Positions 1-50,322 of a stretch of 50,322 nucleotides of DNA are shown piece after piece. Origin of the DNA: Opitutaceae bacterium (lineage in GTDB: Bacteria; Verrucomicrobiota; Verrucomicrobiia; Opitutales; Opitutaceae); NCBI GenBank assembly GCA_003164715.1, contig PLTZ01000084.1, positions 1 to 50,322 on the forward strand, written 5' to 3'. The notes under the pieces were generated by a model. The model had not been told where the DNA came from. It was given only the letters and a program-made list of their open reading frames with translations, and did not search any database. Position 1 is the stretch's first letter, and each line of letters begins with the position of its first letter. A program made the position numbers and the translations under genes.

Positions 1-2
1 AG

Positions 3-179
3 GATGGCTGCCGGGCCCGAAAAGGAAATACCACGGCAAACCTCGCCCTCCTGCGCGGCGCCTTGCTCGGCGCACTCCTGCGCGACGGATCCATCAACCT
101 GCGCGCCACCCTCCAAGCCCACGCAGCACGCCCCAACGTCGCTCTCCGCCTCCTCTTCTCCCGTGACTTTACTGCCTAA
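3..179 (+). mobile_element. C-terminal end of an ISAs1-like transposase, cut by the left edge
   Basis: An open frame enters from the left edge and stops at TAA 177-179, giving 58 residues with no start in the window. It reads DGCRARKGN, then ANLALLRGALLGALLR. This resembles the C-terminal signature of ISAs1-family (H-repeat type) DDE transposases, where an R-x-R-K-D/G segment is followed by N-L-A-x-L-R-x-x-A-L and a short tail. A GCCCT motif at 199-203, just past the stop, could belong to the right terminal repeat, but the other end lies outside. The family call rests on this short motif from memory. The stretch could also be the tail of an unrelated gene. Bases 180-246 up to the exporter's stop codon hold nothing else recognisable. 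Confidence 0.42.
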
Positions 180-246
180 TAGCGGCCCAAACCAGAAAGC
201 CCTAATCGGCGACGGCGTCGGCTCCCGCGACCCGGCCCCCGCCGGA

Positions 247-1665
247 TCATTCCTCGACCCGGTGCCGGCTCACGTTGGCGCCGTCCTCGGGGCGGAGTTG
301 GCGGAAGACGAGCGCGGAGAAGAGCGTCAGGACGCCCACGACGACCAGGGCCCGGTGGATCCCCGAGATCATCTCGCCGGCACTGGCATGGAACCGGTCG
401 GGGATGAAGTAGGCGGTGACGAGCGACGCCATCGCGACCCCGAAGCTGAGCGAGAGCTGCTGCATCGTGCTGGCGATGCTGCTGCCCATGCTGACGTCCT
501 TCTCGGTCAGGTCGGCGTAGACGATCGTGTTGATGGCGGTGAACTGCAGGGACGAGAAGTACCCGAAGCAGAACGCCTGGAGGGCAATCCGCCAGATGGG
601 GGTCGCCGGGTCTATCGTCGCAAAGAGGGCGATCAGCACCCCCATGAACACCGTGTTCGAGGTGAGCACGCGCCTGTAGCCGAAGCGCGTGATGACCCAG
701 GGCATCGTCATCTTCAGGCTCATCGCCGCCAGCGGCTGGGGCATCATGAGCATGCCCGACTTGAGCGGACCGTAGCCGAGGCCGACCTGGTAGAGCAGCG
801 GCAGCAGGAAGGGCATGCCCCCGATGCCTAGCCGCGTGACAAGGCCGCCCGCGACCGACGAGCGGAACGTCCGGATCAGGAACAGGCGAAGCCGCAGCAG
901 GGGGTATTCGACGCTCAGCGAATGCCGCCAGTAGGCCAGGAGCAGCAGGAGCGAGAGCGCGAGCAGGCCAACGATTTCGGCGGAGCCGAGCGTGTGCTCG
1001 CCGAAAATCTCAAGAACGTAGGAGAACAGGGCGATCCCGGAGCCGAATAGCACGAGGCCGACGAAGTCGAGCGGGTCGGTCTTCTCCGCGAAATAATTGG
1101 GCAGGTAGCGGTAGACGAGGTACAGGCCGAGGAAGCCTATCGGGAGGTTGACAAAGAAGATGACCCGCCAGGGGAAGTACTCGACGATGAAGCCGCCGGC
1201 CAGCGGGCCGAGCATGGGCCCGATCAGCGCGGGGATTGAGAAAAAGCTGATCGCCCGGACGAGCTCGGACTTCGGGAAGGTGCGCACCAGCGTGAGCCGA
1301 CCCACCGGCACCATCATGGCTCCGCCGCAGCCCTGCAGGATCCGCGCGGCCACCAGCAGGTGGATGCTGCTCGACAGGCCGCACATCAGCGAACCGAACA
1401 TGAAGACGCCGATCGCCGAGACGAACACGCGGCGCGATCCGAAGCGGTCGGCCACCCACCCGCTGATCGGGATGAAGACGGCGAGGCTGAGCATGTAGCT
1501 GGTGAGCGCCGACTTCATGCTGAGCGGCGCCACGTGCAGGGCCCTGGCGATCGTCGGCACCGCCGTGTTCAGGATCGTCGCGTCGAGCGACTCCATGAAG
1601 AAGGCCACGGCGACCAGCCAGGGGAGGATTCTCTTGACGGTGGCGGTGGGCGCTGGCCGGTGCAT
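247..1665 (-). CDS. MFS multidrug efflux transporter, DHA2 (EmrB/QacA-like) family
   Basis: This 472-residue integral membrane protein probably exports drugs or other hydrophobic compounds using the proton gradient. It starts at ATG 1663-1665 (MHRPAPTATVKRILPWL). The open frame runs 67 codons further upstream, but that part is not membrane-like. Visible hallmarks are an N-terminal helix with ESLDATILNTAVPTIA, motif A (GWVADRFGSRR), motif C (IGPMLGPLAGGFIVEYFPWR) and FFVNLPIGFLGLYLV. These are typical of the 14-helix DHA2 branch, and the length suits it. It stands alone, divergent from the unknown gene at 1877, with no membrane-fusion partner or regulator in view. The 211-base gap to 1877 must carry promoters for both directions, but no convincing -35/-10 pair was found there. 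The substrate cannot be told from sequence. Confidence 0.9.
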   Translation of the reverse strand: MHRPAPTATVKRILPWLVAVAFFMESLDATILNTAVPTIARALHVAPLSMKSALTSYMLSLAVFIPISGWVADRFGSRRVFVSAIGVFMFGSLMCGLSSSIHLLVAARILQGCGGAMMVPVGRLTLVRTFPKSELVRAISFFSIPALIGPMLGPLAGGFIVEYFPWRVIFFVNLPIGFLGLYLVYRYLPNYFAEKTDPLDFVGLVLFGSGIALFSYVLEIFGEHTLGSAEIVGLLALSLLLLLAYWRHSLSVEYPLLRLRLFLIRTFRSSVAGGLVTRLGIGGMPFLLPLLYQVGLGYGPLKSGMLMMPQPLAAMSLKMTMPWVITRFGYRRVLTSNTVFMGVLIALFATIDPATPIWRIALQAFCFGYFSSLQFTAINTIVYADLTEKDVSMGSSIASTMQQLSLSFGVAMASLVTAYFIPDRFHASAGEMISGIHRALVVVGVLTLFSALVFRQLRPEDGANVSRHRVEE

Positions 1666-1876
1666 GCGGTGTGTCAGAATTGGGCTTCGGCCGCATGAAT
1701 GTCGGCAAGCGGAACCGATTGTCAGCCAAATACCCTTGCCGGCCGGCCCTCCCGTGGCAACGCGCGCCGGGCATTCGGTCCCGGGCAACGCTCCAAAATC
1801 GCTTGCATCGTGCCCCCGGCCTAGAGGAGACTCCGGAGCGTCTGTCACCGGACGCGCACCGTGCACTTCTGACTAC

Positions 1877-3649
1877 ATGGACGACGACGCTTCCAAGGCC
1901 AATCCAACCGCGGATTTCAACAAGATCGACCTAAGCCAACTCCAAGGCTTTAGCTTTGGCACTGAATGGGCCAAGGACAAGGAGGCTCCGTCCGAATTCC
2001 GCGATGGCCCCGAGCGTCCGCGCCGCGAGCGCGACGACCGCGGGGGCGGCCCCGGCGGAGCTCCGGACCGCAGGGACCGGAGGGCCTTCAGGAGGCCGGC
2101 GGGCGAGGGGCCCCAGGGCCCGTCGCGCGAGGCCCAGGGCGAGCGGCCGCCACGCAGGGACGCGGGTGACTACGCCCCGTCCCGGCGCAACGGCCCGGCC
2201 ATGGAGCGCCAGGACCGGGGGCCCTACGACAGCCCCTACTTCAACGCGGCGTTCTTCCCCGAGGACACGAGTTTCAACGCCCTGGTGAAGACGATCCGCT
2301 CCTCCGCCCGGACGATCGAGCTCTTCGAGATTGCCCGGACGGTGCTCGCCAAGCCGGAGCGCTTCGTCGTCGTCGTCGTCCGCAAGCCCGGCCCCGCGGG
2401 CGCCCCGGAGGCGGCGCCCCAGCCGATCTACGTCTCGGTCCCCGACGGCCTTCCCTTCGAGTCGGAGGACGCGGCGGTGTCCCACGTGATGAGCGAGTTC
2501 CTGGGCAATTTCTTCGACAGCGGCCTGGTCGAGGTCGATCCGCCCAAGGGGAACTTCCTCGTGATCAACCGGTGCGGCGTGACCGGCGAGCTCCTGGGGC
2601 CGCCGAATTACCACCGCTACGCCCAGATGGTGCAGCAGCACTACGCGACGCGCATCAGCAGGATGCCGTTTGAGGCCTTCCGCTCCCGGATCGAGACGGT
2701 TCGCGACCCCGAGATCGTGAATCAGTGGCTTGAAAAAATGAAGAAGGTCACGCGCTACACGCTGAAGGGCCCGGTGGCCGAGGGTCAGGTGGCGCCGACC
2801 TTCGACAGCCTGGAGGATGCCCGCGCGTACCTGCTCACCAACGCCCGCGACTCCGTCGTGAAGGCCGTCGACAACGCGCGCTTCCACGGCAAGGCCCTTG
2901 AGAAGATGCCGCGGGGAGAGATCCTCATGGCGATCGAAGGCGCCTACGACCGGCAGCTGCGGTTTCCCCTGGACACGGCGAACCAGCTCCGAGGCAGGCT
3001 CAGGCGCGAGCATTTCACGATCTTCAAGAAGGGCTCGAAGGGCGTCTCCTACGTGTGTGCGGTGAAGCGCAAGTTCCGCGTCCCCGGACAGGTGTTCGGG
3101 GAGAGCATCGGCAGCCTGATCGCGTTCATCGAGGAGCATCCGCTGGTGAAGGCGGGCGAGCTCGCCTCGAAGATGCTTGGCATCGCCGCCCCGGCGGAAG
3201 GGGCCTCGGTCACCCCCGAGCAGAAGGAAAAGGTCATGCGCATGCAGGGCGACCTGATCTGGCTCGTGCGCGAGGGCTACGTGACCGAGTTCATCGACGG
3301 CGGGCTTTACGCGCCGCCGGCGATGGTCGAGGCGCGCAAGAAGGAGGTCGAGGCCGAGGAGCACGATCCCGAGAATTTCCCGGAGGCGCCGCCTCCCGCC
3401 GATGCCGTGGGCCAGGCGCCCGAAGCGCCGGCGCCCGAGTCGGCGGCTCCCGAATCCGCACCCCAAGCTGCCGCGCCGCAGGAGGCCCCGGTGGCCGAGG
3501 CGGCTCCTGCCCCGGAAGCGCCTCCGGCGAATGAGGCGGCCCCGGTGGAGTCGACTCCAGCCGAGCCACCCGCGCCAGCCGAGCCACCCGCGCCGGCCGC
3601 CGCACCCGCCTCGGTCGTTTCCCCGCCTACCGAGAGTCCGGCGGCGTAG
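1877..3649 (+). CDS. Conserved-looking protein of unknown function with disordered basic N-terminal and Ala/Pro/Glu-rich C-terminal arms
   Basis: This 590-residue protein starts at ATG 1877 (MDDDASKANPTADFNKIDL). The frame is open further upstream, but that part overlaps the divergent exporter. Residues of roughly 30-110 are rich in Arg, Gly, Pro and Asp (RRERDDRGGGPGG), like RNA-binding or disordered arms. A folded core of about 370 residues follows (from YDSPYFNAAFFPEDTSFNAL to about ENFPEAP). The end of the core (GELASKML ... DLIWLVREGYVTEFIDGGLYAPP) could be a winged helix. The last 90 residues are Ala/Pro/Glu repeats. No catalytic motif was recognised and no function is proposed. No Shine-Dalgarno sequence precedes the start. 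The 3' end overlaps the convergent tsaE by 23 bases. Confidence 0.85.
   Translation: MDDDASKANPTADFNKIDLSQLQGFSFGTEWAKDKEAPSEFRDGPERPRRERDDRGGGPGGAPDRRDRRAFRRPAGEGPQGPSREAQGERPPRRDAGDYAPSRRNGPAMERQDRGPYDSPYFNAAFFPEDTSFNALVKTIRSSARTIELFEIARTVLAKPERFVVVVVRKPGPAGAPEAAPQPIYVSVPDGLPFESEDAAVSHVMSEFLGNFFDSGLVEVDPPKGNFLVINRCGVTGELLGPPNYHRYAQMVQQHYATRISRMPFEAFRSRIETVRDPEIVNQWLEKMKKVTRYTLKGPVAEGQVAPTFDSLEDARAYLLTNARDSVVKAVDNARFHGKALEKMPRGEILMAIEGAYDRQLRFPLDTANQLRGRLRREHFTIFKKGSKGVSYVCAVKRKFRVPGQVFGESIGSLIAFIEEHPLVKAGELASKMLGIAAPAEGASVTPEQKEKVMRMQGDLIWLVREGYVTEFIDGGLYAPPAMVEARKKEVEAEEHDPENFPEAPPPADAVGQAPEAPAPESAAPESAPQAAAPQEAPVAEAAPAPEAPPANEAAPVESTPAEPPAPAEPPAPAAAPASVVSPPTESPAA
3557..3592 (+). repeat. 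Perfect 18-bp tandem duplication inside the Ala/Pro-rich tail
   Basis: Two identical 18-base units lie head to tail at 3557-3574 and 3575-3592, encoding repeated Pro-Ala-Glu-Pro-Pro-Ala in the C-terminal arm of the unknown protein. It is in frame and therefore free to expand or contract without a frameshift. Degenerate copies of the same codon pattern flank it. Confidence 0.8.
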
Positions 3650-4148
3650 GCGCCGTCGGCCGCAGGCGGATCGAGTGCCGCCCATCCGCGCCTATGTCGA
3701 GGTCGAGGTGCCACGCGTCGCGCGCGATCCATTCGGGCACGCGCTCCGGCCACTCGACCGCAAGGCACCAGGGGCTCGCGAGGAACTCCTCGAGCAGCAG
3801 GTCCTCGGCCTCACGCGGGGATCCGAGGCGGTAGGCGTCGAGGTGCGCGAGCATGCGCGTCTTGCCGCGGTGAATCGTGTAGATCGTGAAGGTCGGGCTC
3901 GTGACGGGCTCGGTGATCCCGAACCCGAGCGCGAGGCCCTGCACCCAGGTGGTCTTTCCCGCACCCAAGTCACCGTGGAGCGCGACCGTCGCGTCCGGGG
4001 GGAGCTCGGCGGCCCACGCGGCGGCGAGCGACCTGGTCTCGTCGGCCGATCGCGTGCGGACGCCCTCCCGGAGCCTATCGGAGGTGCTCGTAGCCACGGA
4101 AGTCGCCGAGGTTGAGCGCGTCGGGCGGAACGGCGCCGGCGCGCGCAA
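3627..4148 (-). CDS. tsaE: tRNA threonylcarbamoyladenosine biosynthesis ATPase TsaE
   Basis: TsaE is the small ATPase that works with TsaB and TsaD in the last step of making t6A at position 37 of ANN-decoding tRNAs. The P-loop GDLGAGKTT lies near residues 59-67. It is followed by the family segments TSPTFTIY, HLDAYRL and AVEWPERVPEW. The open frame gives 173 residues from ATG 4148. A GTG at 4097 would give a 156-residue protein closer to the usual length and only a 23-base overlap with thiL. Either start overlaps thiL, so translation is probably coupled. This is the last gene of the minus-strand run. Its 3' end overlaps the convergent unknown gene by 23 bases, leaving no room for a separate terminator. 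Confidence 0.9.
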   Translation of the reverse strand: MRAPAPFRPTRSTSATSVATSTSDRLREGVRTRSADETRSLAAAWAAELPPDATVALHGDLGAGKTTWVQGLALGFGITEPVTSPTFTIYTIHRGKTRMLAHLDAYRLGSPREAEDLLLEEFLASPWCLAVEWPERVPEWIARDAWHLDLDIGADGRHSIRLRPTAPTPPDSR

Positions 4149-5010
4149 ACCTGCCGATGCACGTGAGCCGCGTGCGCGGAAAGGCGCGGCGCCACGCCTT
4201 CTCGAGCGACGCCCGCCCGGCGCCGGCAGCCACGCTGAAGAGGAGCTCGTAGTCCTCGCCGTCGCAGAGCGCCTCGCGGACGCTCGCCTCGCCTCGGCGC
4301 GGAAGCATGGCCCCGTAGATCGCCGGGGACGCGCCGCGTGGCGTCATCGCACCTAGGTCCTTCGCGAGGCCGTCGCTCACGTCCATCATCGCCCGCACCT
4401 CGCCCCTGCGGGCGAGCCAGGCCCCCTCGGCGAGCCGGGGCTCGAAGGCGTGGTGGTGGCCGGTCGCCAGGCTCCGGCCGAGCGAGCCCGTGACGTAGAG
4501 CCAGTCGCCGGGGCGCGAGCCGGCGCGGGTGAGCGCGCGGCCCGGGCACTCCCCGGTCATGGCGAGGGTCGCGACGAGCGATCCGTCGAGCCGGGCCACG
4601 TCGCCGCCCACGACGGGCACCCCGTGCCTGCGGCTCTCGCGGGCGAGCCCCCTGTAGAACTCCGCGAGCCAGGCGAGCGACACCCGGCAGTCCAGGGCGA
4701 GCGCGACGACCGCCGCCCGCGGGCGGCCCCCCATGGCCGCGATGTCGCTCAGGTTGCGCCTGAAGAGCTTGGCCCCGACCGCGCGGGCGGGCACGCGCCC
4801 GTCAAAATGGACCCCGTGGACCACGGGATCAATGGTCAGGAGCTCCCGGCCTCGGGCGGGGATGAGGACGGCGCAGTCGTCCCCGATCCCGGCGGGGGGC
4901 CTCGGCGACGCCCTTCCCAGCCATCGGCGGATCGACCGCAGGAGCGCCTCCTCGCCGACCGAGGCCACGCTTGCCCGCAGGCTGCTGGCGAAGAGCGGCG
5001 GCGCCCTCAT
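4075..5010 (-). CDS. thiL: Thiamine-monophosphate kinase
   Basis: ThiL phosphorylates thiamine monophosphate to thiamine diphosphate, the active cofactor. The 311-residue protein shows the AIR-synthase/PurM-like fold signatures: AGIGDDCAVL near residues 40-49, the TIDPVVHGVHF strand, DIAAMGGRPRAAVVAL, VVGGDVARLDG and MMDVSDGLAKDL. The C-terminal domain contains CDGEDYELLFSV, which is typical of the family. Its ATG overlaps the TGA of the upstream CPBP gene (ATGA, 5007-5010), and its own end overlaps tsaE. No other thiamine genes are present, so its place here seems to reflect the housekeeping operon rather than a thiamine locus. No TPP riboswitch was seen. Confidence 0.93.
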   Translation of the reverse strand: MRAPPLFASSLRASVASVGEEALLRSIRRWLGRASPRPPAGIGDDCAVLIPARGRELLTIDPVVHGVHFDGRVPARAVGAKLFRRNLSDIAAMGGRPRAAVVALALDCRVSLAWLAEFYRGLARESRRHGVPVVGGDVARLDGSLVATLAMTGECPGRALTRAGSRPGDWLYVTGSLGRSLATGHHHAFEPRLAEGAWLARRGEVRAMMDVSDGLAKDLGAMTPRGASPAIYGAMLPRRGEASVREALCDGEDYELLFSVAAGAGRASLEKAWRRAFPRTRLTCIGRFARAGAVPPDALNLGDFRGYEHLR

Positions 5011-5858
5011 GAGCCGATCCCCCCGGCGATCATCACGAACGTGTTCAGGTTGAAGAGCGCGTGGGCGACGATGGTCGTGCCGACCGACCCGGTGCGCTCG
5101 TAGGCGAGGCAGAAGACGACCGCGAGCACGGTGAGCGGTACGAGGCTCGGCAGGCCGCCCATATGGTCGCCCCAGGAGACGTGGAGGGCGCCGAAGAGCA
5201 GGGACGTGACCACGATGGCCGCCGAGCGCGGGATCCTCGTCCTGAAGTACCGGAACATGCCGCCCCGGAAGAGGATCTCCTCGCTGACGGGCACCAGAAG
5301 CGTGGCGACCAGGACAAGGGAGAGCTTCACCCCTGTCGAGCTCGTGTTCTGGAGGATGTCCACCATGTCCTGCCTCTCGGCCGGCAGGCCGGCCTTCTCG
5401 AGGAAATAGCTCCACGCGAAGCTCGTTCCGTCCACGAGGGGCAGGGCGATTAGGAACGTGACCAGCCCGCTCTTGAGCGCCGGGGCGGCAAAGGGGCCGC
5501 GGCCGCCGAGCTGCGCCTTGAGCCCGTACATGAGGAAGAACCCCGCGAGCCCGAGCAGGATCCCGAGGTGCATCACGGCGCCGCCCGCGACCATCATGGC
5601 GTCGGGGCCGAAGCGGCTGTGGCGAAGGAGAAACCCGGCGGCGGCGCTCAGCCCGGTCGTCCCGACGAACGCGAAGCACAGGAAGCAGGCGAAGTCGATC
5701 GGCGCCAGGCGCCATTCGGTGAGGGCCACCACTCGCGCCTGCCTCGCCTTGGGGCTTAGCGCCTGGGTCCAGACGAGCCACGCACCCAGAATGATGAGCC
5801 CTAACTCGAAGCCGGCGGCCGCGACCGCGGTCCAGGTTGTCTCATCTGGCAGGGTCAC
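5007..5858 (-). CDS. CPBP-family intramembrane glutamic endopeptidase (type II CAAX-like)
   Basis: This 283-residue polytopic membrane protein belongs to the ABI/CPBP (Rce1-like) intramembrane protease family. The motifs are complete: VSEEILFRGGMF (EExxxR), SLLFGALHVSWG (FxxxH) and VAHALFNLNTF (HxxxN). About seven hydrophobic segments are visible, starting with AAGFELGLIILGAWLVWTQ. The start chosen is GTG 5856-5858, which overlaps the pyrC TGA as GTGA. The longer open frame to 5984 adds only pyrC antisense sequence. It is translationally linked to pyrC upstream and thiL downstream. Bacterial members act in peptide maturation or immunity, but nothing here points to a particular substrate. Confidence 0.88.
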   Translation of the reverse strand: MTLPDETTWTAVAAAGFELGLIILGAWLVWTQALSPKARQARVVALTEWRLAPIDFACFLCFAFVGTTGLSAAAGFLLRHSRFGPDAMMVAGGAVMHLGILLGLAGFFLMYGLKAQLGGRGPFAAPALKSGLVTFLIALPLVDGTSFAWSYFLEKAGLPAERQDMVDILQNTSSTGVKLSLVLVATLLVPVSEEILFRGGMFRYFRTRIPRSAAIVVTSLLFGALHVSWGDHMGGLPSLVPLTVLAVVFCLAYERTGSVGTTIVAHALFNLNTFVMIAGGIGS

Positions 5859-7141
5859 GACGCCGCGAGCGGGAAGACGATGCGGCCGTCGACGATCGTT
5901 GTCTTGACGCGGCCGCGCAGCGTCCGGCCGTTCCAGGGCGAGTTGCTCGACTTGCTGTAGCCCTTCTTGGCGTCGTAGGTCCACGCCTCGTCAGGGTCGA
6001 AGATGCAGATGTCGGCGGGGGCGCCGCTCGCGAGCGTGCCCGCCGGCAGGCCGAGGACGCCCGCGGGCTTGCGCGTCATCAGGTCCAGCGCCTTGCGCAG
6101 CGGGAACCGGCTCTGGCGCACCAGGACCTCGAGCACGACGGCGAGCGCCGTCTCGAGGCCGATGATGCCGTTCGGGGCGTAGTCGAACTCCTTGTCCTTC
6201 TCGTAGTCGGTGTGCGGGGCGTGGTCCGTCGAGATGCAGTCAAGGGTCCCGTCCCTCAGGCCCACGATCAGCGCCCTGCGGTCCGCCTCGGTCCTCAGGG
6301 GGGGGTTCATCTTGAAGTTCGTGTCATAGGTGGCCAGGGCCTCGTCGGTGAGCGCGATGTGGTGAGGGGTCGCCTCCGCGGTGACGCAAACGCCGTCCGC
6401 CTTCGCCCGGCGGACGATCTCGACCGAGAGGGCCGAGGAGATGTGCTGCATGTGGATGTGGGCCCCCGTGTACCGCGAGAGGATCACGTTGCGCGAGACG
6501 ATCAGATCCTCAGCCGCGTTGGGCCAGCCGCGCAGCCCGAGGCGGATGGACACGTTGCCCTCGTTCATGACGGCGCCCTCGGTCATGGACTGGTCCTGGC
6601 AGTGGTCCATGACCGGCAGGCCGAACATCTTGGCGTACTCGATCGCCCGGCGCATGAGCTCGTTGGACTGCACGCAGTCGCCGTCGTCGGTGATGGCCAC
6701 GACCCCGGCCCGCTTCAGGGAGCCGATCGGGGCCAGGTTCTCCCCCTTCATCCCAATCGTGATGCACCCGGTCGGCAGCACCTTGACCAGCGAGTCGCGG
6801 CGCACGGCGTCCAGGATGAACTGGATCGTCCCCGCGTTGTCCGCGGCCGGCGCCGTGTTGGGCATGCAGACCACGGTGGTGAAGCCCCCGGCCGCGGCGG
6901 CCCGGGAGCCCGTCGCGATCGTCTCCTTCTGCGTCTGGCCCGGTTCGCGGAAGTGCACGTGGATGTCGACCAGCCCCGGCGCGGCGACAAGCCCCCGGGC
7001 GTCGATCTTCCTCGCCCGACGGCGGTCCGCCGCGGACAGGCGCGGGACGATCTTGCCGTCGAGCGAAAAGAGGTCGCCGACAGAGTCGCGCCGGCTGGCG
7101 GGGTCGATGACCCGGGCGTTCCTTATCCAGAGTGCGGGCAT
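5855..7141 (-). CDS. pyrC: Dihydroorotase
   Basis: PyrC closes carbamoyl-aspartate to dihydroorotate, the third step of pyrimidine synthesis. The protein has 428 residues, matching the longer type I dihydroorotases that pair with PyrB in Gram-positive-like pyr operons. Metal ligands appear as DIHVHFREPG (His61, His63), AHIHMQHIS and STDHAPHT. The substrate loop VVCMPNTAPAADN is present. It follows pyrB by 9 bases and overlaps the downstream CPBP gene by four. The preserved HxH and Asp sites argue for an active enzyme rather than one of the inactive PyrC-like partners of ATCase. Confidence 0.95.
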   Translation of the reverse strand: MPALWIRNARVIDPASRRDSVGDLFSLDGKIVPRLSAADRRRARKIDARGLVAAPGLVDIHVHFREPGQTQKETIATGSRAAAAGGFTTVVCMPNTAPAADNAGTIQFILDAVRRDSLVKVLPTGCITIGMKGENLAPIGSLKRAGVVAITDDGDCVQSNELMRRAIEYAKMFGLPVMDHCQDQSMTEGAVMNEGNVSIRLGLRGWPNAAEDLIVSRNVILSRYTGAHIHMQHISSALSVEIVRRAKADGVCVTAEATPHHIALTDEALATYDTNFKMNPPLRTEADRRALIVGLRDGTLDCISTDHAPHTDYEKDKEFDYAPNGIIGLETALAVVLEVLVRQSRFPLRKALDLMTRKPAGVLGLPAGTLASGAPADICIFDPDEAWTYDAKKGYSKSSNSPWNGRTLRGRVKTTIVDGRIVFPLAAS

Positions 7142-7150
7142 GGTCGCGGG

Positions 7151-8098
7151 TTATTCGGTGGAGGAGATGACCTGCTCGGGCTGGTTTCCCGCGCAGAGGT
7201 AGAGGACCGCCATGCGCACCGCGATTCCGTTGGAGACCTGCTCCAGGATCACGCTGCGCTCGCCGTCGGCAAGCTCGCTGTCGATCTCCACGCCTCGGTT
7301 GATCGGACCGGGGTGCATGATGATCGCCTTCGGGTTGAGCCACGACGCACGGGTCTTATTGAGGCCGAACATGCTCGTGTACTCGCCGAGGGAGGGGAAG
7401 TGGCGGTGCCCCTGGCGCTCGTGCTGGATGCGCAGGAGCATGACGACGTCCGCGTCGGCCAGCGCCGACTTGAGGTCGTGCGAGACCTGAGCGCCGATGG
7501 CGGTGAAGCCGTGGGGGACCAGCGTGGACGGGCCGACGAGCGTCACCGCTGCGCCCATCTTCGTGAGCGCGTAGATGTTCGAGCGCGCCACGCGGCTAAA
7601 GAGGATGTCGCCCAGAATCGCGACCTTGCGGCCCTTGAGCGGCCCGAGGTGCTCCTTCATCGTGAACGTGTCGAGCAGGCCCTGTGTCGGGTGCTCGTGC
7701 GCGCCGTCGCCCGCGTTGATCACCGGGATGTCCAGAATCTTGCTCAGATAGAGCGGCGATCCGGCCGCCGAGTGGCGGATCACGATCATGTCGGCGTTGA
7801 GCGCCTGGATGTTCTCGGCCGTGTCGCGCAGGGTCTCGCCCTTGGTCGTCGACGAGCTCGCCGCGTCGAAGGCGATCACGTCGGCGCTCAGGCGCTTCGC
7901 GGCCATGTCGAACGCCATGCGCGTGCGCGTGCTCGGCTCGAGGAAGAGGTTGACGATCGTCTTGCCGCGGAGCGCGGGCACCTTCTTCACACTGCGCTTG
8001 AGAATGCTCTTGAAGGCGGAGGCGGTGGCGTGGACCTGCTCAATCTCCCGCAGGCTCAGTTCCTCGATCGTGATCAGGTGTCGGCGTGTCCAGGTCAT
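7151..8098 (-). CDS. pyrB: Aspartate carbamoyltransferase catalytic subunit
   Basis: PyrB joins carbamoyl phosphate and aspartate, the committed step of pyrimidine synthesis. The 315-residue protein carries the carbamoyl-phosphate motif EPSTRTRMAF (residues 54-63), the KGETLRDT loop with the lysine contributed across the trimer, and EHPTQGLLDTF. The ATG overlaps the pyrR TGA as ATGA (8095-8098). No pyrI regulatory subunit is present, so this is probably a simple trimer or a PyrB-PyrC complex. The gene order pyrR-pyrB-pyrC is the same as in many bacteria. Confidence 0.96.
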   Translation of the reverse strand: MTWTRRHLITIEELSLREIEQVHATASAFKSILKRSVKKVPALRGKTIVNLFLEPSTRTRMAFDMAAKRLSADVIAFDAASSSTTKGETLRDTAENIQALNADMIVIRHSAAGSPLYLSKILDIPVINAGDGAHEHPTQGLLDTFTMKEHLGPLKGRKVAILGDILFSRVARSNIYALTKMGAAVTLVGPSTLVPHGFTAIGAQVSHDLKSALADADVVMLLRIQHERQGHRHFPSLGEYTSMFGLNKTRASWLNPKAIIMHPGPINRGVEIDSELADGERSVILEQVSNGIAVRMAVLYLCAGNQPEQVISSTE

Positions 8099-8646
8099 GG
8101 AATGGAGACGGCGCGGGCCGCCCGCGGCGCGCGCGGCCGGATCTCGATGCGGTCGAGCGCGGGGTCGTCCCGGAGCGAGACGAGCACGTCCTCGTCCTCC
8201 GCGGCGCTGACGGTGGTGCCCGTGAAGTCGGCGACGACGGGGAGCCTGCGGCTGCCCCGGTCAACCAGCACCGCGAGCTCCACCTTGGCCGGCCTGCCGT
8301 GGTCGAAGAGCTCGTCAAGCGCCGCCTTCACGGTGCGCCCCGTGAAGAGGACGTCGTCGACGAGGAGAACGGTCGCCCCGTTGACGTCGCCCGGCAGGAG
8401 CGTCGGCGTGAACTCCTTCGGGATAGGGTGGCGGCCGAGGTCGTCGCGGTGGAAGGAGATGTCGAGGTCGCCGACCCGCTTGATCCCCAGGCGGGCGCCG
8501 AGGCGCCTAGCGAGCGGGATGCCGCCGTTCGCGATGCCGAGAAGGAGGAGCCCCTTGGCCCTGCCGTGGCGGGCCTCAATGGCGGCCGCAAGCCGCTCTA
8601 TCGCGGCGTGAACCTCCCGGAAGCCGATGGTCTTGGGCGGAGTCAC
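8095..8646 (-). CDS. pyrR: PyrR: pyrimidine operon regulator / uracil phosphoribosyltransferase
   Basis: PyrR is a PRPP-binding protein that in many bacteria senses UMP and binds pyr mRNA, with weak uracil phosphoribosyltransferase activity. The 183-residue protein shows the PRPP loop VLLVDDVLFTGRTV, the LLLLGIANGGIPLARRL segment and DISFHRDDL. A GTG at 8644-8646 was chosen as start, and a TTG one codon upstream is equally possible. No Shine-Dalgarno sequence precedes either. Only 49 bases separate it from the helicase stop. A classical PyrR-binding attenuator is therefore not evident upstream of pyrR, and the pyrR-pyrB junction is a four-base overlap. It may regulate elsewhere or act mainly as an enzyme. 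Confidence 0.92.
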   Translation of the reverse strand: MTPPKTIGFREVHAAIERLAAAIEARHGRAKGLLLLGIANGGIPLARRLGARLGIKRVGDLDISFHRDDLGRHPIPKEFTPTLLPGDVNGATVLLVDDVLFTGRTVKAALDELFDHGRPAKVELAVLVDRGSRRLPVVADFTGTTVSAAEDEDVLVSLRDDPALDRIEIRPRAPRAARAVSIP

Positions 8647-8664
8647 CAAGCCAAGTACTGCATG

Positions 8665-8679
8665 CCGGAGAAGCTCCGG
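8665..8679 (-). other. Short perfect inverted repeat between the helicase gene and pyrR
   Basis: CCGGAG and CTCCGG form a six-base-pair stem with a three-base loop, placed 19 bases before the pyrR start. No U-run follows on either strand, so it is a poor intrinsic terminator. It could be a pause or RNA-processing site inside the operon, or chance in GC-rich DNA. Confidence 0.3.
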
Positions 8680-8695
8680 TAAAGCGAAATAGGTT

Positions 8696-11020
8696 TCACC
8701 CGGCGGAGCCGAGCCACGCCGCCAGGTCGTCCTGCTCGAGGATCCGCCGGCCCGAGCGGTACTCCGGGGCGAGGAGGCGCTCGTAGCCCGGCTCGGCGAA
8801 GCGGCGGCAGTGCAGGATCACCCGCGCGCTCTGGCCCGGCGCCCGCACCAGGCGGCCGAGCGCCTGGTTCACCTTCTGGATCCCCGGGATCCTGTAGACG
8901 CGGTCGAACGCGGCATCGCGCCCTGCGCCGGCCAGGGCCGCGAGCCTGGCCCTCTGGACGGGGTTGACCTCGGGCAGCGCGGGGCCGACCACCATGGCGT
9001 GGGTCACCTTCCCCCCGAGCAGGTCTATGCCCTCGGCGAACCCCGACCCGAGGACGAGGAAGAGGGCCCGGCCGGCGCCGAGCGCGTCGCCAATCCAGGC
9101 GCTCTGCGCGGAGAGCTCGCTGCGCTTGGGCTGGAGGGACGCCGCGTCAACGCGCTCGGCCACCGCCTCGGCGTACGCGTAGCTCGGGAAGAACACGGCG
9201 ATGGGCGCTCCCGCTCCGGCGGAGCGGTGGAGCGCCTCGACGGTCTCGGCCGTCGCCTCGAGGTGGCGCCGGCGGTGCTGGAAGGTCGTGTCGACCCGCA
9301 GGTCGACCGCCATGTCGTAGGCGCCGTCCCGCCAAGGGGTCGACGCCCGGATCGGGATCAGCGGCCCGCACGCGCAGCTCTCCTCGAAGCGGTCGACGGG
9401 ACCCGGAGTCGCCGTCGCGAAGATGACCCCCCCGAAGTCGCGCAGCGCCGCCCCGATGACGGGTGCGGCGTCCAGGCACGTGATCGAGAGGAGCCCGTCG
9501 TGCGGGCTCCACCACAGGCGCGGCAGCTCGATCGACCCGATCTGGTCCGCCACGGACGGCATCTTCCAGATGAGGCCCGACACCTGCGGGCCGAGCTCCG
9601 CGTAGTCCAAGGGGAACGCCCCCGCGCCCTCGGCAAGGCCGCAGAGGCGCTCGCGCGCGTCCTCGATGTCCGCCGGGGCGAGCCCGCCCGACCTCCGGAG
9701 GGAACCCAGGAACCGGGTCCAGTCCTCCCACCGCGAGACCCAGGGAGGCTGCGCTCGGGCGCCCCGAAGCGCCTCGCAGACGAGGCGCGCGTCGTCCGCC
9801 GAGAGGGCGTGCGAGTGGGTGTCGGCGGCCCGGGACGGGAGGTTGTGGGCCTCGTCGATCACCAGGAGCGTCCGCGCCGGGTCAAAGCCGGGCCTGTCGT
9901 AGAAGAGGCCGCGGCTCTCCGGGGAGAAGACGTAGTTGTAGTCGCCTATCCACACGTCGTTGAACGTGAGGGCGGCGCGCGTGATCTCGTACGGGCAGAT
10001 CCGGGCGCCGACCCCCGCGTTTCGGAGCGAGACGAGGTCCCTCGGCTGGCCGTCCATGAGGTAGAAGCGCGAGAGCCCGCTTGCGGGCCAGCGCTTCTCG
10101 GCGCCGTCCAGGTAGGCGCAGGCCTCGCGGACGCACTGGAACACCGAGTTGACGCAGTGCTCCGCCTTGTTGCGCACGTGCCACGCGGCGACCGGGGCGC
10201 CCGGCCCCAGGTCCGCGCCGGGCTCGGTCATCGCGCGCAGCGTCTCGGCCACGTGGAGCTGGCCGGTCGACTTGCCGGTGAGGTAGAGGACCCGGTCGAA
10301 GGCGCCGTCCCTGAGCTCGCCGAGCGCGCGCTCGAGGAGGACCCCCGTCTTGCCGAAGCCGGTCGGCGCCTCGAGGAGGACCGCGGACCGGCCGTTGCGG
10401 ACACAGCCGGCGAGCTCCGAGGCCGCCTCCCGCTGGCCGTGGCGCGGGGCCGCGAACGCCGGCCGGAACTTGAGGTGGAGCAGGCGCTCCCGCGCGCGCA
10501 GCCGCAGCTCGAGAAACTCGGCGATCCGGTCGAGCTGGGCGTCGAGCAGCCGCTCGTCGGCGGGGCCGAGGCGCACCGTCTGGGCGAGGCCGGTGTCCGC
10601 CTCGACAAAGACCAGCTCGCAGCCCTCGCCGGCGCCCCGGAGGGCCGCGTACGCCGCCGCCTGCACGAAGTAGGCCGGGTAGTCCCCCCTGAGCTCGGCT
10701 TCGGGGGCGGGCAGGGCGCGGCTCACAGTCTTTATCTCGCGCAGGACGGTCCCGCCGCCGCAGCGGACGACCTGGTCGATCCTGCCCGTGAGCGCGACGG
10801 TCCACCCGCGCCGCGCAAGCTCGCCCTCGACCGCCACCTCGAAGTCGGCGTCGGCGCCGTCGGCGAGCGCCTGCGCCCGGAGCTCGCCGTGCCAGCGCGT
10901 GCCCAGCTGCGCGCGCCAGAGCCCGCCCGCCCCGCCGGAAGAGCCGAGCGGCCCGATCGAGAAGTCGGAGAGGTCCCCGACGCTCAGCGCTACGCGCCGC
11001 TCTTCCAGGTCGTACCTCAC
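8696..11020 (-). CDS. XPD/DinG-type superfamily 2 helicase with N-terminal Cas4/RecB-like nuclease domain
   Basis: This 774-residue protein starts at GTG 11018-11020, overlapping the recO TGA as GTGA. The N-terminal part has PD-(D/E)xK features: GRIDQV (Asp82), LREIKTV (Glu95, Lys97) and QAAAYAAL (the QxxxY motif, residues 120-124). The helicase part has Walker A (EAPTGFGKT, near 217-225) and a DEAH box (LLVIDEAHNLPSRA). A cysteine set (HCVNSVFQCVREAC ... ARICPYE) matches the iron-sulfur insertion of XPD/DinG proteins. The C-terminal motor has VLGSGFAEGIDLLGG and a final QALGRLVRAP (motif VI). It probably unwinds DNA 5' to 3' and may also cut it. Linkage to recO suggests DNA repair, which is inference. 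Confidence 0.85.
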   Translation of the reverse strand: MRYDLEERRVALSVGDLSDFSIGPLGSSGGAGGLWRAQLGTRWHGELRAQALADGADADFEVAVEGELARRGWTVALTGRIDQVVRCGGGTVLREIKTVSRALPAPEAELRGDYPAYFVQAAAYAALRGAGEGCELVFVEADTGLAQTVRLGPADERLLDAQLDRIAEFLELRLRARERLLHLKFRPAFAAPRHGQREAASELAGCVRNGRSAVLLEAPTGFGKTGVLLERALGELRDGAFDRVLYLTGKSTGQLHVAETLRAMTEPGADLGPGAPVAAWHVRNKAEHCVNSVFQCVREACAYLDGAEKRWPASGLSRFYLMDGQPRDLVSLRNAGVGARICPYEITRAALTFNDVWIGDYNYVFSPESRGLFYDRPGFDPARTLLVIDEAHNLPSRAADTHSHALSADDARLVCEALRGARAQPPWVSRWEDWTRFLGSLRRSGGLAPADIEDARERLCGLAEGAGAFPLDYAELGPQVSGLIWKMPSVADQIGSIELPRLWWSPHDGLLSITCLDAAPVIGAALRDFGGVIFATATPGPVDRFEESCACGPLIPIRASTPWRDGAYDMAVDLRVDTTFQHRRRHLEATAETVEALHRSAGAGAPIAVFFPSYAYAEAVAERVDAASLQPKRSELSAQSAWIGDALGAGRALFLVLGSGFAEGIDLLGGKVTHAMVVGPALPEVNPVQRARLAALAGAGRDAAFDRVYRIPGIQKVNQALGRLVRAPGQSARVILHCRRFAEPGYERLLAPEYRSGRRILEQDDLAAWLGSAG

Positions 11021-11634
11021 GGGATCACGATCTCGGTGCTGGCGCCGAGGTAGGCCTCGAGCCTCCGACGTATCCGGGCGACGCGGGCGGCGCTCGCGTC
11101 CTGCTCGCTCAGGCGGCGGCCGAGGACGGCGGCCGCGACCCCGCGGTCCTCCTCGGTGAGGGAGGGGAGCCACTCCTGCTTCACGGGGTACCCCTCGTCG
11201 CGCGCGAAGACGTACAGGCTCTTCAGGTGCACAATGTCCGGGCGGACGCCGGCGCAGAAGGCGTCGAGCGCGGCCCGCAGCAGCTGCGCCACGGCCTCGC
11301 GGCTCTCCTCGTGCACGGGGTTGCGCCCGATGACCGCGACCAGCGCCGAGGCGAACCGGAGCGCGTCGTAGCTTGCGCCGATCGCCGCGCGCCGCGTGGT
11401 GATGCGGACCTCCCTCACGAACCAGGTCCTCCCCTGGTTTCTGCTTTCCAGCATCGCCGAGACCTCGTCAAAGAGGTCCGGCGAGACGTGGGAGGGCGAC
11501 AGCCTGCGCGGGACGCGCTGCAGGGCGACGAGGCTGCCGTGCTCGGCCGAGAAGAGCCCGAAGGTCTGGAAGGCGTCCGACGGGGGGCGCTTCTCGATCA
11601 CGAACGCCTCGGTCGTGAGCGTCTGTCCGGGCAC
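11017..11634 (-). CDS. recO: RecO-like DNA repair protein
   Basis: This 205-residue protein, with a GTG start at 11632-11634, resembles RecO, which loads RecA on SSB-coated gaps with RecR. The N-terminal 80 residues read like the RecO OB-fold (TTEAFVIEKRPPSDAFQTFGLFSAEHGSLVALQRVPRR). The helical remainder includes VHLKSLYVFARDEGYPVKQEW, comparable to the conserved 'LL..GY.P' region. It is shorter than the usual 230-260 residues, and the zinc-knuckle cysteines found in many RecO proteins are absent. It overlaps the nuclease-helicase by four bases, supporting a joint repair role. The assignment is moderate, as RecO is poorly conserved. Confidence 0.65.
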   Translation of the reverse strand: MPGQTLTTEAFVIEKRPPSDAFQTFGLFSAEHGSLVALQRVPRRLSPSHVSPDLFDEVSAMLESRNQGRTWFVREVRITTRRAAIGASYDALRFASALVAVIGRNPVHEESREAVAQLLRAALDAFCAGVRPDIVHLKSLYVFARDEGYPVKQEWLPSLTEEDRGVAAAVLGRRLSEQDASAARVARIRRRLEAYLGASTEIVIP

Positions 11635-11646
11635 CGGGGGCGGGGG

Positions 11647-12327
11647 CTAGCTCTCCTCGCGGGACTTCGGGGTTGCGGCGGCGGGCCAGCTCGGGACGAC
11701 CGCGCCGCCCGAGATGATCATCTTCATCCCGTCGCCGACCGCCATGTCCAGCTCGACCACCTCGCTCCTCGGCAAGACGAGAAGAAAGCCGCTCGTCGGG
11801 TTGGGCGTCGTGGGCACGAAGACGGTCCAGGACTCCCTGCCGACCCGGCCCTGGGCCTCGCCCTGGACCGTGTTGGTGAGGAACCCGATCGTCCAGCACC
11901 CCTTCCGCGGGAACTCCACGAGGACCACCTTGTTGAACATGTGGCCCCTCTGGGAGCTGAACGTGTTCACGATCTGCCTGACGGTGTTGTAGACGGCGCT
12001 AACACCCGGGATCGACTGGATGAAGCGGTCGCCGACGCTGAAGAAGAACTTCCCGAAGACGTAACGCGACACGTAGCCGAGCCCCGTCACGAGGGCCAGG
12101 ACGATCAGCGTGGCGAGGATGGACCAGACCGCGTCGAGGCCGGGCCGGTCCCTGAGCGAGTTGGGCACCAGGTAGAGGAAGAGCCACTTGAAGTTGCCGC
12201 CCACGAAGTCGATGATCTTGCTGAAGATCCAGACGGTCAGGCAGAGCGGCGCGACGAGGATCACGCCCGAGAAGAACGCGTTTCGCAGGGTGACGTAGCG
12301 GGAGGAGGAGGGATCGGCTTCGGCCAT
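11647..12327 (-). CDS. DUF502-family membrane protein
   Basis: This 226-residue inner-membrane protein has two clear helices: FFSGVILVAPLCLTVWIFSKIIDFVGG near the N-terminus and SILATLIVLALVTGLGYVSRYVFG. A soluble domain with VLVEFPRKGCWTIGFLTNT and VFVPTTPNPTSGFLLVLPRSEV follows. These are the signature segments of the DUF502 family, whose molecular function is unknown. The start is ATG 12325-12327, and the gene lies between ybeY (35-base gap) and recO (12-base gap). Nothing in the sequence suggests a specific ligand or reaction. Confidence 0.88.
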   Translation of the reverse strand: MAEADPSSSRYVTLRNAFFSGVILVAPLCLTVWIFSKIIDFVGGNFKWLFLYLVPNSLRDRPGLDAVWSILATLIVLALVTGLGYVSRYVFGKFFFSVGDRFIQSIPGVSAVYNTVRQIVNTFSSQRGHMFNKVVLVEFPRKGCWTIGFLTNTVQGEAQGRVGRESWTVFVPTTPNPTSGFLLVLPRSEVVELDMAVGDGMKMIISGGAVVPSWPAAATPKSREES

Positions 12328-12362
12328 GAATGGAGGGATTGGTCGTAGCGGCCCCTGGCGGG

Positions 12363-12827
12363 CTACGCCAGCTTGAAGCTTGGAACGGCCGCGGAGTGCT
12401 CCAAGAGGCGCATGGCCCGGGCCTCGGCCCTGCGCATGGCGCGCTTGGACGCCGGCCCTGTGTCGTCGTAGCCAGCCAGGTGGAGCCAGCCGTGGACGAC
12501 ATAGAGCGTGATCTCCCTAGAGAGGCGGGCGCGGGCGCGCCCGCACCGGCGGGCCGCCGCGTCGACCGAAACGCAGATCTCGCCGGCGCAGCCGTGCGCC
12601 GCGTCTCCCCCGAACGTGATGACGTCGGTGGGGGACCTGTCGCCGAGGAACCGCGCATGGAGCCGCGCCAGGGCCGGGTCGCCCAGGAAGGCGACCGAGA
12701 GAGAGCCCTCCGGGCATCCGCCCCCGAACGCCCCGGCGTGGGCGTCGAGCAGGCCGATCGCCGCCCTCAGGGCCCTGCGGTCGAAGCGCAGGCGGGCGCG
12801 GCGGTTGGCGACGTCGACCGGGCGCAT
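12363..12827 (-). CDS. ybeY: YbeY endoribonuclease (rRNA maturation factor), with altered metal motif
   Basis: YbeY is a zinc metalloprotein needed for 16S rRNA 3' maturation and ribosome quality control. The 154-residue protein has SPTDVITFGGD, GEICVSVDAA and the motif VVHGWLHLAGYDD. The family motif is HGxLHLxGYDH. Here the third histidine is replaced by Asp122, while His112 and His116 remain, so metal binding may differ. ATG 12825-12827 has GAAGGG upstream and was chosen. A TTG at 12837-12839 overlaps the upstream stop as TTGA, like other junctions in this operon, and would add four residues. Its position after phoH and the 7TM-HD gene is conserved in many bacteria. Confidence 0.88.
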   Translation of the reverse strand: MRPVDVANRRARLRFDRRALRAAIGLLDAHAGAFGGGCPEGSLSVAFLGDPALARLHARFLGDRSPTDVITFGGDAAHGCAGEICVSVDAAARRCGRARARLSREITLYVVHGWLHLAGYDDTGPASKRAMRRAEARAMRLLEHSAAVPSFKLA

Positions 12828-12835
12828 GGCGCCCT

Positions 12836-15175
12836 TCAAGCGTTCGCCTCGTTCGGCGGCTCGGCGGGCGTCGCGTAGGCGACCCGGGAGTGCAGCATGT
12901 TGAGCAGCGTGAAGGTGAAGCTGTTCTTGATCTTCGCCAGGTCCTCGAAGGTGAGCGGCGCCTCGTCGAGCTGGCCGTCCGCGACGCGCTCGGCGACCAT
13001 CCGGTCGATCAGCGCGCCGAGCTTCTCGGCCGTGATCGTGCGGATCGAGCGGGTCACGGCCTCGACCGCGTCGGCAAGCGACACGACGGCGCTCTCCTTG
13101 AACTGCGGCTTGGGCCCCTCGTAGCGGAACGGCGCGTCGGGGACGGCCGGCGGCTCCGCCCCGGGGAAGGGCGACTGGGACAGGGCCATGGCGCGCTCGT
13201 AGAAGAACTTCACAAGCGTGGTGCCGTGGTGCTGGCGGATCACGTCGATCACCGCGCGGGGAAGGTGGTGGCGGTGCGCCATGTCCACGCCGTCGGCCAC
13301 GTGCTGGCGGATGATGGCCGCCGAGACCACGGGGTCCTTCTCGTTGTGGGGGTTGCCGCTGCTGCGCTGGTTCTCCGTGAAGAAGGCCGGGTTGGCCGTC
13401 TTGCCGATGTCGTGGAAGAGCGCGCAGGCGCGGGCCAGCAGCGGGTTGGCGCCGATCGCGTTGCAGGCGTTCTCGGAGAGCTGGGCGACGACGAGCGAGT
13501 GGTGGTAGGTCCCGGGCGCCTCAAGCTGCATCCTGCGCAGGAGGGGATGGTTGAAGTCGGTGAGCTCAAGGAGCGTGATGTCGGTCGTCCGCTTGAAGAG
13601 CGCCTCGAGGACCGGCAGCAGGCCGACGACGGCGACGCCCGTCAGCAGCCCGGTCACCAGGCCCGCGCCCATCTGCCAGGCGAGCGTCTCGAGCGGCGTT
13701 TGCTGCGCGATGCCGATCAGCGCGGCGAACGCGGCCACGGTGAGGCCCCCCATCCCGGCGGCGCTGACGACGCGGCCGCGCTGGCGCGCCTCGCGGCAGC
13801 CGTAGATCGCGACCATCGAGGCGAGGAACGTGAGGACGAGCAGGTCGAGGCGGTTGCCGTAGATGACGCCGGTGAAGATCGAGATCAGGAGCGCCATGAA
13901 GATCGCCGAGCCGGCGTCGATGAGGATCGCGACGATCAAGGGGGCAAGCGCGGTCGGCGCCAGGTAGGGCAGGGCGGAGGCCCACGCCGGGTCGCGCAGG
14001 AAGAGCTCGGCCCCGCCGACCGTGTAGACGACGCGCACCAGGGCCAGGTTGAAGATGACGACCAGGGCCAGGAGGCCCAGGCTCACGTTGCTCGCCAGGG
14101 TCTCGGGGTCCTCGAGCCTGACGTAGATGATGGAGGCGAGCACCATCGCGAGCACGAGGAGCACGCGCCCGAACAGCTCGAGGCCGTCGCCCAGCTGCGC
14201 CGCGCCGCCCTCGAGGGCGGCCGTGCGGTACGCGGTGGCCATCTCGTACTGGTCCTCGGTGACCCGGTCCCCCGCGTTGATGATCGTCCGGCCGGCCTCC
14301 ACGCGCACCGTCACGGGCTTTACCTTGGCCATCAGGCCGGCCTCGCGGCGCGCCGCCGCGGCCCGGTCGAACACGAGGTTCGGCTGGACCCCGTTGCGAA
14401 AGAGCCGGAAGAGCGCGTGCGCGGCGGGCCCGGGCACGCCCTCCGCGGCGAGGCTCACCCTGAGGAAGGTCAGCGCGTCCTCCATGGACTGGACCGGCCG
14501 CGACGCCGTGCCCCCTGAGGGCCGCTCGACCTCGAACATGACCACGGCCTCGGGGCCGCCCCCGGAGCCCGAAATGTCGTGGACGCCCTCGCTGTAGACC
14601 TGCCTGAGCGCCGCGAACCCGTTCTCGAAGAGCGCGGCGCGCGCCGGCGCGTCGCCCGCGGTCAGGATCGCGCCGAGGTCGTCCGCATTCGTCTCGTAGG
14701 GCCCGCGCGCGTTGAACTCCTCGGCCAGGGCGGCGAGCGCCTTGCGCCGGTTGAAGAAGAGGGCCGTCGGGTCCGGGTGCGCGGCCTCGAAGGCGCCCAG
14801 CCTGCCGAGGAGGTCGCGGGCGGCGCCCTCGAAACGCTCGAGCGGCGCCGTGTCCAGCCGGTAGATGGGAGGCAGCCCGACCAGGCGCTGCTCGCGCTCG
14901 GCCTTCGTCCGGGTGGCGCTCACGTAGGCGAACGGGAACCCGGCCACGATCCGCACGGGGGCGATCTGGCTCGGCAGCACCGGCAGGTCGAGCACCCGCA
15001 TCCCGGCCGAGCTGACGAGTACGATCGCCGCCACCGTCACGATGAAGATCAGCCCCGCCACGAGGCGGCTCCGGTCCAGGAAGTCGCGAAGGCCCGAGCC
15101 CGTCGCCGACTTCGGGTCGCCCCGGTGGGCGCCGAGCCCGCCGACGAGAAGCCTGAGCTGGTTGCGGACGGACAT
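12836..15175 (-). CDS. 7TM-HD family phosphohydrolase (PgpH-like, candidate c-di-AMP phosphodiesterase)
   Basis: This 779-residue membrane protein starts at ATG 15173-15175, one base after the phoH stop codon. It has an N-terminal helix (LVAGLIFIVTVAAIVLVSSAG) and a large extracytoplasmic domain (roughly residues 60-330, 7TMR-HDED type). A block of about seven helices follows. The C-terminal HD domain carries YHHSLVVAQLSENA, LFHDIGKT (His588, Asp589) and HHLPRAVIDVIRQHHG. In Listeria the homologue PgpH hydrolyses c-di-AMP. That activity is inferred here from family membership, as no diadenylate cyclase is in the window. The order phoH - 7TM-HD - ybeY is a widespread arrangement. Confidence 0.9.
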   Translation of the reverse strand: MSVRNQLRLLVGGLGAHRGDPKSATGSGLRDFLDRSRLVAGLIFIVTVAAIVLVSSAGMRVLDLPVLPSQIAPVRIVAGFPFAYVSATRTKAEREQRLVGLPPIYRLDTAPLERFEGAARDLLGRLGAFEAAHPDPTALFFNRRKALAALAEEFNARGPYETNADDLGAILTAGDAPARAALFENGFAALRQVYSEGVHDISGSGGGPEAVVMFEVERPSGGTASRPVQSMEDALTFLRVSLAAEGVPGPAAHALFRLFRNGVQPNLVFDRAAAARREAGLMAKVKPVTVRVEAGRTIINAGDRVTEDQYEMATAYRTAALEGGAAQLGDGLELFGRVLLVLAMVLASIIYVRLEDPETLASNVSLGLLALVVIFNLALVRVVYTVGGAELFLRDPAWASALPYLAPTALAPLIVAILIDAGSAIFMALLISIFTGVIYGNRLDLLVLTFLASMVAIYGCREARQRGRVVSAAGMGGLTVAAFAALIGIAQQTPLETLAWQMGAGLVTGLLTGVAVVGLLPVLEALFKRTTDITLLELTDFNHPLLRRMQLEAPGTYHHSLVVAQLSENACNAIGANPLLARACALFHDIGKTANPAFFTENQRSSGNPHNEKDPVVSAAIIRQHVADGVDMAHRHHLPRAVIDVIRQHHGTTLVKFFYERAMALSQSPFPGAEPPAVPDAPFRYEGPKPQFKESAVVSLADAVEAVTRSIRTITAEKLGALIDRMVAERVADGQLDEAPLTFEDLAKIKNSFTFTLLNMLHSRVAYATPAEPPNEANA

Positions 15176-15176
15176 C

Positions 15177-16160
15177 TTAGGAGCCTGCGCGGCTGTCGGC
15201 CCCGGCCGTCGGGTGCTTGTAGCGGTCGTAGGCCTCGACGATGCGCTGCACCAGCGGGTGGCGCACGACGTCCCCGGCGGTGAACGTGTGGAAGACGATC
15301 CCGGGGACGTCCTTGAGGATGTGCTGCACCTCGAGCAGCCCGGACACCTTGGAGCGCGGCAGGTCAATCTGGGTGACGTCGCCCGTCACGACCATCCTCG
15401 AGTCCTCGCCCAGCCGGGTGAGGAACATCATCATCTGCTCGGGGGTCGTGTTCTGCGCCTCGTCGAGGACGACGAACGCACGCGAGAGCGTGCGGCCGCG
15501 CATGTAGGCGAGCGGGGCGATTTCGATCACGCCCTTCTCGGTCAGCCGCACGACCTCCTCCGGGTCGAGCATGTCGTGGAGCGCATCGTAGAGGGGACGC
15601 AGGTAGGGAAGGATTTTCTCGCGGAGGTCGCCCGGCAGGAACCCGAGGGCCTCGCCGGCCTCCACCGCGGGCCTTGTGAGCACAATCCGTTCCACCTCGT
15701 GGTTGAGGAGGGCCGAGACGGCGGCCGCCATCGCCAGGTAGGTCTTGCCGGTGCCTGCCGGGCCTATCCCGATGACGATCGGCTGGCGCAGGACGGCCTG
15801 GAGGTACTCCTTCTGGCCGATGGTCTTCGGCACGACGCTCCTGCGGTTCGTCGCGATTACGAGCGGCTCGTCGAGGAGCGCCTGCCACCGGTCGGCCTCG
15901 CCTTTCGCGAACGAGTCCACGAGGCGGGCGAAGTCGGGCGTGCGGATGGTCATCCCCTGGCTCCGGGCGGCGTTCAGGAACGCGAAGAACTCCTCGGCGC
16001 GCGCCAGGGGCTCCTGGGCGGCCTCGATCTTGAGCCAGTCCTCGCGCGTCACCAGCTTGACGCCGAGCGCCTGCTCGGCATGGGCCAGGTTCTCGGCCTT
16101 GCCCGCGTAGAGCTGGCTCAGGTGCCGCGGGCTCTGGAAATGGAGCGTCTTAGCGGGCAC
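15177..16160 (-). CDS. PhoH-family ATPase
   Basis: This 327-residue protein is a PhoH-like P-loop ATPase of the single-domain bacterial type often encoded beside ybeY. The N-terminal 100 residues resemble the family's KH-like and linker part. Walker A is GPAGTGKTYLAMA (residues 133-145) and Walker B is FVVLDEAQNTTPEQMMMFLTRLG. VVTGDVTQIDLPRSKVSGL is the characteristic downstream block. PhoH proteins are linked to RNA metabolism and phosphate starvation in some bacteria, but the exact role is unsettled. It follows the HIT gene by 10 bases and precedes the 7TM-HD gene by one base, so it is co-transcribed. Confidence 0.93.
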   Translation of the reverse strand: MPAKTLHFQSPRHLSQLYAGKAENLAHAEQALGVKLVTREDWLKIEAAQEPLARAEEFFAFLNAARSQGMTIRTPDFARLVDSFAKGEADRWQALLDEPLVIATNRRSVVPKTIGQKEYLQAVLRQPIVIGIGPAGTGKTYLAMAAAVSALLNHEVERIVLTRPAVEAGEALGFLPGDLREKILPYLRPLYDALHDMLDPEEVVRLTEKGVIEIAPLAYMRGRTLSRAFVVLDEAQNTTPEQMMMFLTRLGEDSRMVVTGDVTQIDLPRSKVSGLLEVQHILKDVPGIVFHTFTAGDVVRHPLVQRIVEAYDRYKHPTAGADSRAGS

Positions 16161-16170
16161 GGGCGTCGCT

Positions 16171-16671
16171 TCAGGAAACGGGGGCCACCTGGCCCACGCA
16201 GGCCGAGAGGCGCTCCCAGGTCGCGTCGAGCGACTGCGGAAGCACGCGGGTCTGCCCGAGGACGGGCATGAAGTTGTTGTCGCCGTTCCAGCGGGGCACG
16301 ATGTGGCCGTGCAGGTGGGCGATGCTGCCTCCCGCGGCCGAGCCGAGGTTGAACCCGATGTTGACCCCGTCGGGCTTCATCGCCGCCGTGAGCAGCCGCT
16401 TGGCGAGGAAGACCTCCTCCATGAGGTCCGCCCGTTCCTCCCGGGAAAGCTCCTCGAGTTCCTTGACCTCCCGGAACGGCACGGCGAGCAGGTGCCCCGG
16501 GTTGTAGGGAAACCGGTTGAGCAGGAGGTAGGAGAGGCGCGACCTGTGGACGATGAGCGCCGCGCGGTCGTCACCCATGTTGGGCAGCTCCGTGAACGGT
16601 CGCTTCATCGTTGCCGGATAGCGCGGCGCCTCAATGTAATCCATGCGCCAGTAGGCGTGAAGCTGCTGCAT
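16171..16671 (-). CDS. HIT-family hydrolase / Ap4A phosphorylase-like protein
   Basis: This 166-residue protein contains the histidine-triad motif AHLHGHIVPRW, with His-x-His-x-His for nucleotidyl transfer. The N-terminus MQQLHAYWRMDYIEAP resembles the W-A-P-W-R-x-x-Y-I opening of the HIT branch that includes Ap4A phosphorylase-type proteins, as does the tail GDNNFMPVLGQTRVLPQSL. ATG 16669-16671 was chosen because this motif begins there. The frame opens seven codons earlier at 16692. The likely substrates are dinucleoside polyphosphates or AMP conjugates. It is the first gene of the long minus-strand run and is divergent from the ketosynthase gene, with about 85 bases between the starts. Confidence 0.88.
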   Translation of the reverse strand: MQQLHAYWRMDYIEAPRYPATMKRPFTELPNMGDDRAALIVHRSRLSYLLLNRFPYNPGHLLAVPFREVKELEELSREERADLMEEVFLAKRLLTAAMKPDGVNIGFNLGSAAGGSIAHLHGHIVPRWNGDNNFMPVLGQTRVLPQSLDATWERLSACVGQVAPVS

Positions 16672-16756
16672 CGTGAAGGGCCGTCCATCCAAGCATACGG
16701 GGGGTCCAAAGTCAAAGACTTGCCTAATGGCGTACTCCTCGTGTCATTTTGGTCCC

Positions 16757-18076
16757 ATGCCGGCCTCCTCTCCAACCCGCAGGGTAGCCATCACGGGACT
16801 TGGCGCCGTCACGCCCGTCGGGCTGACCGCGCCCGACACCTGGTCCGCGCTCATCGCAGGAAAGAGCGGAATTGGACTTATAACACGCTTTGACGCAACA
16901 GGATGCACAGCAAGGATTGCGGGCGAGGTGCGGGGGTACGATCCGACCGCCGAGCGTGTGACCGCGCTGTATCCCCGGGGCGCCGGCACGGAGCCCGTCA
17001 CGGCCGCGATGTCCGCAAAGGAGGTGCGCAAGCTGGGACGATTCAGCCACTTGGGCCTCGGGGCGGCCCTTGAGGCCTACGCCGACTCCGGCCTCGATTC
17101 CGTCCGGGACCGCCTTCCCGCGGAGCGGATCGGCGTCAACCTCGGGGTCGGCCTGGGAGGCCTCCCGGAGATCGTCGCGACGCACGAGACGTGGCGGGTG
17201 GGCGGCTTCAGGAAGATCTCGCCCTTCTTCATTCTGCAGGCCGCCCCGAACATCCTGGCGGGCCAGGTCGCGATCCTCCTGAACTGCCGCGGGGCGAACT
17301 TCAGCACGGCCTCCGCGTGCGCCACGAGCGGCCACACCCTCGGCGAGTCCGCGCGGGCCATCCGCCGGGGGGACGCCGACGTCATGCTGGCCGGCGGGGC
17401 CGAGGCGGTGATCACGCCGATCGCCGTCGGCGCCTTCGCCCAGATGAAGGCGCTTTCGACCCGCAACGATGCCCCGCAGAAGGCGTCGCGGCCCTACGAC
17501 CTGGACCGCGACGGGTTCGTGGTCGGGGAGGGCGCGGTCGTCTTTGTCCTCGAGGAGATGGAGCACGCCCGCAGGCGGGGGGCCCGGATCTACGCCGAGC
17601 TGCTGGGCTACGGGGCCACGGCGGACGCGTGCCACCTCTCCTCGCTTGCCCCCGAGGCCGAGGGCTCCCGCAGGTCGATGCAGCTGGCGCTAGACGACGC
17701 CGGGCTCGAGGCCGGGCGGGTCGGCTACGTCTCCGCCCACGCCACGTCGACGCCGAGCGGCGACGGCGAAGAGGCGGCCGCGATCGCGTCGGTGTTCGCC
17801 GGCTCCGGGGACCGGCTGCACGTGAGCGCGGTGAAGTCGATGACGGGGCACCTTCTCGGGGCGGCCGGAGCGCTCGGCGCCCTTGCCGCCGTGCTCGCCA
17901 TCGATCGGGGCGTCATCCCGCCGACCATCAACCTGGACTCCCTCGACCCCGCGTGCGCCGCGCTCGGGCTCAATTTCACGGCGGGCGCCGCGGTCACCAA
18001 GGCGGTCGAGGCCTCGCTTGCCAACAGCTTTGGCTTCGGCGGGACCAACGCCTCGCTGGTCTTCAGGCGGGCTTAG
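16757..18076 (+). CDS. Beta-ketoacyl-ACP synthase II-type ketosynthase
   Basis: This 439-residue thiolase-fold enzyme condenses acyl-ACP with malonyl-ACP in fatty-acid chain extension. The active-site set is complete: Cys188 in STASACATSGH, His328 in SAHATSTPSGD, Lys360 and His365 in KSMTGHLLGAAG, and the C-terminal NSFGFGGTNASLVF. ATG 16757 follows CCC, with no Shine-Dalgarno sequence. The open frame is 28 codons longer upstream but overlaps the divergent HIT gene. No ACP, FabG or FabD neighbours are present, so this is a solitary ketosynthase. It may be FabF itself or a paralogue with a special chain preference, and the symbol is left open. It converges on the M16-like gene with only six bases between the stop codons. 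Confidence 0.9.
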   Translation: MPASSPTRRVAITGLGAVTPVGLTAPDTWSALIAGKSGIGLITRFDATGCTARIAGEVRGYDPTAERVTALYPRGAGTEPVTAAMSAKEVRKLGRFSHLGLGAALEAYADSGLDSVRDRLPAERIGVNLGVGLGGLPEIVATHETWRVGGFRKISPFFILQAAPNILAGQVAILLNCRGANFSTASACATSGHTLGESARAIRRGDADVMLAGGAEAVITPIAVGAFAQMKALSTRNDAPQKASRPYDLDRDGFVVGEGAVVFVLEEMEHARRRGARIYAELLGYGATADACHLSSLAPEAEGSRRSMQLALDDAGLEAGRVGYVSAHATSTPSGDGEEAAAIASVFAGSGDRLHVSAVKSMTGHLLGAAGALGALAAVLAIDRGVIPPTINLDSLDPACAALGLNFTAGAAVTKAVEASLANSFGFGGTNASLVFRRA

Positions 18077-18082
18077 GGGCCG

Positions 18083-19585
18083 CTACAGGCCGTCGGGCGG
18101 GGGCGTCGGGGAGACGAGCAGCGGGCTCGACACCGGCGCCGGGTACGGGTGGATGATGACGCGCGAGGCCTTGTCCTCGCCCAGGTAGTCCTTCGCCAGG
18201 GCGTCGATGTCGGCCTTCGTGATCGCCTTGAAGTCCGCGAGGCGGTTGCGGGCCCAGTCGAGGACCTCGGGCCTTTCCTGCGCCCGGCCGAGCACCGTCA
18301 TCCAGTACGCGTTGGTCTGCTCGGTCTCGAGGGCCGACTTGAGGGTCTTGGCCATCGCGCCGTCGAGCTCCTCCTGCTTCACGCCGTTGGCGCCCAGGTC
18401 GGCGGCCACCGCCACGATCGCATTCTGGATCTCTCGCGCCCTCGGGGGCTCCACGATGGCGATCGCAACGATGTAGCCGTAGCCCGGGAAGATGTCGCTC
18501 GCCGTGCTCGCCACGGTGGGGGAGACCCCGTTCGGCAGGCGGTCGCTGACCCTCAGGCGCAGGCGCTCGGCCAGCATGAGCCCGAGGGTGTTGAGCCGGC
18601 GGCTGCGCTGGATGTCCATGCCGTCCGAGGTCGGCCAGTAGACGGCGACCAGGCCCTTGGGAGCATTCGTCTCGACGGCGTAGTCCTTGATGAAGGGCTG
18701 CCGGGGGAAGGAGACCTTGCGCAGGTCGTCCAGGGGCGCCCTGGGCTCGCGCTTGGGAAGCGTGCCGAGCGTCCGGGCCGCCGCGTCGATGACCACGTCA
18801 ATGTCGACGTCGCCCACGACCGAAACCTCAAGGGGGCCGCTCGCCAGCTGGGGCGAAAGCCAGGCCTTAAGCTCGTCCAGGGTGCGCGCCATCATCTCGC
18901 CCCGGGCCGGCAGTCCGAACCGCGGGTCGCCGCCGGCCAGGAGCCTGGGCACCTGGAGGGCGAGGGGGCCCCGCTCCGAGCGCGCGAAGGACTGGTAGGC
19001 GGCGTCGATGCGGCCGCGGGCGACCCGCTGCGCCTCGGGGCGGTACCCGGGATCCTCGATCGACGCGGTGAGCAGCTGCAGCTCGAACAGAAGGTTCCGC
19101 GGGTTTGTCTGCCCCTCGTAGATGAAGGCGTCCATGGTGGACGTGAAATGGATCCCCGCGGCCTTGCCCATGAGCACCTTCTCCAGGTCGGCGATCCCGA
19201 GCTTGCCCAGGCCGCCGGTCGAGAAGGCGAGGCTTGCGAACGTGGACAGCCCGGGTTCGTTCGCGGCGGGCTCCGTCAGCTGGCCAGTCCCGAGGCGCGC
19301 CGCCACGCGGATGGAGTTCGGGCTGAACGTCGTCCGCTTGACATTGAGCCGCACGCCGTTCGCAAAGGCGACCTCCGTGAAGTCGAGGTCGTCGACGCGC
19401 GTGCGGCTGGCGACGACGCCCGCCGGCCCGAAGTCGGTGTAGCCCCAGACGGGCACGACGGAGGCGGGGGCGGCCGCGGGGGCGGCCGTTGCGGACACGG
19501 GCGCGGGGGGCGGCGCCTGGCCGCTCAGCGGAGCTGCGAGGACGACCGACACCGCGAGGACGGGCAGGGAGGAGAGGCGGCGCAT
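18083..19585 (-). CDS. Secreted M16 (pitrilysin-like) protein corresponding to the C-terminal, non-catalytic half
   Basis: This 500-residue protein opens with a signal peptide (MRRLSSLPVLAVSVVLAAPLSGQA). An Ala/Pro linker and two M16-type domains follow. The mature part begins WGYTDFGPAGVVASRTRVDDLDFTEVAFANGVRLNVKR. In full-length M16 proteases of about 900-950 residues, comparable sequence starts the second half. The zinc motif HxxEH is absent throughout. Later segments such as EGQTNPRNLLFELQLL, GDPRFGLP and VVGDVDIDVVIDAAARTLGTLP fit the second half. It would therefore be inactive alone and may pair with a catalytic subunit encoded elsewhere, or be the residue of a deletion. It is divergent from waaA, with 117 bases between. 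Confidence 0.82.
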   Translation of the reverse strand: MRRLSSLPVLAVSVVLAAPLSGQAPPPAPVSATAAPAAAPASVVPVWGYTDFGPAGVVASRTRVDDLDFTEVAFANGVRLNVKRTTFSPNSIRVAARLGTGQLTEPAANEPGLSTFASLAFSTGGLGKLGIADLEKVLMGKAAGIHFTSTMDAFIYEGQTNPRNLLFELQLLTASIEDPGYRPEAQRVARGRIDAAYQSFARSERGPLALQVPRLLAGGDPRFGLPARGEMMARTLDELKAWLSPQLASGPLEVSVVGDVDIDVVIDAAARTLGTLPKREPRAPLDDLRKVSFPRQPFIKDYAVETNAPKGLVAVYWPTSDGMDIQRSRRLNTLGLMLAERLRLRVSDRLPNGVSPTVASTASDIFPGYGYIVAIAIVEPPRAREIQNAIVAVAADLGANGVKQEELDGAMAKTLKSALETEQTNAYWMTVLGRAQERPEVLDWARNRLADFKAITKADIDALAKDYLGEDKASRVIIHPYPAPVSSPLLVSPTPPPDGL

Positions 19586-19702
19586 GGGTTTTCTGCCGGG
19601 AATCGTTGCCGCCCGGCCCGAGTGGACAACAGCAAAAACACCTGCCCCGCAAACTTGTTGTGGCGTTGACGCCCAGTTTGAGCGTTTCTTTACGGCGTCG
19701 CC

Positions 19703-20989
19703 ATGATCTGGGTCTACCGGCTGCTCTTTCCCTTCGCGCTGGTTGCGTTGTCCCCGTACTACCTGCTGCGGATGCGCAGGCGGGGCGGCTACGGCGACGG
19801 GTTTTGGCACCGCTTCGGCCTGCCCCCGGCCATCCCGCCGAGGCGGCCGGGCGTGGGCCGGGTCTGGCTCCAGGCGGTCAGCGTGGGCGAGATGCTCGCC
19901 GTGGAGCCCATCCTGCGCGGGCTCAAGGAGGACGGCACGGAGGTCGTGCTGACGACGACGACCTCCACCGGTTTCAAGGTCGCGGCGGAGCGGTACCGGC
20001 CCCTCGCCGCCGCGATGGCGTATTTCCCGGTCGACTGGATGCCGTTTTCCGCGCGCGCCTGGGACGCCTTCGCGCCCGATCTGGCCATTGTGACCGAGGG
20101 CGAGCGCTGGCCCGAGCACCTGCGCCAGGCGAAGGCCCGCAGGGTGCCCGTGCTCTGCATCAACGCCCGGATCTCCGAGCGGAGCTTCCGGCGGCTCAGG
20201 CGCTCTCACGCGGCCGCTCGGTTCGTTCTGGACGGGATGACCCGCGTGCTGGCGGGGTCGGAGCTGGACGCCGAGCGCTTCCGCGAACTCGGGTTCCCTC
20301 CGGAGCGCATCAGCGTGACCGGCAACATCAAGCTGGACGTGCAGATCGAGCCCCTGGATGAGGTTGGCCGCGGCCGCCTGCGCCGGGAGCTCGGCCTGGG
20401 CGAGGGCCGGCTTGTCCTGCTCGGCTCGTCCACGTGGCCCGGCGAGGAGGAGGCGCTTGTCGGCGCGCTTGTCGCGGCCCGGGCCCGGGGCTTAGACTGC
20501 TCGCTGCTCCTCGTTCCGCGGCACGCGGAGCGGCGCTCGGAGATCGAGAGGCTCCTGCGGGCGACCGGGCTTTCGTACCACCTGCGCTCGGCGGGCCCGT
20601 CCCCCGGGCAGGTCGACATCGCGGTGGGCGACACGACGGGCGAACTCCGCGCGATGACCCAGCTCGCCGACTTGGTCTTCATCGGCAAGAGCCTGCCGCC
20701 CCATACCGAGGGACAGACCCCGGTCGAGGCGGCGACGATCGGCAAGGCGATCCTCTTCGGGCCGGGGATGGCGAACTTCCGTTCGATTGCCAACGACTTG
20801 ATGAACCGGGGGGCGGCGAGGACGGTCGCGGACGCCGCAGCCCTTGCGGCGCAGTGCGGGGCCCTCCTCGGGGACGGGGTCGCGCGGGAGGCGATTGCCG
20901 GGGCCTGCGCGCGCTGGCGCCGGGACAACGGCGGCGGCGTGGCCCGCACGCTCGAGGCCATCCGCGCGCAGCTCGGGCGAGGGTATTAG
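19703..20989 (+). CDS. waaA: 3-deoxy-D-manno-octulosonic acid (Kdo) transferase
   Basis: WaaA transfers Kdo from CMP-Kdo to lipid IVA, building the inner core of lipopolysaccharide at the inner membrane. The 428-residue GT30-family protein has an N-terminal membrane anchor (VYRLLFPFALVALSPYYLL), the catalytic-glutamate segment WLQAVSVGEM and the conserved block TEGERWPEHL (usually ETELWPN). It also has LCINARISERSFRRL, GNIKLD, and the CMP-binding region LVFIGKSLPPHTEGQTPVEAA with GPGMANF. It implies a lipid A-bearing outer membrane. The number of Kdo residues added cannot be read from sequence. A TTGACG hexamer upstream (19666-19671) is discussed under rejected items. Confidence 0.93.
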   Translation: MIWVYRLLFPFALVALSPYYLLRMRRRGGYGDGFWHRFGLPPAIPPRRPGVGRVWLQAVSVGEMLAVEPILRGLKEDGTEVVLTTTTSTGFKVAAERYRPLAAAMAYFPVDWMPFSARAWDAFAPDLAIVTEGERWPEHLRQAKARRVPVLCINARISERSFRRLRRSHAAARFVLDGMTRVLAGSELDAERFRELGFPPERISVTGNIKLDVQIEPLDEVGRGRLRRELGLGEGRLVLLGSSTWPGEEEALVGALVAARARGLDCSLLLVPRHAERRSEIERLLRATGLSYHLRSAGPSPGQVDIAVGDTTGELRAMTQLADLVFIGKSLPPHTEGQTPVEAATIGKAILFGPGMANFRSIANDLMNRGAARTVADAAALAAQCGALLGDGVAREAIAGACARWRRDNGGGVARTLEAIRAQLGRGY

Positions 20990-21028
20990 ATTCGCCGGGG
21001 CGGGCCGCGGGTTTATGTCATATTGGGT

Positions 21029-21047
21029 GGGCCGGCCATTAAGGCCC
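21029..21047 (+). terminator. Weak stem-loop after waaA
   Basis: GGGCC (21029-21033) and GGCCC (21043-21047) can pair around a nine-base loop, 40 bases after the waaA stop. There is no U-run, so intrinsic termination would be weak at best. It is the only termination-like structure between waaA and gap. Confidence 0.25.
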
Positions 21048-21078
21048 TTGCGTTAGCTCGGCCGTATTGTTTAGTTAA

Positions 21079-23444
<2,366 letters not shown>

Positions 23445-23472
23445 AACCAACCGGCCCCCAACGGCCCCAACC

Positions 23473-24240
23473 ATGACCCGCAAGAAGCTGATCGCAGGCA
23501 ACTGGAAGATGAACAAGACGGCGACCGACGCCGTCGCGCTCGCCCACGACATCGTCGTCGCGCTGGGCTCCCAGCAGGAGGTGGAGGTGGTCGTTTGCCC
23601 GCCGTTCACCTCGCTCGAGGGCGTGGGCAAGGCGATCGAGGGCTCGGTCGTCAAGCTGGGCGCCCAGAACATGCACTTCGAGGCCTCGGGCGCCTTCACC
23701 GGCGAGATCTCCGCGCCGATGCTCCGCGCGCTCTTCGCGACCCATGTCATCCTCGGTCACAGCGAGCGCCGGACGCTCTTCGGCGAGTCCGACGAGCTCG
23801 TGAACAAGAAGGTGCTCGCGGCGCTCAGGAACCAGCTGCGGCCGATCGTCTGCGTCGGCGAGAGCCTTGCGGAGCGCGAGGCCGGCTCGACCCTGAAGGT
23901 CATCCAGACGCAGACCGAGCGGGCCCTGGAGGGCGTCAGCAAGGAGCTGGCCGCCGGCATCGTGATCGCCTACGAGCCGGTCTGGGCGATAGGCACGGGC
24001 AAGGTCGCCACGACCGAGCAGGCGCAGGAGGTCCACGGCTTCATCAGGGGCCTGCTCACGAAGCTCATGGGGGAGGGCGTCTCCCAGCGGGTGAGGATAC
24101 TCTACGGCGGGTCCATGAAGCCGGCGAACGCGCCCGAGCTCCTGGCGCAGAAGGACATCGACGGGGGGCTGATCGGCGGCGCGAGCCTCGAGGCCCGCAG
24201 CTTCCTCGAGCTTGTCAAGGCCGCGGCAAGCGTCTGCTAG
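23473..24240 (+). CDS. tpiA: Triosephosphate isomerase
   Basis: TpiA interconverts dihydroxyacetone phosphate and glyceraldehyde 3-phosphate. The 255-residue TIM barrel has Lys12 in GNWKMNK, His96 in ILGHSERR, Glu168 in AYEPVWAIGTGK and the phosphate loops LYGGSMKP and GLIGGASL. It follows pgk by 28 bases, a C/A-rich spacer with no Shine-Dalgarno sequence. It converges on the small exported protein gene with three bases between the stops. No terminator hairpin was seen at this junction. Confidence 0.98.
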   Translation: MTRKKLIAGNWKMNKTATDAVALAHDIVVALGSQQEVEVVVCPPFTSLEGVGKAIEGSVVKLGAQNMHFEASGAFTGEISAPMLRALFATHVILGHSERRTLFGESDELVNKKVLAALRNQLRPIVCVGESLAEREAGSTLKVIQTQTERALEGVSKELAAGIVIAYEPVWAIGTGKVATTEQAQEVHGFIRGLLTKLMGEGVSQRVRILYGGSMKPANAPELLAQKDIDGGLIGGASLEARSFLELVKAAASVC

Positions 24241-24243
24241 CCC

Positions 24244-24846
24244 TCAGGGCTGCGCGTCGGCCGTGGCGATCTGCTTCTTCGGCGCGGTCGCGGCGCCGTA
24301 GGTCCTCTGCAGGCCCTCGTTCGAGCGCCTGAGCGCGTCCGCAGCGTAGCGCTCGAGCGTGCCGTTGGCCTGGCGGGCGAGGAGGGCGTCGACCTCCGGC
24401 AGCTTGAGCCCCTCGCGGACCCTGAGCGAGCGGTAGACCCGCAGCATGGCGACCCAGCCCGGGTAGGGGCTCGGGTCCTGCCTGCCGGACTGGAGCTGCT
24501 CCTTGACGCACCCGGAGAGGTAGGCCGCCAGGAGGAGTCCGCGCTCGCCCGAGTTCGAGAGCTCCGAGAGCCCCTTCTTGATGTCGCACCACGGGACGGA
24601 GTCCGTCCCCAGGTCGACCACCACCAGGTCGCTTTCGAGCGCGAACCTAAGGATCGTGTTGGAGGCCGCGGCGACCGCGCCGTTCGCCTCGTCCGCCGGC
24701 TTCGGCGCCGTCAGGCTTCCCACGGCGTTCGCATCGAACACGCGGATGGCGTCCAGGACCTGGTCCTTCGTGACGGGAGAGGACGCGAGGGCGGGCGATG
24801 CGAGCGCAAGCGCAAGCGCGGCGGCGCGGGGCAGGAGTCGGGGCAT
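24244..24846 (-). CDS. Small exported protein of unknown function
   Basis: This 200-residue protein starts at ATG 24844-24846 with a signal peptide (MPRLLPRAAALALALASPALA, probable cleavage after ALA). An in-frame ATG six codons upstream is less likely. The mature part is mostly helical. It contains two cysteines (PWCDIKKGL and YLSGCVKEQL) that could form a disulfide in the periplasm, and ends in a polar tail. No enzymatic motif was recognised. It lies between tpiA (convergent, three-base gap) and ispA (same strand, 54 bases upstream), but does not obviously belong to either pathway. Confidence 0.78.
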   Translation of the reverse strand: MPRLLPRAAALALALASPALASSPVTKDQVLDAIRVFDANAVGSLTAPKPADEANGAVAAASNTILRFALESDLVVVDLGTDSVPWCDIKKGLSELSNSGERGLLLAAYLSGCVKEQLQSGRQDPSPYPGWVAMLRVYRSLRVREGLKLPEVDALLARQANGTLERYAADALRRSNEGLQRTYGAATAPKKQIATADAQP

Positions 24847-24900
24847 GGGGCGGATACTCCCCAAATCGTGACCCTAACGCCGCCGGATATGCAAAGCGAT

Positions 24901-25788
24901 TCAACGGGACCGCGCGACCAAGTCCTCCGCGAGCCTCGCGAGGAAGGCGGCGTCGCCCGGGAGCCGGCGAAGCGCCGCGACCGCGAGGTCCGAGCGCTCG
25001 CGCGCGATCCGCCGGGCGCGGTCGAGCCCGTGGACGGTGACATAGGTCGCCTTTCCGGCCCGCGCGTCCTTGCCCGCGGTCTTGCCGAGGGTCGCCGAGT
25101 CGCAGGTGGCGTCCAAGATGTCGTCGACGACCTGGAACGCGAGGCCGAGCTCCCGGCCGGCCTCGCGAAGCGCCCCGACGGCGTCCTGCGGGGCGCCCGA
25201 GCAGAGGGCGCCCATCGCCAGCGACGCCTCGATCAACGCCGCGGTCTTGTTCAGGTGGATGTACCGGAGGTCCTCGTCGGTCGCCTCGGCGCGGCGCTCC
25301 GCCAGGAGGTCCTCCATCTGCCCGCCGATCAGGCGGCGGCTTCCGGCGGCCCCGGCCAGTTCGCCGACCAGCGACGCGGCGAGCGCGGGGCGGGACGCGT
25401 AGGACTCGGCGAGGATCGCGAAGGAGCGGGTGAGCAGGGCGTCGCCCGCCAGGAGCGCGGTGGCCTCGTCAAAGGCCCTGTGCGCGGTCGGCCGGCCCCG
25501 CCTCAGGTCGTCGTTGTCCATGCACGGCAGGTCGTCGTGCACGAGCGAGTAGGTGTGCACGCACTCGACGGCGACCGCCGCCGGGAGGGGATCGGCCGCG
25601 TCCGGCCCCGTGAAGAGCTCCGAGGCAGCGAGGACGAGGACCGGCCGAAGGCGTTTCCCGCCGGCCTGCATCGAGTAGCGCATGGCCTCATGGAGCCGGG
25701 CCGACGGCTCGGAGGCCGGGGGCAGGAGCAGGTCGATCCCCGCCTCGACCCGCGACACCAGCAGCTGCAGTCTTGCGGCATGGTCCAT
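24901..25788 (-). CDS. ispA: Polyprenyl synthetase, probably farnesyl diphosphate synthase
   Basis: The enzyme builds farnesyl (or geranylgeranyl) diphosphate from isopentenyl diphosphate, for undecaprenol, quinone and hopanoid precursors. The 295-residue protein has the first aspartate-rich motif HDDLPCMDNDD (Asp85, Asp86, Asp91, the four-residue-spaced bacterial form) and RRGRPTAHRAF. It also has GGQMEDLLAE, HLNKTAALIEAS and the second motif VVDDILDATCD (Asp222, Asp223, Asp226) followed by GKTAGKDARAGKATY. The residues before the first motif (ECVHTYSLVHDD) resemble IspA. Product length is inferred from this and is not certain. ATG 25786-25788 was chosen as the longer frame adds non-homologous sequence. 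It is divergent from the zinc-ribbon gene, 91 bases away. Confidence 0.92.
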   Translation of the reverse strand: MDHAARLQLLVSRVEAGIDLLLPPASEPSARLHEAMRYSMQAGGKRLRPVLVLAASELFTGPDAADPLPAAVAVECVHTYSLVHDDLPCMDNDDLRRGRPTAHRAFDEATALLAGDALLTRSFAILAESYASRPALAASLVGELAGAAGSRRLIGGQMEDLLAERRAEATDEDLRYIHLNKTAALIEASLAMGALCSGAPQDAVGALREAGRELGLAFQVVDDILDATCDSATLGKTAGKDARAGKATYVTVHGLDRARRIARERSDLAVAALRRLPGDAAFLARLAEDLVARSR

Positions 25789-25879
25789 CGGTGGAAATTG
25801 AGCTCCATTGCGGTTCGCCTGCCGAGAACAAACTCGCCAAGCCCGTGGGCTTCGCCCATATAGGCGCGGTCCACCTCCG

Positions 25880-26209
25880 ATGCCCACTTACGAGTACGCC
25901 TGTTCAAAGTGCGGTCACCGCTTCGAGAAGTTCCAGTCCATGCGCGACGAGCCGCTCAGGAAGTGCCCGAAATGCCACAGGGCGGCGCTTAAGCGGCTGA
26001 TCGGCAGCGGCGCGGGCCTGATCTTCAAGGGAAGCGGCTTCTACATCACCGACTACAAGAACAAGGGGATGGCCAAGGACGCGGCGAGCGAGGCGGCCCC
26101 TGCGGCCGCCCCGAAGCCCGCGGGCGAGGCGGCCCCGGCCGCGGCGTCCAAGGTCCCGGGCGCAAGCCCGAAGGCGGCGAAGGACGCCGTCGCCCCGTCG
26201 AAGAAATAG
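25880..26209 (+). CDS. FmdB-family zinc-ribbon protein
   Basis: This 109-residue protein starts MPTYEYACSKCGHRFEKFQSM, with a second Cys pair in KCPKCHRAAL. The four cysteines form the CxxC...CxxC zinc ribbon of the FmdB/CxxC_CxxC_SSSS family, which is regulatory in a few cases but mostly uncharacterised. GSGAGLIFKGSGFYITDYK is the usual following segment. The last 45 residues are an Ala/Pro/Lys-rich disordered tail, longer than the core needs. It precedes the membrane-anchored unknown at 26220 by 10 bases, so they are probably co-transcribed. Confidence 0.9.
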   Translation: MPTYEYACSKCGHRFEKFQSMRDEPLRKCPKCHRAALKRLIGSGAGLIFKGSGFYITDYKNKGMAKDAASEAAPAAAPKPAGEAAPAAASKVPGASPKAAKDAVAPSKK

Positions 26210-26219
26210 TTCTCCTCCC

Positions 26220-26915
26220 ATGCTAAAGAAAAACACGAAAGCCCAGAGGGGCCCGACCTGGCTTGAGGTGGGGCTGGGTGCCTTCCTGAGCGTCATCCTC
26301 GGAATTGCCGTCGGCGCGGCGTACATGGTCTCACGGCCGGTGCTGAAGGTGACGTCGATCCCGAAGGACGCGGCCGCCAACGCCATCTTCTACATCGAGG
26401 GCTCGCACAGCACGGGGAGCTCGGCCGACGTCGCCGAGAAACGCAAGGCGTTTGCCGACGGGGAGTCGGTCTCAGTCGAGGAGGGGGAGCTCAACGCCCT
26501 CATCGGGAGCGTCAGCCAGCCGGAGGCGCCCAAGCCCAAGGCGGCGAAGCCGGGTGACAAGGCGCCGGCGGCCCCCGGCAACGAGCGGATGATGGAGCCC
26601 GGCACGCTCAACGCGCGCATCAAGGACGGGAAGATCCAGTTCGGGGACACGGTCGCCTTCAACGTCTTCGGCTTTAGCGCCTCGGTCTTCGTCCAGGCGA
26701 CCGGGGTCTTCACCAAGCGGAGGTCGGTGTTCGAGTTCGACCCGGAGACGTTCTACGTGGGCGGCTGCCCCGCGCAGCGCCTCCCCTTTGTCCGGGACTT
26801 CCTGATGAGGAAGCTCCTCTTCTCGCAGCCGGCGCCCGACGACCTGGCGGCGGCCTGGTCCAAGCTCTCCGACGTCTCGATCGAAGGCTCCACGCTGCGG
26901 TTGAAGGCGCCGTAG
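26220..26915 (+). CDS. Membrane-anchored protein of unknown function
   Basis: This 231-residue protein has one N-terminal transmembrane helix (WLEVGLGAFLSVILGIAVGAAYMV). A short linker, an Ala/Pro/Lys-rich stretch (near residues 100-118) and a mostly beta C-terminal domain (NARIKDGKIQFGDTVAFNVFGFSASVFVQATG ... FYVGGCPAQRLPFVRDFLM) follow. Topology is probably cytoplasmic N-terminus with the bulk outside the inner membrane. The repeated 'KIxxGxxV' strands suggest a lipid-binding or scaffold fold, but no family was recognised. It sits 15 bases before murJ, which hints at envelope biogenesis by context only. The spacer before its ATG (ttctcctccc) lacks a Shine-Dalgarno sequence. Confidence 0.8.
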   Translation: MLKKNTKAQRGPTWLEVGLGAFLSVILGIAVGAAYMVSRPVLKVTSIPKDAAANAIFYIEGSHSTGSSADVAEKRKAFADGESVSVEEGELNALIGSVSQPEAPKPKAAKPGDKAPAAPGNERMMEPGTLNARIKDGKIQFGDTVAFNVFGFSASVFVQATGVFTKRRSVFEFDPETFYVGGCPAQRLPFVRDFLMRKLLFSQPAPDDLAAAWSKLSDVSIEGSTLRLKAP

Positions 26916-26930
26916 GCCGGGCTGGCCCTC

Positions 26931-28499
26931 GTGTCGAAGAGCCTCAAGAGCATCGGGGTCATCTCGTTCCTGACGGTCGTCTCGCGGTTCCTCGCGCTCG
27001 TGCGCGACTCGCTGGCGATCGCGATCTTCGGCTCGGGCTGGCTCTACGCGGCGTTCACGACCGCCTTCATCCTGCCGAACCTCTTCCGCAGGCTTCTCGC
27101 GGAGGGCTCCATGACCGCCGCCTTCGTGCCGACGCTCCAGGAGGAGCTTCACGCCGGGGGCAGGGACGGGACCTTCCGCCTCCTCTCCAAGGTTGCGTCC
27201 TGGCTGCTGGTCGTCACCGGGGGGCTGGTCGTCGCCGCGGCCGCGATCTTCAGCCAGTCGCGCCTGATCGCGGGCCGCGAGGAGAAATGGTACGTCGCGG
27301 CCGACCTGGTGGTGGTCCTCTTCCCGTACCTGGCGCTCATCAGCCTTGCGGCCGCGTGCAGCGCCACCCTGAACGTGCTCGGGCACTTCGTGGAGCCGGC
27401 CCTCTCGCCGATCTGGCTGAACCTCGCGATGATCGCGACCCTCGCGGGGGCCGGCCTGCATTTCGCGGTCACTCCGCTCGGCGAGATCCACTGGCTCTGC
27501 GCGGGGGTGCTCGCCGGCGGCTTCCTGCAGATGGCCGTCCCGGCCGCGGTCCTCGTCCGGATGGGCTGGAGGCCCGGCTTCGACCTCGGCCTCTCGCCGC
27601 GGGTGCGCGAGATCGCGCTCCTGATGACGCCCGGCATCTTCGGGACGGCGATCTACCAGATCAACTTCTCGGTCTCGCGCCTGCTCGCGTTCTCGGTCGA
27701 CGACCCCTCGGCCGTGTACCTGTACACCGTCAACCGGCTCATGGAGTTCCCGATCGGGGTCTTTGCGGTGGCGGTCTCGACGGTCGTCTATCCGCTGATC
27801 GCGGCGCACGCGGTGAAGGGCGACTTCCGGGCGATGTCGGGCGACTTCCAGAAGGGAATCCGGCTGATCCTCATCATCAACGTGCCGGCCGCCGCCGGGC
27901 TCGCGCTGCTGAGCGGCCCGATCGTGAGGCTGATCTACCTGCACGGCCACGTGACCGCGCTCGACGCGCACCGGATGGCGCTTCTGCTCTGCATCATGGT
28001 CGTCGGGCTTCCGTTCTTCTCGGTCGTCAACCTCACGGTCCGGGCGTTCTACGCCGTGAAGGACACGAAGACGCCGGTGCGGGTGGCCCTGGTCGACTTC
28101 CTGATCAACATCGCGGTGAGCCTGGCGCTCATCCGCTGGCTCGGCGTCCTGGGGATCGTGCTCGCCAGCACGACGGCCATCGTCGCGCAGACCTTCCTGC
28201 TTGGCCGCGCGCTCGAGCGGCGCCTTCCCGAGATGCACCTCGCCCCGCTGGCCCCGAGCTTCGCCAAGGTGATCGGCGCGACGGCGGCGATGGCGGCCGT
28301 CGTCGCCGGCGGGGCTCGCGCCCTGCAGGCCGTCGGCCTGGGCGCAAGCAACCTTGCGGCGGTCGCCGCGCTGGTCCCCGCCGGGATCTGCGCCTACGGA
28401 CTCGCGCTGTGGGTGCTGCGCATCGAGGGCCGGAACGAGATCGAGAGCGTGCTGGCCCGCGTGCCCGTGCTGGGGCGGTTTTTTCACCCCGGGCTTTGA
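26931..28499 (+). CDS. murJ: Lipid II flippase MurJ
   Basis: MurJ (MviN) flips the peptidoglycan precursor lipid II across the inner membrane. The 522-residue polytopic protein starts at GTG 26931 and shows the family opening VSRFLALVRDSLAIAIFGSG, NLFRRLLAEGSMTAAFVPTLQEEL, then FGTAIYQINFSVSRLLAF and YTVNRLMEFPIGVFAVAVSTVVYPLI. The C-terminal half includes NLTVRAFYAVKDTKTPVRVA. About 14 hydrophobic segments can be traced, matching the MOP-superfamily fold. It follows the membrane-anchored unknown by 15 bases and ends 38 bases before the nitroreductase gene. Confidence 0.95.
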   Translation: MSKSLKSIGVISFLTVVSRFLALVRDSLAIAIFGSGWLYAAFTTAFILPNLFRRLLAEGSMTAAFVPTLQEELHAGGRDGTFRLLSKVASWLLVVTGGLVVAAAAIFSQSRLIAGREEKWYVAADLVVVLFPYLALISLAAACSATLNVLGHFVEPALSPIWLNLAMIATLAGAGLHFAVTPLGEIHWLCAGVLAGGFLQMAVPAAVLVRMGWRPGFDLGLSPRVREIALLMTPGIFGTAIYQINFSVSRLLAFSVDDPSAVYLYTVNRLMEFPIGVFAVAVSTVVYPLIAAHAVKGDFRAMSGDFQKGIRLILIINVPAAAGLALLSGPIVRLIYLHGHVTALDAHRMALLLCIMVVGLPFFSVVNLTVRAFYAVKDTKTPVRVALVDFLINIAVSLALIRWLGVLGIVLASTTAIVAQTFLLGRALERRLPEMHLAPLAPSFAKVIGATAAMAAVVAGGARALQAVGLGASNLAAVAALVPAGICAYGLALWVLRIEGRNEIESVLARVPVLGRFFHPGL

Positions 28500-28537
28500 C
28501 AAAACGGCCGTCCCGGTCTCGTTCTCACTTCACACTT

Positions 28538-29188
28538 ATGACACCCGTACCCACCCAGACCGTGACCGACGCGCTCAGCTGGCGCTACGCCACCAAGAAG
28601 TTCGACGCCACCCGGACGATCCCCGCCGAGACGTGGGCCGCCCTTGAGCGGGCGCTCGTGCTCGCGCCCTCCTCCTTCGGGCTTCAGCCCTGGAGGTTTG
28701 TCGTGGTGCGCGACCGGGCGACACGCGAGAAGCTCTCGGCCGCGGCCTGGGGCCAGAGGCAGCCGATCGATTGCTCGCACTTCGTCGTCTTCGCGGGGCG
28801 CAAGGGCTACGATGCGAAGGACCTCGAGCACTTTGTCGAGAGGACGGCCGCTGTCCGCGGCGTCTCCAAGGAGAGCCTCAAGGGCTACGCGGACATCATC
28901 GCCGGGAGCGTCGAGAAGGCCCGCCAAGGGGGCTACCTCGACAGCTGGCTGGCCCGCCAGGCGTACATCGCGCTCGGGCTGTTCATGACCTCCGCAGCGC
29001 TCCTCGGGATCGACGTCTGCCCGATGGAGGGGCTCGATCCCGCGCAGTTCGACGCGATCCTCGGCCTTCCGGCGCTTGGCTACACGGCCCTCTGCGCCGG
29101 GGCGGCGGGCTACCGCGCCCCCGACGACAAGTACGCCGCGGCGCCGAAGGTGCGTTTCAGGGCCGAGGAAGTGATCCTCCACGTCTAG
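28538..29188 (+). CDS. NAD(P)H-dependent oxidoreductase, nitroreductase family
   Basis: This 216-residue FMN-dependent enzyme reduces nitro compounds, quinones or flavins with NAD(P)H. The N-terminal FMN motif (LSWRYATKKFDATRTIP) and APSSFGLQPWRFVVVRD are those of the NfsB/NfnB branch. So are SWLARQAYIALGLFMTSAALLGIDVCPMEGLDP and the tail LPALGYTALCAGAAGYR. ATG 28538-28540 was chosen since the upstream frame is a murJ shadow. No Shine-Dalgarno sequence is visible (ttctcacttcacactt). The natural substrate is unknown. The next gene is another oxidoreductase, 16 bases on. Confidence 0.92.
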   Translation: MTPVPTQTVTDALSWRYATKKFDATRTIPAETWAALERALVLAPSSFGLQPWRFVVVRDRATREKLSAAAWGQRQPIDCSHFVVFAGRKGYDAKDLEHFVERTAAVRGVSKESLKGYADIIAGSVEKARQGGYLDSWLARQAYIALGLFMTSAALLGIDVCPMEGLDPAQFDAILGLPALGYTALCAGAAGYRAPDDKYAAAPKVRFRAEEVILHV

Positions 29189-29204
29189 GGGCCCCCACGC
29201 CGCC

Positions 29205-30197
29205 ATGCGCGCGCTTCGGATCGAGTCTGTCGGCAGGGTCTGCGCCGCCGAGGTGCCGGATCCGGTCCCCAGGGCGGGCGAGGCGCTGGTCGAGCTCAGG
29301 GCGTCCGCCCTCAACCACCGCGACGTCTGGATCAAGCTCGGGCAGTACGCGGGGCTCAGGTACCCGTGCATCCCGGGTTCGGACGGCGCGGGCGTCGTGG
29401 CCTCGGTCGGGCCCGGGGCCGACGCCTCATGGGTCGGCCGCGAGGTCGTCATCAACCCGAGCTTCGGCTGGGGGCCGGCGCCGGGCGCGCAGGGGCCGGA
29501 CTTCTCGATCCTCGGGCTGCCCCGCGACGGCACGCTCGCCGAGCGGATCGCGGTGCCGCAGGAGCAGCTCGCGGCCAAGCCCGCCCACATGGGCTGGGAG
29601 GAGGCTGCCGCGCTTCCCCTGGCGGGGCTCACCGCCTGGCGCGCCCTCTTCGGCCGGGCGCGCCTCGGCGCCCGCGAGCGCGTGCTTGTCAGCGGGATCG
29701 GGGGGGGCGTGGCGCTCTTCGCGCTCCAGTTCGCCGTCGCGTCCGCCGGCGAGGTCTGGGTGACCTCGAGCTCCGACGACAAGATCAAGCGCGCGGTCGC
29801 GCTCGGGGCGAGGGGAGGGTTCCGCTACGACCGCGGCGGCTGGGAGAAGGACGCCCTCGCCTCTTCGGGAGCCTTCGACGTCATCATCGACAGCGCCGGG
29901 GGCCCGGGATTCGGCGCCCTGGTCGATGTCGCGGCGCCGGGCGGCAGGATCGCGGTCTACGGCGCCACGCGCGGCAACGTGCCCGAGGTCATCCTGCGAA
30001 AGGTCTTCTGGAAGCAGCTCTCGATCCTCGGGACGACGATGGGCAGCCCGGCGGACTGGGAGCAGATGATGGCGGCCGTGTCTCGACTCGGGATCAGGCC
30101 CGTCGTCAGCCACGTCTTTCCGTTCGCGAGGGGCGCGGAGGCGTTTGACCTTATGGAGCGCGGCGGTCAGTTTGGGAAGATTGTCGTCAAGCACTGA
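29205..30197 (+). CDS. MDR-family oxidoreductase (quinone oxidoreductase-like, apparently zinc-free)
   Basis: This 330-residue protein has the medium-chain dehydrogenase fold. It contains a GroES-like N-terminal domain (GEALVELRASALNHRDVWIKLGQYAGLRYPCIPGSDGAG), a Rossmann core (VLVSGIGGGVALFALQFAVASAGEVWVTSSSDDK) and the C-terminal FPFARGAEAFDLMERGGQFGKIVV. The zinc ligands of alcohol dehydrogenases are missing: the GHE segment reads GSDGAG and there is no structural four-cysteine loop. It probably acts like zeta-crystallin or quinone reductases, using NAD(P)H without metal. The substrate is not predictable. It is 16 bases downstream of the nitroreductase gene and likely in the same transcript. 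Confidence 0.88.
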   Translation: MRALRIESVGRVCAAEVPDPVPRAGEALVELRASALNHRDVWIKLGQYAGLRYPCIPGSDGAGVVASVGPGADASWVGREVVINPSFGWGPAPGAQGPDFSILGLPRDGTLAERIAVPQEQLAAKPAHMGWEEAAALPLAGLTAWRALFGRARLGARERVLVSGIGGGVALFALQFAVASAGEVWVTSSSDDKIKRAVALGARGGFRYDRGGWEKDALASSGAFDVIIDSAGGPGFGALVDVAAPGGRIAVYGATRGNVPEVILRKVFWKQLSILGTTMGSPADWEQMMAAVSRLGIRPVVSHVFPFARGAEAFDLMERGGQFGKIVVKH

Positions 30198-30278
30198 ATC
30201 GCGGCCAAACTGGCCCCGGCGCCCCATTCCGGCTTGGCGCGGGCCGTTCGGCCGGCGAAACTTTTGAGTGACCCCCCC

Positions 30279-31364
30279 ATGAAAGCAGACCCCAGGTACC
30301 ACGCCTGCATCATCGCGGGCGGAAGCGGAGAGCGCTTCTGGCCCATGAGCCGCGCGAGCTCGCCGAAGCACCTCCTGCGCCTGTTCTCCGACAGGACGCT
30401 CCTTGAGGAGACGATCCTGCGCCTGCGCGGCGTGGTGCGCGACCGCAACGTCTGGGTCCTGACGAACAAGGCGCAGGTCCCGCTCATCCGGAGGGCCCTG
30501 CCCAAGTTTCCGAGGGACCGGATCATCGCGGAGCCGGCCAGGCGCGACACCGGGCCTGCGGCGGCGCTCGCCACCGGGCTCGTCCGCGCGCGCTGCCCCG
30601 ATGGAATCGTCGCGCTCCTTCCCGCCGACGCGATGATCAAGGACACGGCGCGCTTCGGCAGGCAGCTGGCCCAGGCGTTCCGGTGGGCGGGGGACGCCGG
30701 GCGGGGCGGGGTGGGCCGGAACCTCGTCACCTTTGCGATCCCGCCGACCTACAACGCGACGGGCTACGGCTACCAGGAGCTTGGCGCGCGGCTGGCGAGG
30801 GGTGACGACGGCAGCCGGCTCATGCGCGTGAAGCGCTTCGTCGAGAAGCCCGACGAGGCGACCGCCCGGCGTTACGTGAAGAGCGGGCGCTACGCGTGGA
30901 ACGCGGGCATCTTCGTGTGGGGCGTCGGCCGCTTCCTCGCCGAGGCCGAGCGGAGCGCGCCCGAGCTTGCTGCCTTCATCCGGGACTTCCCGGCGGGCGA
31001 CCCGGCCCGGTACCTCGCCATGCGGTTTGCCTCGCTTCCGAGGGTCTCGGTGGACTACGCGGTCCTCGAGAAGGCCGAGGCGGTCGCCACCGTCGTCGCC
31101 AGGTTTGACTGGGACGACGTGGGATCGTGGACCGCGCTTCCCAAGCACCTGTTCTGCGACAGCTCGGGCAACACGTGCCGGGGCTCCGTGGTCTCGGTCG
31201 ACTCCACCAACACGGTCGCCATCAGCACCGGGCGCGTCATCGCGCTCTGCGGCGTGAAGGATCTCGTGGTCGTCGAGACCCGCGATGCCGTGCTCGTGTG
31301 CCACAGGGACTCGGTCCAGGAGATCAAGAGGCTCCTGCCGCTCCTGCCGAAGGAATCCGTCTAG
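30279..31364 (+). CDS. manC: Mannose-1-phosphate guanylyltransferase
   Basis: This enzyme makes GDP-mannose from mannose 1-phosphate and GTP for polysaccharides and glycans. The 361-residue nucleotidyltransferase opens HACIIAGGSGERFWPMSRASSPKHLL, the GMP-PP form of the GxGxRxxPL signature. It continues with EPARRDTGPAAALA, LLPADAMI, FVEKPDEATA, YAWNAGIFVW and FDWDDVGSWTAL. It lacks the C-terminal phosphomannose isomerase domain of bifunctional enzymes, so it is the short, single-function type. ATG 30279 follows seven C residues, while the frame extends 15 codons upstream. The 81-base gap before it contains small GGCC inverted repeats with no U-run. Confidence 0.92.
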   Translation: MKADPRYHACIIAGGSGERFWPMSRASSPKHLLRLFSDRTLLEETILRLRGVVRDRNVWVLTNKAQVPLIRRALPKFPRDRIIAEPARRDTGPAAALATGLVRARCPDGIVALLPADAMIKDTARFGRQLAQAFRWAGDAGRGGVGRNLVTFAIPPTYNATGYGYQELGARLARGDDGSRLMRVKRFVEKPDEATARRYVKSGRYAWNAGIFVWGVGRFLAEAERSAPELAAFIRDFPAGDPARYLAMRFASLPRVSVDYAVLEKAEAVATVVARFDWDDVGSWTALPKHLFCDSSGNTCRGSVVSVDSTNTVAISTGRVIALCGVKDLVVVETRDAVLVCHRDSVQEIKRLLPLLPKESV

Positions 31365-31398
31365 GGGCCCTTTAAGCCCGACCCGGCGACCGAATCCG

Positions 31399-33060
31399 AT
31401 GCTCCAGTCGCTCCGCATCCGCAACCTGGCGCTCCTCGACTTCGTGTCGGTGGATTTCGACCCGGGCTTTGCTGCGGTGACCGGGGAGACCGGCGCGGGC
31501 AAGAGCATCCTGATCGGCGCCCTCTCGCTCCTCGCGGGCGAGCGCGCCGACAAGGCCGTGATCCGCCAGGGGGCGCAGGCCTGCGAGGTCGAGGCGTCGC
31601 TCTATTTCCGTGACCCGAGCCGGATCGACGCCCTGATGGCGCAGCTGGACCTGCCGGCCTGCGAGGAGGGCCTGCTGGTCCTCAAGCGGAGCCTCTCGCG
31701 CGAGCGCCCCCCTAAGATCACGGTCAACGGGGGTCTCGCCACGCTGGCCGCGCTCCAGCAGATCGGCGAACGCTGGGTCGATTTTCACGGGCCGAGCGAG
31801 CCCAGGCGCCTCCTTCGGGACTCGTGCCAGCTGGAGCTCCTGGACCTCTACGGGAAGGCGGGCCCCGCGCTCGAGGCCTACGCCGGCCACTACCGGTCGT
31901 GGTGCGCGCTGCAGGCCGAACGCGAGCGGCTTGCCTGCGAGGCCCGGCTCTCGCCCGACGAACTCGCGTTCATGGAGGCCCAGCTGGCGAAGCTGGACCG
32001 GCTGGACCTCTCGGAGGAAGCCGTCGCCGCGCTCGAGCGCGACTTCCAGAGGCTCAGCCGCGCGCAGGAGATCGCGGCCCTCGCGGCGGCGCTCGAGTCC
32101 GGGCTCGCCGGGGACGAGGGCGCGACCTCCCGGGTGGCGGCCCTGGTGCGGGAGGCGCGCAGGCTCGAGGCGATCGACCCCCCCAGCAGGGCGCTCGCCG
32201 AGCGCATGGCGGCCGTCTCGGCGGAGCTCGGCGAACTCGCCGCCGAGTTCGGGGCCCTCGGGCGCGAGCTCCAGGCCGACGCGGCGGGCGGCGCCCTCGA
32301 GGAGCGCATGGACGGGTGGCTCGAGGCCAGGAGGCGCCACGGGCCCGACGTCCGGTCGGTCGCCGCGGCCCGCGAGGCCATGCGCCAGAGGGTGTCCTCG
32401 CATGGCGACATCGAGGGCGCGCTCGCGCGCCTGGACCGCCAGATCGAGGCCGCGGCGCGCGAGGCCAGGGCGAGCGCGGCGGCGCTGCGCGCGGTGCGCG
32501 AGAAGGCCGCGAAGAGCCTCGCGCGGGCCGCCTCGGCCGGCATCGCGGAGCTCGGCTTCGAGAAGGCCGAGTTCCGGATCGCCATCACCGAGGCCCCGGG
32601 CCTCGGGCCGGCGGGCGACTGCGGCTGCGAATTCCTGTTCTCGCCGAACGTCGGTGAGGCGCCGCTGCCGCTCAGCCGCATCGCGTCGAGCGGCGAGCTG
32701 GCGCGCGTGATGCTCGCCCTGAAGGCGGTCCTTGCGGACCTGGACTCGGTGCCGGTGCTCGTCTTCGACGAGGTCGACGCCAACGTGGGCGGCGAGATCG
32801 GCAGCGTGGTGGGGGAGCGCATGGCGGCGATCGCGCGGCGCCACCAGGTGCTGTGTGTCACCCACCTGCCGCAGGTGGCGGCCCATGCGTCGAGCCACTT
32901 TGTCGTCGAGAAGGACCAGTCGGGGGAGCGCGCCGTGGTGACGATCGCGCCGATCCACGGCGACAGGAGGGCCCGCGTGGGCGAGCTCGCCCGGATGCTC
33001 GGCGACCGCAGCGCCAAGAGCGCGCTGGCGCACGCCGAGAAGCTCCTTCGCGCCGGATAG
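31399..33060 (+). CDS. recN: DNA repair protein RecN
   Basis: RecN is an SMC-like ATPase recruited to double-strand breaks. The 553-residue protein has LQSLRIRNLALLD, Walker A TGETGAGKSIL near residues 29-39, and long coiled-coil arms rich in Ala, Glu, Arg and Leu (about residues 150-370). The ABC signature IASSGELARVMLALK and Walker B VPVLVFDEVDANVGGEIG follow, then the His-containing VLCVTHLPQVAAHAS. The first signature residue pair is Ser-Ser rather than Ser-Gly, a minor change. It starts at ATG 31399, with no clear Shine-Dalgarno sequence, and lies 12 bases upstream of pxpB. Confidence 0.95.
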   Translation: MLQSLRIRNLALLDFVSVDFDPGFAAVTGETGAGKSILIGALSLLAGERADKAVIRQGAQACEVEASLYFRDPSRIDALMAQLDLPACEEGLLVLKRSLSRERPPKITVNGGLATLAALQQIGERWVDFHGPSEPRRLLRDSCQLELLDLYGKAGPALEAYAGHYRSWCALQAERERLACEARLSPDELAFMEAQLAKLDRLDLSEEAVAALERDFQRLSRAQEIAALAAALESGLAGDEGATSRVAALVREARRLEAIDPPSRALAERMAAVSAELGELAAEFGALGRELQADAAGGALEERMDGWLEARRRHGPDVRSVAAAREAMRQRVSSHGDIEGALARLDRQIEAAAREARASAAALRAVREKAAKSLARAASAGIAELGFEKAEFRIAITEAPGLGPAGDCGCEFLFSPNVGEAPLPLSRIASSGELARVMLALKAVLADLDSVPVLVFDEVDANVGGEIGSVVGERMAAIARRHQVLCVTHLPQVAAHASSHFVVEKDQSGERAVVTIAPIHGDRRARVGELARMLGDRSAKSALAHAEKLLRAG

Positions 33061-33072
33061 GGACCTTGCGCC

Positions 33073-33762
33073 ATGAAGCTTGAGCCCCTTGGCGATTCGG
33101 CGGTCCTCGCCACGCTGGAAGCGGGCAATGGGGGCGCCTCGCTCGCCCGGGTCCTCTCCTTCGCCGAGGCGGTCGTGGCCGCGAAGCGGCCGGGCATCAC
33201 CGACGTCGTGCCGGCCTACGGGACGGTCGCCGCGTTCTACGATCCGTCCCGGTTCACCAAGGCCTTGGGGGACGCCTACGGCGAGGTCTGCCGCTTCCTC
33301 GAGTCCTGCGCCGGGCGCCCGGGGGCGGCGGGGCCGGCCCCCGCGGGCAGGCTCCTCGAGGTGCCCGTGTGCTACGGGGGGATCCACGGGCCGGACCTCG
33401 AGCGCGTGGCCGAGCTCTGCAAGGTGAGCGCCGGCGAGGCGGCCTCGCTCCACGCGGGCGCCGAGTACCTTGTCCACGCGATCGGGTTCACCCCCGGCTT
33501 CCCGTACCTGGGCGGCCTTCCCGAGGCGCTGCGCGCCCCCCGCCGGGACACGCCGAGGGCGCACGTGCCCGCCGGCTCCGTGGCGATCGGGGGCTCGCAG
33601 ACGGGGGTCTATCCCGTCGATTCGCCGGGGGGCTGGCAAATCATCGGGCGCACGCCGATGGCCCTCTTCCGGCCCGCCGAGACGCCGGCGGCGCTGCTCA
33701 GGCCCGGCGACCGCGTCCGGTTCCGGGCGATCTCCCCGCAGGATTTCTCGTCATGGACGTGA
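33073..33762 (+). CDS. pxpB: 5-oxoprolinase subunit B
   Basis: PxpB forms the ATP-dependent 5-oxoprolinase with PxpA and PxpC, opening pyroglutamate to glutamate as damage control or for nitrogen use. The 229-residue protein belongs to the KipI/AHS1 family. It has LEPLGDSAVLATLE at the start, VPVCYGGIHGPDLERVAEL, IGFTPGFPYLGGLPEAL, PRAHVPAGSVAIGGSQTGVYPVDSPGGWQIIGRTP and a C-terminal RPGDRVRFRAIS. Its last 10 bases overlap the start of pxpC, so the two are translated together. KipI in Bacillus also inhibits a sporulation kinase, but the complete pxpBCA set here argues for the enzyme. Confidence 0.93.
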   Translation: MKLEPLGDSAVLATLEAGNGGASLARVLSFAEAVVAAKRPGITDVVPAYGTVAAFYDPSRFTKALGDAYGEVCRFLESCAGRPGAAGPAPAGRLLEVPVCYGGIHGPDLERVAELCKVSAGEAASLHAGAEYLVHAIGFTPGFPYLGGLPEALRAPRRDTPRAHVPAGSVAIGGSQTGVYPVDSPGGWQIIGRTPMALFRPAETPAALLRPGDRVRFRAISPQDFSSWT

Positions 33763-34682
33763 GCGTCGTCAGGGCCGGCATGCAGACGACGGTCCAGGAC
33801 CTGGGCCGCAGGGGGCACCTTGCCGAGGGCGTGCCGGCCGGCGGTGCCGCCGATCCATTTGCGCTGAGGGTCGCGAACCTGCTGGTCGGAAACGCCGAGG
33901 ACCTCCCGGCGCTCGAGGTCACGCTGATCGGGCCCGAGCTCGAGTTCGCCGAGGCCGCATGGATCGCCGTCTGCGGCGCCCGCTTCGAGAACGTCCCGGC
34001 CTGGAGGCCCGTCCGGGTCGAGGCGGGGGGACGGATCCGGTTCGGCAAGCGCCTCCAGGGCTGCCGCGCCTACCTGTCGATCGCGGGCGGCTTTGACGTC
34101 GAGCCGGTCATGGGCGGAAGGGGGACCCTGCTCTCGGCGGGCATCGGCGGCTTCCAGGGCCGGGCGCTGCGGGACCTGGACGTGCTGCGGTCCGTGCGGT
34201 CGGAGCGCAACCTCTCCGGCCACTGGAGCATCGACGAGCGCGTGCTGCCGCACTACTCGCCGGAGCCGACGGTGCGCGTGATCCCGGGGGCGCACGCCGA
34301 GGAGTTCGGGGAGGCGCTCTACACCGGCCGCTTCGGCGTCTGCGCCAGGTCGAACCGCATGGGGATCCGCCTCGAGGGGCCGAGGCTCGCGCGCGCCGGG
34401 AGCGGAGACCTGGTCTCAACGGCCGTCGCCCCCGGCACGATCCAGGTGCCGCCCGACGGCAATCCGATCGTGCTCATGGTCGACGCGCAGACACTCGGGG
34501 GGTACCCGCGGGTCGGCCATGTGGCCTCGGTCGACTTCCCCCTTCTGGCGCAGCTGGCGCCCGGCGACGGCGTCAGGTTCTCCAGGACGACGGTCGGCGA
34601 GGCCCACGCCCTGGCCCGGGCGCTGGAGCACAGGATCGCGCTGCTCCACCAGGGCCTCTCCGAGAAGGTCCGGTCGCGATGA
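33753..34682 (+). CDS. pxpC: 5-oxoprolinase subunit C
   Basis: This 309-residue protein is the AHS2/KipA-type partner of PxpB in 5-oxoprolinase. Typical segments are VRAGMQTTVQDLGRRGHLAEGVPAGGAADPFALRVANLLVGN, AYLSIAGGFDVEPVMGGRGT, SNRMGIRLEGPRL and IQVPPDGNPIVLMVDAQTLGGYPRVGHV. The start is ATG 33753-33755, within the end of pxpB. Its TGA overlaps the pxpA ATG as ATGA (34679-34682). The tight B-C-A arrangement ensures equal subunit production. Confidence 0.93.
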   Translation: MDVSVVRAGMQTTVQDLGRRGHLAEGVPAGGAADPFALRVANLLVGNAEDLPALEVTLIGPELEFAEAAWIAVCGARFENVPAWRPVRVEAGGRIRFGKRLQGCRAYLSIAGGFDVEPVMGGRGTLLSAGIGGFQGRALRDLDVLRSVRSERNLSGHWSIDERVLPHYSPEPTVRVIPGAHAEEFGEALYTGRFGVCARSNRMGIRLEGPRLARAGSGDLVSTAVAPGTIQVPPDGNPIVLMVDAQTLGGYPRVGHVASVDFPLLAQLAPGDGVRFSRTTVGEAHALARALEHRIALLHQGLSEKVRSR

Positions 34683-35446
34683 ACCGCGCGGGCGCCATCG
34701 ACCTGAACGCCGACGTGGGCGAGGGGTGCGGCTCCGACGCCGAGCTCGTGCCGCTTGTCTCGTCGGTGAACATCGCGTGCGGTGCGCACGCGGGCGACGA
34801 GTCCTCGATGCTGGGGGCGCTCCGGCTTGCCGTGCGCCACGGGGCGGCGATCGGCGCCCATCCCGGGTTTGCCGACAGGGAGCATTTCGGCAGGCGGGAG
34901 ATCGCGGTGGACCCGGAGGAGGCGGCCGCGCTGGTCACGGGTCAGGCGAGGATTCTCCAGGCGCTGGCCGGACGCCTCGGGGCGGCGGTCGGTCACGTGA
35001 AGCTCCACGGGGCGCTCTACAACATGGCCTCGAGGGATGGGGCGCTGGCGGCGGCGATCGCCCGCGCGCTGGCCAGGGACGCGCACGGGCCGGACTCGGG
35101 GTGGGTGCTGGTGGCGCTCGCCGGCAGCGCGCTTGCGCAGGAGGGCCGGAGGCAGGGGCTCAGGGTCCTCGGGGAGGCGTTCGCGGACCGCGCCTACCGC
35201 GCCGACGCAACGCTGGTACCGCGCGGGGAGCCCGGCTCCGTAATCGGGGACGAGTCGGCGGCCGCCCGCCAGGCCCTTCAAATCGCGCGGGAGGGTAGCG
35301 TGGTGGCGCGCGGCGGAGAGGTGATCCCCATCGACGCGGACACGATCTGCATCCATGGCGACAGCCCGGGCGCGGCAGGCCTTGCGCGCGGGATCCGCCG
35401 CGAGTTCGAGGCGGCGGGGATCGCGGTGCGCCCGGCTGGCCGCTGA
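34679..35446 (+). CDS. pxpA: 5-oxoprolinase subunit A (LamB/YcsF family)
   Basis: PxpA carries the amidohydrolase-like part of 5-oxoprolinase, acting after PxpBC phosphorylate 5-oxoproline. The 255-residue protein shows DLNADVGEGCGSDAELVPLVSSVNIACGAHAGDE, IGAHPGFADREHFGRREI, VGHVKLHGALYNMASRD, EAFADRAYRADATLVPR and ICIHGDSPGAAGLARGI, all core LamB/YcsF motifs. It is the last gene before a 288-base gap. A strong hairpin starts 21 bases after its stop codon. Confidence 0.95.
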   Translation: MNRAGAIDLNADVGEGCGSDAELVPLVSSVNIACGAHAGDESSMLGALRLAVRHGAAIGAHPGFADREHFGRREIAVDPEEAAALVTGQARILQALAGRLGAAVGHVKLHGALYNMASRDGALAAAIARALARDAHGPDSGWVLVALAGSALAQEGRRQGLRVLGEAFADRAYRADATLVPRGEPGSVIGDESAAARQALQIAREGSVVARGGEVIPIDADTICIHGDSPGAAGLARGIRREFEAAGIAVRPAGR

Positions 35447-35467
35447 GGTCCGGTTGGGCGGGCGCGG

Positions 35468-35497
35468 CCGAAACACGCCGTTTTTTGGCGGTTTCGG
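35468..35497 (+). terminator. Hairpin at the end of the pxpBCA group
   Basis: CCGAAAC (35468-35474) pairs with GTTTCGG (35491-35497). After a bulged A, CGCC (35476-35479) pairs with GGCG (35487-35490), leaving a seven-base loop that contains T6. The 11-base-pair stem is the strongest simple hairpin seen in the window. The bases after it (agggactatt) are not a U-run, so termination would need help from Rho or the structure may serve to protect the 3' end. Confidence 0.5.
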
Positions 35498-35734
35498 AGG
35501 GACTATTAGCTGAATTAATTGGCCCTGTTTTGGGCGTTTACGTGAAGATCCTCTTAACAGAGGGCAAGACATGCGCATGGGTTGACAAGAAACGCCGAGC
35601 ACGCCGTTTCCTCCGAATGTACCATGTTCCCATGGCTCTGGTGGAATCTGCATTCAGTGGCATCGGCGACATTCCCTTATCGGGACTGCCGAGAGGGACC
35701 TTTGTGCGTCCCGGCCACCCACCGACAGGGCCCC
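35498..35734 (+). promoter_or_regulatory. Structured, AT-richer leader upstream of the methylmalonyl-CoA locus
   Basis: No convincing gene lies between the pxpA hairpin and the 5S gene. The stretch is less GC-rich than its surroundings. It contains a 10-base palindrome CATGCGCATG (35570-35579), a consensus TTGACA (35582-35587) without a good -10 at standard spacing, and an inverted repeat CCATG-TTCC-CATGG (35622-35635). A nested stem follows: TCGGC 663-667 with GCCGA 688-692, enclosing TCCC 673-676 with GGGA 682-685 (add 35000). GGGAC 35695-35699 can pair with GTCCC 35708-35712, 22 bases before the start codon. It probably holds the promoter and a folded 5' UTR. No known riboswitch class was recognised. 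Confidence 0.45.
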
Positions 35735-37240
35735 ATGCCTATGAAAACGGTTGTGTTTAACAATACGGTCCTTCGCGACGGCCACCAATCCCTGGCGGCG
35801 ACGCGCATGAGCACCGCCCAGATGCTGCCCGCAGCCCCGACGCTCGACGGGCTCGGGTTCGGGGCGCTTGAGACCTGGGGCGGGGCCACGATCGATTCAT
35901 GCCTGAGATACCTCTCCGAGAACCCGTTCGCCAGGCTGGACGCCCTGAAGGCGGCGGCCCCGAAGACGCCGCAGATGATGCTGCTGCGCGGCCAGAACCT
36001 CGTGCAGTACACGAGCTTCCCGGACGACGTGGTCGAGGCGTTCGTGCGGTGCACGGCCAAGCACGGCCTGGACATCTTCCGCATCTTTGACGCGCTCAAC
36101 GACGCCCGCAACTTGGTCACCGCGATCCGGACGGTGAAGGCGGCGGGCAAGCACGCCCAGGGCGCCATCTGCTACACGATGAGCCCGGTGCACACGCCCG
36201 AGAAGCTCGCGGCGTTCGCCGACGAGCTGGTCGAGCAGGGCGTCGACTCCATCTGCGTGAAGGACATGGCGGGCCTGCTCACGCCCCGGGTGACCTTCAA
36301 CCTGGTGAAGGCGATCAAGCAGCGCCACGCGATCCCGGTCGTGGTCCATAGCCACGACACGGCGGGGCTCGCCCTGGCGTCGTACATCGCCGCCATCGAC
36401 GCCGGGGCCGACTCCGTCGAGACCTCGATCACCCCGTTCGCGAACGGGACGGCGCAGCCCGACACGGTGCGCATGCTCGCGGCCCTGGCCGGCAACCCGC
36501 GCCTTCCCCACTACGACGGCAAGAGGCTCTTCGAGCTCAGGCAGTACTTCGAGGGCGTGGCAAAGGAGCTGGCGGCCTTCATGAGCGTCGCCAACGAGCG
36601 CGTCGACAGCGACGCCCTGACCTTCCAGGTCCCCGGCGGGATGCTCAGCAACTTCAGGAACCAGCTCAAGGAGCTCAAGATGGAGAACAGGTTCGCCGAC
36701 GTCATGGCCGAGGTGCCGGTCGTCCGCGAGGCCCTCGGGTGGATCCCACTCGTGACCCCGACCTCGCAGATCGTGGGCACCCAGGCGGTGCTCAACGTCA
36801 AGTTCGGCCGCTGGCAGAACCTCGCCCAGGCCACGATCGACATCGCGCTCGGCAAGTACGGGCGGCCCCCGGGGGGCATCAACGCGGAGCTGGCGGCGCT
36901 CGCGCGCAAGAAGTCGGGCCAGGAGCCCGTGGTGGGGCGCCCGGCCGACCTGCTCGCGCCGCGCATGTCCGCCCTCAGGGAGGAGCTGTCCAAGAAGGGG
37001 ATCGAGCCCACCGACGACAACGCCGTCCTCTACGCGATGTTCCCGCGGGAAACCGAGTCCCTGTACCTGAAGAAGAGCCCGGCGGCCGCCCCCGCGCCGA
37101 AACCCGTGGTGATCACCTCCCCGGCCCCGAGCGCCGCCGCGCAGCCGGCCCCGGCTGCGGTCAACGGCCACGCGGTCCGCAGGTTCTTCATCACGATCAA
37201 CAGCCGCCGAAGCGAGGTGCTGGTGGAGGAGATCAGCTGA
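35735..37240 (+). CDS. Biotin-dependent carboxyltransferase, 5S-type (oxaloacetate decarboxylase alpha / transcarboxylase 5S / PycB-like)
   Basis: This 501-residue HMGL-type TIM barrel moves CO2 between biotin and pyruvate/oxaloacetate. Metal and carboxyl-handling residues are present: RDGHQSL (Asp15), ICVKDMAGLL (Lys176, carbamylated in the family) and VVHSHDTAGLA (His205, His207). QVPGGMLSNFRNQL starts the C-terminal helical domain. After an Ala/Pro linker (about residues 448-480) the protein ends with a strand pair RRFFITINSRRSEVLVEEIS, like the first strands of a biotin carrier domain but with no biotinyl lysine region. ATG 35735 was chosen, and a second ATG is two codons on. With the 12S and 1.3S genes downstream it would complete a soluble transcarboxylase. 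Confidence 0.88.
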   Translation: MPMKTVVFNNTVLRDGHQSLAATRMSTAQMLPAAPTLDGLGFGALETWGGATIDSCLRYLSENPFARLDALKAAAPKTPQMMLLRGQNLVQYTSFPDDVVEAFVRCTAKHGLDIFRIFDALNDARNLVTAIRTVKAAGKHAQGAICYTMSPVHTPEKLAAFADELVEQGVDSICVKDMAGLLTPRVTFNLVKAIKQRHAIPVVVHSHDTAGLALASYIAAIDAGADSVETSITPFANGTAQPDTVRMLAALAGNPRLPHYDGKRLFELRQYFEGVAKELAAFMSVANERVDSDALTFQVPGGMLSNFRNQLKELKMENRFADVMAEVPVVREALGWIPLVTPTSQIVGTQAVLNVKFGRWQNLAQATIDIALGKYGRPPGGINAELAALARKKSGQEPVVGRPADLLAPRMSALREELSKKGIEPTDDNAVLYAMFPRETESLYLKKSPAAAPAPKPVVITSPAPSAAAQPAPAAVNGHAVRRFFITINSRRSEVLVEEIS

Positions 37241-37244
37241 AGCC

Positions 37245-39383
37245 ATGAGCGCCCAGACCCAAGAGAAGCTCTTTGCGGAGTTCCCCGAGGCAAGCGCGGC
37301 GGAGTGGCGGAAGGCCGCCGAGGAGTCGCTGGCGGGAGCGCCCTTCGAGAAGAAGGTGTTCACCAAGACGCCGGAGGGGATCGACCTGCGGCCGATCTAC
37401 ACCCGCGAGGACGGCCAGAAGCTGCCCCTGCAGTCGACGTGGCCGGGGCTCGCCCCCTACCTGCGCGGCTCCACGGCGCTCGGCGCGCGCTCGGCCGGGT
37501 GGCTGATCGCGCAGGAGCTGCCCTACGGAAGGCCCGAGGAGTTCAACCAGGCCCTCCTTCAGGACCTCAACCGCGGCCAGAACTGCGTCCACCTGCTCTT
37601 TGACATTGCGACCCGCCTCGGGCTCGACCCCGACTCGGGGCTCCCGGGCGAGGTGGGCGGCTGCGGGCTGTCGCTCGCGACCCTGGACGACGTCGGCCGC
37701 GCCCTGCGGGGCGTCGACCTGGCCTCGGTTCCCGTCCACGCGCCGGCGGGCATTTCCGCCCTTGCGATCACGGCGCTCCTGTCGGCCTGGATGGCCGAGC
37801 AGGGCAAGAAGCCGTCGGCCCTCCACGGGGCCGTCCTTTCGGACCCGTTCAGCGAGTGGGTCGGCCGGGGGGTCCTTCCCGGCGGGCTCTTCGGCGCCTA
37901 CGACGAGATGGCGGTCCTCACCGACTGGGCCGCGCGCAACAAGGCGAAGCTCAAGACCATCGGCGTGCACGCGAACCTCTGGGCGGATGCCGGAGGAAAC
38001 GCCGTCCAGGAACTCGCCTTCGGGCTCGCGACGGGGGTCGAGTACCTGCGCGAGCTCGACCTGCGCAAGCTCAGCGCCAGCCGAGCCGGCCCCCGGTTCC
38101 TTTTCACCTATTCGCTGGGGTCGCACTTCTTCATGGAGATCGCAAAGCTCAGGGCGGCGCGCCTCCTGTGGGCCCGCGCCGTCGGCGCGGCGGGCGGAAA
38201 CGAGGAGGCCCAGCGGCTCGTCTCCCACGGGCGCACCTCCATCTGGAACAAGACCGTCCTCGACCCGCACGTGAACCTGCTGCGGGCGACCAGCGAGGCG
38301 TTCGTCGGCGTCATGGGCGGCTGCTCGAGCCTCCATGTCGCCCCGTTCGAAGAATGCTTCAGAGTGCCCGACGACTTCTCGCGGCGCCTGGCCCGCAACA
38401 TCCAGATCATCCTCGCCGAGGAGTGCCAGCTCGCCCGGGTCGTCGACCCGGCCGGCGGCTCGTGGTACGTCGAGACGCTGACCCTCGAGCTGGCCGAGAA
38501 GGCGTGGGCGCTCTTCCAAGACGTCGAGCGCAGGGGGGGGATGGCCGCGGCGCTTCGCTCCGGATTTCCCCAGGAGCAGGTCGGCGTGTCCGCAAGGGAC
38601 CGCATCGCCAGTGCCGAAACCCGCAGGGACGGGATTATCGGGACCAACCTTCAGCCGAACCTGAGGGAGAAGATGGAGGTCGGCCAGCCGCTCGACTACG
38701 CGGCGCTCGCCGCCCGGCGCGCGGCGCAGATTGTCAGCTACCGCATGTCGCCCGAGGCCGAGCGCGGCGCGCAGGTGCTGGAGAAGCTGGCCACGCTGCT
38801 CGGCGCGCCTGCGTCGACGAAGATGGCGATACTGACCGACGCCTTCCTCCACGGCGCGAGCCTGGGCGAGGTGACGCGCGTCATGCGCTCGGGCCGCGAC
38901 GACGAGGCGCCGATTGCGAAGGTGCGGTTGCAGCGCCGCAGCGAGTCGTTCGAGGCGGTCCGCCGCCGCTGCGAGGCCTTCAAGGAGCGGACGGGCGCGC
39001 GCCCGAAGGTGTTCCTCGCCAACATGGGGCCGCGCAAGCAGCACGGGTCCCGCGCCGACTTCAGCGCCGCCTTCTTCGGCGTCGGGGGCTTCGAGATTGT
39101 CGGCGGCAAGGGCTTCGACACGCCGGAGGCGGCCGTGCTTGCGGCGATCGACTCCAAGGCCCCGATTGTGGTCATCTGCTCCACGGACGAGAGCTACCCG
39201 CAGCTCGTCCCGCCGATCGCCGCGGCGCTCAAGGCGGTGCCGGCCGGCCCGCGGGTGGTGCTCGCGGGGCTGCCGACCGGGCAGGTCGACCGCCTGCATG
39301 CCGCCGGGGTCGACGAATTCATCCACGTGCGGGCCAACTGCGCGCAGATGCTGGCGGCGTTCCAGGAAAAGCTGGGTATTTGA
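37245..39383 (+). CDS. mutA: Methylmalonyl-CoA mutase small (non-catalytic) subunit
   Basis: This 712-residue subunit pairs with MutB to interconvert succinyl-CoA and (R)-methylmalonyl-CoA. It has the mutase barrel features ([82 protein letters not shown]). Its C-terminal cobalamin-like domain reads [32 protein letters not shown], without the DxHxxG motif. It is therefore the B12-free small subunit of the heterodimeric, actinobacterial-type enzyme. It follows the 5S gene by four bases and precedes mutB by eight. Confidence 0.95.
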
Positions 39384-39391
39384 AGGACTCC

Positions 39392-41578
39392 ATGGCCATG
39401 AAATTCCCCGACTACACGACCCTCCCTCTGGAGCCGTCCGCGATGAGCGGCGGCGACGCCAAGCGCTGGAAGGCCGCCGCGAAGGCCGAGGACCCGAGCC
39501 CCGGCGCCCTGGCGGACTGGATGACCGTCGAGCAGATCCCCGTCGCGCCCCTCTACACGCCCGAGGACATGAAGCCTCTGGAGCACCTCGGCTTCACGGC
39601 GGGCCTCCCCCCGTTTCTCAGGGGCCCGTACGCGACCATGTACGTGCTCAAGCCCTGGACGATCCGGCAGTACGCTGGGTTCTCGACGGCCACCGAGAGC
39701 AACGCCTTCTACCGGCGCAACCTCGCCGCGGGGCAGACCGGCCTTTCCGTGGCCTTCGACCTGGCGACCCACCGCGGCTACGACAGCGACCACCCGAGGG
39801 TGGTCGGGGACGTCGGCAAGGCCGGTGTCGCCGTCGACTCGGTCCTCGACATGCAGGCCCTCTTCGCGGGCATCCCGCTCGACAAGATCAGCGTCTCGAT
39901 GACGATGAACGGGGCGGTTTTGCCCGTCCTCTCGTTCTACATCGTCGCGGCGCAGGAGCAGGGCGTCCCGCTGGACCAGCTCGCCGGGACGATCCAGAAC
40001 GACATCCTGAAGGAGTACATGGTGCGCAACACGTACATCTACCCGCCTGGACCCTCGATCAAGATCATCGCCGACATCTTCGAGTACACGTCGAGGAAGA
40101 TGCCGAGGTTCAACTCGATCTCCATCTCGGGCTACCACATGCAGGAGGCCGGCGCGACCGCGGACCTGGAGCTGGCCTACACGCTGGCGGACGGCCTCGA
40201 GTACCTGCGCACGGGCGTCAAGGCGGGGATCGACGTCGACGCCTTCGCGCCGCGGCTCTCGTTCTTCTGGGCCCAGGGTAAGAACTTCTTCATGGAGGTG
40301 GCCAAGATGCGCGCGGCGCGCCTGCTCTGGGCCAAGATGGTCAGGCAGTTCAATCCGAAGAACCCGAAGTCGATGGCGCTGCGCACGCACTCGCAGACGA
40401 GCGGCTGGAGCCTCACGGAGCAGGACCCCTACAACAACGTCGCCCGCACGTGCGTCGAGGCCATGGCGGCCGTCATGGGCCACACCCAGAGCCTGCACAC
40501 CAACTCGCTCGACGAGGCCATCGCGCTTCCGACCGACTTCTCGGCGCGGATCGCGCGCAACACCCAGCTCTTCCTGCAGGCTGAGACCGGCATCTGCAGC
40601 GTCGTCGACCCGTGGGGCGGCTCCTACTACGTCGAGCGGCTGACCCACGAGCTGGCCCACCGGGCGTGGGGGCACATCCAGGAGGTCGAGCGGCTCGGCG
40701 GCATGGCCAAGGCCATCGAGACCGGGATCCCGAAGCTCAGGATCGAGGAGGCCGCCGCCCGCCGGCAGGCGCTCATCGACTCGGGCGGGGAGACGATCGT
40801 CGGGGTCAACCGCTACCGCCTCGAGCGGGAGGCTCCCATGGAGATCCTCGAGGTCGACAACAGCGCGGTCCGCGAGTCCCAGGTGCGCCAGCTGCAGAAG
40901 CTCAAGGCCGAGCGCGACGGCTCCAAGGTGAAGCAGGCGCTGGAGGCCCTGACGGAGTCCGCGCGCACCGGCGCGGGCAACCTGCTCGAGCTCAGCGTCG
41001 AGGCCGCCCGGGTGCGCGCGACCCTGGGGGAGATCTCCGACGCGCTCGAGAAGGTCTACGGCCGCTACAAGGCTCAGATCCGCTCGGTGTCCGGCGTCTA
41101 CCGCTCGGCCTACGGGTCGGGGGACGGGATCGCCAAGGTGCGCCGGATGGCGGACGCCTTCGCCGAGCGCGAGGGGCGAAGGCCGCGCATCCTGATCGCC
41201 AAGCTCGGCCAGGACGGCCACGACCGCGGGGCGAAGGTCGTGGCGACTGCCATGGCCGACATGGGCTTCGATGTCGACATCGGCCCCCTGTTCCAGACTC
41301 CCGAGGAGGCTGCCAAGGACGCGATCGAGAACGACGTGCACATTGTCGCCATGAGTTCACTGGCCGGCGGCCACAAGACGCTGCTGCCGGAGCTCGTCGG
41401 CGAGCTGAAGCGCAAGGGGCGCGACGACATCCTCGTCGTGGTCGGCGGCGTCATTCCCGCGCAGGACTACGACTACCTCTACAAGAACGGCGCCGCCGCC
41501 GTCTTCGGCCCGGGAACCCCCGTTCCCGCGTCGGCCGTGGCGGTCCTGGAAAAGCTGGGCATAGCCCCGGTGGTCTGA
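39392..41578 (+). CDS. mutB: Methylmalonyl-CoA mutase large (catalytic, B12-binding) subunit
   Basis: MutB carries out the adenosylcobalamin-dependent carbon-skeleton rearrangement between succinyl-CoA and methylmalonyl-CoA. The 728-residue protein matches the usual size of this subunit. The substrate barrel shows [56 protein letters not shown] and [20 protein letters not shown]. The C-terminal domain has [12 protein letters not shown], with His610 as the lower cobalt ligand in DxHxx[10 protein letters not shown] and [11 protein letters not shown] follow. ATG 39392 is preceded by AAGGA, one of the few clear Shine-Dalgarno sequences in the window. The earlier frame is a shadow of mutA. No cobalamin genes or B12 riboswitch were seen. 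Confidence 0.97.
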
Positions 41579-41598
41579 AAGCCCCCCGGGCGAGCCCC

Positions 41599-42720
41599 AT
41601 GAGTGCCGAGTCCACACCGCCCGACTGGGTTCCGGCAGGTGGCGGCCCCGAGTTCGCGACGCGCGTCGTGGGAGGGGTCCCGCAGCCCGCGGCGCCCGGT
41701 GCCGCGGCCGCGCGGGCGCGGGCGCTCGACGTCCCGTCGCTGGTCGCCGGGATCAAGGCGGGCGAGCGCGGCGCGCTCGCCCGAGGCATAACCCTGATCG
41801 AGAGCAGGTCTGCGGCCCACCGGGGCGCCGCCGAGCGGCTGCTCAACGTCCTCATGCCGTTTTCGGGAAATGCCTGGCGCATCGGGATCACGGGGGCGCC
41901 GGGCGCCGGCAAGAGCACATTCATCGACACCCTCGGCACCCGCCTCTGCGAGGCCGGCAGGAAGGTCGCCGTCCTCTCGGTCGACCCGTCGAGCCCGATC
42001 TCGCACGGCAGCATCCTGGGCGACAAGACGCGCATGGAGTGCCTGTCACGGCAGCCCGGGGCCTTCATCCGCCCGTCCCCGAGCGGCGGCGAGATCGGCG
42101 GGGTCGCGCGAAGGACGCGCGAGACGATCACGCTCTGCGAGGCCGCCGGGTTCGAGATCGTGCTGGTCGAGACGGTGGGCGTCGGCCAGAGCGAGGTCCT
42201 TGTCCGGGAGATGGTCGACTGCTTCCTGCTCCTCATGATCGCCGGGGCGGGTGACGAGCTCCAGGGCATCAAGAAGGGGATCGTCGAATTGGCCGACATC
42301 CTCGCGGTCAACAAGGCGGACGGCGAGAACTGCACGCGGGTCGAGGCCACGCGGCTCGAGTTCGAGCGGGCGCTTCACTATTTCTCGATTGCCGACGAGG
42401 CCTGGCATCCGCCGGTCCTCGCCTGCTCGTCGCTCAGCAGCGAGGGGGTCGGCGAGGTGTGGGTGCAGGTCGAGCGGTTCATGAGTCACGCGGAGTTGAC
42501 CGGGCAGTTTGCCGAGCGGCGCCACTCCCAGTCGCTGTCCTGGCTCTCGGCGCTATTGGAGCAGGGGCTTCATGAGGCCTTCTCGTCCAAGCGCGAAGTG
42601 GTTGCATTGAGAAGGGCGCTGGAGCTTGAGGTCGTTGCCGGAAACGTCAGTGCCCCCTATGCGGCTCGCAGGCTCCTCGAGGCGGCGGGGCTGGTAATGG
42701 AAAACAATAAGCCCCAATGA
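41599..42720 (+). CDS. meaB: Methylmalonyl-CoA mutase-associated GTPase MeaB
   Basis: MeaB is a G3E-family GTPase that gates cofactor loading and protects methylmalonyl-CoA mutase from inactivation. The 373-residue protein has Walker A GITGAPGAGKSTFID, SVDPSSPISHGSILGDKTRM, a base-recognition NKAD motif (ILAVNKADGEN) and ETVGVGQSEV. The first 45 residues are a poorly conserved Ala/Pro-rich arm. ATG 41599 follows GCCCC with no Shine-Dalgarno sequence and lies 20 bases after mutB, so it belongs to the mutase operon. The last 40 codons are noticeably less GC-rich than the rest. Confidence 0.95.
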   Translation: MSAESTPPDWVPAGGGPEFATRVVGGVPQPAAPGAAAARARALDVPSLVAGIKAGERGALARGITLIESRSAAHRGAAERLLNVLMPFSGNAWRIGITGAPGAGKSTFIDTLGTRLCEAGRKVAVLSVDPSSPISHGSILGDKTRMECLSRQPGAFIRPSPSGGEIGGVARRTRETITLCEAAGFEIVLVETVGVGQSEVLVREMVDCFLLLMIAGAGDELQGIKKGIVELADILAVNKADGENCTRVEATRLEFERALHYFSIADEAWHPPVLACSSLSSEGVGEVWVQVERFMSHAELTGQFAERRHSQSLSWLSALLEQGLHEAFSSKREVVALRRALELEVVAGNVSAPYAARRLLEAAGLVMENNKPQ

Positions 42721-42785
42721 ATTGGCTGATAACCATGCTACTTTGAATTAGATGCGCACAAGATCACAAATTACGCGCAGCCACG

Positions 42786-42799
42786 CCGCAGGAATGCGG
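42786..42799 (+). other. Small GNRA-type hairpin in the meaB-epimerase gap
   Basis: CCGCA and TGCGG form a perfect five-base-pair stem closed by a GGAA loop (GNRA type, stable in RNA). It lies in a 116-base gap that is clearly AT-richer than its surroundings, 37 bases before the epimerase start. A T6 run follows at 42823-42829 but is too far away for a terminator. It may mark an internal promoter or processing point in the operon. Confidence 0.35.
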
Positions 42800-42836
42800 T
42801 TAGACTGATCACGCAACGACACACTTTTTTCCCGCC

Positions 42837-43256
42837 ATGATTCAATCCATTGACCATCTAGGCATTGCCGTCCGCTCGATCGACGAGGCGGTGCCGATCT
42901 ACGAAACCGCGCTTGGCTTGCGCTGTCTGGGTCGCGAGGAGGTCGCCTCCCAGCGCGTGAAGACGGCGTTCTTCGACGTCGGCGGGGTCCACCTCGAGCT
43001 CCTGGAACCCACGGCGCCGGACAGCCCGATCGCCAAGTTCCTTGCGGAGAAGGGGGAGGGGATCCACCACATCGCGTTCCGCACCGACGACATCAAGGGC
43101 CAGCTGGAGCAGGCGGCCGCGGGCGGGGTCCGCCTCATCAACGCTGAGCCCTTTGAGGGCGCCGCGGGCAAGCTCGTGGCCTTTCTCCATCCCAAGTCGA
43201 CACGCGGCGTGCTCACCGAGCTCTGCGCCCTGAAACCGGGCGAAAACGCCCACTAA
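42837..43256 (+). CDS. mce: Methylmalonyl-CoA epimerase
   Basis: The enzyme interconverts (R)- and (S)-methylmalonyl-CoA, linking the mutase to the carboxyltransferase. The 139-residue protein is a VOC-fold member of typical length, with IDHLGIAVRSIDEAVPIYE (first metal His), VHLELLEPTAPDSPIAKFL, GIHHIAFRTDDI (second His pair) and FLHPKSTRGVLTELC (carrying a Glu ligand). It starts at ATG 42837, after CCCGCC. The upstream gap may hold its own promoter. It precedes the 12S carboxyltransferase gene by 26 bases. Confidence 0.94.
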   Translation: MIQSIDHLGIAVRSIDEAVPIYETALGLRCLGREEVASQRVKTAFFDVGGVHLELLEPTAPDSPIAKFLAEKGEGIHHIAFRTDDIKGQLEQAAAGGVRLINAEPFEGAAGKLVAFLHPKSTRGVLTELCALKPGENAH

Positions 43257-43282
43257 GCCCCCCCCCGAGGAACCCGTATCCC

Positions 43283-44836
<1,554 letters not shown>

Positions 44837-44895
44837 CCCCGAGAGCCCACCGTAACCCTTCCCTCAACGTGAGCGCAGAGCACCCGTCAAACGCC

Positions 44896-45087
44896 ATGAA
44901 CAAAGAGCAAAGCCCAGAACTGCGCGCGGTGATCGCCGCCGCGGTCTACGTCACGCTCGGGTCGAACGCCCGGATCGCCTCGGTGGAGCCGTCAAAGCGC
45001 TCGGCCACGGCGAGTGTCGATACCCAGATGAACGCCTGGTCGCTCGAGGGCCGCAGGCAGATCCACGGAGGGCACAGAGTCCGGTAG
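44896..45087 (+). CDS. Small accessory subunit of the biotin carboxyltransferase complex (candidate)
   Basis: This 63-residue soluble protein starts at ATG 44896 (MNKEQSPELRAVIAAAVYVTLG). A GTG at 44869 would add nine residues. The N-terminal ELRAVIAAAV helix and the tail NAWSLEGRRQIHGGHRVR fit the small delta/epsilon-type subunits of oxaloacetate and methylmalonyl-CoA decarboxylases, which often read 'P-E-x-x-A-x-I-A-A-A' and end in a W...GR...R motif. The hydrophobic stretch is too short for a membrane span. Its place between the 12S and biotin-carrier genes supports a structural or stabilising role in that complex. The assignment rests on context and motif memory. Confidence 0.65.
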   Translation: MNKEQSPELRAVIAAAVYVTLGSNARIASVEPSKRSATASVDTQMNAWSLEGRRQIHGGHRVR

Positions 45088-45116
45088 GTCGACCCAACAC
45101 CCATCATCCCCCCACC

Positions 45117-45515
45117 ATGAAAAAGCTTCGCGTAACCGTAGACGGCACCGTCTTCGAGGTCACTGTGGAAATCCCGGACGAGGTCGGTCAGGCCCCGGCC
45201 GCCGCCCCCGCTCCAACGCCCGCCCCCGCGGCACCGCCCGCGGCGGCGACGCCGCCGCCCCCGGCGCCCGCCCCCGCTCCCGCTGCGGCCGGACACGGCC
45301 CCGGGGACGTCCTCAGCCCCATGGCCGGAAAGCTCGTCTCGATCGACGTCCAGGTCGGCCAGACGGTGGCCGAAGGGGCGCAGGTGGCCACGGTCGAGGC
45401 CATGAAGATGAACACCTTCGTCAACGCCCACAAGGCGGGCCGGGTCGTCTCCGTCTCGGCCAAGAAGCCGGGCGAGGCGGTCGAGGAGGGCGAGGCGCTG
45501 GCCGTCGTCGAGTAG
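45117..45515 (+). CDS. Biotin carrier protein (1.3S transcarboxylase / MmdC-like)
   Basis: This 132-residue protein carries the biotin that shuttles CO2 between the two carboxyltransferases. MKKLRVTVDGTVFEVTVE opens it, followed by an Ala/Pro linker of about 35 residues. The biotinyl domain follows: GDVLSPMAGKLVSIDVQVGQTVAEGAQVATVEAMKMNTFV, with the biotinylated Lys97 in EAMKM. The gene is 29 bases after the small subunit gene and 32 bases before the biotin ligase start. The leader (cccaacacccatcatccccccacc) is almost free of G. The size and linker match transcarboxylase 1.3S and sodium-pump gamma-type carriers. Confidence 0.95.
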   Translation: MKKLRVTVDGTVFEVTVEIPDEVGQAPAAAPAPTPAPAAPPAAATPPPPAPAPAPAAAGHGPGDVLSPMAGKLVSIDVQVGQTVAEGAQVATVEAMKMNTFVNAHKAGRVVSVSAKKPGEAVEEGEALAVVE

Positions 45516-45547
45516 TGCCGCGAAGGCCGGATTCACCCGCCCGATCC

Positions 45548-46375
45548 ATGGACCTGCCCGCCGCCGACGCCGCCCTCCTTCCCGCGGGCGGCGCGGGGGC
45601 GGAGGACGTTTTCGGGCGGTTCGTGGAGGAGGCGGCGGGCGAGTGGACGGTGCGCCGGTACGGGACCGTCGCCTCCACGCAGGACATCGGCGCGGGGCTG
45701 CCCGCATGGTGCGCCGCCGTCGCCGAGTGCCAGAGCGCCGGGCGCGGCCAGTGGCAGCGCGCCTTCACCTCGGATCCCGGAGGCCTGTACCTGACGGCCG
45801 TCCTGCCGTTTGACGGCGACGGCGCGCGCTGGCGGGGATTCGCGCTGGCGGTGGGGTGGGCCGTCGCGGGCACCTTTCGCGCACAGGCGATCGCCCGGCT
45901 TCGGCTACGCTGGCCGAACGACCTGATGATCGAGGACAGGAAGGTGGGCGGCATCCTGGTGTCCCAGGGAAAGGCCGACACGCTGTGCGTCGGCCTGGGG
46001 CTCAACGTGAGGAACCGGCCCTGGGAGAGGGAGCCCGGCTTAAGCGCGGTCGCCTGCAGGCTCGCGGACTTCGCCCAGGAGGAGCAGCTCGGCACCGGCT
46101 TCCTTGCGAGGGCGATCCTCGGGGCGATCCGCGCGGCCTATGTGCGCTTCTCCCACGACGGCCTGAGCGGGTTTGTCGAGGAGCTCAACCAGAGCTGGGG
46201 AACTGCGAGGGAGGTCCGCCTCGAGCTGGCGGCGGGGGCGCCGACCCCGGAGCTTTCGGGGCGCTTCCGGGGAATCCTGCCGAACGGGGACCTGCTGCTC
46301 GAGGACGCTGCGGGATCGTGCATCGCGGTCCCCTCCCACCTCGTGCGCCGCCTCCATGAGCGGCGGGACCCGTAG
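45548..46375 (+). CDS. birA: Biotin--[acetyl-CoA-carboxylase] ligase
   Basis: BirA activates biotin as biotinyl-AMP and attaches it to the carrier lysine, here most simply that of the protein encoded just upstream. The 275-residue protein has the catalytic loop SAGRGQWQR (GRGxxxR, residues 65-71), RWPNDLMIEDRKVGGILV (Lys132) and GLGLNVRN. It also has a C-terminal SH3-like domain (GRFRGILPNGDLLLEDAAG). There is no N-terminal helix-turn-helix, so it is a class I ligase without biotin-operon repression. ATG 45548 was chosen, while GTG 45515 overlapping the carrier stop would add 11 residues. Confidence 0.92.
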   Translation: MDLPAADAALLPAGGAGAEDVFGRFVEEAAGEWTVRRYGTVASTQDIGAGLPAWCAAVAECQSAGRGQWQRAFTSDPGGLYLTAVLPFDGDGARWRGFALAVGWAVAGTFRAQAIARLRLRWPNDLMIEDRKVGGILVSQGKADTLCVGLGLNVRNRPWEREPGLSAVACRLADFAQEEQLGTGFLARAILGAIRAAYVRFSHDGLSGFVEELNQSWGTAREVRLELAAGAPTPELSGRFRGILPNGDLLLEDAAGSCIAVPSHLVRRLHERRDP

Positions 46376-46429
46376 CACGGCATCCCGGCGGTCTTGCGTG
46401 CCCGGCCCCGCGCGCCCATCACTCTGCCA

Positions 46430-46846
46430 ATGGCCGGCGACGACAAGCCCCCTGCGGACAACCGCCCCTTTTTCCAGGTGGCGCTGAACCTGCCGCACGC
46501 CGGGCGTGTCGCGCGCCGGATCACCCCGCTGCTGCAGGGCCGCGCGGCGCCAGGCGGCTCCGCCGCCGCCGCAGCCCGCCAGACCGTGGGCGAGCTCGTG
46601 AGGCTCCTCGACCCGTGCCTCGACCTCGGCGAGAACCCGCCCGGCGAGCTCGGAGAGCAGGTCCGCAAGTACGCCGCTGCGCTCGGCAGGAGGCTGGTCG
46701 GCGAGATCGAGGGGGGCGGCCTCGGGCACGACAGGCTCGGGCAGTGCGTGCGCAACCTGTTCGAGTGTCTGGAACTGGGCCGCGAGGGCGCCGAGATCTC
46801 CCTGCGCGCGGGCGAAAACCCGAAGTCCCTCCAGCGCCCGATGTGA
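46430..46846 (+). CDS. Protein of unknown function
   Basis: This 138-residue protein starts at ATG 46430 (MAGDDKPPADNRPFFQVALNLPHAGRV), and the frame extends 12 codons upstream. It is predicted mostly helical (VGELVRLLDPCLDLGENPPGELGEQVRKYAAALGRRLVGEI ... LGQCVRNLFECLELG), with three cysteines and no signal peptide or membrane segment. No domain was recognised. It lies 54 bases after birA and 43 before the secreted glycosidase gene, all on the plus strand. Coding potential is supported by reading-frame length and base bias rather than homology. Confidence 0.68.
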   Translation: MAGDDKPPADNRPFFQVALNLPHAGRVARRITPLLQGRAAPGGSAAAAARQTVGELVRLLDPCLDLGENPPGELGEQVRKYAAALGRRLVGEIEGGGLGHDRLGQCVRNLFECLELGREGAEISLRAGENPKSLQRPM

Positions 46847-46889
46847 AGCGCCCCGCGGGCGGCCGCCGGCCCGCACCCCTCCCTTTGGC

Positions 46890-49448
46890 ATGAAGACCCC
46901 ACCGCTCCTCGGCCTGCTGATCGCGCTCCTGGCGCCGCTTGCGCGCGCCGGCGACCCCCTGATGCCGCCGCCGATCCTCACCCAGGCCGCGGAGGGCGGC
47001 CAGCCGCTGCCCGCAGGGAGCGTACGGCCGCTCGACTGGCTCGTCCTGCGCGACGCGGCGCCCGGCACCGTCGAGGTCCGGGACGGGGCGCACCGGCTGT
47101 ATTTCACCGGGGCCTTCGAGTCGCAGGTGAGCTTCCAGGCGGCAGGGGCGCTCGGGCGCCACGAAGTGCTGGTTCGCGACCCGGCCGGCCGGGAGCGCGC
47201 CCGCGCGCAGTTCACGCTCGAGGCGGAGACGTCCATCGACGACGGCGGCAAGTACGGCGACATGTTCGGCCTCTTCCGCAGGGGGATGAACGCCTACAGC
47301 CCGACCGGGGTCGAGACCACGGTGTGGAACGGCAGGACGTACCACTACTTCGTCAACTGGGTCCTCGACAACTACCACACGTCGAAGGGCATGAGGTACT
47401 TCAGCCCGGTCGAGTCGGAGTTCATCGACCTGATGCGCGCGGCCCAGCGCGAGGACGGGATGATCTGGAGCAACATCAACTCGGGCGAGGCGGTGGACTA
47501 CTACCTCACCTGCTACGGCCCCTTCGGCTACGTCCGGAAGTACGGGGACCGGTATTTCGTCCGCCAGCCGGCCGAGAACCACCCCGAGTACGTCTTCGTC
47601 AGCTCGGTCTACCAGGTCTGGAAGGCCAGCGGGGACGACGCGTGGATGCGCCAGTGCCTCGCGGCGTCGATGCGCGCCCTCGACTACTGCACGAAGGACC
47701 CGGCGCGCTGGAGCACGCGCTACCAGCTCCTGAAGCGGGTCTTCACGATCGACTCGTGGGACTTCCAGGTCGACGACGCCTACCTTCCGGACATCGGGCT
47801 CACCAACTCGATGCTCGTGGACCCGCAGAAGTCGAAGTTCGGGGTCTTCTTCGGCGACAACGTCTACTACGCCGCCGCCTGCGAGGAGCTCTCCGAGATG
47901 CTCGACCGGGCGGGCTCCCGCGCGGACGCGCAGCGGTACCGCGCGCGCGCCGCCGACATCCGCGGGCGCCTGGACCGGCTGTCCTGGAACGGGAGGTTCT
48001 ACACGCACTTCATCGACGAGGACCCGGCGGTGCGGCGCGACCTAGGGGTCGACCTGGCGGCGCAGATCGCGCAGGGCAACGCCTATGCGCTCAACCGCGG
48101 CATTGCGGCCGACCACGCCGCGGCGATCCTCGGCACGTACCGGGACCTCTGGGGCCACCTCCCCCCGGGCTCGCCGGGCGAGTGGTACGCGATCTACCCC
48201 CCGTTTCAGAGGGGCTTCGAGCGCGAGGGCGCCGTCTGGCAGTACATGAACGGCGGGGTGGGCGGCCACGTCGCCGGGGAGCTCGCCCGGGGGGCCTTCG
48301 AGTTCGGCCAGGAGGCCTACGGGCGCTCGATCCTCGACCGGCTGACGGAACTCGGGCACCGCTGCGGCGACAAGATCTCCTTCGCCTACACGGGCTCCAT
48401 CCCGGCCGCGCCCCCGCCCCCGGCGTACCGGCCCGTCGACCTCTCGGCGCTCGCCAACATGGACATCGAGGACAGGGGAGGGCCCGCGGCGGCCCGGTGG
48501 ATGCTCGAAACGAAGAAGGGCGATGACCTGAGGGGTCTGCCGACGGGCGAGCAGCGGTTCGCGGGGATCACGTTCCTCGTGGCCGATCCCGCTGGAAACC
48601 AGCGCCGGTGCGTGGTTGCGGTCTCGCACCGCCCCGGGCTGCCCGCCGGGGTCGACATCCCGGTCGGCGCGAAGGCGGCCTGCCTCTACCTCCTGCACAC
48701 GGCGACCAAGCCCGGCCCGGAGAAGGTCTGCGGCAGTGTGCAGCTCGAGTACGAGGACGGGACCCGCCACACCCGCTACCTGATGATGGACCAGCAGCTC
48801 ACCTACTGGTGGTTCCCCGAGCTGAAGGCCGAGCGCTCCGGCGTGGCCTGGCACGGGCCGAGCCCGGTGAGCGCGGACGTGGGCCTGTCCTGGGCGGCGA
48901 TCGACAACCCGCATCCCGAGAAGGTGATCCGGGCCGTCCGCGTCCAGGCGCCGGAGGACGACGGCATCTACACCTTGGCGGGCCTGACGCTCTCCGACCG
49001 GCCGCACTACGTACCGGTGAACCCGGTGTCGTTCGGGGGGCCCGACAACTGGGCGGCGGCCACCGCGATGGCGGCGCTGATCGAGGGCATGGCGGGCGTC
49101 AAGGACGCCCCCTTAAGCCAGGCCTTCTCGCACCCGGTGGTGGCGCCGCGCTGGGACCTGGGCGAGGCGCGCACGATCCGCGCGACCGTGCGCTACGCGG
49201 CCTCCGCGGGATACGTGGCGTACCGGTTCGTGTGCCGGCCGCAGGCGCGGGAGATCAACCTCACGGTCACCGGGGGCGGCGAGGCCGTGGACTGCCACCT
49301 GCCGCTGCCGGCGGGCGCGTCGAAGTCCATGTCGCTCGAGGTGGACGGCGCAGCCGTCGTGCCGCGGGCGTCCACGGTCGGGCCTTCGCCCTACGTTGAC
49401 CTCACCCTGGACAACGCGCACCCGCACACGATCCGGATGCGCTACTGA
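46890..49448 (+). CDS. Secreted (alpha/alpha)6-barrel protein, putative glycoside hydrolase
   Basis: This 852-residue protein has a signal peptide (MKTPPLLGLLIALLAPLARA). A short N-terminal beta domain leads to a central helical-barrel region (about residues 120-520) with aromatic and acidic clusters: GRTYHYFVNWVLDNYHTSKGMRYFSP, DGMIWSNINSGEAVDYYLTCYGPFGY, TIDSWDFQVDDAYLPDIGLTNSML and GEWYAIYPPFQRGF. WQYMNGGVGGHVAGELARGAFEFG closes the barrel. The C-terminal 300 residues are beta-rich, possibly carbohydrate-binding. The pattern resembles six-hairpin glycosidases (GH63, GH37 or amylo-glucosidase-like), but no CAZy family can be fixed. Catalytic residues are not assigned. It probably degrades polysaccharide outside the cytoplasm. 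Confidence 0.72.
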   Translation: MKTPPLLGLLIALLAPLARAGDPLMPPPILTQAAEGGQPLPAGSVRPLDWLVLRDAAPGTVEVRDGAHRLYFTGAFESQVSFQAAGALGRHEVLVRDPAGRERARAQFTLEAETSIDDGGKYGDMFGLFRRGMNAYSPTGVETTVWNGRTYHYFVNWVLDNYHTSKGMRYFSPVESEFIDLMRAAQREDGMIWSNINSGEAVDYYLTCYGPFGYVRKYGDRYFVRQPAENHPEYVFVSSVYQVWKASGDDAWMRQCLAASMRALDYCTKDPARWSTRYQLLKRVFTIDSWDFQVDDAYLPDIGLTNSMLVDPQKSKFGVFFGDNVYYAAACEELSEMLDRAGSRADAQRYRARAADIRGRLDRLSWNGRFYTHFIDEDPAVRRDLGVDLAAQIAQGNAYALNRGIAADHAAAILGTYRDLWGHLPPGSPGEWYAIYPPFQRGFEREGAVWQYMNGGVGGHVAGELARGAFEFGQEAYGRSILDRLTELGHRCGDKISFAYTGSIPAAPPPPAYRPVDLSALANMDIEDRGGPAAARWMLETKKGDDLRGLPTGEQRFAGITFLVADPAGNQRRCVVAVSHRPGLPAGVDIPVGAKAACLYLLHTATKPGPEKVCGSVQLEYEDGTRHTRYLMMDQQLTYWWFPELKAERSGVAWHGPSPVSADVGLSWAAIDNPHPEKVIRAVRVQAPEDDGIYTLAGLTLSDRPHYVPVNPVSFGGPDNWAAATAMAALIEGMAGVKDAPLSQAFSHPVVAPRWDLGEARTIRATVRYAASAGYVAYRFVCRPQAREINLTVTGGGEAVDCHLPLPAGASKSMSLEVDGAAVVPRASTVGPSPYVDLTLDNAHPHTIRMRY

Positions 49449-49467
49449 CCTTTCCGCGCCCTCCCGG

Positions 49468-50322
49468 TCAGGTGTTGAACCTGAAGAGCGCGACGTCGCC
49501 GTCCTGGAAGACGTACTCCTTGCCCTCGAGGCGGTACTTGCCGGCCTCGCGCGCGGCGGCGACGCTGCCGAGCCTCGAGAGGTCCGCGTAGGAGACGACC
49601 TCGGCCTTGATGAAGCCCTTCTCGAAGTCGGTGTGGATAATGCCCGCGGCCTGCGGCGCCTTCCAGCCCTTCTTGATGGTCCAGGCCCGGACTTCCTTCT
49701 CGCTTGCGGTGAAGTATGTGAGCAGCCCGAGAAGCGCGTAGGTCTCCCGGATGAGGGACGAGACGCCCGAGTCGCTGACGCCCAAGTCCTTTAGGAACAC
49801 CATCTCCTCCTCGGGCGTCAGGTCCCCGAGCTCGGCCTCGATCCGCGCGCTGATGGGCACGTAGGCCGCGTCGTGGTGCGCGCGGACGAATTCCGCGACC
49901 TTCTGGACGAACGGGTTCTGCTCGGCGGTCGCAAGGTCCGCCTCGGCCACGTTGCAGGCGTAGATGACGGGCTTCGCCGTCAGGAGCTGGAAGAACTTGA
50001 GCATCCTCACCTCGTCGTCGTGGGCCTCGAGGAGGTTCGCCGGCTTGTTCGCGTCGAGGTGCGGGACCAGCCGCTCGAGGAGCGCGAGCTCGGCCTGGGC
50101 CTCCTTGTCGCCGCTCTTCGCCTTCTTCTGGTTCTTGTCGATGCGCTTCTGGACGGCCTCCAGGTCGGCCAGGACCAGCTCCGTCGTGACGACCTCGATG
50201 TCCCGCACCGGGTCGACCGAGCCCATCGTGTGGATGACGTCGGCGTCCTCGAAGCAGCGCACCACGTGGACGATCGCGTCCACCTCGCGGATGGTGGCGA
50301 GGAACTGGTTGCCGAGGCCCTC
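49468..50322 (-). CDS. ychF: Ribosome-associated ATPase/GTPase YchF, C-terminal part cut by the right edge
   Basis: The frame is open from the window edge (GLGNQFLATIREVDAIVHVVRCFED) to TGA at 49468, giving 284 residues with the N-terminus and P-loop missing. VNHNMGSVDP-type family sequence is represented by DADVIHTMGSVDPVRDIEVVTTELVLADLEAVQKRI. A coiled-coil insertion (about residues 60-110), VIYACNVAEADL (base recognition, NxxE type) and the C-terminal TGS-like domain follow (IIHTDFEKGFIKAEVVSYADL ... GKEYVFQDGDVALFRFNT). YchF/Ola1 hydrolyses ATP, binds ribosomes and is linked to stress control. It converges on the glycosidase gene with 19 bases between. Confidence 0.96.
   Translation of the reverse strand, partial: EGLGNQFLATIREVDAIVHVVRCFEDADVIHTMGSVDPVRDIEVVTTELVLADLEAVQKRIDKNQKKAKSGDKEAQAELALLERLVPHLDANKPANLLEAHDDEVRMLKFFQLLTAKPVIYACNVAEADLATAEQNPFVQKVAEFVRAHHDAAYVPISARIEAELGDLTPEEEMVFLKDLGVSDSGVSSLIRETYALLGLLTYFTASEKEVRAWTIKKGWKAPQAAGIIHTDFEKGFIKAEVVSYADLSRLGSVAAAREAGKYRLEGKEYVFQDGDVALFRFNT

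Follow-up and report, generated by a model that had tools for sequence, protein, structure and literature searches.

An EndoDinG-type nuclease-helicase gene beside a divergent recO in the Opitutales: a recurrent, breakable linkage and repeated loss of Fe-S ligands

The window considered here is a 50,322-nucleotide stretch of an Opitutaceae genome (3.79 Mb in 92 contigs, the window lying in contig C69), and on its minus strand, at positions 8696-11020, it carries the 774-amino-acid reading frame of a predicted nuclease-helicase whose closest named relatives are found in Opitutaceae MAGs at 72-78% identity. The earlier note on this DNA had proposed this frame and gave no strand; translation of the window confirms the frame. 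The mechanical open reading frame extends to 11173, but conservation begins only at 11020, at a GTG start that overlaps the TGA stop of the preceding gene by 4 nt. This GTGA overlap with a RecO-like gene, also claimed in the note, is indeed present on the minus strand at 11017..11020, and the joint reads CCCGTGAGG. The preceding gene (11017..11634) encodes a 205-residue protein discussed below as a divergent RecO. Further genes on the same strand complete the run: upstream lie those for a DUF502 protein (11647..12327; Pfam DUF502, 4.2e-33), a YbeY endoribonuclease (12363..12839; Pfam YbeY, 1.1e-20) and a 7TM-HD, PgpH-like protein (12836..15265; Pfam 7TM-7TMR_HD, 7TMR-HDED and HD), and downstream lie those for a phosphoribosyltransferase (8095..8649; Pfam Pribosyltran, 2.5e-22), which we take to be PyrR-like, an aspartate carbamoyltransferase-like PyrB (7151..8098; Pfam OTCace_N and OTCace) and a dihydroorotase-like PyrC (5855..7141; Pfam Amidohydro_1 and DHOase). 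By Pfam, the genes identified around the nuclease-helicase are housekeeping genes.

The protein divides into two parts. A RecB-type nuclease domain occupies approximately residues 1-181 (10478..11020, minus strand) and carries H44, E61, D82, E95, K97, Q120 and Y124, with a match to Pfam PDDEXK_1 at residues 57-173 that scores 20.0 bits in a protein search and 22.3 bits in a six-frame search, against a cut-off of 22. The helicase part, approximately residues 188-774 (8699..10459, minus strand), matches Helicase_C_2 (9.9e-19) and DEAD_2 (1.4e-12), both over the cut-off, as well as the fold of XPD structures, and contains a Walker A motif (residues 218-225, 10346-10369) and a DEAH motif (residues 389-392, 9845-9856), together with an Fe-S insert region (residues 283-347, 9980..10174) that includes C289, C296, C301 and C342, the last in the sequence CPYE. 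The Asp, Glu-x-Lys and QxxxY set that the note had placed in residues 80-125 is thus found and conserved (D82, E95, K97, Q120 and Y124), as are its DEAH helicase and CPYE-type cysteine cluster found. Conservation was followed in an alignment of the window protein with those of 51 of 80 loci, near-copies and short sequences having been removed by hand; its 52 rows include records labelled Opitutales-side, Clostridia, Lokiarchaeia and Bdellovibrio. H44, E61, D82, E95, K97, Q120 and the DEAH motif are identical in 52/52 rows and Y124 in 51/52, Walker A varies slightly, and PDDEXK_1 matches 33 of the 52 members at E<=0.01 (best 7e-8). Eleven more Verrucomicrobiota proteins of this kind from outside the Opitutales keep the catalytic set, with a serine aligned to E61 in one of them. 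Conservation of this degree is far beyond chance. An AlphaFold2 model of the protein (pLDDT 91.2, pTM 0.91) has high confidence across most of the nuclease domain and is weak at residues 21-40.

With an N-terminal PD-(D/E)XK domain bearing the H, E, D, E and K residues, an XPD/DinG motor (Walker A, DEAH and C-terminal helicase domain) and an Fe-S insert with the CCCC motif, the predicted product is by its sequence an EndoDinG, a member of an already published kind, and the fusion is not new. EndoDinG is a named subgroup of DinG-like proteins with the present architecture in section 3.7 of a 2025 review (PMC11981726), the text of which gives Bdellovibrio bacteriovorus HD100 as the source of the representative and reports the Bdellovibrio protein, from unpublished data, to be an endonuclease. 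As described in that text, EndoDinG has in common with the window protein both the N-terminal PD-(D/E)XK domain with its H, E, D and E-x-K residues and the MD1/MD2 motor with four cysteines in the Fe-S insert; unlike the EndoDinG described there, many Opitutales members adjoin recO and some Opitutales-side members are without the Fe-S cysteines. The statement of the earlier note that nuclease-helicase fusions of this type exist is thereby borne out, in the literature (PMC11981726) and in a crystallised full-length relative, PDB 9KQH. Its description of a Cas4/RecB nuclease joined to an Fe-S XPD/DinG helicase holds for the fusion and for the RecB type, whereas "Cas4" is too specific for what is the wider RecB/Cas4/Dna2/EXO5 type.

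The structure 9KQH is that of Finegoldia magna DinG with single-stranded DNA and ADPNP, and it is the best fold match of the EndoDinG model, followed by XPD structures. A profile of 16 Opitutales proteins matches it over residues 7-759 (E 1e-80) and the 52-row profile matches it at E 1.6e-183; profile and fold both match over nearly the full length, at approximately 21% identity. On the question, put forward in the note, of whether the motif residues can assemble into an active site, the comparison does not, as far as it goes, refute the proposal: in a profile alignment the H, E, E-x-K, Q and Y residues fall on matching positions of 9KQH. At the position of D82 the deposited chain has an alanine, natural or engineered, and the model is weak over the short stretch given above. 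Archaeal and eukaryotic XPD proteins (PDB 9p55, 4a15 and the XPD of TFIIH) share the motor with its Fe-S insert, but their structures match the sequence only from approximately residue 192 or later and are without the N-terminal nuclease. The nucleases of AddAB, Dna2 and Cas4 are accompanied by an SF1 motor or by none. AddAB and RecBCD have an SF1 UvrD motor and a C-terminal RecB nuclease, in contrast to the XPD-type motor and N-terminal nuclease of the window protein, and in Cas4 the Fe-S cysteines lie in the nuclease domain. The cysteine cluster seen in the window protein belongs to the helicase insert, and two further cysteines, C87 and C134, are in the nuclease part. In the review's text the RecB-type PD-(D/E)XK domains of AddAB, Dna2 and Cas4 are fold neighbours of the EndoDinG nuclease and their Fe-S site is elsewhere than that of EndoDinG (PMC11981726). 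ExoDinG, including Staphylococcus aureus DinG (PDB 8zef, 9ii8), likewise has a nuclease ahead of a DinG motor, but this is described as a 3'-5' exonuclease of the DnaQ type and not as PD-(D/E)XK (PMC11981726, PMC12345164; DnaQ from the NCBIfam title). A search by PDB identifier found no literature on 9KQH, none of the matches listed for Finegoldia magna with DinG concerns the 9KQH enzyme by title, and among the matches listed for "EndoDinG" only PMC11981726 has a title in the present sense. A scan of viral contigs gave no relative by the patterns applied; five stretches matched a pattern and none was confirmed.

The gene that precedes EndoDinG is harder to name. Curated RecO models gave no direct match to the product of 11017-11634, and TIGR00613 (cut-off 48.7 bits) has no match at E<=1 in the host genome. 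It is by its modelled fold and by the RecO_N matches of its relatives, and not by TIGR00613, that this protein is assigned as RecO. The AlphaFold model (pLDDT 93.8) has the OB fold and helical domain of RecO, and its 11 best fold matches in the PDB are all RecO, the first at E 3e-8 and with TM up to 0.78; RecO_N matches 19/33 proteins of the neighbour's alignment when E values up to 1 are allowed (best 5e-5), and a 12-row profile of the neighbour ranks Thermus RecO first among PDB entries, though weakly (E 0.027). In the other direction, the Opitutales profile had picked out 39 RecO genes at Opitutales-side EndoDinG loci (L032-L093 and L099), and a profile built from 12 TIGR00613-type RecO genes of other hosts recovers 38 of these 39 at E<=0.01. 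RecR and RecF are over the cut-off in the host genome and the neighbour is RecO-like; the genome therefore encodes RecF and RecR together with a divergent RecO. That the neighbour is instead some other OB-fold protein and not a functional RecO, as its want of a direct match to any RecO model might suggest, is very improbable in view of the uniform fold matches, the RecO_N matches among its relatives, the recovery of its Opitutales-side counterparts by the standard profile, and a genome with RecR and RecF and yet no other TIGR00613 match.

The pairing of the two genes was counted in 132 Opitutales genomes at E<=0.001, with one piece kept for split matches and distances taken between the edges of profile matches. 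A helicase match was present in 82 genomes, or 79 once the weak ones in G149, G221 and G243 were excluded, and a RecO match in 102, or 94 without the weak or partial ones in G212, G225, G228, G236, G249, G262, G281 and G293. Of the 73 genomes with both genes, 35 have recO upstream on the EndoDinG strand at a distance of no more than 2.4 kb, with a spacing of less than 400 nt in 25 and of 0.8-2.4 kb in 10. Another 3 carry the two genes on one contig but distant from each other, and the remaining 35 carry them on different contigs; some of these last separations may be assembly breaks. The 35 close cases are spread over 11 family codes. Counted by locus, RecO is seen at 39 of the 63 Opitutales-side EndoDinG loci, and within 3.5 kb in 33 of the 50 whose upstream sequence is 3.5 kb or longer; genome and locus counts are not independent, some being of the same assembly (for example L036/G060 and L060/G163). 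A start-stop overlap is possible at a minority of the 39 recO-EndoDinG loci (4 nt in 6 of them, 1 nt in 9 others). It is clear that the pairing is real and recurrent in the Opitutales, and equally that it can be broken. Strict dependence of one gene on the other was considered and rejected, given that the genes separate and that recO occurs without EndoDinG: recO is present while a strong match for EndoDinG is absent in 21 genomes (94 less 73), not all of which are complete, and in several genomes the stretches of approximately 18-20 kb around either gene lack the other one. A survey of recO neighbourhoods, which the earlier note had proposed, thus upholds a recurrent pairing and not a constant one. 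The linkage in Verrucomicrobiota is undescribed in the text of the review, in the main text of which "verrucomicrobi", "opitut" and "finegoldia" are absent and the occurrences of "reco" shown are words such as recognized and recombination (PMC11981726). Nothing on a link between recO and DinG in Verrucomicrobia is apparent in the titles or abstract starts among the matches listed, although "verrucomicrobi" as a whole word could hardly match.

The proximity of recO hints at a shared job in DNA repair. One plausible alternative is that EndoDinG sits in an old inherited run of genes (PgpH-YbeY-DUF502-RecO-EndoDinG, with or without phosphoribosyltransferase-PyrB-PyrC) and has a function separate from that of RecO, such as flap processing or a part in general replication stress. 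In other bacteria recO is often found close to ybeY. The window run, from the PgpH-like gene to PyrC, recurs whole or in part, and the phosphoribosyltransferase gene lies downstream of EndoDinG in several loci. DUF502 is the steadiest neighbour of recO, adjoining it in 44/48 loci with a readable flank (12 RecO loci with short flanks were set aside, and the count includes loci chosen because recO and EndoDinG were apart), and it stays beside recO in 11 of the 13 loci with no EndoDinG within 3 kb, one of which, L123, has EndoDinG 6.3 kb downstream. EndoDinG in turn keeps pyrB with no recO nearby in 5 of the 35 loci with both flanks readable, and recO and EndoDinG are separated in L053, L060 and L065 by a gene whose product has approximately 280 amino acids. 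Set against these observations, EndoDinG is linked to recO within 3.5 kb (33/50) more often than to pyrB within 5.5 kb (9/38), the close linkage extends over the family codes counted above, and one locus outside the Opitutales repeats this gene order, there with the overlap ATGA. Inherited gene order is a serious possibility, though one that we place somewhat short of even, and it stays a near-equal explanation because recO mostly keeps DUF502 where EndoDinG is not close. Partnership with RecO is a little ahead of it. The dedicated repair or gap-processing machine with RecO that the earlier note had suggested goes further than this pattern, in which the pairing recurs but is often broken and DUF502 is the steadier companion of recO.

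The view that the linkage is absent outside the Opitutales proved wrong: the Opitutales RecO profile is too narrow, and TIGR00613 reveals a case in G004, a genome of the phylum Verrucomicrobiota from another family outside the order, the sole genome of that family in the sample. The RecO gene of this genome (RecO_C, 4.1e-11; TIGR00613, 44.2 bits, just under the cut-off of 48.7) directly precedes a gene with Helicase_C_2, DEAD_2 and PDDEXK_1 matches. The joint is ATGA at positions 895-898 of locus L162, with a later start possible, and the helicase part is 31% identical to that of the window over 610 aligned positions. Among the 11 Verrucomicrobiota genomes outside the order, the Opitutales profile finds RecO in 3 and TIGR00613 in all 11 (10 over the cut-off). 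At the other ten of these loci, the eight with more than 5 kb of upstream sequence have no RecO there, and G093 and G165, which are at contig starts, fall outside the testable set, so that linkage is seen in 1/9 testable loci. Among the 17 loci not titled Verrucomicrobiota, 12 are in genomes with a TIGR00613 RecO, and none of those 12 genes is within the EndoDinG locus stretch examined; linkage is found in 0/8 of those that are testable, where the genome has a RecO of this type and the locus more than 8 kb of upstream sequence. The 12-gene RecO profile likewise has no match in any of the 17 loci, though it also misses some Opitutales RecO genes (for example L078). Because RecO directly precedes EndoDinG in G004, the odds of a partnership are raised a little and those of mere inheritance lowered.

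A second feature of these proteins concerns the Fe-S insert. Fe-S columns were excluded from a quick tree of 75 EndoDinG proteins, which has long branches and left out 6 of the 80 loci (matched protein shorter than 690 residues), and in it the 63 loci here called the Opitutales side (L032-L093 and L099, several of them titled no more closely than Verrucomicrobia or Verrucomicrobiota) are grouped separately from the remaining 17. Among 58 Opitutales-side EndoDinGs the insert has at least four cysteines in 37, three in 7 and none or one in 14, in contrast to 0/28 with none or one elsewhere. None of the 17 tree rows that lie off the Opitutales side has fewer than four, and the 11 Verrucomicrobiota proteins from outside the order have four or five. 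The cysteine-less proteins included in the alignment retain their nuclease and helicase motifs intact. By parsimony the loss class changes 5 times on the tree, of which at least 3 changes are forced by starred branches; this is a rough count. According to the text of the review, EndoDinG has a conserved CCCC motif, and loss of the motif is noted for CasDinG, CasDinG-HNH and some ExoDinG (PMC11981726). That Opitutales-side lineages have repeatedly lost Fe-S ligands is not described in that text, though its supplementary cysteine tables, arranged by order, may hold an Opitutales case (PMC11981726).

How these parts might work together can be sketched from the behavior of the families to which they belong. 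The motor, as a member of the XPD/DinG family, would travel along single-stranded DNA in the 5'-3' direction and so open duplex DNA, flaps or bubbles, and the N-terminal PD-(D/E)XK nuclease would cut the strand so exposed. EndoDinG and RecO probably share one message, and EndoDinG would most likely trim or open DNA at stalled forks and post-replication gaps, where RecO with RecR and RecF could load RecA on the resulting single strand. Sequence, fold and gene order establish the family of the enzyme, its conserved active-site residues, the RecO fold of its neighbour, the RecF and RecR genes and the recurring linkage; the polarity, the cutting, the co-transcription and the joint action with RecO we infer from these families, and such a role at forks and gaps, together with RecA loading by RecO, RecR and RecF, seems on balance slightly the more probable. 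The larger proposal is that EndoDinG is the working partner of RecO in gap repair in Verrucomicrobiota, above all in the Opitutales, on the same message in two distant branches, and that several Opitutales-side lineages dispense with the Fe-S cluster while keeping nuclease and motor intact, like CasDinG and some ExoDinG; taken whole it is tentative and, in our estimate, rather unlikely. The host genome also has adjacent genes for proteins of 1046 amino acids (UvrD helicase and PDDEXK_1) and 964 amino acids (PDDEXK_1), the AddA/AddB pattern, and EndoDinG is therefore not the sole RecB-type nuclease with a motor in the genome; that it replaces AddAB or RecBCD as the end-resection enzyme of the lineage, as its own combination of motor and RecB-type nuclease might invite one to think, is hard to credit beside such a pair. 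Judged by its profile match and its neighbouring genes, an anti-phage or CRISPR type IV-associated DinG is very unlikely too, in that the match of the PADLOC typeIV_DinG profile (1.5e-55) covers residues 188-751, which is the shared motor only, and EndoDinG sits among housekeeping genes and recurs with them.

In the literature found, the role of EndoDinG is unsettled, and a lineage in which its gene is linked to recO offers a testable pathway, that of RecFOR gap repair. The divergence of the RecO described here means that a profile survey may report RecO missing where it is merely divergent. What is added to the known EndoDinG, the linkage to recO in Verrucomicrobiota and the repeated loss of Fe-S ligands on the Opitutales side, is modest in both respects, and the cysteine-less Opitutales-side EndoDinGs are natural variants in which the role of the Fe-S cluster in an XPD-type motor may be asked.

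The iron-sulfur insert of EndoDinG, a PD-(D/E)XK nuclease joined to an XPD/DinG-type helicase, varies in its cysteines on the Opitutales side. Within the stretch corresponding to window residues 284-348, 14 of the 58 Opitutales-side tree rows have no more than one cysteine (loci L076, L079, L082-L086, L090, L092, L065, L070, L080, L089 and L099) and seven further rows have three; among these proteins, the ones included in the alignment retain the nuclease and motor motifs. The catalytic aspartate (D82) is Asp in 52 of 52 aligned proteins, whereas chain A of the Finegoldia DinG structure 9KQH carries alanine at this position. L066 (18157-18489) and L071 (16365-16736) each have an additional short ORF; these match the EndoDinG profile at approximately 109-124 bits and are possibly pieces of another EndoDinG copy. 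On contig C26 of the window's own genome (L115, 2517-8526), a gene for an AddA-like protein of 1046 aa adjoins and overlaps one for an AddB-like protein of 964 aa, the latter matching only PDDEXK_1 at the threshold applied.

The association of recO with EndoDinG extends to a Verrucomicrobiota genome outside Opitutales, in which an ATGA overlap joins the RecO gene (L162, 182-898) to the downstream EndoDinG (895-3417). In some lineages the two genes are separated by a gene for a protein of approximately 280 aa whose start resembles a signal peptide (L060, 8824-9654; L053, 9044-9895; L065, 9161-9994). In L123 and L124 they share a strand at a distance of approximately 6.3 kb, which may represent an intermediate stage of recO-EndoDinG separation. 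The L162 RecO has a CxxC...CxxC pair, but the Opitutales form differs, and the window RecO (11017-11634) matched neither TIGR00613, the curated RecO model, nor the Pfam RecO models. Profile surveys may thus count RecO as absent from Opitutales.
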